Assembly: GCF_964355755.1 (NCBI RefSeq)
Contig: NC_092670.1
Span: 29,191,795-29,255,794, forward strand
Length of the DNA stretch: 64,000 nt
Source of the DNA: Antedon mediterranea
Taxonomy: Eukaryota > Echinodermata > Crinoidea > Comatulida > Antedonidae
Direction: 5' to 3'
Below, piece after piece: positions 1-64,000 of the stretch (position 1 is its first letter; the number at the start of each line of letters is the position of its first letter). Made by a program: the position numbers and the translations under genes. The notes beneath the pieces are model-generated. The model did not search any database and was not told the DNA's origin. It saw nothing but the letters and a program-made list of their open reading frames with translations.

Positions 1-470
1 AGCACGCATCTTTCAATATCTACCTCATCAATAATTAATATTAATATCATATATCACATTGTTCGATATGATCAGTGTAGTCATAATTTGATAACTGAGC
101 ACGCATCTTTTAAAATCTACCTCATCAATAATTAATATTAATAATCATATCGCATTGTTCAATATGATCAGTGTAGTCATAAATTGATAACTGAGCAAAA
201 ATCTTTTAATATCTGCATCATCAATTAATATTAATAATCTATATCAAACTGTTGGATATGATCTGTTTAGTTTTTTAATATCTACCTTTTCCAAAATAAT
301 ATTCTATATCACAATGTTGGATATGATCAGTGTAATCATAGTTTGAACTACCTCAACAATAATTAATATTAATTGTCTATATACCAATATCAAATATCAG
401 TGTAGGCCTAGTCATTTGATAACTGAGCATGCATCATTTTATATCTGCTTCAAATATTAATATTGTCCTA
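1..470 (-). repeat. 97-bp satellite, inverted copies (left edge, truncated by window)
   Basis: About five diverged monomers of the satellite that fills 2728-7480, here in the opposite orientation. The block reads gatcagtgtagtcat...gataactgagcacgcatc, which is the reverse complement of the right-hand array. Successive copies of gatcag are 96 bp apart (70 and 166). The copies degrade toward 470 and the array presumably continues to the left of the window. Confidence 0.85.
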
Positions 471-1998
471 ATATAATAAGTGGTTTGAAGGATTTTTGCA
501 GATGGCCTTTTTTGCATTGTAAAGTTTACACTTTAAAATCTGTCAATTTATCCAAAAAGGTCAAACTTTGACCTATTTCAATAAAATCATTTCATAAGTT
601 GTCTTCTTTTATAGTTTTAGTGATAATCAATATTAAGTGGTTTTTTACCCCAAAAAAGTCAAACCTAGAGCTATTTTAATAAAATTATTTCATAAATTGT
701 CTTCTTTTATAGTTCTAGTAGTGATATAATCAATATTAAGTGGTTTGGATGATGTTTGTGGGGTGTTTTTTAAAAGTTTGCACAGTTTACATGGTAAAAT
801 GTGTCAATTTATTCCTAGAGCTATTTCAATAAAATTATTTCATAATCACCCCAAAAATGTCAAACCTAGAACTATTTTAATAAAATGATTTCATAAATTG
901 TCTTCTTTTATAGTTCTAGTAGTGGTATAATCAGTATTCAATTGTTTGAATGATGTTTGTGGGGTATTTTTTAAAGTTTGCATTAAGTTTACGCAGTTTA
1001 CATGGTAAAATCTATCAATTATCCAAAATTGACATTTTTCACCCTAAAAAATCAAACCTAGAGCTATTTCAATAAAATGATTTCATAAATTGTCCTCTTT
1101 TATAGTTCTAATAATGATATAATCAATATTAAGTGGTTTGAATGATGTTTGTGGGTGTTTTTTTAAAGTTTGCATTAAGTTTACGCAGTTGAAATGGTGA
1201 AATCTGTAAATTTATCCAAAATTGGCATTTTCACCCTAAAAAATCAAACTTAGAGCTATTTCTATTAAATTATTTTATAAATTGTCCTCTTTTATAGTTC
1301 TTGTAGTGCTATAATCAGTATTAAGTGGTTTGAATAATGTTTGTGGGGTGTTTTTTTTAAGTTTGCATTAAGTTTACGCAGTTTACGTGGTAAAATCTGT
1401 AAATTTATCCAAAATTGACATTTTTTACCCAAAAAATTCAAACCTAGAGCTATTTCAATAAAATTATTTCATAAATTGTCCTCTTTTATAGTTCTTGTAG
1501 TGGTATAATCAATATTAAGTGGTTTAGATGATGTTTGTGGGGTGTTTTTTTTTAAAGTTTGCACAGTTCACATGGTAAAATCTGTCAATTTATCCAATAT
1601 TGACGTTTTCACTCCAAAAAAGTCAAACCTAGAGCTATTTCAATAACATTATTTCATAAATTGTCTTCTTTTATAGTTCTAGTAGTGCTATAATCAGTAT
1701 TCAATTGTTTGAATGATGTTTGTGGGGTATTTTTTAAAGTTTGCATTAAGTTTACGCAGTTTAAATGGTAAAATCTGTCAATTTATCCAAAAATTGATAT
1801 TTTTCACCCGAAAAAATCAAACCTAGAGCTATTTCAATAAAATGATTTCATAAATTGTCCTCTTTTATAGTTCTTGTAGTGGTATAATCAATATTAAGTT
1901 GTTTGGATGATGTTTGTGGGTGTTTTTTTAAAGTTTGCATTACGTTTACGCAGTTTAAATGGTAAAATCTGTAAATTTATCCAAAATTGACATTTTAA
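470..1998 (+). repeat. Tandem repeat of about 192 bp, seven to eight copies
   Basis: The landmark agttctagtagtg(g/a/c)tataatc recurs at about 711, 912, 1104, 1296, 1490, 1675 and 1869, spacings of 185-201 bp. Each unit also holds cctagagctatttcaataaaat and a gatgtttgtggggtgttttt segment. The first copy (about 480-710) is short and irregular. There is no coding potential. The array lies between the two oppositely oriented satellite blocks and shares no obvious sequence with them. Confidence 0.85.
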
Positions 1999-2071
1999 AA
2001 CACGAACTAGGTTGTAAAAAGTGAAGGAAGTCATTATATTTTATTATTGTTTGGTCTACCCATAGTTATAG

Positions 2072-2101
2072 CAGGGAAGAGTTAAATTTAACTCTTCCCT
2101 G
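2072..2101. mobile_element. 30-bp perfect palindrome with 7-bp direct repeats (probable excision scar)
   Basis: The sequence starts CAGGGAAGAGTTAAA and is followed directly by its exact reverse complement, ending CCCTG. It is flanked by perfect 7-bp direct repeats GTTATAG at 2065-2071 and 2102-2108. The CAGGGA ends and 7-bp duplication match the 2.5-kb element at 60810-63352. The size (15+15 bp of terminal repeat) and intact target duplications suggest a transposon excision footprint or an ultra-short internal-deletion derivative. That is inference; the palindrome and repeats are seen directly. Confidence 0.75.
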
Positions 2102-2108
2102 GTTATAG

Positions 2109-2727
2109 GTAATAAAGGATGCCTATCATAGTCAAATGGCAATAACTGATTAGCCGAGACCAATGACATTTAAAACAACTCCTACTTAAAATTCCCTACT
2201 TATACAGTACAGCAGCTTTTTGATTGGCTGCAAGTTTAGTTTTCTGTTCGTTCATCAGAAATGGTATACATAATTATTAATCAATAAGATTACTGGATTT
2301 CTTTAGTATTTCTGACACATTTCCAATCTTAATTGAATTATTAATGTAATGGAAATTGGTCATAGGCCTATTATAGCAACATATCATTTCTGGAAGAGTA
2401 TTACGGTCTGTATAGATCGATGTTAAAACACACGTCCTCATTTATCAAATAATTCATTCACTGCCCATTTATTCTGTTAAGAAGAACTGGGACCCTCAAT
2501 AGAAGCCAAAGCATGTCTCATGATGGCCTCTACAATACATATCAAACATAAAAAGATATGGAATATTTTTATTTTTACAGCGGCACACGTTCATCATAAA
2601 CGATGCGTTCTTAAAAGTATAAATTTAAACAGCAAACGGATACAAATCAATAGGGTAATTAGGAACAAAAGAATAACACATTTTCAAAACCCATCGACTC
2701 GATCTCTTGTATACAGTAAATCTAACA
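2109..2727. other. Unassigned spacer
   Basis: AT-rich sequence between the palindrome and the right-hand satellite. An 80-codon open frame starts at 2520 but runs into satellite-like sequence and has no recognisable domain, so I do not call it a gene. Confidence 0.6.
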
Positions 2728-5700
2728 AAATCACACTGATCATATCCAACATTAAGTATTAATAATTATTATTGATTAGGTAGATAATAAAAGATGCGTT
2801 ATATCAATTTATGAATACACAGATCATATCCAACAATGTGATATAGATTATTAATAATAATTTTTAATGAGTTAGATATTTAAAGATGCGTGCTCAGTTA
2901 TCAAATTATGACTACACTGATCATATCCAACAATGTGATATAAGACATTAATAATAATTATTGATGAAATAGATATTTAAAGATGCGTGCTCAGTTATCA
3001 AATGACGACTACACTGATCATATCCAACAATGTGATATATGATATTAATATGAATTATTGATGCGGTAGATATTGAAAGATGCGTGCTCAGTTATCAAAT
3101 TCTGACTACACTGATCATATCCAACAATGTGATATATGATATTAATATAAATTATTAATGAGGTAGATATTTAAAGATACGTGATCAGTTATCAAATTCT
3201 GACTACACTGATCATATCCAACAATGTGATATATGATATTAATATAAATTATTAATGAGGTAGATATTGAAAGATACGTGATCAGTTATCAAATGACGAC
3301 TACACTGATCATATCCAACAATGTGATATAGATTATTAATATTAATTAATGATGTGGTAGATATTAAAAGATGCGTGCTCAGTTATCAAATTCTGACTAT
3401 ACTGATCATATCCAACAATGTGATATACGATATTAATATAAATTATTAATGAGGTAGATATTGACAGATACGTGATCAGTTATCAAATGACGACTACACT
3501 GATCATATCCAACAATGTGATATATGATATTAATATGAATTATTGATGCGGTAGATATTGAAAGACGCGTGCTCAGTTATCAAATTCTGACTACACAGAT
3601 CATATCCAACAATGTGATATATGATATTAATATAAATTATTATTGAGGTAGATATTAAAAAATACGTGCTCAGTTATCAAATTATGACTACACTGATCAT
3701 ATCCAACAATGTGATATATGATATTAATATTAATTAATGATAAGGTAGATATTGAAAAATACGTGATCAGTTATCAAATGACGACTACACTGATCTTATC
3801 CAACAATGTGATATATGATATTAATATAAATTATTGATGACGTAGATATTAAAAGATGCGTGCTCAGTTATCAAATTCTGACTACACTGATCATATCCAA
3901 CAATGTGATATATGATATTAATATAAATTATTAATGAGGTAGATATTAAAAGATGCGTGCTCAGTTATCAAATTCTGACTACACTGATCATATCCAACAA
4001 TGTGATATATGATATTAATATAAATTATTAATGAGGTAGATATTGAAAGATGCGTGCTCAGTTATCAAATTCTGACTACACTGATCATATCCAACAATGT
4101 GATATATGATATTAATATAAATTATTATTGAGGTAGATATTAAAAGATACGTGCTCAGTTATCAAATTCTGACTACACTGATCATATCCAACAATGTGAT
4201 ATATGATATTAATATAAATTATTAATGAGGTAGATATTGACAGATACGTGATCAGTTATCAAATGACGACTACACTGATCATATCCAACAATGTGATATA
4301 TGATATTAATATGAATTATTGATGCGGTAGATATTGAAAGACGCGTGCTCAGTTATCAAATTCTGACTACAGAGATCATATCCAACAATGTGATATATGA
4401 TATTAATATAAATTATTATTGAGGTAGATATTAAAAAATACGTGCTCAGTTATCAAATTATGACTACACTGATCATATCCAACAATGTGATATATGATAT
4501 TAATATTAATTAATGATGAGGTAGATATTGAAAGATACGTGATCAGTTATCAAATGACGACTACACTGATCATATCCAACAATGTGATATATGATATTAA
4601 TATAAATTATTATTGAGGTAGATATTAAAAGATACGTGCTCAGTTATCAAATTCTGACTACACTGATCATATCCAACAATGTGATATATGATATTAATAT
4701 AAATTATTAATGAGGTAGATATTAAAAGATACGTGCTCAGTTATCAAATTCTGACTACACTGATCATATCCAACAATGTGATATATGATATTAATATAAA
4801 TTATTAATGAGGTAGATATTTAAAGATGCGTGCTCAGTTATCAAATTACGACTACACTGATCATATCCAACAATGTGATATATGATATTAATATAAATTA
4901 TTAATGAGTTAGATATTGAAAGATGCGTGCTCAGTTATCAAATTCTGACTACACTGATCATATCCAACAATGTGATATATGATATTAATATAAATTATTA
5001 TTGAGGTAGATATTAAAAGATACGTGCTCAGTTATCAAATTCTGACTACACTGATCATATCCAACAATGTGATATATGATATTAATATAAATTATTAATG
5101 AGGTAGATATTTAAAGATGCGTGCTCAGTTATCAAATTACGACTACACTGATCATATCCAACAATGTGATATATGATATTAATATAAATTATTATTGAGG
5201 TAGATATTAAAAGATACGTGCTCAGTTATCAATTTCTGACTACACTGATCATATCCAACAATGTGATATATGATATTAATATAAATTATTAATGAGGTAG
5301 ATATTTAAAGATGCGTGCTCAGTTATCAAATTACGACTACACTGATCATATCCAACAATGTGATATATGATATTAATATAAATTATTATTGAGGTAGATA
5401 TTGAAAGATGCGTGCTCAGTTATCAAATTATGACTGCACTCATCATATTCAACAATGTGATATAGGATATTAATAATAATTCTTAATGAGGTAGATATTG
5501 AAAGATACGTCCTCAGTTATCAAATTCTGACTACACGGATCATATCCAACAATGTGATATATGATATTAATATAAATTATTAATGAGGTAGATATTGAAA
5601 GATGCGTGCTCAGTTATCAAATTCTGACTACACTGATCATATCCAACAATGTGATATATGATATTAATATAAATTATTAATGAGGTAGATATTGACAGAT

Positions 5701-7480
5701 ACGTGATCAGTTATCAAATGACGACTACACTGATCATATCCAACAATGTGATATATGATATTAATATAAATTATTAATGAGGTAGATATTGACAGATACG
5801 TGATCAGTTATCAAATGACGACTACACTGATCCTATCCAACAATGTGATATATGATATTAATATGAATTATTGATGCGGTAGATATTGAAAGATGCGTGC
5901 TCAGTTATCAAATTCTGACTACACTGATCATATCCAACAATGTGATATATGATATTAATATAAATTATTATTGAGGTAGATATTAAAAGATACGTGCTCA
6001 GTTATCAAATTATGACTACACTGATCATATCCAACAATGTGATATATGATATTAATATTAATTAATGATGTGGTAGATATTGAAAGATACGTGATCAGTT
6101 ATCAAATGACGACTACACTGATCATATCCAACAATGTGATATATGATATTAATATAAATTATTATTGAGGTAGATATTAAAAGATACGTGCTCAGTTATC
6201 AAATTCTGACTACACTGATCATATCCAACAATGTGATATATGATATTAATATAAATTATTAATGAGGTAGATATTAAAAGATACGTGCTCAGTTATCAAA
6301 TTCTGACTACACTGATCATATCCAACAATGTGATATATGATATTAATATAAATTATTAATGAGGTAGATATTTAAAGATGCGTGCTCAGTTATCAAATTA
6401 CGACTACACTGATCATATCCAACAATGTGATATATGATATTAATATAAATTATTAATGAGGTAGATATTGAAAGATGCGTGCTCAGTTATCAAATTCTGA
6501 CTACACTGATCATATCCAACAATGTGATATATGATATTAATATAAATTATTATTGAGGTAGATATTAAAAGATACGTGCTCAGTTATCAAATTCTGACTA
6601 CACTGATCATATCCAACAATGTGATATATGATATTAATATAAATTATTAATGAGGTAGATATTTAAAGATGCGTGCTCAGTTATCAAATTACGACTACAC
6701 TGATCATATCCAACAATGTGATATATGATATTAATATAAATTATTATTGAGGTAGATATTAAAAGATACGTGCTCAGTTATCAATTTCTGACTACACTGA
6801 TCATATCCAACAATGTGATATATGATATTAATATAAATTATTAATGAGGTAGATATTAAAAGATGCGTGCTCAGTTATCAAATTCTGACTACACTGATCA
6901 TATCCAACAATGTGATATATGATATTAATATAAATTATTATTGAGGTAGATATTAAAGGATACGTGCTCAGTTATCAAATTCTGACTACACTGATCATAT
7001 CCAACAATGTGATATATGATATTAATATAAATTATTAATGAGGTAGATATTTAAAGATGCGTGCTCAGTTATCAAATTACGACTACACTGATCATATCCA
7101 ACAATGTGATATAGATTATTTATATTAATTTTGATGCGGTAGATATTTAAAGATGCGTGCTCAGTTATCAAATGACGACTACACTGATCATATCCAACAA
7201 TGTGATATAGATTATTAATAATAATTATTGATGATGTAGATATTAAAAGATACGTGCTCAGTTATCAAATTATGACTACACTGATCATATCCAACAATGT
7301 GATATATGATATTAATATTAAAATTGATGACGTAGATTCTAAAAGATGCGTGCTCAGTTATCAAATTATGACTACACTCATCATATTCAACAACGTGATA
7401 TAGATTATTAATAATAATTATTGATGAGGTAGATGTGAGATGCGTGCTCAGTTATCAAATTGTAACTACACTGATCATAA
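2728..7480 (+). repeat. 97-bp satellite array with higher-order periodicity
   Basis: About 49 head-to-tail monomers. The landmark ccaacaatgtgatata recurs every 97 bp (3121, 3218, 3315, 3412 and onward). Variant monomers recur at larger intervals: tattgatgcggtagatattg occurs at 3541, 4317 and 5869, intervals of exactly 8 and 16 monomers. A variant missing one a (ttatcaatttctgac) recurs at 5231 and 6783, exactly 16 monomers. The array therefore grew by duplicating 776/1552-bp blocks. Terminal monomers (before 3000 and after 7090) are the most diverged. Monomers contain the palindromes TGATCA and ATTAATAT but no ORF. Confidence 0.95.
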
Positions 7481-10170
7481 TACTGTACACATAGTCCTTA
7501 TGCAATTAGACATTGATTTAGTAGTACTACATATCATTTGTTAAATTAAGAATGTTGTTTCTGTGTTATTAAAAAACTTATTGAAATTTTTTAAAGTAAA
7601 AATATCAGTATTGATACCTATAAATTTGTATATCATAATAACATGCTTGATATTATAATAATGTGTTCTTTATTACAACTAAGAAACAATTATGTACGAG
7701 GATTATACACACTGATAGCTCTCAGTTATCAAAAAACGACTACACAATATAGCTCATGTTGTGCAACAATTTAAAATGGTCAATAATGTAAACATAGAGG
7801 GCGGATATCAAAATATACAAAAAACACATGCTGCCAATTTTGTTGTGAACAACATCAGAGCATACACAACGACTGAACCGCGGTTCAATTTGATTATACA
7901 AATATTTGATTTTTGGATAATATTTAGCCTGTTTAATTACTGATATATAACCTTTATATCAAATACTGTTTTTCATACACTGTAGGAACGGTTTATTTTT
8001 CCATAATTGGTTAAAAAAACACAGGTAAGTCGTTGTTTCATTTTATATTGTCGTGAGGAAAAGTCACATTTTGATAGAACATGACAGACGTCCGCAAGCG
8101 AACTGCTGATTAGAATGGCTGAATTTGTCGTTAAAAATGAAAATTCGTTAATTGTTGTAGACCATTGTATTCATATAAGTTTATATCTAAAAAACGGTTG
8201 GTTTGTTTTTAACTAAAAATAAAGATGCACGATTCTATGTATGATTACAGACTCTTACCTAGGCCTATAACTATTTTAAGACGTGAAATAAGGAAGGCAT
8301 CAAAGGGTAATACATAAAGGATGCCTCTTCTCATAGATTTTAATGTGTGTCTCATATATGTTCGTTTAAGTGTTGAATATGGGGCTATTGGGAAAGGTAA
8401 AGAATTCTGTGTGTTTCTGATACCGTATGTATACGTATATCAAAGAAAGAATCTCTATTACAGTACTTGGTATTAAACTGACGATGGCCTCATGTAAAAT
8501 GACCTGCAGAATTTTGGGAAGTCCTGTTTTTAAATTCTTGAAATTAACTTTGACAATTATGTGAGAAATCATTATTTTAGTTAGTAAAACGTAATTAAGA
8601 TTGATTATTTTTAGTTATCTTTATTTCAGCCAAGTTGTGTAAAATAGAGAAATTCAATGTTAAAAAAATCATTATAAATAAAACTAGAGATATGTATGAT
8701 GGTACCATAATATCCAAGTTTATTTAGCTGCTATTAAATAAAGCTATGGTTATCTACAGTACCTTCCCTGAAGTACTGTACTTTACCCCTAGATAATCTT
8801 AACCCACTAAAAGTCTACATTCCTATGGCTCATGAACTGTGATCCATCATGTGACGACTTCTCAAGTGCGGATTCTATCGATAGTGACCCACGACAGGCC
8901 ATTTTTGATCAGCTCGCGAGGCATGTGAATGACTATCGATTAAGATTCTTTTTTGTGATAGACACAACCTTCCGGCGGTATTCATAGATGTACATCAATT
9001 TTTTTACAGACCGAATTAATTTGCCTGTATTGTAGATACCATTAAATTGACTTGTATAAAAAATATGTTGAACTTGTAGTTTATCAATGTACAGTGCACT
9101 GTTTCTGTTCACCATTTTCATTGTTATTACTAACTTCTTCTGTTTATAAATTCATATAAAGTGATAACTGATTAATGTAGAAATCAATATCACTAGTATC
9201 TTGCCTTTTAAAGAAAGTAATGATCATCATTTGTTTAATTACTGTTGAGGTAACGGTAACCAGTTTTCATTAGTCATCAACGACCACTAGACAGAATGCA
9301 TTGATGCATCCACTTTTTGTTTGTTATTGCCTTGGGGAAATTAAATACACACCTAGCCTTATTTTTTATTCTTTAATAGTCCTATGTTGTTTGGACTGGT
9401 TCACACCAAATTCTCAGCTTGTGTGAGAACACTGAACATGATCTGAATTATGATTATTGGTCAGAATCAAGAATGTATTAACAGTTGGCGATTAGCGAAG
9501 TTCCTTTGGTGTCAACTATTGTAAAGTAGTGGCAAGGCACTGCAGATTAATTTGATAGATGTACAGTATCGGCGCTATGAACATTTCCACTATGTTACTG
9601 GTTATCATGAGTATCATATTGTTTAGATCCTTTTATTCCTTTTCTATTGAAAACCGTCCCGTCATGCAGCCTTTTATGAGACAACTAAAAATTGCTCCAT
9701 AGAAACTGTTATTAAAATACAACCAGTTTTGATGACATTTGGAATCAATTGGGGTTTTTTTTTAAACCTTAATTGATGACAGCAGAACCTGGCCCTATAC
9801 ATTTAAGTAACTGATACTGATAGGCAATGAACCCAATTGAGTGTCTTTGGACCAGTTCTGGCTTATTTACCCAGGCACATCAACTACATGAACCGATTAT
9901 CAGAAAATTCGGTGGGTTCTCTGCAGGTTGCCAACTTTTACTCGGGAAAGCCTGAACACACCCTATCTTTCGCTTTAAGTTGCTAGTTTCCGTCAAATCT
10001 TACTGCTGAAACAAGATAAATTATTTTTGTAAAAACATAGAATGCAGATCTGAGAATGTACTGACAGTACAGTATGTGCCTGTTTCTTCTGCATATCCTC
10101 AAAATACGTACATACATAATAACGTATACAAATATGGTATACGGTATATTTTATACAATATTTTTTAGTA
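7481..10170. other. Unassigned, gene-poor DNA
   Basis: No ORF with recognisable domains and no clear tandem repeats. Open frames of 60-70 codons at 7761 and on the minus strand at 8366 and 8933 look like chance. A degenerate copy of the GCCTGTTTCTGCTGC terminal motif sits at 10079, suggesting old transposon debris near the right edge. Confidence 0.5.
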
Positions 10171-10580
10171 GCCTGTTTCTGCTAGTAGTAAGTATTAATT
10201 ATCTTGGGTGGTCATGTTAAAATTCATCTTTTTTATCCAACCTGCCTTTCGATACCCCAAAATGGGTAAAAGTTATTCCTTCCTTGCCTAAATTAGAATT
10301 TGTTATCGTTGGCGATGTTGTATTGTAGCCTTTGCTTTCACAGTCTCTGTTTGTTTTGTTATTGAATTCTTTTTTCAACGACAAGTTCGCACACCCTATA
10401 CTCTCCTTTAACTTTTGCTAAATTCTGGCTGTAGTGTCCTGTTTGTTGTTTTTTAATTTTCTCGAAATATTTCTTTCCCCAAATGTTGTTCCTTACTTTC
10501 CTTGACTATAGATTATCCATCCATGTTTAACAAATATACTGTATTAAAATACGGTATTTACTTGGTAGCAGAAACAGGGC
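10171..10580. mobile_element. Short inverted-repeat element (GCCTGTTTCTGC family)
   Basis: The left end reads GCCTGTTTCTGCTAGTAG and the right end is its inverted counterpart tagcagaaacagggc, 410 bp overall. The same terminus appears at 21584, 25852, 51273 and 55957, so this is a non-autonomous family. No clear target duplication is visible and the interior is anonymous AT-rich DNA. Confidence 0.5.
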
Positions 10581-11240
10581 CTATGAAAGATCTATTTAGA
10601 TACAATAATATGATACATGATTTTCAAAACCTTCTTAAAACATGAATGCTCTTTTACTTAATGACCTTAAGGTCATTCCTCTCTGCTTGCTTTAAAACAC
10701 TTTACATGAGAATTTCCCAAGAGACATACAAATTGGCTGGTGAATTCTAAAGCATAAACTTATCAATATAATTTATTAGTTTGGGAATGGAAATAAGGAT
10801 TATTGGTATCATAGTATCATGATCAACTTGATATCACTTTCATTTATTCAATGACTGACAAATAATAATATGCAAAACATATTGATTTTGTTGGATGGCA
10901 ATTTCTTTAGCCATTTCATACAACTATGAAATGCACAATAATTGTAACGATAGAATAAATTACAGTGTATCATTATTATACATGTACATGGAGGACGGAG
11001 TAGTGTAAGTGGAAAAGGAGATATGAAAGCAAGGAAATTATAGGAAATGTACAACAGTAGAAGTAGGAAGAAATCATTTAAACCATATTTAAACCAACCA
11101 AGTCAACACAACTTGACTTGTGGCATATTGTAGAATAATCATAATGCATTGTTTTGGTATTGCTACTATGAAACTAAATTTATGAATTTAAGTAGTACGG
11201 TAACAGTGTAATATTGGTAAATACCCAGTGTTGATACAGG
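10581..11240. other. Unassigned
   Basis: No supported gene or repeat. Minus-strand open frames of 60-70 codons (10848-11054, 11188-11370) lack recognisable domains; the second overlaps the minisatellite that follows. Confidence 0.5.
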
Positions 11241-11245
11241 GGACC

Positions 11246-11655
11246 TGATGAATCCACAAATGTGAAAACACATCACCCACAAAAGTGAAAACCATCACAA
11301 ACGTGAAAACACATCGCCCAAAAATGTGAAAAAACAACAATTTTGTGGTCGTTATCACATTTGTGGGCAATGATCATTTTTACATTAATGTGGGTGCTCT
11401 TTACATTATTACATTTGTGGGTGATGTGTTTTCACATTTCTGGTTGTTTTCACATTTGTGGGTGATGTGTTTTCACATTTGTGGGTGATGTGTTTTCACA
11501 TTTGTGGTTGTTTTCACATTTGTGGGTGATGTGTTTTCACATTTGTGGTTGTTTTCACATTTGTGGGTGATGCGTTTTCACATTTGTGGGTGATGCGTTT
11601 TCACATTTGTGGTTGTTTTCACATTTGTGGGTGATGCGTTTTTACATTTGTGGGC
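11246..11655. repeat. TTTTCACATTTGTGG minisatellite in inverted arrangement
   Basis: The right part (about 11391-11655) is a tandem run mixing a 22-23-bp unit (gggtgatgtgttttcacatt) and an 18-bp unit (tggttgttttcacatttg). The left part (11246-11345) carries the same units reverse-complemented (cacaaatgtgaaaacacatc). The two arms form an imperfect hairpin around about 11370. Confidence 0.85.
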
Positions 11656-11691
11656 CCTTGATGCAGTACAAATAAATCCTAGGTGGTGGAT

Positions 11692-13281
11692 CTAGGACAA
11701 CTACCACCCGGACAACTACCACCGGACAATAACTCCCCAGACAATCACCCTTCTAGGACAACTATCCCACGGACAACTATCCTCTTTAGACAACTACCCC
11801 CTATGACAATTACCCCCCTACTGTACTGTAGGACAATTACCCCTTAGGAAAACTACCCTCTAGCTTCCCACTAGGACATTTACAATTGGCCCATAGGAAA
11901 ACTACAGCAGCTTTGCAACTACGATTGGTGCCAATTGTATTGTAAATCAAATTGTGTGTGAAGAGGGGACTAAGAGGTCGGTGTACCACACTATACATTT
12001 TACAATATTTGACGTGAAATTATTAAAATATTCTACCTATTTAATATATTGATGTATGTGCCTAAGATTTGTAGTCTATTTTGTAATAACTGTACCGATC
12101 TTTAAAAAAAAATAAAACTTCTAAAAAGACAAACAATGAAAACGATTTCCTCAATTGGCACAGTTAGCTATGTTTTCATAATCGGCTTTTTTTTTTCAAT
12201 CTAAAGTAAAATTAGGAGGCTGTTTGCTATAGAATACGAATTGATATAAACTGAAATAAGTAGACAGTTAGACATAAACACATCATGGATATAATTATTC
12301 TTTAGAAAAATGTTGTCCTATTTTCTCAGGAGTGGGGAGAAAATGTTTAAAAAAAATTACTTAAAGTTCTTCTATGAAGTAGTAACAGCCAAACCAATAT
12401 TCCATTATTATTGGACTTGCAGTAAATGTATATCAATAACAACATAACATAAGCTGTTATGGTAAAACATTTGTTTTGAAAACGAAAAGAGAGAACATAA
12501 TCAGGCCAATTTTATCAATATTAAGGGGATGATAGAAAATAACCTTTTTTTAAAGATTTTCGATTGACTAGTGCAGCTAGGTAAACTGTATGTTCATAGA
12601 TTTATATGCGGCATCTTTATGTCACGCAAGAATAAAATAAGCCCACCCCTTTATTTTTCAAGATTGGAATACGTTTTAATCATTTGGAGCGTTATCGATT
12701 CTCGTTTAAAGTCAAATAACTGCTGACTCATATTTAAAGATTCAAAAGCTTTCATTTAAGATTAATCTGTCTCCCTATGATTTGAAGTTCAGTAAGTTTT
12801 ACAAGATCATAATCATAACCTAAGGTCATGGAGGTATACCTGTAGGTGTAGGTGTCATGATATACAGTAGGTGTGGTTTTTCAGAGGGTATTGTTGTTCT
12901 AGAGGGGTAGTTGTCCTAGAGGGTAGTTTTCCTAGGGGGTAGTTGTCCTAGGGGGTAGTTGTCCTAGGGGGTAGTTGTCCTAAGGGGGTAGTTGTCCTAA
13001 GAGGGTAGTTTTCCTAGGGGGTAGTTTTCCTAGGGGGTAGTTTTCCTAGGGGGTAGTTTTCCTAGGGGGTAGTTATCCTAAGGGGGTAGTTGTCCTAAGG
13101 GGGTAGTTGTCCTAGGGAGTAGTTGTCCTATGGGGTAGTTATCCGGGTGGTAGTTGTCCTAAGGGGGGTAGTTGTCCTAGGGAGTAATTGTCCAGGTAGT
13201 AGTTGTCCTAGAAGGTAATTGTCCGGGTGGTACAGTAGTTGTCCGGGTGGTAATTGTCCAGGGGGTAGTTGTCCGGATACG
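11692..13281. mobile_element. Foldback-type element with minisatellite arms
   Basis: The left arm (11692-11905) is a tandem run of aggacaactacccccta-like units of 16-20 bp. The right arm (about 12882-13281) is the same unit inverted (gggggtagttgtccta), with more copies. The interior of about 1 kb has no ORF. A candidate target duplication GGTGGAT flanks the element at 11685-11691 and 13282-13288. Long inverted termini made of short tandem repeats are typical of foldback elements; the sea-urchin TU elements are, from memory, the closest published analogue. The structure is seen; the classification is inference. Confidence 0.7.
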
Positions 13282-13288
13282 GGTGGAT

Positions 13289-13965
13289 TCAAATGCAATT
13301 CCAGTATCTCTAATTATATTGCTCTTTAAATATGTACAATTTATACAGCTAATGTACATGTACACCAACAAAAACTTAAACAATGTCCTCCTACTATAGT
13401 TAAGTTTTTGACTCAATATAAGCATACAATGTGTGCTTAATAATTCTCAAAAATGAAACTTAATGTAGGAATTACAGTATGTACTCTTTCACAAAGATAG
13501 ATTCAACTACCCATAAATGCTGTAGCCCTAAATTTACCATCAGTATCTTATTATTACTGTGCATCTACAGTATTTGTTGAAATTACTATAGTAAATCTTA
13601 CTGTACTACAGCAGGGTGTGTCCTTTATTTTTTTTAATGATGATTCATCTTTACATTTAATTTAGTAGAAAAGTGAAATTGATTAGAATTCAAAAGATGG
13701 ATTATTTTTACTGAGACTGTTGATTAAATGACTAGAATTCAAATTGCTAGGCCTGGTAGACACTGATCATAATAGTGTGCATACTGTATTCACTTGTTTT
13801 TCTCATTTTATATTTTTAAGAAAAAACAAATTATGTCACATCCTCTCCCTTATCAAATTTTAAAGGCACATGACATGTACTAAAATTACTATAAAATTAA
13901 AGATAGATTGTTAACTGTATTCACTTTGACCAAAAACTGGATTAAAAACAAAATATAAACCTGAA
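13289..13965. other. Unassigned
   Basis: AT-rich sequence with scattered TACAGTA/TACTGTA words. No supported gene. The 82-codon minus-strand frame at 13177-13425 is mostly translated minisatellite. Confidence 0.5.
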
Positions 13966-13969
13966 ATGA

Positions 13970-14600
13970 AAAAAAAACTTAAATTGTCTGTGTCAGACAA
14001 TGGTTTTTGGTGGGTATTGCTGAACCCTGCAAGGGCCGCAAACCCCCGCAAACCTAAAAAAAAACATAGCAAATCCCATCGAACCAACATAAAAGTGATT
14101 GAATCATGTAGTGTACAACCCACTGGGTATATCTATGTAAAAAAAATATTAAATTTCTACTGTTAACTACTTATTTTTGGAGTAAAACATCATTTTTTGG
14201 TCAAAAATGATTGCTGATTTTTAACCAAAAAATGGTGTTTTATCCCCAAAAAAGTAGTTAACAGTAAAAATTTAATAATTTATATATACCCAGTGGGTCG
14301 TATACTACATTATTCAATCACTTGTATGTTGTTTCGGTGGGGTTTGCTATGGTTTTTTGGAGGTTTGCGGGGTTTAGCAATAATTTTTGACCAAAAAATG
14401 ATGTTTTACCCCAAAAATAAGTTGTTAACAGTACAAATTAAATTTTTTTTTTACATTGATAGATATACCCAGTGGGTTGTACACTACATGATTCAATCAC
14501 TTTTATGTTGGTTCGGTGGGGTTTGCTATGTTTTTTTTGGAGGTTTGCGGGGGTTTGCGGGGTTTGCGGTGTTTAGCAATAAAATTAACCATTTCTTTTG
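13970..14600. repeat. Inverted repeat with an extra arm copy
   Basis: The segment 13985-14190 (gcaaacccccgcaaacc ... acccactgggtatatc ... tgttaactacttattttt) recurs in reverse orientation at about 14210-14395, and again in that orientation at about 14380-14590. The result is one left arm facing two tandem right arms. The outer ends carry short TTTGCGGGG repeats. Open frames within it (13911-14123 minus, 14293-14676 plus) are translations of the repeat. Confidence 0.8.
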
Positions 14601-14640
14601 TCTTTTTATTAAAACAAGTGAAATCATTTTTTGTTTGTGG

Positions 14641-14657
14641 GGCGGGGGGGGGGGGGA
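14641..14657. repeat. Poly(G) tract
   Basis: A run of G interrupted once by C. Similar homopolymer tracts occur at 21923-21940 (G) and 48331-48344 (C). Confidence 0.9.
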
Positions 14658-16639
14658 TTTTTTTTTCAGTGAATAATTTTATTAAAACTGGAAAATGGCC
14701 TATTTAAAGTCATCGCCAAACTCAAGTGTTGTCACACGCAAATTACATAGTCTATATCAAACTTCTCAAGAATTTACTGGATTTTTACTGTTTAATTGAC
14801 AGGGACACGATAATCACCCGAAAATTACTCGATATTATCAGACTCGAGGAAATATACAATTTACGATCCTCGCAGCATTAGTCATGTGATGCAGTTTCAA
14901 CCAATAACGTTCACGTATTTACATAGGCTATGATGTATAGTATTGTACAGACTTACTCATGTGAGATTTTGAATATTCTTGAACTTTCACACTCGGAATG
15001 TTAATTTAGTGAGTGTTTGCTATAGCTAATGAATGAATAACATCGATGTACAAGATCAGAATTTAATGAGAATGTGAAGAGACAAAATATGATTCTTAAA
15101 ATGCATTAATATGCAAAGTGATTTTAGTATTAGTAGCCTTCAGTAATTGGTAAATTATCCAAGTTTACAGTACACACTACCTTAATCATGCGGTTTTTGT
15201 ACTTTTGTTTAAAAAGGGTTACTCAGTCCCACTTGACTCATTCAAGAATCAAGATATTTATTGAAATTCTAGATGAACACACTTAATGTACAGTATTTCA
15301 TTATATTTAACTTTGTTGAACATTTCTTTAATTTATTTTCAAGCAATACCTTGATGAAGCAACATAATCCATTTCCCAACCATAGGAGAGAATGTACAGT
15401 ACATTCAGTAATTAACTCAAAAAGTAAACAAATTATTACAGGTACTTGAAAATAAAAACTAGATTTAAAAATGTACAGTATTCATTCAAAACCAGTAATT
15501 CAACTTTAATAATACACTGATAATAACATAGTATTCTTTATATTATAATCAAGAAACAAAATTGAAATTTGTTTCATTAAATTGCCTCGATACACATCAT
15601 GATATGTGTAGAACCATCCATTGAAATTTCTAGTTCAATTTCTGATAAAGTGATGCGAGAAACCAAAATGATCTTTATAGCCCAAATATTGATTTCCCTT
15701 TGTAAGAAAATGTCTAATTCCTTATTATAATGTTTCAGTCAATAAATATATACTTCTAGGAAAAAAGTCAGTGAGTCAAATATTTGCAAGTGATCCGTGA
15801 GATTATGTTTAATATTAAAAATTTTCTACTAGCATATTTTAACAATTTGAGGTAAACTGTATTGTTGTTAATTATGTTTTTCTGGATAATAAATAAATGA
15901 ATATGAATACTCAATAGTTTTAAGGTTTAATTTTCAAACGTTACAATGGTACTAAAGTTTTAAAAAATTGTATTAACTCCTTTATAGATTCAACTATGAT
16001 TATTGTTAATCAGTTATTTAATTAAAATCAAATGACATTATTTTGTGACAAATGTGTATAAATAAACAGGGGACACCTTTTGACAACGATCAAACAAAGT
16101 GTCTCCATACAAAATATCGTTAGGCCTATAGTTATGTACAAATTTAAAGTTAAAAATAATTAAATAATAATTAATTAATTTAAAAACCAAAAACTATAGA
16201 TTAAATTTTGTTAAACTGTTTTTCATCACAACTGCTATGTTTGAAAAAAAAATCCAAATTAATTATAATAATATCTTTTGATAATAATTAATAATTAATT
16301 TGTTATTTTGTGTTTTATAAATGTATTTTTACTTTTAAAAAAATACAAATATAAAGACTTATTATTGTTCATAAACTATTAAATTGTGATATAAAATGGA
16401 ATTGTTTTATGTGCATATTTTATGGGAAATTTTCAATATGCATATTATTACTAATGGTGATGAGTCAACCTTATAGTAACTTGACATGTGTACACTTGTA
16501 TTATAGTTTGCTAGTTTCATTGATGACAGTTAATACTATCACCAAGCAAACCTGAAGGTCACAGATACAGCACTAAAATTGTTCATTTATGATTACAAAT
16601 TTAGCTAATTTGAATAATTTACTGTATTATATGAATATC
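14658..16639. other. Unassigned
   Basis: No supported gene, tandem repeat or paired inverted repeat seen. AT-rich, with frequent TACAGTA words. Confidence 0.5.
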
Positions 16640-16765
16640 AAGTTTGTTTAGAAGCTCATTTGAGCTTCTATTTTGATATCCCTATTTTCATTTTTATTAT
16701 GTTTTTTTTTATAATATCCTATTGTAAAAATGTTGATGAATAAATTTGAATTGAATGAATTACAG
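16640..16765 (+). mobile_element. Possible 3' end of a non-LTR retroelement
   Basis: A hairpin with 9-bp perfect arms and a 2-nt loop (AGAAGCTCA / TGAGCTTCT, 16650-16669) lies inside weaker outer pairing (atatcaa/ttgatat). It is followed by T-rich sequence, an AATAAA at about 16740 and a ttgaattgaatga tail. A hairpin plus short tandem tail is typical of several LINE 3' ends. No coding sequence is attached, so the call is tentative. Confidence 0.3.
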
Positions 16766-17499
16766 TAGGTCAGATTAAAGAAGGTTGATTTTCAGATTAG
16801 CAGTAGAAAAATGGATGAGAAATGAGTGGTTTGCACAAAAGGTACAGATATGATAGGATACTGTACGAAGCTGATATCAATGTATTATCAACATCACTGT
16901 CCATGAGTAGTACTGTACTGTACTAAAGCACGCTTTTACAGGCAATACAATACCTTGTACATATTGTTATTTTAGTTCATTCATAAACAGTTGTAACTGT
17001 GCAGCATGGATGACTGGTGAAGGTCAAAACACAGACTAGGATAACATGCAAAATGCATTACACTAACAAGTAACAGTATACTTTTGATACAAGAATTGCT
17101 TTTTTTCTCTGCTAATATATTAATGAAATCAAGTCAAATAGTAAATTTGGTGAAAAACTAAAAATTGTTTAGTTTCATTAGTACCAAATTTTCATAATGT
17201 ATTTTGGGCATAGTCTCATGGATAAGCAGGAATTATAATAAACAGGCATTTATTTGGTGGCTGATTTGCTGTGTGTTGCCATCTATGCCTTTAATAAATT
17301 TATTTCAAGTTTGTGGATAAGAATACTACCCGCTGGATTACAGAAGTATAACACACAATCAAAAACACTGAATTTGGAAGTTTTTTGTCTCAATGGATTT
17401 CTGTTTCGGTGGTACAACAATAGTGGAGGAAGAGGCGGTGTTTGCAGCAGGTTGGTTCACGCACTGTACACTCATAAAAACCAATAAAAACGTTGGTGG
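16766..17499. other. Unassigned
   Basis: No supported gene. The 77-codon plus-strand frame at 17254-17487 has no recognisable domain. Confidence 0.45.
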
Positions 17500-17803
17500 C
17501 CGGAATTATAATAATAATACCACATTTATATAGTACCCTTTTCATGAGTAATCATGCTACAAGCATTATTACCTCGGTCATTTTTTGGATCAAACACGTA
17601 TGGAAACATTCTCCCAAAATTCAGCTAGTAATTTAATTCTAAACCGGGTACCCCTTTAGGCTTTAATACACTTGGGTGGGGAGAGCCAAATTTAAGTAAA
17701 GTGCCTTGCCTAAAGGATACAAGCAATGCGGCAAGAGTTGGATTCAAACCACAATCTCACGATCAGTAATCCAGCATCCAACACACTGCGCCACAGGCCC
17801 AAA
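17500..17803 (-). mobile_element. tRNA-derived SINE
   Basis: Read on the minus strand, the head carries an A-box-like TGGCGCAGTGTGTTGG (17780-17797) and a B-box-like GGTTTGAATCCAA (17738-17750), about 45 bp apart as in a tRNA. The body follows, and the element ends in a (TAATAA)-type tail seen on the plus strand at 17505-17520. This looks like an RNA polymerase III SINE rather than a working tRNA, because acceptor-stem pairing and a clear anticodon arm are not evident. Confidence 0.75.
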
Positions 17804-17939
17804 AACAAATTGACAGCATATGCATGTTTTTTCTAGAATAATTGTTGTTTTTTTATGCTAATGTGCTAATTTTAATTGAAACTTTGGTTATGATGCTAAA
17901 TTAATACTACCTAAAGACTAGAAACAAATGAAACAAAGG

Positions 17940-18600
17940 AAAAAATTAATTTAAGACATAACTTGCATACTGGAACATGGAATGTAAGAAGTATGACTGA
18001 TCCTAGCAAACTGCACATTCACCAGAGAGAATTATATAGATGCACAATTCCGATCTGTGGTTTATCAGAAGTCCGATGGATTGGGAAAGGTCATTTCAGA
18101 ACAGATAATGGATACACTGTGTACTTTTCTGGCTCAGATAGACTAAGGCGTAATGGAGTTGGTTTTATAATGTCAGGACAATCTGCAAAATCTGTTCTTG
18201 GATATAACCCAATCAGTGACAGAATTATATCCATTCGTCTTCAAGCAAAACCAGTCAATATCTCAATAATTCAAGTGTATGCTCCAACCTCTTTAGTAGA
18301 TGAGGAGATAATTAATTAATTTTACCAAGAACTCCAAGAAACTATTAATAAAAACCCCAAAGAGAGACATTGTTATTATTATGGGTGATTTTAATTCCAA
18401 AGTTGGAAGTAACCTGGAGAAGAATCATGCAATGGGAAGGTTTGGGCTTGGCCATGCTAACGAGAGAGGTGAAAAACTGATGGATTTCTGCATTGAGAAT
18501 GACCTGGTTTTAACAAATACATTATTTCAACAGCACCCATGACGACTATATACTTGGATATCACCAGATGGAAAATATCGAAATTCGTTGCAAACTAAAG
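17940..18600 (+). pseudogene. RTE/BovB-like LINE: apurinic endonuclease region (decayed)
   Basis: The first 118 codons (17963-18319) carry LINE endonuclease motifs: TWNVRSM near the start, GLSEVRWIGKGHF around residues 30-42 and a VGFI...QVYAPT segment. After a stop and frame change, the domain continues at about 18378 with the catalytic GDFN motif (MGDFNSKVG) and a SPDGKY motif near 18570. The usual following QIDYI region appears deleted. The full endonuclease would nick target DNA for target-primed reverse transcription; this copy is broken by frameshifts and stops. Confidence 0.85.
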
Positions 18601-18689
18601 ATAGTAAAACGAGACACTCTACTACGCAGATATGATGTTAAACAAATAAATGATCAATATCGAGCTGAAGTCTTAAAAAGGAAAAAACA

Positions 18690-19483
18690 TGGAAACCAAA
18701 TGAATTGTGGGAGTTGACAAAAAATGCAATCTCATTAGCAGCTCGGAAAAATTTACCAAAACTAAAGAAATGCAGAGCCGCTTGGATATCGGACAAGGTG
18801 GTTGCACTGGCAGATGAAAGGCGGCAAATAAAAGCAAATGGTTTACACAGTGGGAGAGACCGCAGTCAATATAAACATCTTTAGTAGAAGTATCCAACAT
18901 GTTACTAGACAAGATAAACAGACCTTTCTTGAAAGAAAATGCAGGGAGGTTGAATCGCATTTCGTTACCAATCATTCTAGAGACTTCTTCAAAGCTTTAA
19001 ACAAAATTACTTGCAAGAGGGCTGTAAAATTAAATGTTATTAAAGATAGGGACGGTACGATTCTAACTGAGAGTCACTAAATCAAGTATAGGTGGAAAGA
19101 ATATTGTCAAAGATTGTATGATAGTAAAGATGCAGATCAAGTTACAAAAGCAATTGATGTAGATTAACATGAACCAAATATACTAAGATCAGAAGTGGAA
19201 TTTGCAATAAAGAAAAAGGATGGGAAAACATCGGGATATGATGATATTCCAGCTGAGCTTCTTAAGGAGACAGGGGATGAAGGTATCTCTTTAATGCATA
19301 ATCTATGTAACTTGATATGGACCGATAAGAGCTGGCCAACTGACTGGGCTAGATCAATATTTATACCGCTACCCAAGAAAAGAGATACAAGAGAATGCAA
19401 AAAGAATAGGACTATTTCTCTGATATCACACACGAGTAAGATTATGCTGTACATAATTCGTCGTAAAATTCCTCAAGAACAAG
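18690..19483 (+). pseudogene. RTE/BovB-like LINE: linker and reverse transcriptase fingers (decayed)
   Basis: Consecutive open pieces (18838-19080, 19195-19503) encode a linker with HSRDFFKALNKIT and the early RT segment KKDGKTSGYDDIPAELLK, followed by PLPKKRD. These match the start of RTE-type reverse transcriptases. In-frame stops at 19080 and about 19165 show it is non-functional. The reading frame is cut at 19483 by a SINE and resumes at 19816 with no loss of coding sequence. Confidence 0.85.
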
Positions 19484-19809
19484 TTAGTTTATTTTTTAGT
19501 TAGTTTAGTTAGTTTATTTTTATTCTGGATGACCTCTTCAGTCAAAGACTGATCTCCCAGAGGGCCCAGTTTGTGATCAGTGGCTAGTACAACGGGGTAA
19601 TCCCCTACACGTCTCGAAAGATGTACTAGGTTCTTTAAAGTGCACACGAGCTAGTTGTGTACACTGGACCTACGGTTTATAGTCCTTATCCGAGAAGACT
19701 CGTTCTACTACCAGAACCATGGAGTGAGTGAGCCTCGAACCCTTGCCGATGTTATGGCTACGTAATACGGTTCCACTGTCTTGAACCGCTCGGCCACTCA
19801 CTCACTCTA
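19484..19809 (-). mobile_element. tRNA-Ser/Leu-type SINE inserted in the RTE LINE
   Basis: On the minus strand the head reads GTGAGTGGCCGAGCGGTTC (A box, about 19784-19802), with B box GGGTTCGAGGCT at 19731-19742. The spacing between boxes suits a class II (Ser/Leu) tRNA with a long variable arm. The body runs left to a tail of ACTAA/TAAA repeats at 19484-19515. AACAAG flanks the insertion at 19478-19483 and 19810-19815. Removing the insert rejoins the RT frame as PQEQAGFVEGRG, so the boundaries are secure. A related body fragment lies at about 26905-27055. Confidence 0.9.
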
Positions 19810-19815
19810 AACAAG

Positions 19816-20570
19816 CAGGTTTTGTAGAAGGAAGAGGTACAAGAGACCAAATAGCAAATATTAGAAATATAATGGAAAGAGCTATTGAATTTAACCTTCC
19901 GCTATATATGTGCTTTATTGACTATTCAAAAGCTTTTGATACTGTGCAGCATCAAAGACTCTGGAATATTTTAATAGCAATGGGCTTTCCAAGGCATGTA
20001 GTAGAACTCCTCAGGACATTATATGATAACCAGGAAGCTGCTGTGAGGACTGTATGCGGTGAGACAAGGTTGCATACTGTCTCCGCGCTTGTTTAATGTC
20101 TATGCAGAATATATTATGAGATTAGCTATAGAAAACTGCAATAGCGGAATATCTATTGGTGGCAGAACTATAAATAATATCAGGTATGCTGATACTACTT
20201 TAATAACAGATAATGCACAGGAAATGGAAGGTCTGGTTGAAAAAGTAAGAAGGGAGAGTGAAAAGTTTGGCTATTTTCTAAATGTAAGCAAGAAAAAGGT
20301 GATGATCATTAACCCACAAGAGGAGAACCCTATCATTCATGCAGGAAACCAAGTAATTGAAGTTATCAACTACTTTAACTTCCTTGGTTCGATGATTTCA
20401 AACCATGGTGGATGTTCCATTGAGATCAAACATCGTCTGGCAATGGCAAAATCATCAATGTGTTTAATGCACAAGATATGGAAAGACAGAAGCATCAGCA
20501 AGGCAACAAAAATTAGATTAATTAATCGGAGCTCTAGTTTTTCCAATTGCAACATACGCATGTGAAACAT
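19816..20570 (+). pseudogene. RTE/BovB-like LINE: reverse transcriptase core (decayed)
   Basis: Two overlapping frames carry RT motifs in order: AGFVEGRGTRDQIANIR, FIDYSKAFDTVQH (first catalytic Asp), RQGCILSPRLFNVYAEYIM, then IRYADTTLI where YADD is expected. The second Asp of YADD is Thr, so this copy cannot be catalytic even apart from the frameshift near 20070. A conserved-type LNVSKKKVMI follows. The closest family by motif is RTE/BovB. Confidence 0.9.
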
Positions 20571-20985
20571 GGGTAATTAATGCTGCAGATCAAAAACGAA
20601 TTGAAGCTTTTGAGATGTGGTGCTGGAGAAAGCTTCTAGGTTTCCATGGACTGCCAGAAGAACTAATGAAAGTGTAAGGCACGAAATAGGCAAGAAAGGC
20701 ACATTAATCGGATCTATTATCAAACAAAAACTACAATATTTTGGACATATTGCCAGACGGGATGGAGATAGTATGGAGAAAATGATTATGTTTGGGAAAG
20801 TTGAGGGGAAACGAAATAGAGGAAGACAGAGACTCAGATGGATTGATGGTATAAGTGGTGCTGCTAACCGACCAATAATCAGTTGCTACAATGAAGCTCA
20901 AAATCAGCAAGAATGGAGAGACCTCATCAGAATGGTCACGAGTACTCAGATATGAGTAGAACGATGAGTCAGTCAAAAACTAGAT
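20545..20985 (+). pseudogene. RTE/BovB-like LINE: C-terminal region
   Basis: Frame 20617-20955 encodes PWTARRTNESVRHEIGK, KLQYFGHIARRDGDSMEK and GKRNRGRQRLRWIDGI, the conserved tail of RTE/BovB proteins. The frame shifts relative to the RT core at about 20560. The stop is at 20953-20955 and no long poly(A) follows, as expected for RTE elements. Confidence 0.85.
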
Positions 20986-21578
20986 ATACAGTAATATCAA
21001 TCGTGTTCCTAAGTTTACTGTAAATACGGTGAATTTATTTTTCATTTATTTTTTACTGTAAAGTGTAAGTGTCAACTTTATTTTTTATTTTTATTTTTAC
21101 ACTGAATGTGTTTTACTATATAGTATAATATAAAGTATTTGTATCATTTTTTAAAAATGTTATGTTGTGTCCTGTTCAAGTACAGTAAATACTTTTTATA
21201 CTTTTTCCAGAGGTAAAATCCTTGTGAGAAATCTGAGTATTATTATAATATAACTTTGTGAATGAATTAAAATCTTATATTGATTAACCTTTTAACCTTT
21301 GTCAATGGAGCAAGTGCTTTGAGCTATTTAGCTTTGCATGTGGAGTACTATATCATAGTATTATTGATGATAATAAATGCTAAATAGGTTTAGCCACACA
21401 GAGACCCAGACCTAAATATATCTTATATTTTTCCATTGGTTGACAATAAACAGGATACATAAATAGTCAAAAGAAAAAAAAAGTGTTATTTTCATAAGAA
21501 CTGTAAATATTGTGTTTTCAAAATATAAAAGTACTATTGTATGCAGACAAGCTTTAGAACAGTGAGGTGCTTCCATTA
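20986..21578. other. Unassigned
   Basis: AT-rich; no supported feature. It may include 3' sequence of the preceding LINE. Confidence 0.4.
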
Positions 21579-23171
21579 CATTGGGCCTGTTTCTGCTGCA
21601 TAAAAAATAACCGGTGAATAAATTAACTCCATTTTCTTGGCAGCAGAAACAGGACAAATTTGTGGTAACCGGTTAAAAGGCAGCGCAAAATTACCGGTTA
21701 AAAACACCAATGTAAATCGGTGTTAGAACGCCGTTTAACCGGTTATTGCTGAGCAATTCTTAGCTGCAACATGAAATAACGGTTATTTGATTGACAGTTG
21801 TGACCCCGGGTCAGATACCGTCGCGTACGATGTGTGTTTTCCTCGTGGTTTTGACAGTCGAACGAAGAAGTGAACATGTATGTGAATGAATGAAATCACA
21901 AGATATGTTATTCAGTTGTGGGTGGGGGGGGGGGGGGGGAAGAGAAAGTATGGGGAAGGATGGCAGGCAATAGAAAAGATTCACAGATAAATAAATAAGA
22001 GCATTTTTGCGAAAGTAAAAAAGGAATTCGGGGTGGAGTTCCGGAGACTACCCAAGCTAAACAATTTGAGGCGTTAATACACGCTCGCGAAGGGTATGGT
22101 CCTATGAACACCAAAACGGAAACAAAAGGGACTCAGAATGTTGCAAATACCTACCAAATGAGAATAGATAATGGTTAAATAATTCTGAAAACCCAAATTT
22201 TATAGCAAAAATCATCCAAATTTATGTTATAAACGATGAATTTAGCAACAAAAACTGAATCCAAACGAGCGTATTTATGGCACGCCCTTAGTGCCTTTAA
22301 TAGGAGAACAATGAACAATCTTACTTTGATCGTTTTTTTTTTTTTTTTATCTTTTGTGGTAGCCACCACCTTTATTCATCATTCATTCTTTCATAAATAT
22401 ATTACAATTGTTGTATACTCTCATTTCATATAATATATAATACATTTCCGTTTCCTCAGTAGTTTTACTTTTTTTTCCTATTAACACATGTTATTTTCAA
22501 CATCCTACTTAACATCTAATATTCAATTAACAATGTTTGTTTTTTCTTCTGATTAGAACAATCAGTTGTATTCATTTCGTAACCTATTCTTATATAATTT
22601 CTACTAGTACTGATTTCTTTTTTTGTGTACATATAATCTATTCTAACCCTTTCCCATTCTCTTAGCATTTTTTTTTTCATTTTTTTTTTAGATATTTACA
22701 ATCATAGTATACTATTACCGTTGCATTTGTTTCGATCAAACATATATTTAATTAACAATGCATATTCTCTCTTTTAACTGTAAATTACTACTTACTAGCT
22801 ATTTAAACTAACAAAATATTAACATTGCTTTTTATTTTGAATAACAAAATATTTTCATTTAACATTGCTTTTTTTTAAAATTAAATCCACTTTTCAACAG
22901 AGTTTCTTTTGCCTTATTGTTACATAAAATTTACTTGAAACCTAGCGAATGTTGCATGAAATAGTTAGTGAGTCAAAGATATATGATAAAAACCATAAAA
23001 TATTTAACTACATAAAATGTCGTGTATTATGTTCCCAATCTTAGTACAAATTTTGCACATTCCTTGTGATTAGTTCATTATGAAAGACATTAATAAGATT
23101 GTTTTTATGGTTACTGTGTTTAAATTTACATATTGAGAATTTAGCAATAAAAATAATTTTATTCATATTAT

Positions 23172-24020
23172 TTACAATTCATTCTTTGTGCGTAAAATCC
23201 AAACATGTTCTAACTCTATATTTATCATTATATTTCGTCTCAGTTCATCCCATAAACAGGAGACTCTGGGACACAGATATAAATAATGTTCTATATTATC
23301 TATCAATTGTGCATTACAGAAGTTACAAAACTGATCTTCAATTATTCCCATTTTTTTCAGTAAAATGTTTGTTGGGTAACAATTATTCAGGATTTTCCAG
23401 TTTGTGGAGAATACTCTAGGGTATTGGGAGACTATGCATAGATTGTTCCAAATATCATCCCAATTAAATTCATAAAATTTGAAATGATGTTGCCAGTACA
23501 CTTGACTGCTTGGTGGTTTGAAATATTTATGTATAAGTTCATACCTTATTAATAGATTTGTTAGTGACTCTATTGTTATAAACTGATTCTTTGTGTAAAA
23601 TCCAGGGGAATTTAGTACTTGGTCACAATTTTCGTTATAGTTACCATAAATCCACTCCTTTGGAATTGCCTTAAAAAGCATAAAGTATTCTATGGTGAAG
23701 GATTCTTTTCTTTGCACCACTTCTTTAACTTGTGAAAAAGACTTTAATGTTGCATCTTTATTAAAAAGATCTTTGATATAAACGATCCCGTTCTCTATCC
23801 ATTTTTTAAAATACAGTTGCCTATTTTCATATGTAATGCAAGAATTGCACCAAATAATCTCGTTTGCTGGCATACCCACTTCAATTGTATTCTTGGGAGT
23901 TTTAAGTTCATACCAACATAACAACCACAATAACATAAAATTCTTTCCTTTGCGTCTGTAAAGTTGTATAAAGTTGTGATGCAGAGGAATTAAAATAGAG
24001 AGACGATATATTCGGTGCAA
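23172..24020 (-). pseudogene. L1/Tx1-like LINE C-terminal domain with cysteine motif
   Basis: A 282-codon frame ends in a cysteine/histidine cluster, FCNFCNAQLIDNIEHYLYLC followed by P and CLWDEL. It resembles the CxxC...H...C domain at the C-terminus of many L1/Tx1-clade ORF2 proteins. It continues the LINE reading frame after the frameshift at about 23950. Nucleic-acid binding is expected from the family. Confidence 0.8.
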
Positions 24021-24534
24021 TACCTGATAAAATTGACAGTGGTATATTTTTCCATGCTGCTATTTCATTGTTAAAAATTCTTTTGATCCAATTGATTTTA
24101 AAGGTAGTTATTATAGTAGGTACATGGACCATATCTAGACCTCCATGTATTTTGTTTCCAATAACCGTAGTCCGTTTAACTTTTTCCTTTTTGCCTCCCC
24201 ATAAAAATGTATATAGTATTGTTTCTATAGCTTTATTAACCCATTGAGGTACATCGAGGACCATAATTGGAAATAAAATTTGGGATATCAGCAGTGATTT
24301 AATAATTACCACTTTACCTTTCAACGACAGATATCTTTTTTCCCATAGGTAGGTAATGTTTTGTAGTTTTTCTATTTGTTTCGTCCAATTTTCCTCGATA
24401 TTTTCAGCCGGTATTGTGTTAGAAAATATAATGTCTATAAGTGCTTTTGCTTTTCCGTCATTTTTCCAATTAATGTCTTCGACGTTTTCCTTTTTTTTTA
24501 CGTTACTACCACAGGCCTTCTGTTTTATTTTTAT
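23908..24534 (-). pseudogene. L1/Tx1-like reverse transcriptase, thumb region
   Basis: The frame after the YADD box includes LHLNKNKTEACG, then EKRYLSLKGKVVIIKSLLIS and FLWGGKKEKVKR...GGLDMVHVP, the conserved post-catalytic segment of L1/Tx1 RTs. The open piece 23908-24324 is followed by a frameshift into 23172-24020. Confidence 0.85.
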
Positions 24535-24999
24535 TTAGATGCAAGCTTGACAAATTGGAAAATTCTTTAATGATTTTAAAAACATTTGAGATGGAAGCAT
24601 TATCACCAAGAAATAATGTGTTGTCATCAGCATACTGTAGCTAGTAATTTTGATTTCGTTAATTGGATAATTTGTATTAGGCAATTTGATACCATTTACA
24701 TCTTTACTCATTTTAATTTTGAGAGCGAAGATTTCTGTCGCAATGTTAAAAAGGTAAGGACTCAATGGGCAACCTTGTCTAACCCCAGATTTAAGTTCGA
24801 AGAATTCAGATAACCACCCGTTGTGGTTTATACAACTCTTTGTGCCTTTAAGTAGCGTTGCTACCAACGAAATAAATGATGGACCAAATTTAAATTTGTG
24901 TAGTGCTTTTAAGATAAAATTTCTATCAATGGTGTCGAAAGCTTTACTGAAATCTAAGAAAATGGCTGCACCAGGAATATTTTGTTTTTGTGCCTGCCG
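24535..24999 (-). pseudogene. L1/Tx1-like reverse transcriptase, N-terminal part
   Basis: From the truncation point the frame reads AAIFLDFSKAFDTID (first catalytic Asp), then GWLSEFFELKSGVRQG and CPLSPYLFNIATEIF. Near 24645 one frame ends and YADD continues in another (YADDNTLFLGDN), so the catalytic box is present but frameshifted by about one base. This is typical of a recently dead LINE copy. Confidence 0.9.
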
Positions 25000-25857
25000 T
25001 TGATCGTTTTACATAATATAATTTTTTAGAAAAACATCACATCGACCGAAAACAAAGGTAATCAGAGCCTTTGATGATATGTTAAATATGATTTTATTAA
25101 GCATAGAAATGTGTTATTATTTATGTTAGTACATAAATATACGAAATAATGTTCAATACTCATTATTTTATTAAAGGCACTATGTGCGTGCGATATTCTA
25201 TGACTTGGATACTCTCGTTTGATTTAAGTTTTTGTGGCTAAACTCATCGTTTTTAACATAAATTCGGACGATTTTTGCTATAAAAGTTGGGTTTTCATAA
25301 TTAATTAACAATTATCTACTCTCATTTGGTAAGTATTGCAACATTCTGAGTCTCGTTTTTGTTTCCGTTTGGTGTTTTGTAGGACCGCGCTCGCGAAAGA
25401 CAACAGTTGTTCACGTGGGAAGGGCCGTATCATCGCCTTTGTTGAGGAATTAGGCTAGATAAAAATTATCCTAGGCGATTGGGCGCTGCACGACCCTCCC
25501 CACGTTATTGAAGGCGCCATGAGAATTAATTTTATTAGCAATAGTAAAGTAGGCTTTACAAAAAACAAAACTTGTAGACCTATAGACAACATTTTATTAT
25601 TTTAACATGTTTGAGATGTTTGGCAATATACACACGTGTGTACTGACGACGTCGATGTAAACAAACAGCCAACTTACTACTTCCGTCTGAGTGTATTGCA
25701 TTTTGGTTTTGCTCGACGACCACCCATAGATTTAACCAGTTATTTCGGAGCACAAATTGAGCAGAAACGCGGTCTTGTTATTGTTAATGTTATCTATTTT
25801 TAATCTATTTTAAAATAACCGGTTAAATTGCGTTATGCAGCAGAAACAGACCCATTG

Positions 25858-26900
25858 ATATAATTATAATCAAGCTATCAATGTTTACACTACAGACTGT
25901 ATACTGTGTTCTTCCAAGCATCAAATCAAAGCAATTCCAAAACCCTCTTCCTCAAGTTCTCGCGAAAACCTGACCTCTTCCCGGTGGCAATCTAATTATA
26001 TTACGTCACACGATTTTTAAAACTAAACCAGGCCAAATTATCATATAATAAGTCTGTACATGGGCATTCATGACAAACACAAGAAAGAATGCCTTCATAT
26101 TCCTCTAATACTAAATTAAAGACTGCGTTTGCTTTATATTTGGCTAGATCCTTTCTTATTATGGATCAAGTTACTGTCTTTATGATAAGCCATTATTAAT
26201 AATGTACCATATAGGCATACATTATTACTTTATTTACAGTGGTCGTGCTTTATGTCAGTGATTGAATAAAATACTGAAAATAAAGTAGGAAACTCCAAAC
26301 AAATTACAGGGAAAAACATCATTGATCATTTTGAGATTTTGATTTCGAAAACTGTTCAAATTAGTAGACGATTAGAGAACTTTAAAGACATCAAGAAATT
26401 GCTCTAGCTCTCTGGCATAATTAGTTGGTGGAAAGCATTATTTGTTGTAGAAATAAAATGCAAAAAATACTAAATATTTAAACTATAGTATTAAGTATTT
26501 TTAGAATTTAAAACTGTGTCAGACACATCCATCCTAGATTGGTTTGTGAATATATTTGGGACATACACTATTACTGACTTGATTGATGAAGATGATTCTT
26601 ATTAAGAAACTTATTAGAAAGACTTGCTATACTTAATGCGTTCTGGATCAAATTACAAGTAAAATTGTAAGGTTTATGAGAAGAAGACTCGCCATAAGCT
26701 GCAGTGCAGTATTAACAATTTTACATTGAAGTACTGTAATTGTACTTTTAAAGAAGAGGAGCAAGGTGGGTTTTTTATTTATTGTAAATGTAATTAATAT
26801 AAATACACCGTACCGTACTGGACTGAATTGCGCACAGGTGTGGATGACACATACAACAACATTATTTTCCCTTAAGAAGGGTCACTTATTATATTCAAGT
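25858..26900. other. Unassigned
   Basis: No supported gene or repeat between the long-inverted-repeat element and the SINE fragment. Confidence 0.45.
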
Positions 26901-26904
26901 GAAA

Positions 26905-27055
26905 ACAGCGCACATTCGACAAGGTCTGGGAATCCCCTATTCTTCTGTAAGATGCACTGAAGTTCTTCAAAGTGCACAGGAGAAAAATGTGTACACTGGA
27001 CCTCCAGTTTTTAAAGTCCTAATATCTGAGAAGACAAATTGGTACAGTCGCTCCA
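26905..27055 (-). mobile_element. SINE body fragment
   Basis: The stretch gaatcccctattcttctg ... ttcttcaaagtgcacagg ... gtgtacactggacctcc ... atatctgagaagac parallels 19593-19700 of the SINE inside the RTE LINE, in the same orientation but well diverged. The tRNA-like head is not recognisable. Confidence 0.65.
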
Positions 27056-28389
27056 TGATCTCTTTGCTTTTCTTCTTTATATCTTTACTCTTTTTAAAAG
27101 TTTTACTAACGATTTTTATTTTATTTTATTATATTTATATTTTTGCTTTATGTACACGACAACTAACGATCAAATAACAGTTTTTCACATCGCAACTTAT
27201 ACAACGTAATTTTGAAAACTACAACCATTTTTCTATATACATACAACGTACATTTCTAGTTTAACAAAAACATTTTTCTAAACTTTCTATTATTTAAAAG
27301 TCGAAGATAGCCAGGTCTCGGGTCCATTCTATTGTCGCCACAGATTGATATCTTCATCAGTACTTCTATGAATGGATGATTAGGTGGGAACACGAACGCT
27401 AGTTGATCATACCCAGTACCGTTTTGATCGTAAGATTAATCGGGAAACCACCTTACGACCATAAAACCATCAGTTGGCAATTATAAAGTTTACTGTGGTC
27501 ATATTTGGTACCAGTACCTACTTTAAATAAAAAGATGTCGTTAAAACAAAGATTGTTAATATGTGTCGGAGTGGACAATTTTTGGACATATTAAACAGGA
27601 CATGAAAAACTTCAATATTAAAGATGTTAAATTTTTTTTGTGTTTTTTTGCATTAAATACTTAAATTGATCACCTATAACAACCAGTATTATTAGGAATT
27701 CATAACTTTTGCCATGGTGGCTTCAACTAGTTTAAAATTATTTTCTGAGAGACTAAAATACCGCCTCGAAGCAGGTGCCGGTGACTCGTTAATAATACTA
27801 AAAACACAGTTAAACAAGACTATTTTCACTTAAATATCAATGACACAAACAGATATAAATAAAATAACAATAACATTGTCTCATAGTTGTTAAAAAATCA
27901 GCCATTTTACTTTGATCAAATATGTGTGTCGGACTGAACATTATGTGAACACCATATTAGAGTGCATTACAGTGAATTACTTGTGTTTAGAAACATTATA
28001 TGTACATTATATTAATTGTAGTATGTCAGCTTATAATTTTTGCTATGAATATTCAACTTTTTATATTATTAACATAAAAATTAATGGTAGTTTATGAGGT
28101 GTCGGAGTGGACATTTTTTTGGACGGACAGATTTCGATTCCCCGGCATTCAGCCAAATTGTCAGTTAAATATATTATTTAAGTTTTAATGTATGGTTAAT
28201 CTTATTAGTGTTGTATATAGATGAAAAACAGTAGACTTGCTTACTTATTTGCTCTGGATATAAGCCAACGTGTCGGAGTGGACATTTTGGACGGACAGAA
28301 TTACAATAATGAAAACAACAAAAAAGTTAAACATGCATACATTTCACACTCATTGTTTATACCTTATACGTTTGCGGGTACATCAACCA
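27056..28389. other. Unassigned, with a recurring TGTCGGAGTGGAC motif
   Basis: No supported gene. The motif tgtcggagtggaca occurs at about 27564, 28100 and 28270, with a weaker copy at 27930. It is followed by tttttggac, and in two cases by ggacag. The intervals (370, 170 and 170 bp) do not otherwise align, so it is not a simple tandem repeat. It may belong to the 5' region of the Penelope-like element that follows. Confidence 0.4.
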
Positions 28390-28697
28390 ATTTAAATGTA
28401 CATAATTCATATAAAGAAACAACAACACAACTTTATATGCTTCGACATCGTAGAATTTTACCCCTCTATCAGCAATGACCTGCTGAATAAAGCACTAGAC
28501 TTTGCTAATAGATACGATGATATTACCAACGACGAAAGAGACATCATCGTACATACCAAAAAATCAGTACTATCACACAAACAGCAACCATGGCAAAAGA
28601 AAGGCCCACAGCATTCGATGTGACTATGGGTAGTTATGATGGCGCAGAAACATGTGAACTTGTTGGAAGCTTCCTGTTACACCAATTACAACAGAAA
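28390..28697 (+). pseudogene. Penelope-like element: reverse transcriptase N-terminal portion
   Basis: The frame reads FICFDIVEFYPSIS (RT motif with first catalytic Asp), then LLNKALDFA and [11 protein letters not shown]. Near 28593 a single-base frameshift leads to [20 protein letters not shown], which stays open to the junction at 28697. These motifs match Penelope-type RTs. The 5' part of the protein is missing before about 28390. At 28698 the frame is interrupted by the Helentron-like array and resumes in register at 43332. Confidence 0.85.
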
Positions 28698-30254
28698 CTA
28701 GAATTTAATTCGTCACTTTGACGAATTATAGGTGATCATTGTTATCATTTTAATGAAATTAAATTTTTTAAAACATGCACGTACGTTAACATACTATCGT
28801 AAACAGTTGATGCACGCCATCCTATGACATGATGCATACGCTTATAGTGCCGAGTTGTGCCTATTATATGCCATATACAATATGTACAGTATATACTGTA
28901 TATCTATATACAGTGTAGCATAGGTGAAATTACGGGACCCACATCATGTTCTAATTTTTTGGTATGATGGAATTATCATAATAAACTCGAATATGGCAAT
29001 TTCGAAAGATAATGAATTGAGCAAATAAATATAAGGATTGGAAGAGAATTTGAAACGTAGAAGCGCAATGCGCGCTCTTTGAAATTTGTATAAATTTGAC
29101 GAAAGAGAGAAAAAAACTACCTTTTAATTTAAACTGACCATTTCATAATGTCACAACATCCGATAGGCCTAATTTTTATATGAATTCATGTCTACGTTTC
29201 ATCAGCTTTTATAATAAATTATAATCTTCAAGGTCACCTTTAATTCTGAAGAGCTGTAAGATATTCAAATTTATGGTGTAGCTGAAAATACACGACCTAG
29301 GTTATTCAAGTTTTTACGCATGATGCCGTCATCAAAACAAAAATGTTGACAACTCCTGAGAAAGATAATTAATTGAGCAAGCACATCCTAAAATTTGTGC
29401 GAAAATCGGGCTCAAATAACGGAGATGGGCTCTGTTGAATGTGATAACCCACACAAAAACATAAAAATTACTAATTTTTAAATTCAAGTGGCCATTTGAT
29501 GACGTCATACCATTTTGTACGTCTAATATGTATATATATTTATATCTACAACTTATTGGCTTCCATAATAAGTTAAAAAAATTGGGGGTCACCTGCCATT
29601 CTGAAGAGTTATATTCTTTTTAAAATGGCCTTAATTTTTACCATTTTTAGCACTTTTGTACAATTAATGTGCGCATTTTGTCATTTTTAACGTGCTCGTA
29701 TAGCACTATTTTAAATCGAAATGGACTCACATTTGGTGAATCTACCAAGGAAGATGAGTAGAATGCAATTTGTACAAAAAAATTGTATTTTTTATGCTTT
29801 CTAAGTACGCACGTGCAAAAACGTGTTTTTGCGCAGTAATTTTTTAAAACACGCAAATGGCCTAATTCATGCTCTAAATTGATCAAAACGTAATTTTGAC
29901 CTTTTTAAATTTTTAACGTGCGATTTCACGCGCATGACCCTACGTGCGCGTGCGTTTTTATTTGCTAATATTTTTACCCTTGATCTGAAGTTTACGTGTA
30001 GTGAATTTCATTAATATCTGATAATTAATTATGGAGATATGATTGATAATGTGATTTCACAAAATGGCGTATAAATGACATCACGGATGAGTGATCACGC
30101 TGAAAAGCTTATTAGGACTTAGTTAAAGTATTTGAAAGAAATTCTGAAATTTTGGTAATCATTGACATTAAACTTTTTGAGATATTTGTTACACAAAATT
30201 TGTACAGAAAGAAATTGCGAAGAAACATTTTTTTTTTACAAAAACAATTTCTCA
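28698..30254 (-). repeat. Helentron-like unit 1 (type A)
   Basis: Type A terminus: CTAG, aattt, hairpin AATTCGTCActtTGACGAATT's left stem and right stem, then AGGTGATCATT. A minus-strand 86-codon frame (29332-29592, starting MTPNFFNLLWKP) recurs in several units but shows no domain and is probably a by-product of repeat conservation. Confidence 0.75.
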
Positions 30255-31810
30255 CTAGAATTTAATTCGTCACTTTGACGAATTATAGGTGATCATTTTT
30301 ATCATTTTATTGACATTCATATTTTTGAAACATGCACGTACGTTAACATACAATCGGAAAATGTTGATGTATGCCATCCTATTATACGCTTATAGTGCTG
30401 AGTTGTGCCTATTATATGCCATATACAATATGTACAGTATATACTGTACTGTGTATATCTATATACAGTGTAGCATAGGTGAAATTACGGACACACATCA
30501 TGTTCTAAGTTTTTGGCACTGATGACATTATAAAAAAAAACTTGTGTATAACAATATCGAAAGATAATGAATTTAGCAATAAAATATAACAATTGGAAGA
30601 AAATTTGGCACGTAGAAGGGCCGTGCGCGCTCTTTAAAAATTGTATAACTTTGACGAAAGAGATGAAAAAACTACTTTTTAACTTCAACTGGCCATATGA
30701 TAACGTCACAACATCTGATAGGCTTAATTTTTGTATGAATTCATATCTACATTTCACCAGCTATCATACTAAATTATAAACATCGAGGTCAACTTTAATT
30801 CAGAAGAGCTGTAAGGTATTCAAATATACGTTGTAGGTAAAATTACGTAACCACCGTTATTTAAATTTTAAGACGTGATAACGTTATCCAAAAGAAAATA
30901 TTGGCAACTCATAAGTAACATAATTGGTTGAGGTAGAATGTGTTAAAAATTAAAAGAAAATCGATCACAGATAAGCGAGTTGCGCTCTGTTGAATGTGGT
31001 GGTCTATGACAAAAGGGGAAAAACCCCTATTTTCAAAATTCATGTGGCCAAATGATGACGTCATACCATTTTGTACGTATAATGTGTATATAAATTTATT
31101 TATACAACTCATTGGCTTCCATAATAAGTTAAAAAAATTGGGGGTCACCTTTCATTCTGAAGAGTTATATTCATTTTAAAAAGGCCCTACTTTTTACCAT
31201 TTTTAGCACTTTTGTACAATTAATGTGCGCATTTTGTCATTTTTAACAGGCTCGTATAGCACTATTTTAAGTCGAAATGGACTCAAATTTGGTGAATGTA
31301 CTATGGAAGATGAGTAGAATGCAATTTGTACAAAAAGTTGTTATTTTTTACGCTTTCTATGTACGCACGCGCAAAAACGTGTTTTTCCGCAGTAATTTTG
31401 TAAAACACGCAAATGGCCTAATTCATGCTCTAAATTGATCAAAACGTAATTTTGAGCTTTTTTAATTTTTAACGCGCGATTTCACGCGCATGACCCTACG
31501 TGCGCGTGCGTTTTTATTTGCTAATATTTTTACCTTTTACCTGAAGTTTACGTGTAGTGAATTCCATTAATATGTGATAATTAATTATGGAGATATGATT
31601 GATAATGTGATTTCACAAAATGGCGTATAATTGACGTCACGGATGAGTGATCACGCTGAAAAGCTTATTAGGACTAAGTTAAAGTATTTGAAAGACATTG
31701 TGAAATTTTGGTAATCATTGACATTAAACTTTTTGAGATATTTGTTACACAAAATCTGTACAGAAAGAAATTGCGAAGAAACATTTCTTTTTGACAAAAA
31801 CAATTTCTCA
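30255..31810 (-). repeat. Helentron-like unit 2 (type A)
   Basis: 1556 bp; starts with the type A hairpin at 30255. The MTPNFF frame is shorter here (30909-31148). Confidence 0.75.
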
Positions 31811-33738
31811 CTAGAATTTAATTCGTCACTTTGACGAATTATAGGTGATCATTTTTATCATTTTAATGAAATTAATTTTTTTTAAACATGTACGTACGTT
31901 AACATACGATAGGAAAATGTTGATGTATGCCATCCTATTATACGCTTATAGTGCTGAGTTATGCCTATTATATGCCATATACAATGTAACAGTATATACT
32001 GTATATCTATATACAGTGTAGCATAGGTGAAATTATTGGACACACATCAAGTTCAAATTTTTTGGTATGATGGAATAATCAAAATAAACTCGAAGATGAC
32101 AATTTCGAAAGATAATGAATTGAGCAAATAAATATAAGGATTGGAAGAGAATTTGACACGTAGAAGCGCAATGCGCGCTCTTTGAAATTTGTATAACTTC
32201 GACTAAAGAAATTTAAAAACAACGTTTTAACTTCAACTGGCCATATGATAACATCACAACATCCGATAGGCTTAATTTTAATATGAATTCATATTTACAT
32301 TTCATCAGCTTTCATAATAAGTTATAATCTTCAAGGTCACCTTTAATTCTGAAGAGCTATAAGATATTCAAATGTAAGGTGTAGCTGAAATTACACGACC
32401 TACGTTATTCAAGTTTTTACGCATGATGACATCATCAAAATAAAAATGTTGACCACTCATTAGAAGAATAATTAATTGAGCAAGCACATACTAAAAGTTG
32501 TGCGAAAATCGGACTCAAATAACGGAGATGCGCTCTATTGAATGTGATAACCCTCACAAAAAGCTAAAAATTCCTAATTTTTAAATTCAAGTGGCCATTT
32601 GATGACGTCATACCATTTTGTATGTCTAATGTGTATATACATTTGTATCTACAACTTATTGGCTTCCATAATAAGTTAAAAAAATTGGGGGTCACCTGCC
32701 ATTCTGAAGAGTTATATTCATTTTAAAAAGTCCTTATTTTTTACCATTTTTAGCACTTTTGTACAATTAATGTGCGCATTTTGTCATTTTTAACGTGCTC
32801 GTATAGCGTTATTTTTAGTCGAAATGGACTCAAATTTGGTGAATGTACTATGGAAAATGAGTAGAACGCAATTTGTAAAAAAAAATGTATTTTTTACGCT
32901 TTCTATCTACGCACGCGCAAAAACGTGTTTTTGCGCAGTAATTTTTTAAAACACGCAAATGGCCTAATTCATGCTCTAAATTGATCAAAACTTAATTTTG
33001 AGCGTTTTAAATTTTTAACGCGCGATTTCACGCGCATGACCCTAGGTGCGCGTGCGTTTTTATTTGCTAAAATTTTTACCCTTGACCTAAAGTTTACGTG
33101 TAGTGAATTTCATTAATATGTGATAATGAATTATTGAGATATGACTGATAATGTGATTTCGCAAAATTGCGTATAAATGACGTCACGGATGATTGTACTA
33201 AGGATTATGAGTAGAATGTGATGTATACATCAAATTTTATTTTTTACGCTTTTTAAAAATCCCGTGCGCAAAAATATATTTTTGCGCAGTAATTTTTTAA
33301 AACACGCAAATGGCCTATTTCATGCTCTAAATTGATCAAAACTTAATTTTGAGCTTTTTAAAATTTTAACGCGCGATTTCACGTGCATAACCTTGAAACA
33401 CGTAAGTTTTTATTTGTTAATATTTTTACCCTTCACCTGAAGTTTACGTATAGTGAATTTTATTGATATGTGATAAAGAGTTATGGAGATATGATTGATA
33501 ATGTGATTTCACAAAATCGCGTATACGTGACGTCACGGTTGAGTGATCACGCTGAAAAGCTTATTATGGCTAAGTTAAAGTATTTGAAAGACATTGTGAA
33601 ATTTTTGTGATCATTGTTATTCAACTTTTTGAGATAATTGCTAAACAAAAAGTGTACAGAAAGAAGAATAATAACAATAATAATAAAGATTTTGTACAAT
33701 AACAATAGGTGATCATTTTATTCTAAATGATCACCTAA
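31811..33738 (-). repeat. Helentron-like unit 3 (type A, with internal duplication)
   Basis: 1928 bp, about 370 bp longer than its neighbours. The segment with aacacgcaaatggccta and gtttacgt...gtgatttc occurs twice (about 32945-33190 and 33298-33545). It ends in the full 3' palindrome AGGTGATCATTT / AAATGATCACCT (33708-33736). Confidence 0.75.
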
Positions 33739-35272
33739 CTAGAATTTAATTCGTCACTTTGACGAATTATAGGTGATCATTTTTATCATTTTAATGAAAT
33801 TAAATTTTTTTAAACATGCACGTACGTTAACATACGATCGTAAAAAGTTGATGTGCGCCATCCTATGACATGATGCATACGCTTATAGTGCTGAGTTGTG
33901 CCTATTATATGCCATATACAATATGTACAGTATTTACTGTATATCTATATACAGTGTAGCATAGGTGAAATTACGGGACCCACATCATGTTCTAATTTTT
34001 TGGTATGATGGAATAATCATAATAAACTCGAAGATGGCAATTTCGAAAGATAATGAATTGAGCAAATAAATATAAGGATTGGAAGAGAATTTGACACGTA
34101 GAAGCGCAATGCGCGCTCTTTGAAATTTGTATAAATTTGACGAAAGAGAGAAAAAAACTACCTTTTAAATTAAACTGACCATTTCATAATGTCACAACAT
34201 CCGATAGGCCTAATTTTTATATGAATTCATATCTACGTTTCATCAGCTTTTATAATAAATTATAATCTTCAAGGTCACCTTTAATTCTGAAGAGCTGTAA
34301 GATATTCAAATGTATGGTGTAGCTGAAAATACACGACCTAGGTTATTCAAGTTTTTACGCATGATGCCGTCATCAAAACAAAAATGTTGACAACTCCTGA
34401 GAAAGATAATTAATTGAGCAAGCACATCCTAAAATTTGTGCGCAAATCGAGCTCAAATAACGGAGATGGGCTCTGTTGAATGTGATAACCCACACAAAAA
34501 CATAAAAATTACTAATTTTTAAATTCAAGTGGCCATTTGATGACGTCATACCATTTTTTACGTCTAATATGTATATATATTTATATCTACAACTTATTGG
34601 CTTCCATAATAAGTTAAAAAAAATGGGGGTCACCTGCCATTCTGAAGAGTTATATTCTTTTTAAAAAGGCCTTAATTTTTACCATTTTTAGCACTTTTGT
34701 ACAATTAATGTGCGCATTTTGTCATTTTTAACGTGCTCGTATAGCACTATTTTAAATCGAAATGGACTCACATTTGGTGAATCTACCAGGGAAGATGAGT
34801 AGAATGCAATTTGTACAAAAAAAATTGTATTTTTTACGCTTTCTAAGTACGCACGTGCAAAAACGTGTTTTTGCGCAGTAATTTTTTAAAACACGCAAAT
34901 GGCCTATTTTATGCTCTAAATTGATCAAAACTTAATTTTGAGCTTTTTAAAATTTTAATGCGCGATTTCACGTGCATGACCTTGAAACACGTAAGTTTTT
35001 ATTTGTTAATATTTTTATCCTTCACCTGAGGTTTACGTATAGTGAATTTTATTGACATGTGATAAAGAGTTATGGAGATATGATTGATAGTGTGATTTCA
35101 CAAAATCGCGTATACGTGACGTCACGGTTGAGTGATCACGCTGAAAAGCTTATTATGGCTAAGTTAAAGTATTTGAAAGACACTGTGAATTTTTTGTGAT
35201 CATTGCCATTCAACTTTTTGAGATAATTGTTACACAAAAAGTGTACAGAAAGAATAAAAAAAAAAAAAAAAA
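33739..35272 (-). repeat. Helentron-like unit 4 (type A start, poly(A) end)
   Basis: 1534 bp. The right end is a run of A rather than the terminal palindrome, immediately followed by the type B unit. It carries a copy of the MTPxFF frame at 34373-34633. Confidence 0.75.
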
Positions 35273-36926
35273 CTAGACATGTAACTCGTCACTTTGACGA
35301 GTTTGGTTATCCGCCGCACAAGTGGTGAAACATTAACATTAAGGGGATAGGTTGAGGACAAAAGGAAGTGTTCACGTTGGCATTATGACCTGAACTGAAG
35401 AATATGATATGTTGTTATTGCTGAATTTTATTATTTAAATCCATATATAGTATACACAGTATAATCTGTATCCATATCATACAGTGTAGAATAGGTGAAA
35501 TTACGGGACCCGCTATTTATTGCAATTTTTAACATGTTGACGGTTTTAAAATGAAACGCGAAGGTAGTAATTCCGAAAGCAAATTATCTCAGCAACAACG
35601 TATTAACGTGTAGAAGAAATTTGAATACGTGAAATATTGATGCGCGCTCTTTTAAATGTAATGAATTATGACGCAAAAGATGAAAATACGACCTTTTTTA
35701 TTTAACTGGCCATATGATGACGTCACAACATCCGATTGGCAACATTTTTACATAATTTCGTATCTACAATCCAATAGCTTCCAGAAAAAGTTTTAATCGT
35801 GATTATCACATTTTATTCTTACGAGCTATAACAGATTAAAATTTACTGTAAAGATGAAATTACTGCCACACGTGATATTAATTTTTAGGCATGATGACGT
35901 CAAAAAAATTAAAATATTTTTAACTCATGCGAAAGATAGTTGATTGACCTAGACAATGTCAAAATCGGGGTGAAAATGGAAAACGGATAAGTGGAGATGC
36001 GCTCTATTCAATGTGATGAGCTATGACGAAAGATACAAAAATCCTAAATTTTATATTCGCGTGGCCATACGATGACGTCAAAATGTCCGGTTAGCCATAT
36101 TAATACCTGATCCGATATCTACCACTCATCTACTTCCAGAATATCCCATCCACAAAAAGTTGACCTTCTAGTTTAGAAATTACGACTGTTTAAAAAAAGG
36201 CATATTTTAAACGAATTTTTTAACATTTTCATAAAAAACGCGCGCAAATTGTCCAATTCGACGTGCTCGTATGACGTATCTTTAAGTCGAAATTGTTTAA
36301 AATTTGGTAAAATTACTAGAAAAAGCTGGAAAAACATAAATCACGCGAAAAAAAATCGTTTTCCATGCTACGTGCGCACCGCACACGTAAAAATGTGCGC
36401 ACGCGTGGGAATTTTTGACATGCTTAAAACGACATGAAACGCGTAGAAAGTTGATTATAAATTAATTTTGCGCATTTTGAAATTTTAAATGCGCGTGCGC
36501 GCGTAACTTTGTGTAAAACACGCAATTTTTTTTCAACAGAAAGTTAGCGCATGATATAAATTAAACTTTTGCAAAGTTTCACTTTAAAATGTTATTTGGT
36601 TTTCGACATATGTTAGATACGAGAAAATCGTTAAATCGCGCGTACGTCACGTTGCGCAATTGTAAACATCATGAAAAGCTTCGCTTGACGACGTTACATA
36701 AATGTCAAAATGTTAACATAGGTAACAAAATGTTATGTTTGCAAGTTTTAGAGAAAAGCGTTACACAAAAATCATACAGAAAGAAAGAAGAAAAATAAAA
36801 AGTTGATGTTGATGATTTCGTACAATCACAAGAGGTTATCCTGCAACTTCGTTGCGGATAACCAATAATAATAAAGATTTCATACAATAACAATAGGTGA
36901 TCATTTTATTCTAAATGATCACCTAA
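35273..36926 (-). repeat. Helentron-like unit 5 (type B)
   Basis: Type B start: CTAG, acatgta, hairpin stems ACTCGTCA/TGACGAGT, then GGTTATCCGC. Near the right end GGTTATCC-GCAAC / GTTGC-GGATAACC forms the matching palindrome (36837-36866). It is followed by a type A right end (AGGTGATCATTT palindrome), so this unit is an A/B mosaic. Confidence 0.75.
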
Positions 36927-38500
36927 CTAGAATTTAATTCGTCACTTTGACGAATTATAGGTGATCATTTTTATCATTTTAATGAAATTAACATTTTTTA
37001 AACATGCACGTACGTTAACATACGATCGTAAAAAGTTGATTTACGCCATCCTATGACATGATGCATATACACTTATAGTGCTGAGTTGTACCTATTATAT
37101 GCCATACAATATGTACAGTATATACTGTATCTATATACAGTGTAGCATAGGTGAAATTACGGGACTCATATCGTGTTCTAATTTTTTGGTATGATGGAAT
37201 TTTCAAAATAAACTCGAAGATGACAATTTCGAAAGATAATGAATTGAGCAGATAAATATAAGGATTGGAAGAAAATTTGACACGTAGAAGCGCAATGCGC
37301 GGTCTTTGAAATTTGTATAACTTTGACCAAAGAAATTTAAAAACTACTTTTTAACTTCAACTGGCCATATGATAACATCACAACATCCGATAGGCTTAAT
37401 TTTACTATGAATTCATATCTAAATTTCATCAGCTTTCATAATAAGTTATAATCTTCAAGGTCACCTTTAATTCTGAAGAGCTATAAGATATTCAAATGTA
37501 TAGTGTTGCTGAAATTACATGACCTAGGTTATTCAAGTTTTTACGCGTGATGACGTCATCAAAATAAAAATGTTGACAACTCATTAGAAGAATAATTAAT
37601 TGAGCAAGCACATACTAAAAGTTGTGCGAAAATCGGGCCCAAATAACGGAGATGCGCTCTATTGAATGTGATAACCCACACAAAAAGATAAAAATTCCTA
37701 ATTTTTAAATTCAAGTGGCCATTTGATGACGTCATACCATTTTGTACGTCTAATGTGTATATACATTTATATCTACAATTTATTGGCTTCCATAATAAGT
37801 TAAAAAAATTGGGGGTCACCTGCCATTCTGAAGAGTTATATTCATTTTAAAAAATCCTTATTTTTTACCATTTTTAGCACTTTTGTACAATTAATGAGCG
37901 CATTTTGTCATGTTTAACGTGCTCGTACAGCGTTATTTTAAGTCGGATTGGACTCAAAATCGGAGAATGTACAAAGGATTGTGAGTAGAATGTGATGTAT
38001 ACATTAAATTTTATTTTTTACGCATTTTAAGAATCGCGTGCGCAAAAATGTGTTTTTGCGCAGTAATTTTTTGAAACACGCAAATGGCCTAATTCATGCT
38101 CTAAATTGATCAAAACTTAATTTTGACCTTTTTAAAATCTTTACGCGCGATTTCACGTGCATGACCTTGAGACGCGCCAGTTTTTATTTGCTAATATTTT
38201 TTACCTTGACCTGAAATTTACGTGTAGTGAATTTCATAAATATGTGATAATGAATTATGGACATATGATTGATAATGTGATTTCACAAAATGGCGTATAC
38301 GTGACGTCACGGATGAGTGATCACGCTGAAAAGCTTATTATGGCTAAGTTAAAGTATTTGAAAGACATTGTAAAATTTTTCTGATCATTGCTATTCAACT
38401 TTTTGAGATATTTGACGAACAAAAAGTGTACAGAAAGAAGAATAATAAAGATTTTATACAATAACAATAGGTGATCATTTTATTCTAAATGATCACCTAA
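36927..38500 (-). repeat. Helentron-like unit 6 (type A)
   Basis: 1574 bp, type A at both ends; the MTPNFF frame is at 37559-37819. Confidence 0.75.
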
Positions 38501-40077
38501 CTAGAATTTAATTCGTCACTTTGACGAATTATAGGTGATCATTTTTATCGCTTTACTTACATTAATATTTTATACATTTATATCTACAAGTCATTGGCTT
38601 CCATAATAAGTTTAAAAAAAATGAGGGTCACCTTCCATTCTGAAGAGTTATATTAATTTTAAAAAGGCCTTATTTTTTTACTATTATACGTATATAGTGC
38701 TGATTTGTGCCTATTATATGCCATATACATTATGTACAGTATATACTGTATATCTATATACAGTGTAGTAGTAGCATTGGTGAAATTACTGGACCCACAT
38801 CATGTTCAAATTTTTCGGTATGATGGAATTATCAAAATAAACTCGAAGATGACAATTTCGAAAGATAATTAATTGAGCAAATAAATATAAGGATTGGAAG
38901 AGAATTTGACACGTAGAAGCGCAATGCGCGCTCTTTGAAATTTGTATAACTTCGACTAAAGAAATTTAAAAACAACGTTTTAACTTCAACTGGCCATATG
39001 ATAACATCACAACATCCGATAGGCTTAATTTTTATATTAATTCATATCTACATTTCATCTGCTATCATAATAAGTTATAATCTTCAAGGTCACCTTTAAT
39101 TCTGAAGAGCTATAATATATTCAAATGTACGGTGTAGCTGAAATTACACGACCTACGTTATTCAAGTTTTTACGCGTGATGATGTCATCAAAATAAAAAT
39201 GTTGACAACTCCTGAAAAAGATAATTAATTGAGCAAGCACATACAAAAATTTCTGCGAAAATCGAGCTAAAATAACGGAGATGCGCTCTATTGAATGTGA
39301 TAACCCATACAAAAAGATAAAAATTACTAATTTTTAAATTGAAGTGGCCATTTGATGACGTCATACAATTTTGTACATCTAATGTGTACATGAATATGTA
39401 TCTACAACCCAATGGCTTCCCGAATAACTTAAAAAAATTGGGGGTCACCTGCCATTCTGAAGAGTTATATTCATTTTAAAAAGGCCTAATTTTTCACCAT
39501 TTTCATCACTTTGATGCAATTAATTTGCGCATTTTTACATTTTTAACCTGCTCGTATACCGTTATTTTAAGTCGGAACTGACTCAAATTTGGTGAATGTA
39601 CTAAGGATGCTGTTTAGAATGCGATTTGTATAAAAAAATTGCAATTTTTACACTTTGTAAGTATCGCGCGCGCAAAATAATTTTTTTGCGCAGTAATTTT
39701 TTGAAACACGCAAATGGCCTAATTCATGCTCTAAATTGATTAAAACGTAATTTTGAGCTTTTTAAATTTTTAATGCGCGACTTCACGCGCATGACCCTAC
39801 GTGCGCGCGCGTTTTTATTTGCTAATATTTTTACCCTTGACCTGAAGTTTACGTGTAGTGAATTTCATAAATATGTGATAATGAATTATGGATATATGAC
39901 TGATAATGTGATTTCACAAAATGGCGTATACGTGACGTCACGGGTCAGTGATCACGCTGAAAAGCTTATTATGGCTAAGTTAAAGTATTTGAAAGACACT
40001 GTGAATTTTTTGTGATCATTGCCATTCAACTTTTTGAGATAATTGTTACACAAAAAGTGTACAGAAAGAATAAAAAA
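38501..40077 (-). repeat. Helentron-like unit 7 (type A, rearranged start)
   Basis: 1577 bp. After the type A hairpin a displaced piece normally found mid-unit (ttggcttccataataag, 38590) follows before the usual 5' sequence resumes near 38690. The MTPNFF frame is at 39188-39448. The right end is tacagaaagaataaaaaa without a palindrome. Confidence 0.7.
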
Positions 40078-41682
40078 CTAGACATGTAACTCGTCACTTT
40101 GACGAGTTTGGTTATCCGCCGCGCAAGTGGTGCAACATTAACATTAAGGGGATAGGTTGAGGACAAAAGGAAGTGTTCACGTTGGCATTATGACCTGAAC
40201 TGAAGAATATGATATGTTGTTATTGCTGAATTTTATTATTTAAATTCATATATAGTATACACAGTATAATCTGTATCCATATCACATACAGTGTAGAATA
40301 GGTGAAATTACGGGACCCGCTATTTATTGCAATTTTTTAACATGTTGACGGTTTTAAAATGAAACGCGAAGGTACCAATTCCGAAAGGAAATTATCTCAG
40401 CAACAACGTATTAGCGTGTAGAAGAAATTTGAATACGTGAAATATTGATGCGCGCTCTTTTAAATGTAATGAATTATGACGCAAAAGATGAAAATACGAC
40501 CTTTTTTATTTAACTGGCCATATGATTACGTCACAACATCCGATTGGCAACATTTTTACATAATTTCGTATCTACAGTCCAATAGCTTCCAGAAAAAGTT
40601 TTAATCGTGATTATCACATTTTATTCTTACGAGCTATAACAGATTAAAATTTACTGTAAAGATGAAATTAATGCCACACGTGATTTAAATTTTTAAGCAC
40701 GATGACGTAAAAAAAATTAAAATATTTTTAACTCATGCGAAAGATAGTTGATTGACCTAGACAATATCAAAATCGGGGTGAAAATGGAAAACGGATAAGT
40801 GGAGATGCGCTCTATTCAATGTGATGAGCTATGACGAAAGATACAAAATCCTAAATTTTATATTTGCGTGGCCATACGATGACATCACAATGTCCGGTTA
40901 GCCATATTAATACCTGATCCAATATCTACAACTCATCTACTTCCAGAAAATGACATCCACAAAAAGTTGACCGTTTAGTTTAGAAATTACGACTGTTTTA
41001 AAAAAGGCATATTTTAAACGAATTTTTTAACGTTTTCATAAAAAACGCGCGCAAATTGTCCAATTCGACGTGCTCGTATGACGTATCTTTAAGTCAAAAT
41101 TGTTTAAAATTTGGTAAAATTACTAGAAAAGGCTGGAAAATCATAAATCACGTGAAAAAAATACGTTTTCAATGCTACGTGCGCTCCGCACACGTAAAAT
41201 TGTGCGCATGCGTGGGAATTTTTGACATGCTTAAACCGACATGAAACGCGTAGAAAGTTGATTAGAAATTAATTTTGCGCATTTTGAAATTTTAAATGCG
41301 CGTGCGCGCGTAACTTTGTGTAAAACACGCAATTTTTTTTCAACAGAAGGTTAGCGCATGATATAAATTAAACTTTTGCAAAGTTTCACTTTTAAATGTT
41401 ATTTGGTTTTCGACATATGTTAAATACGAGAAAATCGTTAAATCGCGCGTACGTCACATTGCGCGATTGTAAACATCATGAAAAGCTTCGCTTGACGACG
41501 TTACATAAATGTCAAAATGTTAACATAGTTAACAAAATGTTATGTTTGCAAGTTTTAGAGAAAAGCGTTACACAAAAATCATACAGAAAGAAAGAAGATT
41601 AAGAAAAAGATGATGATGATTTCGTACAATCACAAGAGGTTATCCTGCAACTTCGTTGCGGATAACCAAAAAAAAAAAATAA
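40078..41682 (-). repeat. Helentron-like unit 8 (type B)
   Basis: 1605 bp, very close in sequence to unit 5. It ends with the type B palindrome (41638-41667), an A-run and aaCTAG. Confidence 0.75.
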
Positions 41683-43331
41683 CTAGACATGTAACTCGTC
41701 ACTTTGACGAGTTTGGTTATCCGCCGCGCAAGTGGTGCAACATTAACATTAAGGGGATAGGTTGAGGACAAAAGGAAGTGTTCACGTTGGCATTATGACC
41801 TGAACTGAAGAATATGATATGTTGCTGAATTTTATTATTTAAATTCATATATAGTATACATAGTATAATCTGTATCCATATCACATACAGTGACATACAT
41901 AGAATAGGTGAAATTACGGGACCCGCTATTTATTGCAATTTTTAACGTGTTGACGGTTTTAAAATGAAACGCGAAGTTAGCAATTCCGAAAGGAAATTAT
42001 CTCAGCAACAACGTATTAGCATGTAGAAGAAATTTGAATACGTGAAATATTGATGCGCGCTCGTTTAAATGTAATGAATTATGACGCAAAAGATGAAAAT
42101 ACGACCTTTTTTATATAACTGGCCATATGATGACGTCACAACATCCGATTGGCAACATTTTTACATAATTTCGTATCTAAAATTCAATAGCTTCCAGAAA
42201 AAGTTTTAATCTTGATTATCACATTTTATTCTTACGAGCTATAACAGATTAAAATTTACTGTAAAGATGAAATTAATGCCACACGTGATTTAAATTTTTA
42301 GGCATGATGACGTCAAAAAAATTAAAATATTTTTAACTCATGCGAAAGATAGTTGATTGACCTAGACAATATCAAAATCGGGGTGAAAATGGAAAACGAA
42401 TAAGTGGAGATGCGCTCTATTCAATGTGATGAGCTATGACGAAAGATACAAAAATCCTAAATTTTATATTTGCGTGGCCATACGATGACGTCACAATGTC
42501 CGGTTAGCCATATCAATACCTGATCCGATATCTACCACTCATCTACTTCCAGAATATGTCATCCACAAAAAATTGACCGTCTAGTTTAGAAATTACGACT
42601 GTTTAAAAAAAGGCATATTTTAAACAAATTTTTTAACCTTTTCATAAAAAACGCGCACAAATTGTCCAATTCGACGTACTCGTATGACGTATCTTTAAGT
42701 CGAAATTGTTTAAAATTTGGTAAAATTACTAGAAAAGGCTGGAAAAACATAAATCGCGAAAAAAATACGTTTTCAATGCTACGTGCGTACCGCACACGTA
42801 AAAATGTGCGCACGCGTGGGAATTTTTGAAATGCTTAAAACGACCAGAAACGCGTAGAAAGTTGATTATAAATTAATTTTGCGCATTTTGAAATTTTAAA
42901 TGCGCGTGCGCGCGTAACTTTGTGTAAAACACGCAATTTTTTTTCAACATAAAGTTAGCGCATGATATAAATTAAACTTTTGCGAAGTTTCAAGTTGAAA
43001 TGTTATTTGGTTTTCAACATATGTTAAATACGAGAAAAACGTTAAATCGCGCGTACGTCACGTTGCGCAATTGCAAACATCATGAAAAGCTTCGCTTGAC
43101 GACGTTACGTAAATGTCAATATGTTAAGATAGTTACCGAAATGTTATGTTTGCGAGTTTTAGAGAAAAGCGTTACACAAAAATCATACAGAAAGAAAGAA
43201 GAAAAATAAAAAGATGATGATTTCGTACAATCACAAGAGGTTATCCTGCAACTTCGTTGCGGATAACCAATAATAATAAAGATTTCATACAATAACAATA
43301 GGTGATCATTTTATTCTAAATGATCACCTAA
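41683..43331 (-). repeat. Helentron-like unit 9 (type B, mosaic right end)
   Basis: 1649 bp. It starts as type B and ends with the type B palindrome followed by the type A palindrome, as in unit 5. The boundary CCTAA|CTAGGAATC returns directly to Penelope-like coding sequence. Confidence 0.75.
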
Positions 43332-44438
43332 CTAGGAATCAACATAGGACTTTACAGAGATGACGGCCTTGCAGTCACAGACACCACACCTAAAAGCACA
43401 GAAAATATTAAAAAAGACATATGCCAAATATTCAAAGATAACGGCCTACGCATTACCATAGAAGCAAACAAACAAGTCATCAACTTCTTAGACGTCACAC
43501 TCAACCTACCGAAGAACACATACCAGCCCTACACCAAACCAAACGCCACGTTAAAGTATATCCATCAACAAAGTAACCACCCACCGACCATCCTAAAGAA
43601 TATACCCGCCGGAATAAACAAACGACTCTCGTCCTTGTCATCCGACAAGAATTCATTCAACCAAGCCGCCCCTGTATACCAAAAAACTCTCAACGACAGT
43701 GGATACAAGTACACACTAAAATACGAGCCGGTAACCCAGACAAGACGAAAAAACAGACAACGAAACGACATTCTGTGGTACAACCCACCGTTCAGCAAAA
43801 ACGTCAGCACAAACATCGGACAGAAATTCCTATCCCTAGTAGACAAACATTTTCCAAAAGATAACAAACTAAGAAAAATCTTCAACCGAAACACTATCAA
43901 GATTAGCTACAGTTGTATGAACAATATGAAACAGATAATAGACAGTCACAACAAGAGAATACTCAACCAGCCCGAAACAACATCCGTGGAAAACACACAA
44001 GAAAACAAAACATGCAACTGCCGACAGAAAAACACATGCCCGCTAAACGGAAATTGCTTACAATCATCTGTAATATACCAAGCCACAGTTACACACAAAG
44101 ACAAATCCACCTCGGAAACTTATATCGGACTCACTGAAAATGATTTTAAAACACGATACAGAAATCACACCTCATCATTCCGTAATACACGTTCTAGAAC
44201 CTCAACCGAACTCAGTAAACATATTTGGACACTCAAGGACAACACCACAGACTATTCAATCTCATGGCGCATCTTGGCATCTACTAAAGCATATAGTAGC
44301 GCAAACAAAAAATGCAACCTCTGCCTCAAAGAGAAATTATTTATCATCCGCCACCCTGAATTATCGACATTAAACAAATGTAACAAACTTGTGTCCGCCT
44401 GCCGGCACAGAAAGAAAGCATTGTTACATAACAGCTGA
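43332..44438 (+). CDS. Penelope-like element: reverse transcriptase C-terminal part and GIY-YIG endonuclease
   Basis: An open frame of 368 codons continues from LGINIGLYRDDGLAV, where YRDD is the RT catalytic box, through FNQAAPVYQKTL and WYNPPFSKNVSTNIG to IFNRNTIKISYSC. A cysteine cluster follows (CNCRQKNTCPLNGNC), then a GIY-YIG nuclease core with VIYQATV and ETYIGLTENDFKTRYRNH, ending in CNLCLKEKLFI and CRHRKKALLHNS. RT plus a C-terminal GIY-YIG domain is diagnostic of endonuclease-bearing Penelope-like elements. The frame is intact here but separated from its N-terminal half (28390-28697) by the 14.6-kb array, so this copy cannot make a full protein. Confidence 0.9.
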   Translation, partial: LGINIGLYRDDGLAVTDTTPKSTENIKKDICQIFKDNGLRITIEANKQVINFLDVTLNLPKNTYQPYTKPNATLKYIHQQSNHPPTILKNIPAGINKRLSSLSSDKNSFNQAAPVYQKTLNDSGYKYTLKYEPVTQTRRKNRQRNDILWYNPPFSKNVSTNIGQKFLSLVDKHFPKDNKLRKIFNRNTIKISYSCMNNMKQIIDSHNKRILNQPETTSVENTQENKTCNCRQKNTCPLNGNCLQSSVIYQATVTHKDKSTSETYIGLTENDFKTRYRNHTSSFRNTRSRTSTELSKHIWTLKDNTTDYSISWRILASTKAYSSANKKCNLCLKEKLFIIRHPELSTLNKCNKLVSACRHRKKALLHNS

Positions 44439-44523
44439 CATTCCAAAACATATCACCTGTAAATGCTAATTCTACAAGTAAATGTGCTGATAAGCAACGT
44501 TGTAATTGATTCTTCTCATTATA

Positions 44524-44572
44524 GTCTCCTGATGAGTGAGTTTCACGACTCACGAAACAAGCCTGTAGAGAC
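44524..44572 (+). ncRNA. Type I hammerhead ribozyme
   Basis: Stem I GTCTC/GAGAC encloses the core CTGATGA, stem II GTGAGT/ACTCAC with loop TTCACG, the core GAAA, a minimal stem III (CA/TG with a 4-nt loop) and a GTA cleavage triplet. Predicted cleavage is after 44567. All core positions are present. Hammerheads with very short stem III occur in Penelope-like elements, and this one lies 86 bp after the GIY-YIG stop codon, as expected. Confidence 0.85.
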
Positions 44573-44579
44573 CAAACTG

Positions 44580-46568
44580 TAGTTTTTACTTCTTTTCCAG
44601 ACTTAACGTATATTTTAGCTCTACTTTACCGTATTAAGCACTTTTTAGACGGTTACATTGAACCGAACATTTAATTCATATAAATATATATACATACAAA
44701 CAACAACAATGCATTTCATAAAAATGATTTTTTGCAATGAGACACTCAATTTTGTCTAAAAACATGACATTTTTGGCCGCTGTAACAAAAGTTTTCATCG
44801 TAGCTCAATAAAAATTTTTTTGTAGTTTGCCCATCAGGTGCTTTATCAAAAATTACAAACTAAATCAGACAAATACAACCTGATAAAGAGCTATTTGCTT
44901 ATTTCTCAGTTATTACTGACGGCCTAGGTTACTGTGAAATTGCCCTTATCACAAACAGAAATAAACTCACAATATGCCTGTTGAGTAAATATATACCTTT
45001 GTTTCGGAACAAACTGGACGATTTGTTTGTTGATATACATTTACTCCATTGTGTTGGTCTCAGGGGTGCTTTTCTTTCGCACCTGCATTGTATTTTGACT
45101 CCAAATTTATTCAACTCCAAATTAATTCAACTAACTTTAAATTTTATTTGTATTGACAGTGACAAAATATATTGAATTGAACATGATTTTCACCAAAAAA
45201 TGAGTTAAATAGATGGATTCCACCTAGTTTTTAGCCCTCTATTAATGTTGCTCTTTTGGCATTCCATAGAAGCAAAATATTGAACATAGAGTACGGTATG
45301 CGAAATTCTCATGAGAAAAACGTCTCATCAATTTAGTTAAAGAATTTATTGTTATTTATTGATTCTTCTTCATCTAATTATAAGATGTGGTATTCAGAAT
45401 AAGTTGGTTAACAAATTTAGAGTTAAAATACAAGGCAGGTGCGAAAGAGAACTTTTGGTAATCTTAAGTCTTTAGGGGGTCTTAGCTTTCGTTATCTTAG
45501 GTTTTGTGACAGTACCCGGCCTTCTGTTGGCCAAATTATTCACTAACACTAGTAAAAAAGATAAAAGGGAACATAATTAAAAAATAAAATGGATCTGCCA
45601 CTGCCAAAAATATGTTACATTCATGGTTTCTGTGCTATGGTGAATTCTGGGAAGACTTTTTTATTTTGCTGTGTTTATATTTCAAGAGAGAGAATTTCTT
45701 ATAGAGATAAAGGTCACATTTCTATCAATACTCGAATACCTGGAGAAGAAAGAATTTATCTTGTTTTGCTAGGCCCTCTACCTCTACCTCTACCCATTCT
45801 ACAGTAGGCCTTGTCCATGAGGTTTCAAGGTTAAGCAAACTCTGCTGCCTTAATTTTATAGTATTTGTATAACAACAATTCACTAGATAACAAGTGTTTG
45901 CACTCCCAAGGAGAATAATATCAATATAGTCTCCATAAAATATTGTTCAACTTGAAGGTAATAAATTCTATGTATTTTCATTTATTAGGACACTTTTATA
46001 TTCTCTCTTGAGTAACATAATAAGTAGTGTACTGTAATTTATAATCATCTCTCTAGCACTACACAGTACAAGGTATGTTCTAAAAACAGCCTATCTTCAG
46101 AAAAAAAGAAAGTGTTGCATTTTGTCAAATTTATAAATTTGTACATGTGGTAGAATCAATGTATACAAAAGTTAAAAGTTTGATTTTAGGAAGGCTTCTT
46201 AGCCTGGAGTTTGCTTAGTAACGTTTGTAAAGAATGTAGTTAACTTTCCTTTCAGTTAAACAGATGATTGAGAGAATTACCGTATGCATATCATACAACA
46301 TGCAAATATAAATTTTTGTTTAGTTGCGGTCAGTTTTCATTCTTGACTGACTGGATTTGAGGAAGTTTTGGTTCTCTGTTGCTAGTAACTTTTTCCATGT
46401 GCTTAATGTGAAAACACAGTCTATCATGACCAAATTTGGTCCTAGATTCTAAATTTTGTTCCAATAAATATGGTCATTTATAGGGATACTATATCTGTTT
46501 TAATATCATGAATTGGTTGATAAAATTCTTTGTCTAATTGTGTAAAAACCAGCATTAACAACATTTCA
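44580..46568. other. Unassigned
   Basis: The left end may hold the remainder of the Penelope-like element. No other feature is supported; open frames of 60-72 codons at 44929-45175 and 45589 lack domains. Confidence 0.45.
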
Positions 46569-46764
46569 ACTCTACCACATGTGATAATCTAAAGTGCTTG
46601 TGTGGTTGTCAGAATGAACTCTACCACATGTGATAATCTAAAGTGCTTGTGTGGTTGTCAGAATGAACTCTACCACATGTGATAATCTAAAGTGCTTGTG
46701 TGGTTGTCAGAATGAACTCTACCACATGTGATAATCTAAAGTGCTTGTGTGGTTGTCAGAATGC
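46569..46764 (+). repeat. Four near-identical 49-bp tandem repeats
   Basis: The unit ctctaccacatgtgataatc continues with taaagtgcttgtgtgg and ttgtcagaatgaa. ccacatgtg recurs at 46575, 46624, 46673 and 46722, exactly 49 bp apart, with no substitutions between copies that I can see. Each unit contains the palindrome CACATGTG. Sequence identity implies recent expansion. Confidence 0.95.
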
Positions 46765-47555
46765 ATGTTAAAAAAACTAGCAAGGAGTTTGGTACTCAAA
46801 ACTTTGAATGCATACAAATTGGGAAAGAGTATAGGCAGTGGCGTAATGGCTATGAATCTTACTGGCTAAATCCAGTGTCCATGGAGCTTACAGTTACACA
46901 GAGGCCTCTGAGCAGAACCCAGAGGAAACAGTAGGCTTTAAAATACTTTGAAAAGGGCTAAAAACATCAAAGGCCTCCAGCATTGCAGGACCACTTTTTC
47001 TATACCAGGAACCACAGACATCTGTGTTACGCTACTGCTTTTGGATGGATGAAGGATGTACTTTTTTGATTTCCAAATTGTTTGATTATAATCATAAATC
47101 TACTTCTAATTAAACTCTTTTATTATCTGATTTATTCCTTATCATTCATCTACTCAGTTGTTTTTTTCAAATATTGTCTAATAATAATATTCATTGATGA
47201 CAAGATAATTTATGGTTACTATTCTGTGACTTAGAGGTTACTGCATGTCTTTTAATATTTGTTCAATAATCAATTTCTCTTGGAATCTATTTATAGATTG
47301 TTTTTATAGACATTTCATCTAATTTACAATACTTAATTTATTTATATTCTATCAATGTCAAATGTAGTAAGTGTTCATCTGCTGTTGCTGTATAATTACT
47401 GTATATTCAGCTATTTATCTTCATGTTTATTAAACTAAGACATTTCAATGTCAAATGATATAAAATTACTGTACAGGAAAAACATAGCATGGTTTTTGAA
47501 ATGTAATTAAAAAAATTGTTCAACCTCAATTGTTTTTATTTGTCCATTGAATTAA
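46765..47555. other. Unassigned
   Basis: No supported gene or repeat; the 61-codon frame at 46749-46934 overlaps the tandem repeat and has no domain. Confidence 0.45.
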
Positions 47556-47559
47556 GGTC

Positions 47560-47765
47560 GCAAAAAATCTGGATATTTTTTTCGGGATCCCGGTAAAAAC
47601 CAGGTATACCGCCCGAAAATCCCGCGGGATGAACGAGATCGAAAAATCGAAAAAACTCTTTAATTTCCCGGTCGGAAATCCAAAAAGTATCCCGTTTTTG
47701 TTGTTGTGATTCTCGACCAGGAATACCGCCCGAAAATCCCGCGGGATTTTACCGGATCCCGTCTG
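47560..47765. mobile_element. Short inverted-repeat element rich in ATCCCG
   Basis: cgggatcccggtaaaa near 47583 is matched in inverse near 47746 (ttttaccggatcccg, one base missing). The segment ataccgcccgaaaatcccgc occurs twice as direct copies (about 47607 and 47722). Probably a small non-autonomous DNA element; no target duplication identified. Confidence 0.5.
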
Positions 47766-47866
47766 GGATACCGACGATGTTTTTATAGGGTTCAGGCCTT
47801 TATTATAAAATGGTAGATGGCTACTATTATGGGTCTTATCATTTAAAATAAGTCTAGTAAGACTTA

Positions 47867-48197
47867 GGGCCTGTTCAGACCTACGGAGTTATGGTTTCGT
47901 ATTGTACGCGGCGTACAACTCCATAGGTCTGAACCAGGAAAAGATTAGTGTAAGCCACCTCATACGACACTACTCTTTCGTTCGCTCAAGGTACAAGATT
48001 AGTGAACGCCGCTTACGACACGAAAGTCATGCATCAACGATTTTTACCTCTAACCTTTCAAAATTATTCCTGCCTATTTTCAGTTTGAAACGAAAGCGTT
48101 AGTTAGGCAAATCTGAACACTTTTCTGTTACGACGTTAATTATAATATGACACTACTTGCGATACGAAAGCATAACTCCATAGATCTGAACATACCC
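47867..48197. mobile_element. PIF/Harbinger-like MITE
   Basis: The left terminus GGGCCTGTTCAGACCTACGG and the right terminus (reverse complement gggtatgttcagatctatgg) are imperfect inverted repeats of about 35 bp. They are flanked by TTA at 47864-47866 and 48198-48200. GGGCCTGTT termini with a 3-bp TWA duplication are typical of Harbinger-type elements. Length 331 bp with no ORF of interest; related ends occur at 52227 and 54610-55633. Confidence 0.75.
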
Positions 48198-48939
48198 TTA
48201 GAAAGTGAATGTTGAAGTGATTGAAACAATATTCTGTTATCATCTTGTTGACAATGGTTCGAGTCACTCGGGCCATAGCTAGGATGTGACTAGGGGGGTA
48301 TGGACACAAAGTATTTGAGCCACAGGAAAATCCCCCCCCCCCCCACCATGGTGGTGCCTGTGGCTGAATCTCGCACATACAATTCAAAATAAATGGCACC
48401 TCTATATGGCCGGAAATAACACTCCCGTGTAGAATGCTAGCAGCGATTTATATTCCTTTTTTTCCGCCGGTAAACACATGACTAATATCATTTTTGCCGT
48501 ATGGAGATGCGCATGTTCTGTGGATTGTTTGATCATTATTCACTTGGAATTTTGTTTTGATTTGGGTTTTGTTCAAGTTCGACGATGGGAATGTATGTCT
48601 AGGGGGAAGCCTGAAGCCAGTGGAGTTCCGGTGTAAAAAGGAAAACTAAATGCTCTACATTTGATAATCAATTAATGCATCTACTATTAATTGTTCTTCA
48701 ATGTTTGTATTGTTTTTTAAATTTCTTTAAAAAACAATGTTTTTTAATGATACACATGTGCGCAACGATATAGCTAAAACGTTTCAATGCAATATGCTGG
48801 TGTACACATGACACCAGCCACTGATTGTGTTTGTGGTTATTATTATTGTAAGCAATTTTTCCATAGAACTTCGGTCATCAACATCATACAGTGTCCTTAT
48901 ATCAATGAGATTAAATAGATTTATTTTTCTTTTTTTCAG
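48198..48939. other. Unassigned, with a C-tract
   Basis: Contains a C14 tract at 48331-48344 next to ccaccatggtggtg, possibly degraded repeat sequence. The right end is the pyrimidine-rich splice acceptor of the following exon. Confidence 0.45.
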
Positions 48940-49226
48940 TATGTTGTTGATGTACTAGGAATATTACTTGATTTACTTGGAACTAAATAAGTCTGATCAA
49001 TCTAAAGGATTAATTACTTTTGTCAGTATGTCATTCTTTAAGCCCATAAAACGTTCGCTTTCGGACCGTAAAGCAAAAAAGCAGCAACAACAACAACAAC
49101 AACAGCAAGCTGTGAGGAAAGATGCAGAAAAAATGCAGTTTAAACCCATTCAGGAAGAGAAGGGCAAGGTGGAGGTCAGACGCAGGGAAGGATGGCATCC
49201 ACCACCAAAACCTGAAAGAACATTTA
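48940..49226 (+). CDS. First coding exon of an unidentified host gene (polyglutamine, basic)
   Basis: A good acceptor (tttttctttttttcag, ending 48939) and a consensus donor (GTAAGT at 49227) bound the exon. The likely start is the ATG at 49028, giving 66 codons and a phase-1 junction; an in-frame upstream ATG at 48968 is possible. The peptide begins MSFFKPIKRSLSDRKAKK, has nine glutamines (residues 19-27, mixed CAA/CAG) and then a charged, proline-rich stretch ending GWHPPPKPERTF. No signal peptide or membrane segment. I do not recognise the family. Codon use and splice sites look like a genuine host gene rather than a transposon. Confidence 0.65.
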
Positions 49227-50120
49227 GTAAGTTTATGAAATCTTGTTTGTTGTTTGCTTGTTTTTCTTTCTCACCATAAATAATAGGTGTTTTTTTTATA
49301 AATTTATAAACTCCTGATATTGATTTGTTCAATAGTCCACACACATTTCCATCTTGGATCACTAAACGCCCTTACTTAAGACAAGGTAAAGTAAAGGTGG
49401 AGATGGTGATACAGTACTTTTATATTCATTTCTTTCCAATTGTTGTTATATAAATAGTACAGTAGCCTGATATACTGTATATTATTTATGTCAACTTCAA
49501 CATTGCTCTCTATAATAACTTAATAATAGTTAAGTACAGTTTATAGTTAGCTTAGTTAACTTACAGTAGCTTTTTTGTTCAAAAATTTGTTTTATTTACT
49601 TGTATACTAAATTTTGAGTTTTATGCATAGTTAAAACCAACAAACAATTTGTGGCTTCTATTGTCGAAATTTACATTATTGTGGTAAATATATTGTGTAG
49701 GTACTATAAAATTGTGTTGCTATTATAGTTGGAGGTTATTTCTAATTGTCCCAATTGAGGTTTTACTATAATAATATGTATTGTTATACCACACTGTTTG
49801 ATCTGCTAGTTTTACCTTGGTGTCTGTACCCCCTGATGTTTGCTTAAGTCCATAGTAACCAAATTGTAGACAAGAAATTTTGTTCTGATAATTTATTCAG
49901 ATTAATTTCTCTAATTAATTTAAGTCAAACTGTAAAAAAAAACACATCCAATAATTTAGTCTGTTTCAATCAATAAGTACTGTAGCTGTTTCACTGTATA
50001 ACTATACAAATTGGAAACAGTTTGAGGGTCCGTACTTTGTAAGTACTGTAGTCCAATAATTAACCAGTTATATTTAATAATTTAAATATGTTCTTTACAA
50101 AGAATTGTTTTTGTTTTTGT
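49227..50120. other. Unassigned (probably intron)
   Basis: Downstream of the donor at 49227. AT-rich with no recognisable coding sequence or repeats. Confidence 0.4.
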
Positions 50121-50310
50121 AAAAATAACCAATTTTATAACCAGGGAAATAAATTAGCCCCAATTTTTTGGCAGTAAGACAAATCCATATGGTCTTCAAT
50201 TATTATTAAATGATTAAAAAGCATTCTACATCATTGATTGGGTGTTAGAACAGCATTTAACTTTTAGCTGCAACACAAAATAATGTTTAATTTATTGACT
50301 GTTACCCTTG
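50120..50310. mobile_element. Degenerate relative of the 21584 element
   Basis: ataaccagggaaataaatta ... ttttggcagtaagacaaat ... gtgttagaacagcatttaac ... agctgcaacacaaaataatg follows the order of 21605-21790 in the long-inverted-repeat element, heavily diverged. A related terminus ggcctgtttatgctaga lies at 51274. Confidence 0.55.
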
Positions 50311-51819
50311 CTTCTACTGTGGCATCTTTATGTTTGACTATTTGAGTGCATTGTATTTTTGGTACTGTACCATGTTTTTCTACTGTACAATATGATAATC
50401 ACCCATCTTTAAAAACTATGCAAGATGTTAAATAATTTTAGGGTTAAAATTCTGTTGATGAAGCTTGCTTCACTTGACATCAATGAACTGTTCCTGAGCT
50501 AAAATGATAGCCAATGGCTTGACACTTATTTATGGGCATACATTATCTCTGCCATTGCTTATTTATGACTTGTGTGATATGGATAGTAGAACTGTACTAC
50601 TAGTACTACTACTGTATGTACACTTGTATTTAAAATTTAAAAATAGTTTACAACCATATTACTTTATTAGGCAAACAAATATCTGTACTTCTTAAGTGTC
50701 CCTCCCTCCTTTGATTGTTAAACTGCCTCTATTTTTTTTAATGACAAAAACATTTCCATTAAAATAGCAAGATTCAATCAATTATCGGAAGCATACAGAA
50801 ACAATTTGATTACATTAAATGGTTTTCTTAAAGTTTAATATATATGGGAGTGATTCATTTGTGTAAAGATATATGTCCCCCAAAAACATAAAAAATGGAG
50901 TTTAAAAAATAGACTTTGAATATGCTATTTAGCAGTTTTAATCAAGTATAATCACTTTCTAGGCGAAAAAAAATGTTTTCCGTTATATAAAGACTAAATA
51001 AACGGTTATATTCAACCAAAAACCCATTGACTTCCAGTCATTACACTTTGACTTTTTTTGCATTAAATTAAAGTTTTTTCAGGACAAGGGAACAATATCT
51101 TTATTTAAATTAAAGAGTTTGTTTCAGTTTAATATCAGAAAGGTTGCATAAATCAATATTATAGTACATTAAAAAAAATAATAATAATACAATAGTTTTA
51201 ACAAAAATCAAGCCGCCCTCCCTCTCCTCAAATATAAGAGGTTAACGCTTAACAAGTGTTTACTTTTTGGCTGGGCCTGTTTATGCTAGAATAATCTATT
51301 CAAAATCGGTTTTTGCCATATAAACTGTAAGTTCAAAATTCAAAATTGGTTAAAAATGATTGATTGAAAACATAGTTCAATATTGTCATTATTGCTGGTC
51401 TTAGATACTGTGCCATACAGTAGGCTTTTCTTGTTGGTAATGTTGACCATTTTATCAAGCACAGAAATTGAATTGAAGAAGTTCAATTCGCTATTTCGTA
51501 TGTTCCAACCGATTATTGTGATACCTGTGAGCAAGAATGCATCAGTACAATGCATATAAATTATTGCAAGAATGAAACAAAATAATCAATTTTGTAGATT
51601 TTCAATAAAAACCCCACCTTAAAAAGATATAACCGCATTATTTAATTTTCCAAATTGATGAAGGGTATCTACATTTAGCATTAGCTATGGGGTTGAATTT
51701 GCTAGACATGGATTCGACGCATCTGACTGTTAATAAAGAAGAGTAGGCTAGAGCTAGGGTTAGCATTATAGAAAGAGCTAAGAGTTTAATTACTATTTAT
51801 GAATTCAAGAGTTTAAAAA
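50311..51819. other. Unassigned
   Basis: No supported gene. Contains the isolated transposon-end motif at 51274. Confidence 0.4.
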
Positions 51820-52227
51820 AACGTGGCAAATACAAACAACTGAGTTATTTTCAAAACACATGCACTCCTACTATACTACCAGCGTCATGTTGTCTAGCTC
51901 GCTGCTCGTGTGAATGCTGACGTCATCACTCTCCAAAAATGCTCCACTTTCTGCCCTGGTCCGTGTATGCAAGCGTTAGCGTGGTATATTTACACCCCTG
52001 TACAGAGTGGAGTGTAATATCGTGTTTTTTTACTCACGTATGAAGGTTTTTATAATTATTATAATGGTATGCAGTATAAACGATAAAAATAAATGAGAAA
52101 CATGGTTTTCTTTTATTATTTTATAGGCATAAAATAAACTTGAAATGTCTTGTACTCTATGTACACGGCCAAAAAAAAGTGTGTGGCGTATTTACAAAAG
52201 CATAACTGCGTAGGTCTTAACAGGCCC
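51820..52227. mobile_element. Harbinger-like end, left boundary uncertain
   Basis: The right terminus at 52200-52227 (reverse complement GGGCCTGTTAAGACCTACGC) is followed by TTA and matches the MITE at 47867. The matching left terminus is not clear, so only the right boundary is supported. Confidence 0.45.
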
Positions 52228-52291
52228 TTAGTATACAAAATATTACTTTCATTATAGTGTGGATTTTAACTAATGCAATCCCACGACAAAG

Positions 52292-52642
52292 TATGGAACG
52301 CCGTTTACGCAACATTTTGATGATATGAATTTTATGACGCGTTATGTGAATGAAATGCATCGATATAAATTGAATGGCGCGATATATGAATGAAATGTTT
52401 TGAATTGAATATTTTGAATTGAATATTTTGAATGAAATGTTTTGAATGAAATGTTTTGAATAAAATGTTTTTATTGAAGTGTTTAGAATTGAATGTTTTG
52501 AATAAAATGTAGGGTTTTGAAGCATTCAATTCAAAACATTTCATTCATATATTGCGCCATTCAATTCATATCGATGCATTTTATTCACATATCGCGTCAT
52601 AAAATTCATATCATCGAAATGTTGCGTAAACGGCGTTCCATA
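52292..52642. mobile_element. Palindromic MITE with 14-bp minisatellite core and TA duplication
   Basis: The arms (TATGGAACGCCGTTTACGC ... on the left, inverted on the right) pair over about 110 bp, including matching gcatcgatat and gcgcgatatat segments. The core (about 52390-52510) is a run of the 14-bp unit ttttgaatgaaatg or its variant ttttgaattgaata. TA at both outer edges suits a Tc1/mariner-type target. Open frames on the minus strand here are translated repeats. Confidence 0.8.
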
Positions 52643-53886
52643 AGAAGGTAATGTAATGGCGAAAAACATTTGACTGAGTAATGATACCAATTTAACAATC
52701 TATAAAAGTGATAGAAAAACATCATATCAGTGAAACTATCATGTTCAGGAGATTTGGAATACTGAGATGTTACATTTTTATGATAATTTAAACAATGTTC
52801 ACTCACTTGCATGATGATGGATGTTTGATTTTCAAAATGTATGCATTAAAAATGCAGTTGAAGGAGGATAATTCTGTGTAGCAAAGAATTGTGTCAAATA
52901 GTCAGTTCAAGTTTTATCAGTAAACTTGATCTACATAGAATCTTAATATTGATTTTGTAGGATTACTGGCCAATAGACATTAAGCTATGTTTACATGCTC
53001 ATTTCTCTATCTGAGTTATTGCGGTTTATCAGAATGACATTGAGGTTTACAGTATGCAAAAAATACATGTTAAACAACCGATAAAGTACCCCTGATGTAA
53101 AACGTTTCTGTGTTATATTCTGCAACCTATTTACCATTCAACCCTTACATTACAGTACTGTACATCATCAAGAATGAAATTTTGTTACATGTGTACCCAT
53201 TGGATTTTATTATGTTCATTCTTGTTTACAATCAAATACGACATGGCTAGTCTGTTGGCTGATTGCATTAGAAATCTATTTTGTTCTCCAAAATTGGAGA
53301 GCTGCCTCTTCAAATAGTATAGGACATGTATAGTAGTGTACATTACAGTAAGGTTATTGTATGTAGTGAACATTTTTCCATATTTTTGTAGTATTGTTTT
53401 AATCATAATAAATGAGTATCGATTCAATATTTGAGTTTTTAAAATTAATCAATCTACTATTATCACATGTTCATTTAAATGTACTGTTTTATTTTTGGAT
53501 CATTTTATTTTATCAACCGATGGCTATTAAATTTATTCATTATTTAATATTAACTTTACAAAATTAATAAAGCTTCATCAGTATTTGTAATGTTCGAATT
53601 ATTTTGATAATTTTTTTTTCCAAACAAGTACTGCTTAGATCTGATGCAGGTAACAAATCCATAGGGGTCAATTCGTTCTGTCACACGGGTCAATCGTACA
53701 AAAAATAACAGGAGAGAGTATTCAGGTTTCCAAATTAACATCCGACACATGTTACCCTTTCAGCCCATGGGCAAAATTCACTGTTGAAATTTGCATGTTA
53801 TAAGTAACGAAATGCGAGCTAATTAGAAAGCATATGATTGTATTTGTTGTGCATTCCCTGCTGTTTGAATATGATCACAATGCAGT
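52643..53886. other. Unassigned
   Basis: No supported gene or repeat. Confidence 0.4.
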
Positions 53887-53893
53887 GTAGATG

Positions 53894-53922
53894 CATGGAC
53901 CTATAAATTTTATAGGTCCATG
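53894..53922. mobile_element. 29-bp palindrome with 7-bp direct repeats (probable excision scar)
   Basis: CATGGACCTATAAA, one central T, then the exact inverse ending CCATG. Perfect 7-bp direct repeats GTAGATG lie at 53887-53893 and 53923-53929. Architecture is as at 2072-2101, but from a family with CATGG ends. Interpreted as a transposon footprint of 14+14 bp of terminal repeat between intact target duplications. Confidence 0.7.
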
Positions 53923-54269
53923 GTAGATGTAACAACTTGTGACGCCTGTAGGTGCATAAAGAAAACAAATGCCATTTTGTGTACTTTGTCAAAATTATGC
54001 TAAGCAGTTGCTGTTACAATAATGCAGTTGCTGTGACAATAATGTTTCTTTGATTGATGCGGTAGACCACTGTACATGATACAATCTAGTGACCATTTTA
54101 CCATCACTAGTATTCAATGACATGTGAGAGGTACAGTAGTACTACTGTAATACCCTTTTTTCACATCTGCATAATTGTTACAACTTTTAAAAAGTTGTAT
54201 ACATACATTAATCTCGCGACTTATTACATGTTTTCAACCTTGTGAAATCTCCTCAGAAGTATTGTCATT

Positions 54270-54492
54270 TGTCGTATTCGATTGGGAACTTTCGTTGTCA
54301 ACGTAAAGATTCGTTGAGTACTTTTTGTATTCGAATTGTAAATTTGTGCTCAACAGAAAGTCATTCGAATAGAAAACGTTGACAACGAAAGCTTTTTCGT
54401 TAAGAACAATCTCAACGCTCAAAATACTCCGTTAAAGAAGTACTCAACGGAAAAACTGTACTCAATGGTGGAAGTCTAAATCGAATACGACA
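54270..54492. mobile_element. Short imperfect palindromic element
   Basis: The outer arms TGTCGTATTCGATT (54270) and AATCGAATACGACA (54492) are exact inverses. Inner arms ctttcgttgtcaacg and cgttgacaacgaaag also pair. ATT flanks both sides. The minus-strand frame 54234-54422 is a translation of this repeat. Confidence 0.65.
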
Positions 54493-54609
54493 ATTGTGGA
54501 GCATGTTGTATAGTTTATTTTAAATAAATAAAACCTCACTTTTAAATTTCCGATACTTCCAAATAAAGGTGTACTGTGATTGGTCAGTTACAGTAACTAC
54601 CAGGACAAA

Positions 54610-55633
54610 GGCTACAGTATGTTCAGACCGTTTTAGCGTACAACGTTACTAGCAAGGTCACGTTACAAACCGCAGGGAAAAAAACGAGGTGTTCAGACCC
54701 ATAGCGTACGATTATCGTTACAATGGAAATACGTCATTCAGGTTGTTTCTAGTTGCATATTCATGTGCTCTTACCCACGTGTTTTCATCATTATTTCCAC
54801 TGTATATAGGCCTAGATCTCAGCCCTACAATTATGACAAAATTTGCCGTAAATAAAACATACCTCAGCATTTATTTAAGAAAAATATAGTAAAGCCAAAT
54901 TTCTGTTTCTATTGTTTTTATTTTGTAGTAAAAAACATTTTCCCCAGGCTCTTGTGTTACGAAAATAAAGCAGGCCTCTTAATGATGAAGAAAAAATTGA
55001 TTGTGATTAGTCTATCCAGTCCAGTCAAAGATATATATATTCTTTGGTCCAGTCGGTTGAAAATAACCCTTAACTTGATAAAAGGGACACAGCTCCCCTT
55101 GTTTGTTTACTGAATTTTTTTGGAGTTAGGGGGTTTTCAGCATTAAACTTGTCCAGTCTAGTCTGCCTTGTATGAATGAGTGACTTGATGTCCTACGCTA
55201 GTTTTTAGCTTGAAAGAAATGCGTGAATGGCTCTAGGCCTAGCTAGGCCTAAAAAGCGGATGGGATTGTAGTCCCTATGTTTAAATACAAGGTGCATGTA
55301 TGTCATTTGTTAAAATTAAAAAATATAATGGTAATCAGTTGATAGTAGTTTGTAGCCTTTGTAACAGTTGTATTTGTAGTGTAGTTAGGCCTTATTTATT
55401 CTGGCCTTTTTGTTATTGAAATCCATCTCACACATTGACGATACAAGATGTCAGCCTAGGTCAAACCTTGTTTCGCGTCATAACAGGAAATGTTCTGATT
55501 GGATACAACGTTGACTTACAGTAGCGTCGTACGCTAAAACGGTACTATCAACCGTTTTCCACTACAACGCTACAACCGTTGTACGACGCGTCGTACGCTA
55601 AAATGGTCTAACGCCATGGGTCTGAACAGGGCC
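54610..55633. mobile_element. Harbinger-like element, about 1 kb
   Basis: The left end has TGTTCAGACC followed by GTTTTAGCGTACAACG. The right end is its inverted match (cgtcgtacgctaaaatgg ... ggtctgaacagggcc). AAA lies at both edges (54607-54609, 55634-55636). A subterminal repeat of the tcagaccc...agcgtacg motif occurs near 54690. No transposase ORF is seen; the 66-codon frame at 54689 is not recognisable. Confidence 0.6.
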
Positions 55634-55956
55634 AAAGTACACACTACAACTCCAGACATCACAGTACAAAAGAACATGCCTCTTTCTCCCAAGATTTCAC
55701 AAAACTCTCCTGTGAATTATCACAAGAATTTTCTCAAAAATTGCGAAATTGGTTACAGCTTGTTACTTTTTGCAGTTTGTGCAAGGCATCTGTAAATTTT
55801 GCCATTTTTTGCAGAGATTAATATCATAGGTTTTTCCAAAACTTGAAGTGAAAGTAAAAAAATACTCTTTATTAGCCAGCATGGTCGGTATAATTTTTTT
55901 AATTGTCTTGGTTAATTTGATGGAATTGTAGCCAGTGTTTGGATTGGTCTTTTCTT

Positions 55957-57173
55957 GGGACCTGTTTCTGCTGCAAAAAGGTAACCAGATGTATAAATTG
56001 TCCATGAAAAATTAACCAGGTGAATTGCCCACAAATGGTTTGTAACCAGTTAAATGGCAGCCTTAAATTAATGGTTAACAAGACCCAAACGATTTGGGGT
56101 TAGCACACGATTTGGGGTTAGCACACGATTTAAATGGTTATCACTGTGTAATTTTAACTGCAACGCAAAATATATTTCCACAGATTTTATGGTAGTAAAT
56201 GTGATGTGTTTTTGCAAAATGAGTCCTTTTTAGTGACAAAATATTGGTTGTAATACGCTTTGGTGAAGTGTTAGTGTAAGCACGTGCACTCAGTTTCCCT
56301 TGAACCCTGCCAAGGCCCTTGGATGCCACTTAGAAGCTTCCAGTCATAGAGGATATAATTTGCTCCAGACAAAAATATTGTCCTCTATAGTATAATATTT
56401 AAATAAAAATATGATGATAAATTTTTGATATTGGTTAATATCTATTGTCCTATTGATTATTAATTAGCAAAAATGAATTGACACAACATTATTAGTGTAC
56501 AGTCATTGAGTAATAATACATTATAGAGTATAGCATTAGATGGCAAGAAGCTTAGTTTCAAGCAACAAAGGAAATCATAATTTATACAATGTAGTTCCAA
56601 ATATAATTAGCATAAATTTACAGAATCTGTGGTACTTGACATACATTATCTCATAAACTATTTGATCATTTTCTGGTATCTCTAAGCTAATATTAATAAC
56701 CAATTAAATAGTAGTGTGTGAATAAATTACTGTAAGACACACATTTAAAACTGGTTCTCAATATAAACAGTTTGAAACTATGCATTGGAACCTCTTTAAA
56801 CTGGTTTTGGCTGTTTGCAACTTAAAATAGCGGTTATTTGATTGACAGATATCAGTGGTAAAATCTGGGGTGGGTTCTCATGAAAGACTACAAACTGATG
56901 CCAGAATATTTAGAGAGCAAATAATTCAACAGAAAGGCAAATCATTATGGCCAAATATAAAAATAGCAATTATGGATTTTGATTAGTCCAGTCGATGTTT
57001 ACGTAATTCAGAATTCTTGACCATCATGATTAAACAATTGTTCAAATTTTAATTTAACTGAAAATTAAACACAAGCTTCTAGGGAATGTGAAACTAGTAT
57101 TTGTCTGGCCTTATAAACTAATTTTACTAAAATAAGACTAAACTGGTTATTTGGAGTTTATTCAGCAGAAACA
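55957..57173. mobile_element. Element with GGGACCTGTTTCTGCTGC end, related to 21584
   Basis: The left end and subterminal order (ggtaaccag, gtaaccagttaaatggcag, gctgcaacgcaaaat-like at 56158) follow the 21584 element with AACCAG instead of AACCGG. The right end at about 57162 is cagcagaaacac. An internal direct duplication acgatttggggttagcac lies at 56088-56125. No clear target duplication; a MITE abuts the right end. Confidence 0.6.
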
Positions 57174-57176
57174 CTA

Positions 57177-57667
57177 GGGAGAAAAAGTGATAACATCACG
57201 TTTCCGACTGCGCTGGGGCCAAACAATTGGTCGGCTATCTTGTCCTATTCTAACGCTTTGATTTAACACCGCTTTTTCGTACATCCAAATAAATTTCGTT
57301 TTTACATAATTTAGAGTTGTTCATCTTGCTTTATTTTACTACGTTACTACTGTTAAATATTTTGCTGATAATATATCGTAAGTTTATTTTCAGCTTATAA
57401 TCGCACTTTTTAGGCCTCTTTCTTTGGCGGCGAGTTTATACTAGCAGTATTTCTGTGTTTGTTTGTGGAAATGTGCGATTCAATACATTTCTAACCTTCA
57501 GTTTACTATTTATTTATTTATAATATTTATAAAAACGAACTTTATCGGGATGTACGAAAAAGCGGTGTTAAATCAATGCGTTAGAATAGGACAAGATGGC
57601 CGACTGAACTTTGTTTGGCCCCAGCGCAGTCAGTAGCCAGGAAATGTGACGTCACACTTTTTCTACC
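57177..57667. mobile_element. Palindromic MITE with TA target duplication
   Basis: The arms pair over about 130 bp: agaaaaagtga ... gctggggccaaac ... ttgtcctattctaacgc ... aacaccgctttttcgtacat on the left, inverted on the right. TA lies at 57175-57176 and 57668-57669. The spacer of about 220 bp is non-coding. Tc1/mariner-like by target site only. Confidence 0.8.
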
Positions 57668-57669
57668 TA

Positions 57670-58967
57670 TATTGTCACATCTTAATTTAAATATCCAGAT
57701 GCATGTTTATGTCATTCAAGTATCATGACATGAGATTTAGTTGTATTAACAGTGTTATGTTACCAAAGCTATGATCTTACAACCTCTCAACTAGCCTATA
57801 AGCAGGCTCAAATTGAGATTAATTTCATATTGGAAATATTCACTGATACATAGTCTACAACCTGGGTGTCTATCACTATCTTATTATTTAAAAGAAAATT
57901 ACTGTATCTGACCATACCTCCATGATCTGACTTTGTAATGAAATTCAGATGCTACTTAGAGATAGGATTATGACAATATGTGTGGTATTTGACAATTAAT
58001 ACAATATTGCTTTTTCCAATTGCATTATGTACTGCTGGTGTTCAGATAGATAATGAAACACATTAGCTGTTTTTTTTTTTAAAGACATTTAAGATAATTA
58101 TATAACATGTTCTGGTTTACATTAGTTGTATATAATTTAATTTTCTTTTAGTTTTTTCTTTTTTTTTCTCATTATGTTTTGTTTTTTTTTCAAATTATTA
58201 TGTTTTGTTTTTTTGGACCATACCGCATGTTGTGAGTTCCACCGATCCAAAGGTGAATGGTCAACAAATAAATAAAATTAGACCACTCCTTGGTACAACA
58301 AAGCAAAATTAATAAAATTAAAATATAATAGAAAGTCATTCTTTGCTTACACTTGTAAATAAATGGAACATCCCACGGTAACGCTTCAAAAAATCATTTC
58401 ACATCATAAAATAATTGTTTGAATTAATCTTTTACAGTATGCCATGTTTTTTTTTCAATTATAAGCACTTCATGAAAAAAAATTGAACAAGTAATTTAAT
58501 AAAGAATGAGCAGTTAGAGATAGAATCCATTTAAATATGAACCAATAAATGTATAGTAGACAATGACAGTTTAATTCATCAATTTATAAACAAAACAATA
58601 GAAAAAAAAACAGAGTTTTTTGTTCGTTTTCAATTTACTCTTAAAAGTAGTATGCCTAAAAAACTGTATTACTGTATTTACTGAAAATTTTTATTGTATT
58701 AATTCGGGTAAAAATTGTGTTCAAATAATGGGGCATTTTATTTGGTAGCAGGTTTTTTAGGTTTATTCTAATACATATGGTACAGTATACAGTATATGTA
58801 TAAATACATCACATCACTTTAAATTGGTTGTTTCCTGAATATTCTGAATGTCTGTTTTGTTTAGCAAATTATTGAATATTTTGAGTTTGTATACGTGATA
58901 CTATTTGGTATCACTAAGACTTTGTGTCTATATTTTTGTGTGCGTACCTAATGATAATGATTTACAG
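57670..58967. other. Unassigned
   Basis: No supported gene; AT-rich with T-runs near 58060-58210. Confidence 0.4.
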
Positions 58968-59027
58968 AGAGACAAGAAGACGAGAATGAGCACCTAAATG
59001 AGAAAATCTTTACCTTTATTATGATTG
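58968..59027 (+). CDS. Candidate 60-nt exon (low confidence)
   Basis: An acceptor (gataatgatttacag) and a plausible donor (GTATGA at 59028) bound 60 nt. In phase 1, which matches the donor phase of the exon at 48940-49226, it is open and reads RQEDENEHLNEKIFTFIMI. It could be the next exon of that gene, about 9.7 kb downstream. No family recognised; such short open exons also occur by chance. Confidence 0.22.
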
Positions 59028-59459
59028 GTATGATCAATGTGTGTACACTAACTGATTTTTCAATTTTCAAGAATAATTTATAGACAAAAACCAGGAATTT
59101 TGCCCTTTGATTATTGGTTTTACTTCTTAAGACTTTTGGTTTTTAGTAAATGTTTCACCCACTCATAAATTATCCTTTGAAGTAAACTATCTACTGCGAT
59201 TGCAGTATACATTTTTTTTATAAAGACATTACATTATTTAACTACAGCACATAATTAATTTAAATGATTATGAAAAATTTCTACCTTTCAGATTATTATT
59301 TGAATTCAAGTCTTTAAGGGCCTGGTTAGTGGCAATTTTTAAATCATACCTTTAAAGTATTATTTAAAGTAACTTGTTGGGTTTTACATCCAGTATGTAC
59401 AGAGCCATTATGTTCATAGCCATATACAGTAGATAGCTATGTGTATAGTTACAGATTGA

Positions 59460-60130
59460 AACTAGAACAACACTCCGAGAGTGCATACCTCCGCCTACTG
59501 TAAAATTCTCTCACATAAGATTTTACCGGAAAATAAAAATATATTTTTATTTTTTATTTTTGTGTCTTAATGCTGTGTGTTATTAGGCTTTTCACTACAA
59601 TTTCATCATGTGTATGCAAATTTGGTGTAATGGTTATTTTACCAGCCTTTCAACTAACAATAGTTTCAGTTGACTAACAATAGAACAGCAACGCTAAAAA
59701 CAAACGGGTGAATTTGATAAGAAATAGGTTTTTAAAAACTACTCGCATCAACAAACTTGTACATTAAATCTAATTATGTTTTAAAATTACAAATCACATA
59801 TTATAACTCTTTAGTAGTTCTCGAGAAAATGCAATTTCAGTTTTAACTCGTTACTTTAAGACTCTTGAAGGCTTTTGAAAATTCTGTCCTATTTTTTAAC
59901 ACTAGCAGGTCTGAAAATAATTCCATAAATTGGTCCAGAATTGGGACAGTGGTCTGGATTGCCTCCACAATTTAGTGGAATGGTCCTTGAACACATCTAT
60001 GTCTATATTTTATTTTGGAATTCTTGCAATTAATTTTTGAGTAATCCTGCTAACCAAATAAACAGACAAACAAATAAACACACACACACACGTGATCGAC
60101 TACATCTACCTCCTTCACGTAGGTAAATAA
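59460..60130 (+). mobile_element. Degenerate dispersed repeat ending in a CAAA/CA-rich tail
   Basis: It begins agaacaacactccgagagtg and catacctccgcc. It contains ggtccagaattgggacag and gattgcctccacaattta, and ends with gtaatcctgctaaccaaata followed by an acagacaaacaaataaacac-type tail and cctccttcacgtaggta. This order resembles a repeat 3' end that I recall as widespread in marine animal genomes, probably LINE-derived. Family name not certain. Confidence 0.4.
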
Positions 60131-60802
60131 AGAGGTAATAAAATGTACAATACTAGACCATTGACTTGAGTAAACAGAAAAAAATAAACATAACATCACT
60201 TTATAGTTGGAATTAGTGTAGCATTAGCAAAATAATAGTAGTAATTTAAAAACAAATTTCCAATTATATAAAGATGTAATATACAGTAATGTCCTCTTTA
60301 CACAACCACTGTAGTGTCTACCAAATTAAAAATCTGTTATTTTTTAGTGAATTATATGATTAAAGACTACCAAAACTGGTTTAGATGAATACAGTTCTTT
60401 TCAGTTTTTTAAATCGAAACAGACCCTAATAATATGTTTATAAATGCCTCACTTACTATGATAAACCATAGACCTAACATAATTTTAAGAATCAAACACC
60501 CCTCTAAGACAGTGGTATTGTCCATGTGCCAAACCATCATGTGAGCAACCCCACTTATACATAAGATGTTCCTTTTGACAGTAGGCTTCTAAAATGTACT
60601 CTTATAATTCGAGAAAAACCTTTAACTGAAAGTTCCATTTGGAGACTGAACTATATAAATATATCACATAAACTGATTGATTGGTGTTTATCTGCACTTT
60701 AAAGGTTGAAAGACAAAGGCAATTACTGCAAGGTTGATGACTAATTGCCACTGAATGCCTGACTGTAATTATAAACAGTGTAATTGATTAATTCCACTTT
60801 CT
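60131..60802. other. Unassigned
   Basis: No supported feature before the target duplication of the following transposon. Confidence 0.4.
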
Positions 60803-61036
60803 ATCAAACCAGGGAGTTGTTATTAGATGGAGTAACAACAAATTTATCAACTGATCTACAGCCAATAAGCGACGAGCGGTATACAGGAACCTCAAAGGAT
60901 TATGCAGTCAACTGGCACTAATTTCCTGCCTTTTGTTTGGAGTCTACTTTGCCGACGATGCCAGGCCCTCTATCGCCGGGATTCGTCCATTTTGAGTAAA
61001 GACTTTCGATGCATTCCTGACAAACAAACATTGTAG

Positions 61037-61045
61037 GCATGCGCA
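61037..61045. promoter_or_regulatory. NRF1-like site upstream of the zinc-domain gene
   Basis: GCATGCGCA, half of the NRF1 palindrome, lies about 190 bp upstream of the putative first-exon donor at 61226. A longer version lies upstream of the PHD gene at 63194-63204. Suggestive only. Confidence 0.35.
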
Positions 61046-61225
61046 GATGATTCCTTCTTCGTCTATAGCTTTACAATTTGTTTACGTCATTAGAGAATTC
61101 TGCAATATATATTTTACAAAAAACCGCTTTAAATTCCGACCTTTCGTTAAAAAGTTACGATAATTCAAAGTGTATGTTCATCTGTTTGTTTGTAGACCTT
61201 CTTTCGTGATTTTCAGAGACTTTTG

Positions 61226-61764
61226 GTAAGTTTTAAAGTTAATATTTGATATTTTCCGCACGTTTCTCCATTTTAACACCAGCGCTAATATTTAAAAGAG
61301 TATGTCTTCTATCATTCTCTTGATATCTTATTTTCTTACAGTTTCTTACATAATCGTAATTTTGGTTAAAATACAACATGTTTTTATAGGTGTGGGCATG
61401 TTGTCAGTAGTGATAAACGCCAGCGTGTAATCTGGGTAATTAACACCCTCCGATCGTATGTTTGTTGGCGGCTGGAATCGCCGATTCTGGTGATGCACTA
61501 GGTACACCACCAGGGCCTAGGCCTAGCCAGGGAGATGGTCTAATAACAAATCCCTGGCCTAGCCCTCTCCCATAAATAGGCCTAGGCCCCTGCACGTATG
61601 CTAGGCGGGGAATTACCTATATAACTAAGCATAGCCTATAGAATAGGCCTATATAATTATAGGATGTCCACTATAAATAATAATTAATATTAATACAATT
61701 CTATGACTATGTATGAATGTACTGACTGTAATTTATTTTGTTGTCTTCCTGTTATTCATTATAG
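61226..61764 (+). other. Predicted 5'-UTR intron of the zinc-domain gene
   Basis: Consensus donor GTAAGT at 61226 (after agagacttttg) and acceptor ttcattatag ending 61764, just upstream of the start codon at 61782. The intron contains the 29-bp excision scar at 61528-61556. Splicing is inferred from consensus only. Confidence 0.5.
61528..61556. mobile_element. 29-bp CAGGGA...TCCCTG scar with 7-bp direct repeats
   Basis: It starts CAGGGAGATGG and ends TCTAATAACAAATCCCTG. The last 18 nt match the right terminus of the surrounding 2.5-kb element (63335-63352) at all but one base. Perfect 7-bp repeats GCCTAGC flank it (61521-61527, 61557-61563). It is best read as the footprint of an excised relative, keeping about 18 nt of one end and 6-7 nt of the other. 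Confidence 0.8.
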
Positions 61765-62177
61765 GAATTTGTACTGTAATAATGGAAATACAGGCTATTT
61801 GTCGTTTATGTGGGCGAGAGACTGCTGCATCTGACTCAAGACGTCTAATTTTGAAATCTGATTATTCAGATTTAATCCAGCGTGCACTACAAGTAGATGT
61901 GAACACGGATATTCTCCCACCATACAGTTGTAACAACTGTAGAGTAAAACTTGACACATGGAAGAAGAATATGCGCTCTAAAAAGAAGGATGTAAAAATT
62001 GGAATAAACCTTGCTGATTTTGATTCCAGTGAAAAACAGACAGAAGAATCTTTTTTCTGTGAGGCAGCAGTAGTTGCATTGCATCTCAAATGGGATACAT
62101 TCTTTGGAAAGGAGAAGACAAACACATGTTTACAAACATTGTTATTTGTACATGATTGTACATGTATTTATTTTTAA
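61765..62177 (+). CDS. Small protein with RAG1-N-terminal/ZAD-like CxxC...CxxC zinc domain
   Basis: The start is at 61782 (MEIQAICRLCGRE); the stop is at 62175-62177, giving 131 codons. Residues 7-53 form the domain: C7-x2-C10, then RRLIL, YSDLIQRALQVDV, then LPPYSC50NNC53RVKL and a Trp at 58. The order CRxCG...R...LI..AL.xDV..D...P...C..C..K matches the first zinc-binding region at the RAG1 N-terminus and is also ZAD-like. Lysine-rich sequence follows; the last 45 residues have no domain and may be read-through. An ATTAAA polyadenylation signal is at 62198-62203. The longer frame from 61713 crosses the splice acceptor and is not favoured. Function, if any, would be DNA or protein binding. 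Confidence 0.7.
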
Positions 62178-62227
62178 ATATGTATTTAATACAAAGAATT
62201 AAAAAATGACTCAGTATATCGATTATT

Positions 62228-62233
62228 TTTATT
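62228..62233 (-). terminator. Polyadenylation signal of the PHD gene
   Basis: AATAAA on the minus strand, 10 bp after the PHD-gene stop codon. The convergent gene stops at 62177, so the two transcription units meet within about 50 bp. Confidence 0.6.
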
Positions 62234-62242
62234 TACAGTATA

Positions 62243-62373
62243 TCATTCATTAAAAGCCTTGGTTACATTTAGATATACAGTACTGTTCAGTACTTGATTT
62301 TTCTTCTGCACTGTAGCCCCTTTCTTCTTTGTCTGTGCAGGGAGTTCCCTGGTCTGTGCAGGAACATCTTTGT
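62243..62373 (-). CDS. PHD-finger gene, exon 2
   Basis: The acceptor is tttcaattctag, with an A/T-rich tract, on the minus strand (ends 62374). Continuing in phase 1 from exon 1, the frame reads DKDVPAQTRELPAQTKKKG and on through a lysine/glutamine-rich tail to a TGA at 62245-62243. An AATAAA follows within 10 bp. The segment RELPAQT is encoded by a 21-nt insertion: 14 bp of CAGGGA...TCCCTG scar plus a 7-bp target duplication (62331-62358). Acceptor, phase, stop and polyadenylation signal together support a real exon. Confidence 0.7.
62338..62351. mobile_element. 14-bp CAGGGAGTTCCCTG scar with 7-bp direct repeats, in coding exon
   Basis: Perfect 7-bp repeats GTCTGTG lie at 62331-62337 and 62352-62358. 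The scar joins about 9 nt of one element end to 5 nt of the other. Scar plus one duplication is 21 nt, so the PHD-gene reading frame is kept. Confidence 0.8.
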
Positions 62374-62746
62374 CTAGAATTGAAAAAAAAACAATTAACA
62401 TAACTCCCTGGTCATACATTTAATCAGGCGTTGTCAATTTAACTCCCGGCATTTGTTAACAAATGAAAAATACATAAATCTTCCCAATTGTCAGTAGTGA
62501 CAGCCCAGGTCATAATTAATAAATGGAAATAATACTGCATCATCAGAAAGTTGTTTTTATTGGGGTAGGCCTAGCCCCTACTTGACCGTCCCTTCCTTCC
62601 TTCCTGATGAAATATTAAAGTTCAATGAATAAATACCTGTAAAAAAAAGGCAACGTAAAAGGCCTCCTTTCTTTCCTAGAGATTCTAGCTAGGAACGGTA
62701 GGCTGCAGTAGTATCAAATATTGAATAGGCTACACCAGTTACTAAC

Positions 62747-63069
62747 CTGTTTCTTGAGTAGTAGTAGTACTACTAGGTCGCTTAACACTAGGCCTACTTG
62801 AGCCAGGCCTATGCCCAATATTATTAACGTCGTGTTGTTGACAGCATTGCTCACAAACCCATTTGCCAGCTGGAACTTCAGAAGATGTGAGCAGTGAGCT
62901 TCACACATTCAAAATGGAACCATTCATTAGGACATGCTTTTCCTTCACAAGCGATCATTTGATCGTCAGAACTTTCCCCACATGGGCAATACATTGGCAC
63001 ATTTTCATTTAGATCAACATCTTCTAAATCGCTATCATCGAAATCTAAATCGGAAAAGTCTACGTACAT
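62747..63069 (-). pseudogene. PHD-finger protein, exon 1 (frameshifted in this copy)
   Basis: From the ATG at 63069 the frame has an acidic leader (FSDLDFDDSDLEDVDL) and an ING-like PHD finger: YC28PC30G, MIAC41, C46PNEWFH52FEC55. After CVKL the frame reaches a stop at about 62886; the other frame resumes with LTSSEVPAGKWVCEQC, completing the C4HC3 set, and runs to a donor GTTAGT at 62746. The frames are offset by a 7-nt near-duplication (gctcact/gctcaca, about 62896-62909). An out-of-frame ATG lies at 63094. PHD fingers of this type usually bind methylated histone H3K4; the aromatic residues needed were not verified. A sequencing error could also explain the shift. Confidence 0.75.
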
Positions 63070-63193
63070 CGGTATAGAAGTCGTCAGTTGTCATTGTGTG
63101 TCGCGATTGTATCATCTGGCTTTCTGAAACACCATGACGATGTGTGACTTAGGCCAGAGTTATTCAAGCGAAGCGAAGCAACTTTGACTTTTC

Positions 63194-63204
63194 TGCGCAT
63201 GCGC
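63194..63204. promoter_or_regulatory. NRF1 palindrome upstream of the PHD gene
   Basis: TGCGCATGCGC lies 125 bp upstream of the PHD start codon and is followed by TTACGTCA (CRE-like) at about 63214. NRF1 sites are typical of animal housekeeping promoters, which suggests the promoter has cellular character. Confidence 0.45.
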
Positions 63205-63398
63205 GTGTCATTGATTACGTCAGGGAAAATTGTTTATTTGATGAGGAACTGTTTATCGGGGATTAAGTCTTATCTATTTTACTTCCTGTCGGAAAAGTAG
63301 ACTGATCAAAAGAACATACTATGATGTTACTCCATCTAATAACAACTCCCTGATCAAACTACCTGTAAAGTAATTGAAGCGCTATTATGTAAGTCTGT

Positions 63399-63682
63399 GG
63401 CTGTGTTTGGACGTAAAATCAGTTACATGTGTAACTTTACATGTGTAATCAGTGATCGTTTGGCCGATGAACAATTTGCAAGTGTAAACAGTCATATTTC
63501 ATGCATCTCTTTACACTATTAAGGTCAAATTGCTCCTTAGCTTGCGGTTAATCAGCTTGCAGTTTAAGGTGTAATTGAAAAATCCACCTCATGAGGTGAA
63601 TTTTTGTAACAGCAAGTTTATCTCAAAATTTACACCACAAGCGACCATTACACGTGTAAATTTATTCCGTCCAAACGAGCTC
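63399..63682. mobile_element. 284-bp MITE with TTTGGACG ends
   Basis: The left end ggctgtgtttggacg and right end cgtccaaacgagctc are imperfect inverted repeats; inner acatgtgtaa / ttacacgtgt words also pair. The core contains a 28-bp palindrome with one mismatched pair (63578-63605, centred on cctcatgagg). No clear target duplication. The 61-codon frame at 63575 is a shadow. Confidence 0.65.
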
Positions 63683-64000
63683 ACTGATATGTCACAGACT
63701 ATTAAGATCTTTAGATTCATTCAAATTGAATTGAAACAGTTCAGAAATAAAAATAGCTAATATAATAGCAATTTACAGTAAATTAAATGATACAATAATA
63801 GGAAATGTTTCAGGGGATCGAAATTAGAAGTAGAAGAACTTGTCTTATACCAACCCATAAACAGAAAAAAAGACAATTAAACAATTGCATGACATAATCA
63901 TTAGCTAATGTTGAATATAAATAATAATCATAATTATTTTAAATATTTTATTAATCAAAATTATAATTGTATTTGGATTTGGATTTTCTTAAAGGTATGG
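63683..64000. other. Unassigned
   Basis: AT-rich; nothing recognised to the end of the window. Confidence 0.4.

Follow-up and report, generated by a model that had tools for sequence, protein, structure and literature searches.

A compact feather star element, very probably derived by internal deletion from a P-superfamily transposon with two genes

We analysed a 64,000-nucleotide stretch of DNA (the window) from the feather star Antedon mediterranea and found that an element of about 2.54 kb, at window positions 60810..63352, is very probably non-autonomous and KP-like, having arisen by internal deletion from a P-superfamily transposon that carried two genes. A longer copy with the same ends has an RNase H exon, diverged relatives contain P-type frames headed by the same kind of zinc domain, and PHD genes lie convergent to those frames; we therefore read the element as a deletion derivative of a P transposon. 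An earlier reading made from the sequence alone (the sequence-only reading) had rightly suggested a non-autonomous carrier; its statement that no core recombinase is present holds for the window copy, but the relatives carry one.

The perfect 28-bp terminal inverted repeats (TIRs) and the 7-bp target site duplication (TSD) given in that reading were borne out, as was the convergent, tail-to-tail arrangement of its two genes, here called gene A (+) and gene B (−). Its description of both genes as spliced fared less evenly: the coding part of gene A is a single exon, and splicing of gene B is predicted from consensus sites. The features of the window copy are as follows.

60803..60809, no strand: left 7-bp TSD, ATCAAAC, letters read directly
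60810..60837, + strand: left TIR, 28 bp, perfect, from repeat comparison and genome matches
60941..60956, + strand: left subterminal inverted repeat, 16 nt, 94% complementary to 63288–63303
61782..62177, + strand: gene A, 131-aa open frame with CxxC...CxxC, zinc domain at residues 6–61
62134..62177, + strand: gene A tail, from about 62134 (element position 1325 onwards) common to the 4.0-kb copy L028
62243..62373, − strand: gene B, predicted exon 2 (acceptor 62374, stop 62243), from consensus splice sites and frame
62747..63069, − strand: gene B, predicted exon 1, acidic leader and ING-like PHD finger, from consensus splice sites; frame broken in the window copy
62887..62893, no strand: tandem duplication of 7 bp, causing the PHD frameshift, found in 7 of 8 compact copies
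63288..63303, − strand: right subterminal inverted repeat, pairs with 60941–60956
63325..63352, − strand: right TIR, 28 bp, perfect, from repeat comparison and genome matches
63353..63359, no strand: right 7-bp TSD, ATCAAAC, letters read directly

Pairing of the TIRs extends to 31 nt at 97%. With up to three mismatches, a 21-bp part of the TIR matched twice in the window and not once in 100 shuffles, and a search of the genome within three mismatches returned 24 matches, against none for the reversed control. By analogy, the subterminal repeats may have a P-element-like function.

The eight near-identical compact copies that were read, all about 2.54 kb long, each have a separate TSD and differ by 0–23 substitutions over 2,499–2,546 aligned bases. 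The 7-bp TSD is exact in nine of ten elements read at both ends and agrees at 6 of 7 positions in the other, a count that leaves out two micro-forms. The element is recently mobile. Twelve target sites were compared with GTCNGAC, which we take to be the target palindrome of P elements: 39 of 72 positions fit (mean 15.8), and none of 20,000 draws scored as high. Members of the P element/THAP9 superfamily (Drosophila P, Galileo and zebrafish Pdre2) are alike in this palindromic target preference, in having TIRs near 31 bp, subterminal repeats and internally deleted copies, and in their P-type RNase H domains (Pfam TNP-like_RNaseH_N/C, with the Tnp_P_element HTH). In published descriptions, mosquito P elements have 27–31-bp TIRs, fly P elements have 31-bp TIRs with subterminal repeats, the TSD of fly, mosquito and zebrafish P elements is 8 bp, and the term 7-bp TSD is in use for Galileo. 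The TIR of 28 (or 31) nt found here, with TSDs of 7–8 bp, agrees with this pattern. That the window element has 7 bp where these P elements have 8 bp counts against the P reading.

The sequence-only reading had suggested looking for longer copies with a transposase between the same ends, and one such copy exists. This 4.0-kb copy (L028) has identical TIRs, lacks gene A and retains an exon for P-element RNase H (TNP-like_RNaseH_C at E 1.2e-8, which passes the curated cut-off), together with a frame, interrupted by one stop, for a helical domain that belongs to the second gene of the relatives described below. Against the P transposase chain 6p5a, the RNaseH_C piece gave E 0.62. Because this copy shares the gene A tail while lacking gene A, the tail is probably junction sequence rather than ancestral coding sequence. 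In the sequence that was read surrounding the 24 TIR matches, no complete copy with the TIR CAGGGAGTTGTTATTAGATGG was found, and two further loci (L034 and L038) show one end only there. An 11.6-kb copy on C3, considered as a complete element, proved to be a compact copy enlarged by a satellite-filled insertion of 9,066 bp; a 7-bp repeat flanks the insertion, and no transposase-like frame was seen inside it.

Gene A retains two CxxC zinc pairs and has lost a third, and none of 2,000 shuffles reached its score in a comparison with the RAG1 N-terminal domain. As a family (alignment A3), the domain aligns with the RAG1 N-terminal region over 99 columns and three CxxC pairs (hhalign 96.2%, pairwise E 2.2e-9), upholding the resemblance first proposed; the RAG1 side of this comparison consisted of human RAG1 letters, which Pfam RAG1_imp_bd recognises at E 2.6e-69. 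The RAG1-like spacing of three pairs and the profile similarity are properties of the family, with the third pair present in four of the seven rows of A3. One relative matched RAG1_imp_bd below the cut-off (E 0.0049), and no match to this profile was listed in the Pfam scan of gene A itself. The RAG1 comparison had been said to fall if the domain aligned only with the arthropod-type ZAD; we found a match of gene A to Pfam zf-AD below the cut-off (E 1.7e-4) alongside the RAG1 profile alignment. A protein search with gene A alone as the query gave no matches, and phmmer against the PDB listed no ZAD. A first AlphaFold model of gene A, from two sequences, was poor (pLDDT 50); with a model of pLDDT 68.6, the top five of 11 Foldseek matches were fly ZAD crystal structures, at E 0.58 or worse, the best with probability 0.85, TMt 0.61 and rmsd 2.0. 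Given that the RAG1 region itself weakly matches zf-AD (E 0.0026), ZAD versus RAG1 is not an either/or question.

Gene A is homologous to the N-termini of transposase frames of about 600 aa, and its best reading, from sequence, is a P-type transposase gene's first coding exon in truncated form. It matches open frames of 617, 617, 621, 590 and 574 aa (the match to the 574-aa frame contains one stop), which fall into three families: a C5 pair (C5:14.66 and 16.16 Mb), a C3/C6 pair (C3:12.88 Mb and C6:31.44 Mb) and C11 (C11:13871.9–13878.2 kb). TNP-like_RNaseH_N lies above the cut-off in three frames, one per family (E 7e-25, 3e-19 and 5e-24); a fourth scanned frame is shorter and lacks it. All four scanned frames matched zf-AD below the Pfam cut-off, and no THAP match was listed for them at E up to 0.1. 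Both the relatives and the 4.0-kb copy thus have P-type RNase H, which the window copy lacks. THAP is described as present in all known P proteins in PMC1562414; here a ZAD/RAG1-like zinc domain stands in its place, and the relatives are therefore filed as a P-superfamily variant, on their catalytic domain. The C11 element is 6,324 bp long, its TIRs measure 32 bp and its TSD 7 bp, and a C5 relative has an 8-bp TSD. The TIR of the window element is not significantly similar to those of the C11, C6 and C5 elements (358, 970 and 1,355 of 5,000 shuffles, respectively, scored as high), and a composite query of gene A, an unknown run and the RNaseH_C piece gave no match at E 0.01 among 349 candidates.

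The relatives also differ from known P elements in having a second, convergent gene. A convergent PHD gene with a conserved helical domain is present at five of seven gene-A-type loci (those with frames of at least 259 aa), and no gene-2 match was found at the other two; beside all five frames of about 600 aa, PHD and helical-domain matches lie convergent within 4.9–9.4 kb. The helical-domain profile also picked up, at C1:2.82 Mb, an ORF that lies convergent to a neighbouring P-type frame (E 1.5e-16; 402 sequences). In the relatives, unlike known P elements, the RNaseH_C exon ends soon after its motif and the conserved helical domain lies in gene 2. One of 14 gene-2-type proteins matches Pfam Tnp_P_element_C (E 0.013), and when the PDB was searched to E 1 with the helical-domain profile, P transposase chains were not among the matches; a link between this domain and the P C-terminal domain is no more than suggestive.

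The RAG1-like zinc region and the convergent PHD gene could together be taken as pieces of RAG1 and RAG2 in a non-autonomous relative of Transib/ProtoRAG. RAG1–RAG2, ProtoRAG and RAGL do share with these elements a similar N-terminal zinc region, an RNase H transposase and a convergent partner, with a PHD in many. Yet the catalytic domain of the relatives is P-type and not Transib-type, the TSD is 7–8 bp, and the ends of the window element are CAG/CAT with a 7-bp TSD, compared with 5 bp and a TIR starting CAC (criteria from PMC7204232). The PHD, a C4HC3 finger that is complete in copy L030, is closest to ING by sequence (1wes, E 8.6e-11); Pfam RAG2_PHD reached only E 0.027 and was unlisted for the intact PHD, and the finger's spacing is, by eye, unlike that given for RAG2L in PMC7204232. 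No RAG2-like kelch was seen with it: a scan of the 14 gene-2-type proteins to E 1 listed 16 families, none of them kelch. A search of the element's own genome with PF12940 (the Transib-type core) gave no match, and neither did its controls, which leaves this result uninformative. Given these differences in the length of the target duplication, in the element ends, in the kind of PHD and in the catalytic domain of the relatives, we do not assign the window element to Transib/RAG, a kinship that we consider scarcely credible; the sequence-only reading had raised it while doubting it, soundly, over the 7-bp duplication. RAG1 N-terminal-like zinc domains also occur in the DNA transposons Chapaev and N-RAG-TP (PMC4411706, PMC8355894); the elements here are P-type. 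Kapitonov and Koonin 2015 (PMC4411706) state that, among known transposable elements, the RING finger and Chapa domain of the RAG1 N-terminus were encoded only in the groups of the Transib superfamily discussed there (Chapaev, Chapaev3 and TransibSU).

The resemblance of the PHD exon to ING proteins would also suit a gene-capture element, in which two unrelated host genes, one ZAD-type and one ING-type, were taken up once and then spread; exon capture by transposons is possible in general. Three diverged families, however, have the same convergent pair inside larger coding genes, so the pair is older than the window copy. Since each piece is the counterpart of the first coding exon in one of the two genes of the relatives, we do not read the cassette as captured once, and this origin is very improbable. 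The PHD may have an older ING origin.

Internally deleted P elements such as KP are likewise non-autonomous, keep their ends and the exon of the N-terminal zinc domain, and have spread recently; the compact element differs in also keeping the first exon of the second gene. Fly KP elements encode a 207-aa repressor (PMC7776569), and gene A is open through the zinc domain in five of the eight compact copies, as might be expected if selection kept its protein as a KP-like repressor, or the pair as regulators. Against this, gene A is broken in three of eight copies and the PHD frame in seven of eight, and the changes are almost all non-synonymous: the first 110 codons of gene A show five changed codons among the compact copies, one of them to a stop, and no synonymous change. 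As the non-synonymous changes and broken frames fit passenger decay, we regard selection for coding capacity as unlikely. The PHD remnant is decaying; the C4HC3 PHD gene of the earlier description is broken in the window by the tandem duplication, which is absent from the copy at C3:37.36M.

Taken together, L028 and the diverged relatives point to parents of the deletion derivative that would have been cut-and-paste P-superfamily transposons with two convergent genes, one for a transposase in which a ZAD/RAG1-N-terminal-like zinc domain takes the usual place of THAP, and one for a PHD finger joined to the conserved helical domain. What remained after internal deletion would have been the first coding exons of both genes, and the product would have spread in trans through transposase acting on its ends. 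Gene A, a free domain of the DNA-end-binding type, could conceivably act as a KP-like repressor.

The interest of the relatives lies in their RAG1/RAG2-like layout: P-type transposases begin with a domain that can be aligned with the zinc region of the RAG1 N-terminus, and a PHD gene lies convergent to them. A keyword-level search of the open literature, with Repbase and closed journals outside its scope, gave no report of such a P-type transposase or of a P-type two-gene split. We tentatively propose, as a possibility that falls short of probable, that crinoid P-superfamily transposons consist of two convergent subunits, a zinc domain–RNase H transposase and a PHD protein with a detached C-terminal helical domain, and so form a second, independent RAG1/RAG2-like two-gene transposase; this might suggest a module, made up of the RAG1 N-terminal domain and a PHD partner in convergent orientation, that passed between the P and RAG lineages or was already present in their ancestor. 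The relatives offer an outgroup for why RAG-like transposons have two convergent genes, one that also bears on the first roles of the RAG1 N-terminus and the PHD partner, which may have been end binding and chromatin targeting.

The element in the window ends in perfect 28-bp TIRs and is flanked by a 7-bp duplication (ATCAAAC), just as the sequence-only reading had it. That reading also described two spliced genes; gene A proved to be one open frame, and the intron of gene B is a prediction.

Features of the window element
60810–63352: whole element, 2,543 bp
61782–62177, plus strand: gene A (zinc domain), single open frame, 131 aa
Minus strand: gene B, a PHD-finger exon 1, a GT...AG intron and then a short basic exon in frame, from consensus splice sites alone
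62887–62893: 7-bp tandem duplication that frameshifts gene B in this copy

The compact element has been mobile recently. Searching the genome with the 28-mer TIR (up to 3 mismatches) gave 24 matches, 12 per strand, and the reversed 28-mer gave none. Among these are eight compact copies, including that of the window, which read at 2,533–2,554 bp and differ pairwise by 0–23 substitutions; the copy at C3:37.36 Mb (L029/L030) is split by a nested, satellite-filled 9-kb insertion. Older or odd copies include L028 (4,014 bp), L033 (3,356 bp, including a nested element) and L034, which is 90% alike over its first 355 bp and has a different interior, and L038 shows a single end. The suggested search for longer copies led to L028, which carries a TNP-like_RNaseH_C match, and to L034, whose second end was not found in 13.7 kb. 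Micro-forms of 60 bp (CACAGAG duplication; L037 501–560 and L036) and 36 bp (TTTTTAG; L039 2501–2536) amount to little more than the two inverted repeats fused together, and a separate 7-bp duplication flanks each form. In the longer elements read at both ends, the 7-bp duplication is exact in nine of ten and matches at 6 of 7 positions in the other, L028. The palindrome GTCNGAC is the target of the P element. Twelve target sites, micro-forms included, agree with it at 39 of 72 positions; random 7-mers from the window averaged 15.8, and none of 20,000 draws scored as high. The test was not blind, because the palindrome was picked after the sites had been seen. By eye, the nested element of L033 (~0.9 kb, about 2389–3267 in window orientation) has inverted ends of its own as well as a short frame resembling Myb/MADF. 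Elsewhere, the window holds a 97-bp satellite array (about 49 units, 2757–7479; also 1–271, inverted) and, by eye, LINE-like and Penelope-like reverse-transcriptase-like frames (17915–20952, 23175–25008 and 43332–44435).

Larger relatives carry a P-type transposase (gene 1) in a two-gene convergent layout. The 21 genome matches to gene A comprise the compact copies, L033, fragments and homologues that head open frames. Five such frames are long, at 617 aa (C3), 617 aa (C6), 621 and 574 aa (C5, the latter with one stop within the gene A match) and 590 aa (C11), and represent three families; the C3 and C6 copies share 99.5% DNA identity over 6.5 kb, and the C5 pair is 95% alike in protein. In a Pfam scan of one long frame per family (three of five), TNP-like_RNaseH_N scored above the cut-off in all three (E = 7e-25, 3e-19 and 5e-24), with matches below the cut-off to zf-AD in all three (E = 1e-3 to 1e-5) and to RAG1_imp_bd in one (E = 0.0049). 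PHD and helical-domain matches (gene 2) lie convergent to gene 1 at all five long-frame loci, and so at five of seven overall; none was reported at the loci of the shorter frames, C1:8.87 Mb (367 aa) and C3:13.48 Mb (259 aa). The C11 element is complete at its ends (6,324 bp, perfect 32-bp TIRs, CGGTATC duplication), and its gene 2 is identical over 91 residues, and 99.7% identical over 290, to an 'uncharacterized protein [Antedon mediterranea]' (P0010). Of the C5 pair, the element at 16.16 Mb was read at its ends, which are 96% alike over 23 bp with an 8-bp duplication, and its genes contain stops. A single end was seen in each of the C3 and C6 copies. A further frame, at C1:2.82 Mb, is P-type by its match to the C5 transposase, residue 120 onwards (E = 1.1e-46), with no zinc domain seen within it and a convergent helical-domain frame (E = 1.5e-16).

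The 4.0-kb copy, L028, also encodes P-type transposase sequence. It shares its ends and PHD exon with the compact copies and, in place of gene A, has a plus-strand frame that ends in the TNP-like_RNaseH_C match (E = 1.2e-8, above cut-off). Its minus-strand frame, with one stop, matches 17 proteins; of 14 scanned, two (one belonging to the sea star Patiria miniata, the other to Antedon) have a PHD match and 12, possibly incomplete, have none. These PHD matches indicate that gene 2 of Antedon encodes a PHD protein whose helical domain is conserved (RYxAGYI...NRGGL, gene-2 alignment A2). The compact copies and L028 appear to derive from one two-gene parent by complementary internal deletions. A partial internal copy of the inverted repeat (61539–61557) may have guided an internal deletion, because L028 departs from the compact copies directly beside it, at element position about 747.

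Three of the eight compact copies have a broken gene A (a common 5-bp insertion in two, a stop in one), and seven have a broken PHD frame. All five codon changes in the first 110 codons of gene A (relative to the window copy) and all three in 84 PHD codons (relative to the intact copy) are non-synonymous; L033 has one synonymous change in each, with five non-synonymous in gene A and three in the PHD. Small as these numbers are, the pattern fits non-autonomous copies moved in trans. Several insertions of ~5–7 bp that by eye resemble tandem duplications (61890, 62187, 63066, 63103 and 63170) are numerous relative to the few substitutions between copies, and are possibly a trace of break repair.

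The proposed likeness of the zinc domain to the RAG1 N terminus held up. A profile of seven zinc-domain N termini (alignment A3) and the zinc region of the RAG1 N terminus align across 99 columns (pairwise E = 2.2e-9 at 96.2% probability; the first row is 31% identical), with all three CxxC pairs in register, the third being present in four of seven rows. Pfam recognizes the RAG1 letters used as RAG1, and they also match zf-AD weakly (E = 0.0026). No shuffle of gene A in 2,000, cysteine-fixed or otherwise, scored as high as gene A itself against the RAG1 region; for the L034 homologue, 126 of 2,000 cysteine-fixed shuffles reached its score. For the predicted fold (pLDDT 68.6), five ZAD crystal structures rank first, with no significant E value. 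Given the A3 alignment, the zf-AD match and the fold ranking, ZAD and the N-terminal domain of RAG1 seem to be parts of a single broad family, which probably includes the domain studied here.

We compared the family with known systems through portions of PMC8355894, PMC7204232, PMC4411706, PMC3124419, PMC1562414, PMC7776569 and PMC10983969, and through the listed entry of PMC4168063. Its layout is like that of RAG1/RAG2, yet it is not a RAG1/RAG2 system: the 5-bp duplication, CAC ends and kelch that mark RAGL in the passages used from PMC7204232 do not describe it, in keeping with the earlier caveat that a 7-bp duplication is unlike the 5 bp of Transib/ProtoRAG. By the sequence of its catalytic domain the family is assigned to the P superfamily, and as a variant within it because no THAP match was found. 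We infer that the compact copies were moved by a P-type transposase from a related element. The zinc domain would bind the element ends, as THAP does, and the PHD protein could be a second subunit or a chromatin-targeting factor. The KP protein of the fly, from an internally deleted P element, is described in part of PMC7776569 as a repressor; by analogy, free gene A protein may repress in the same way.
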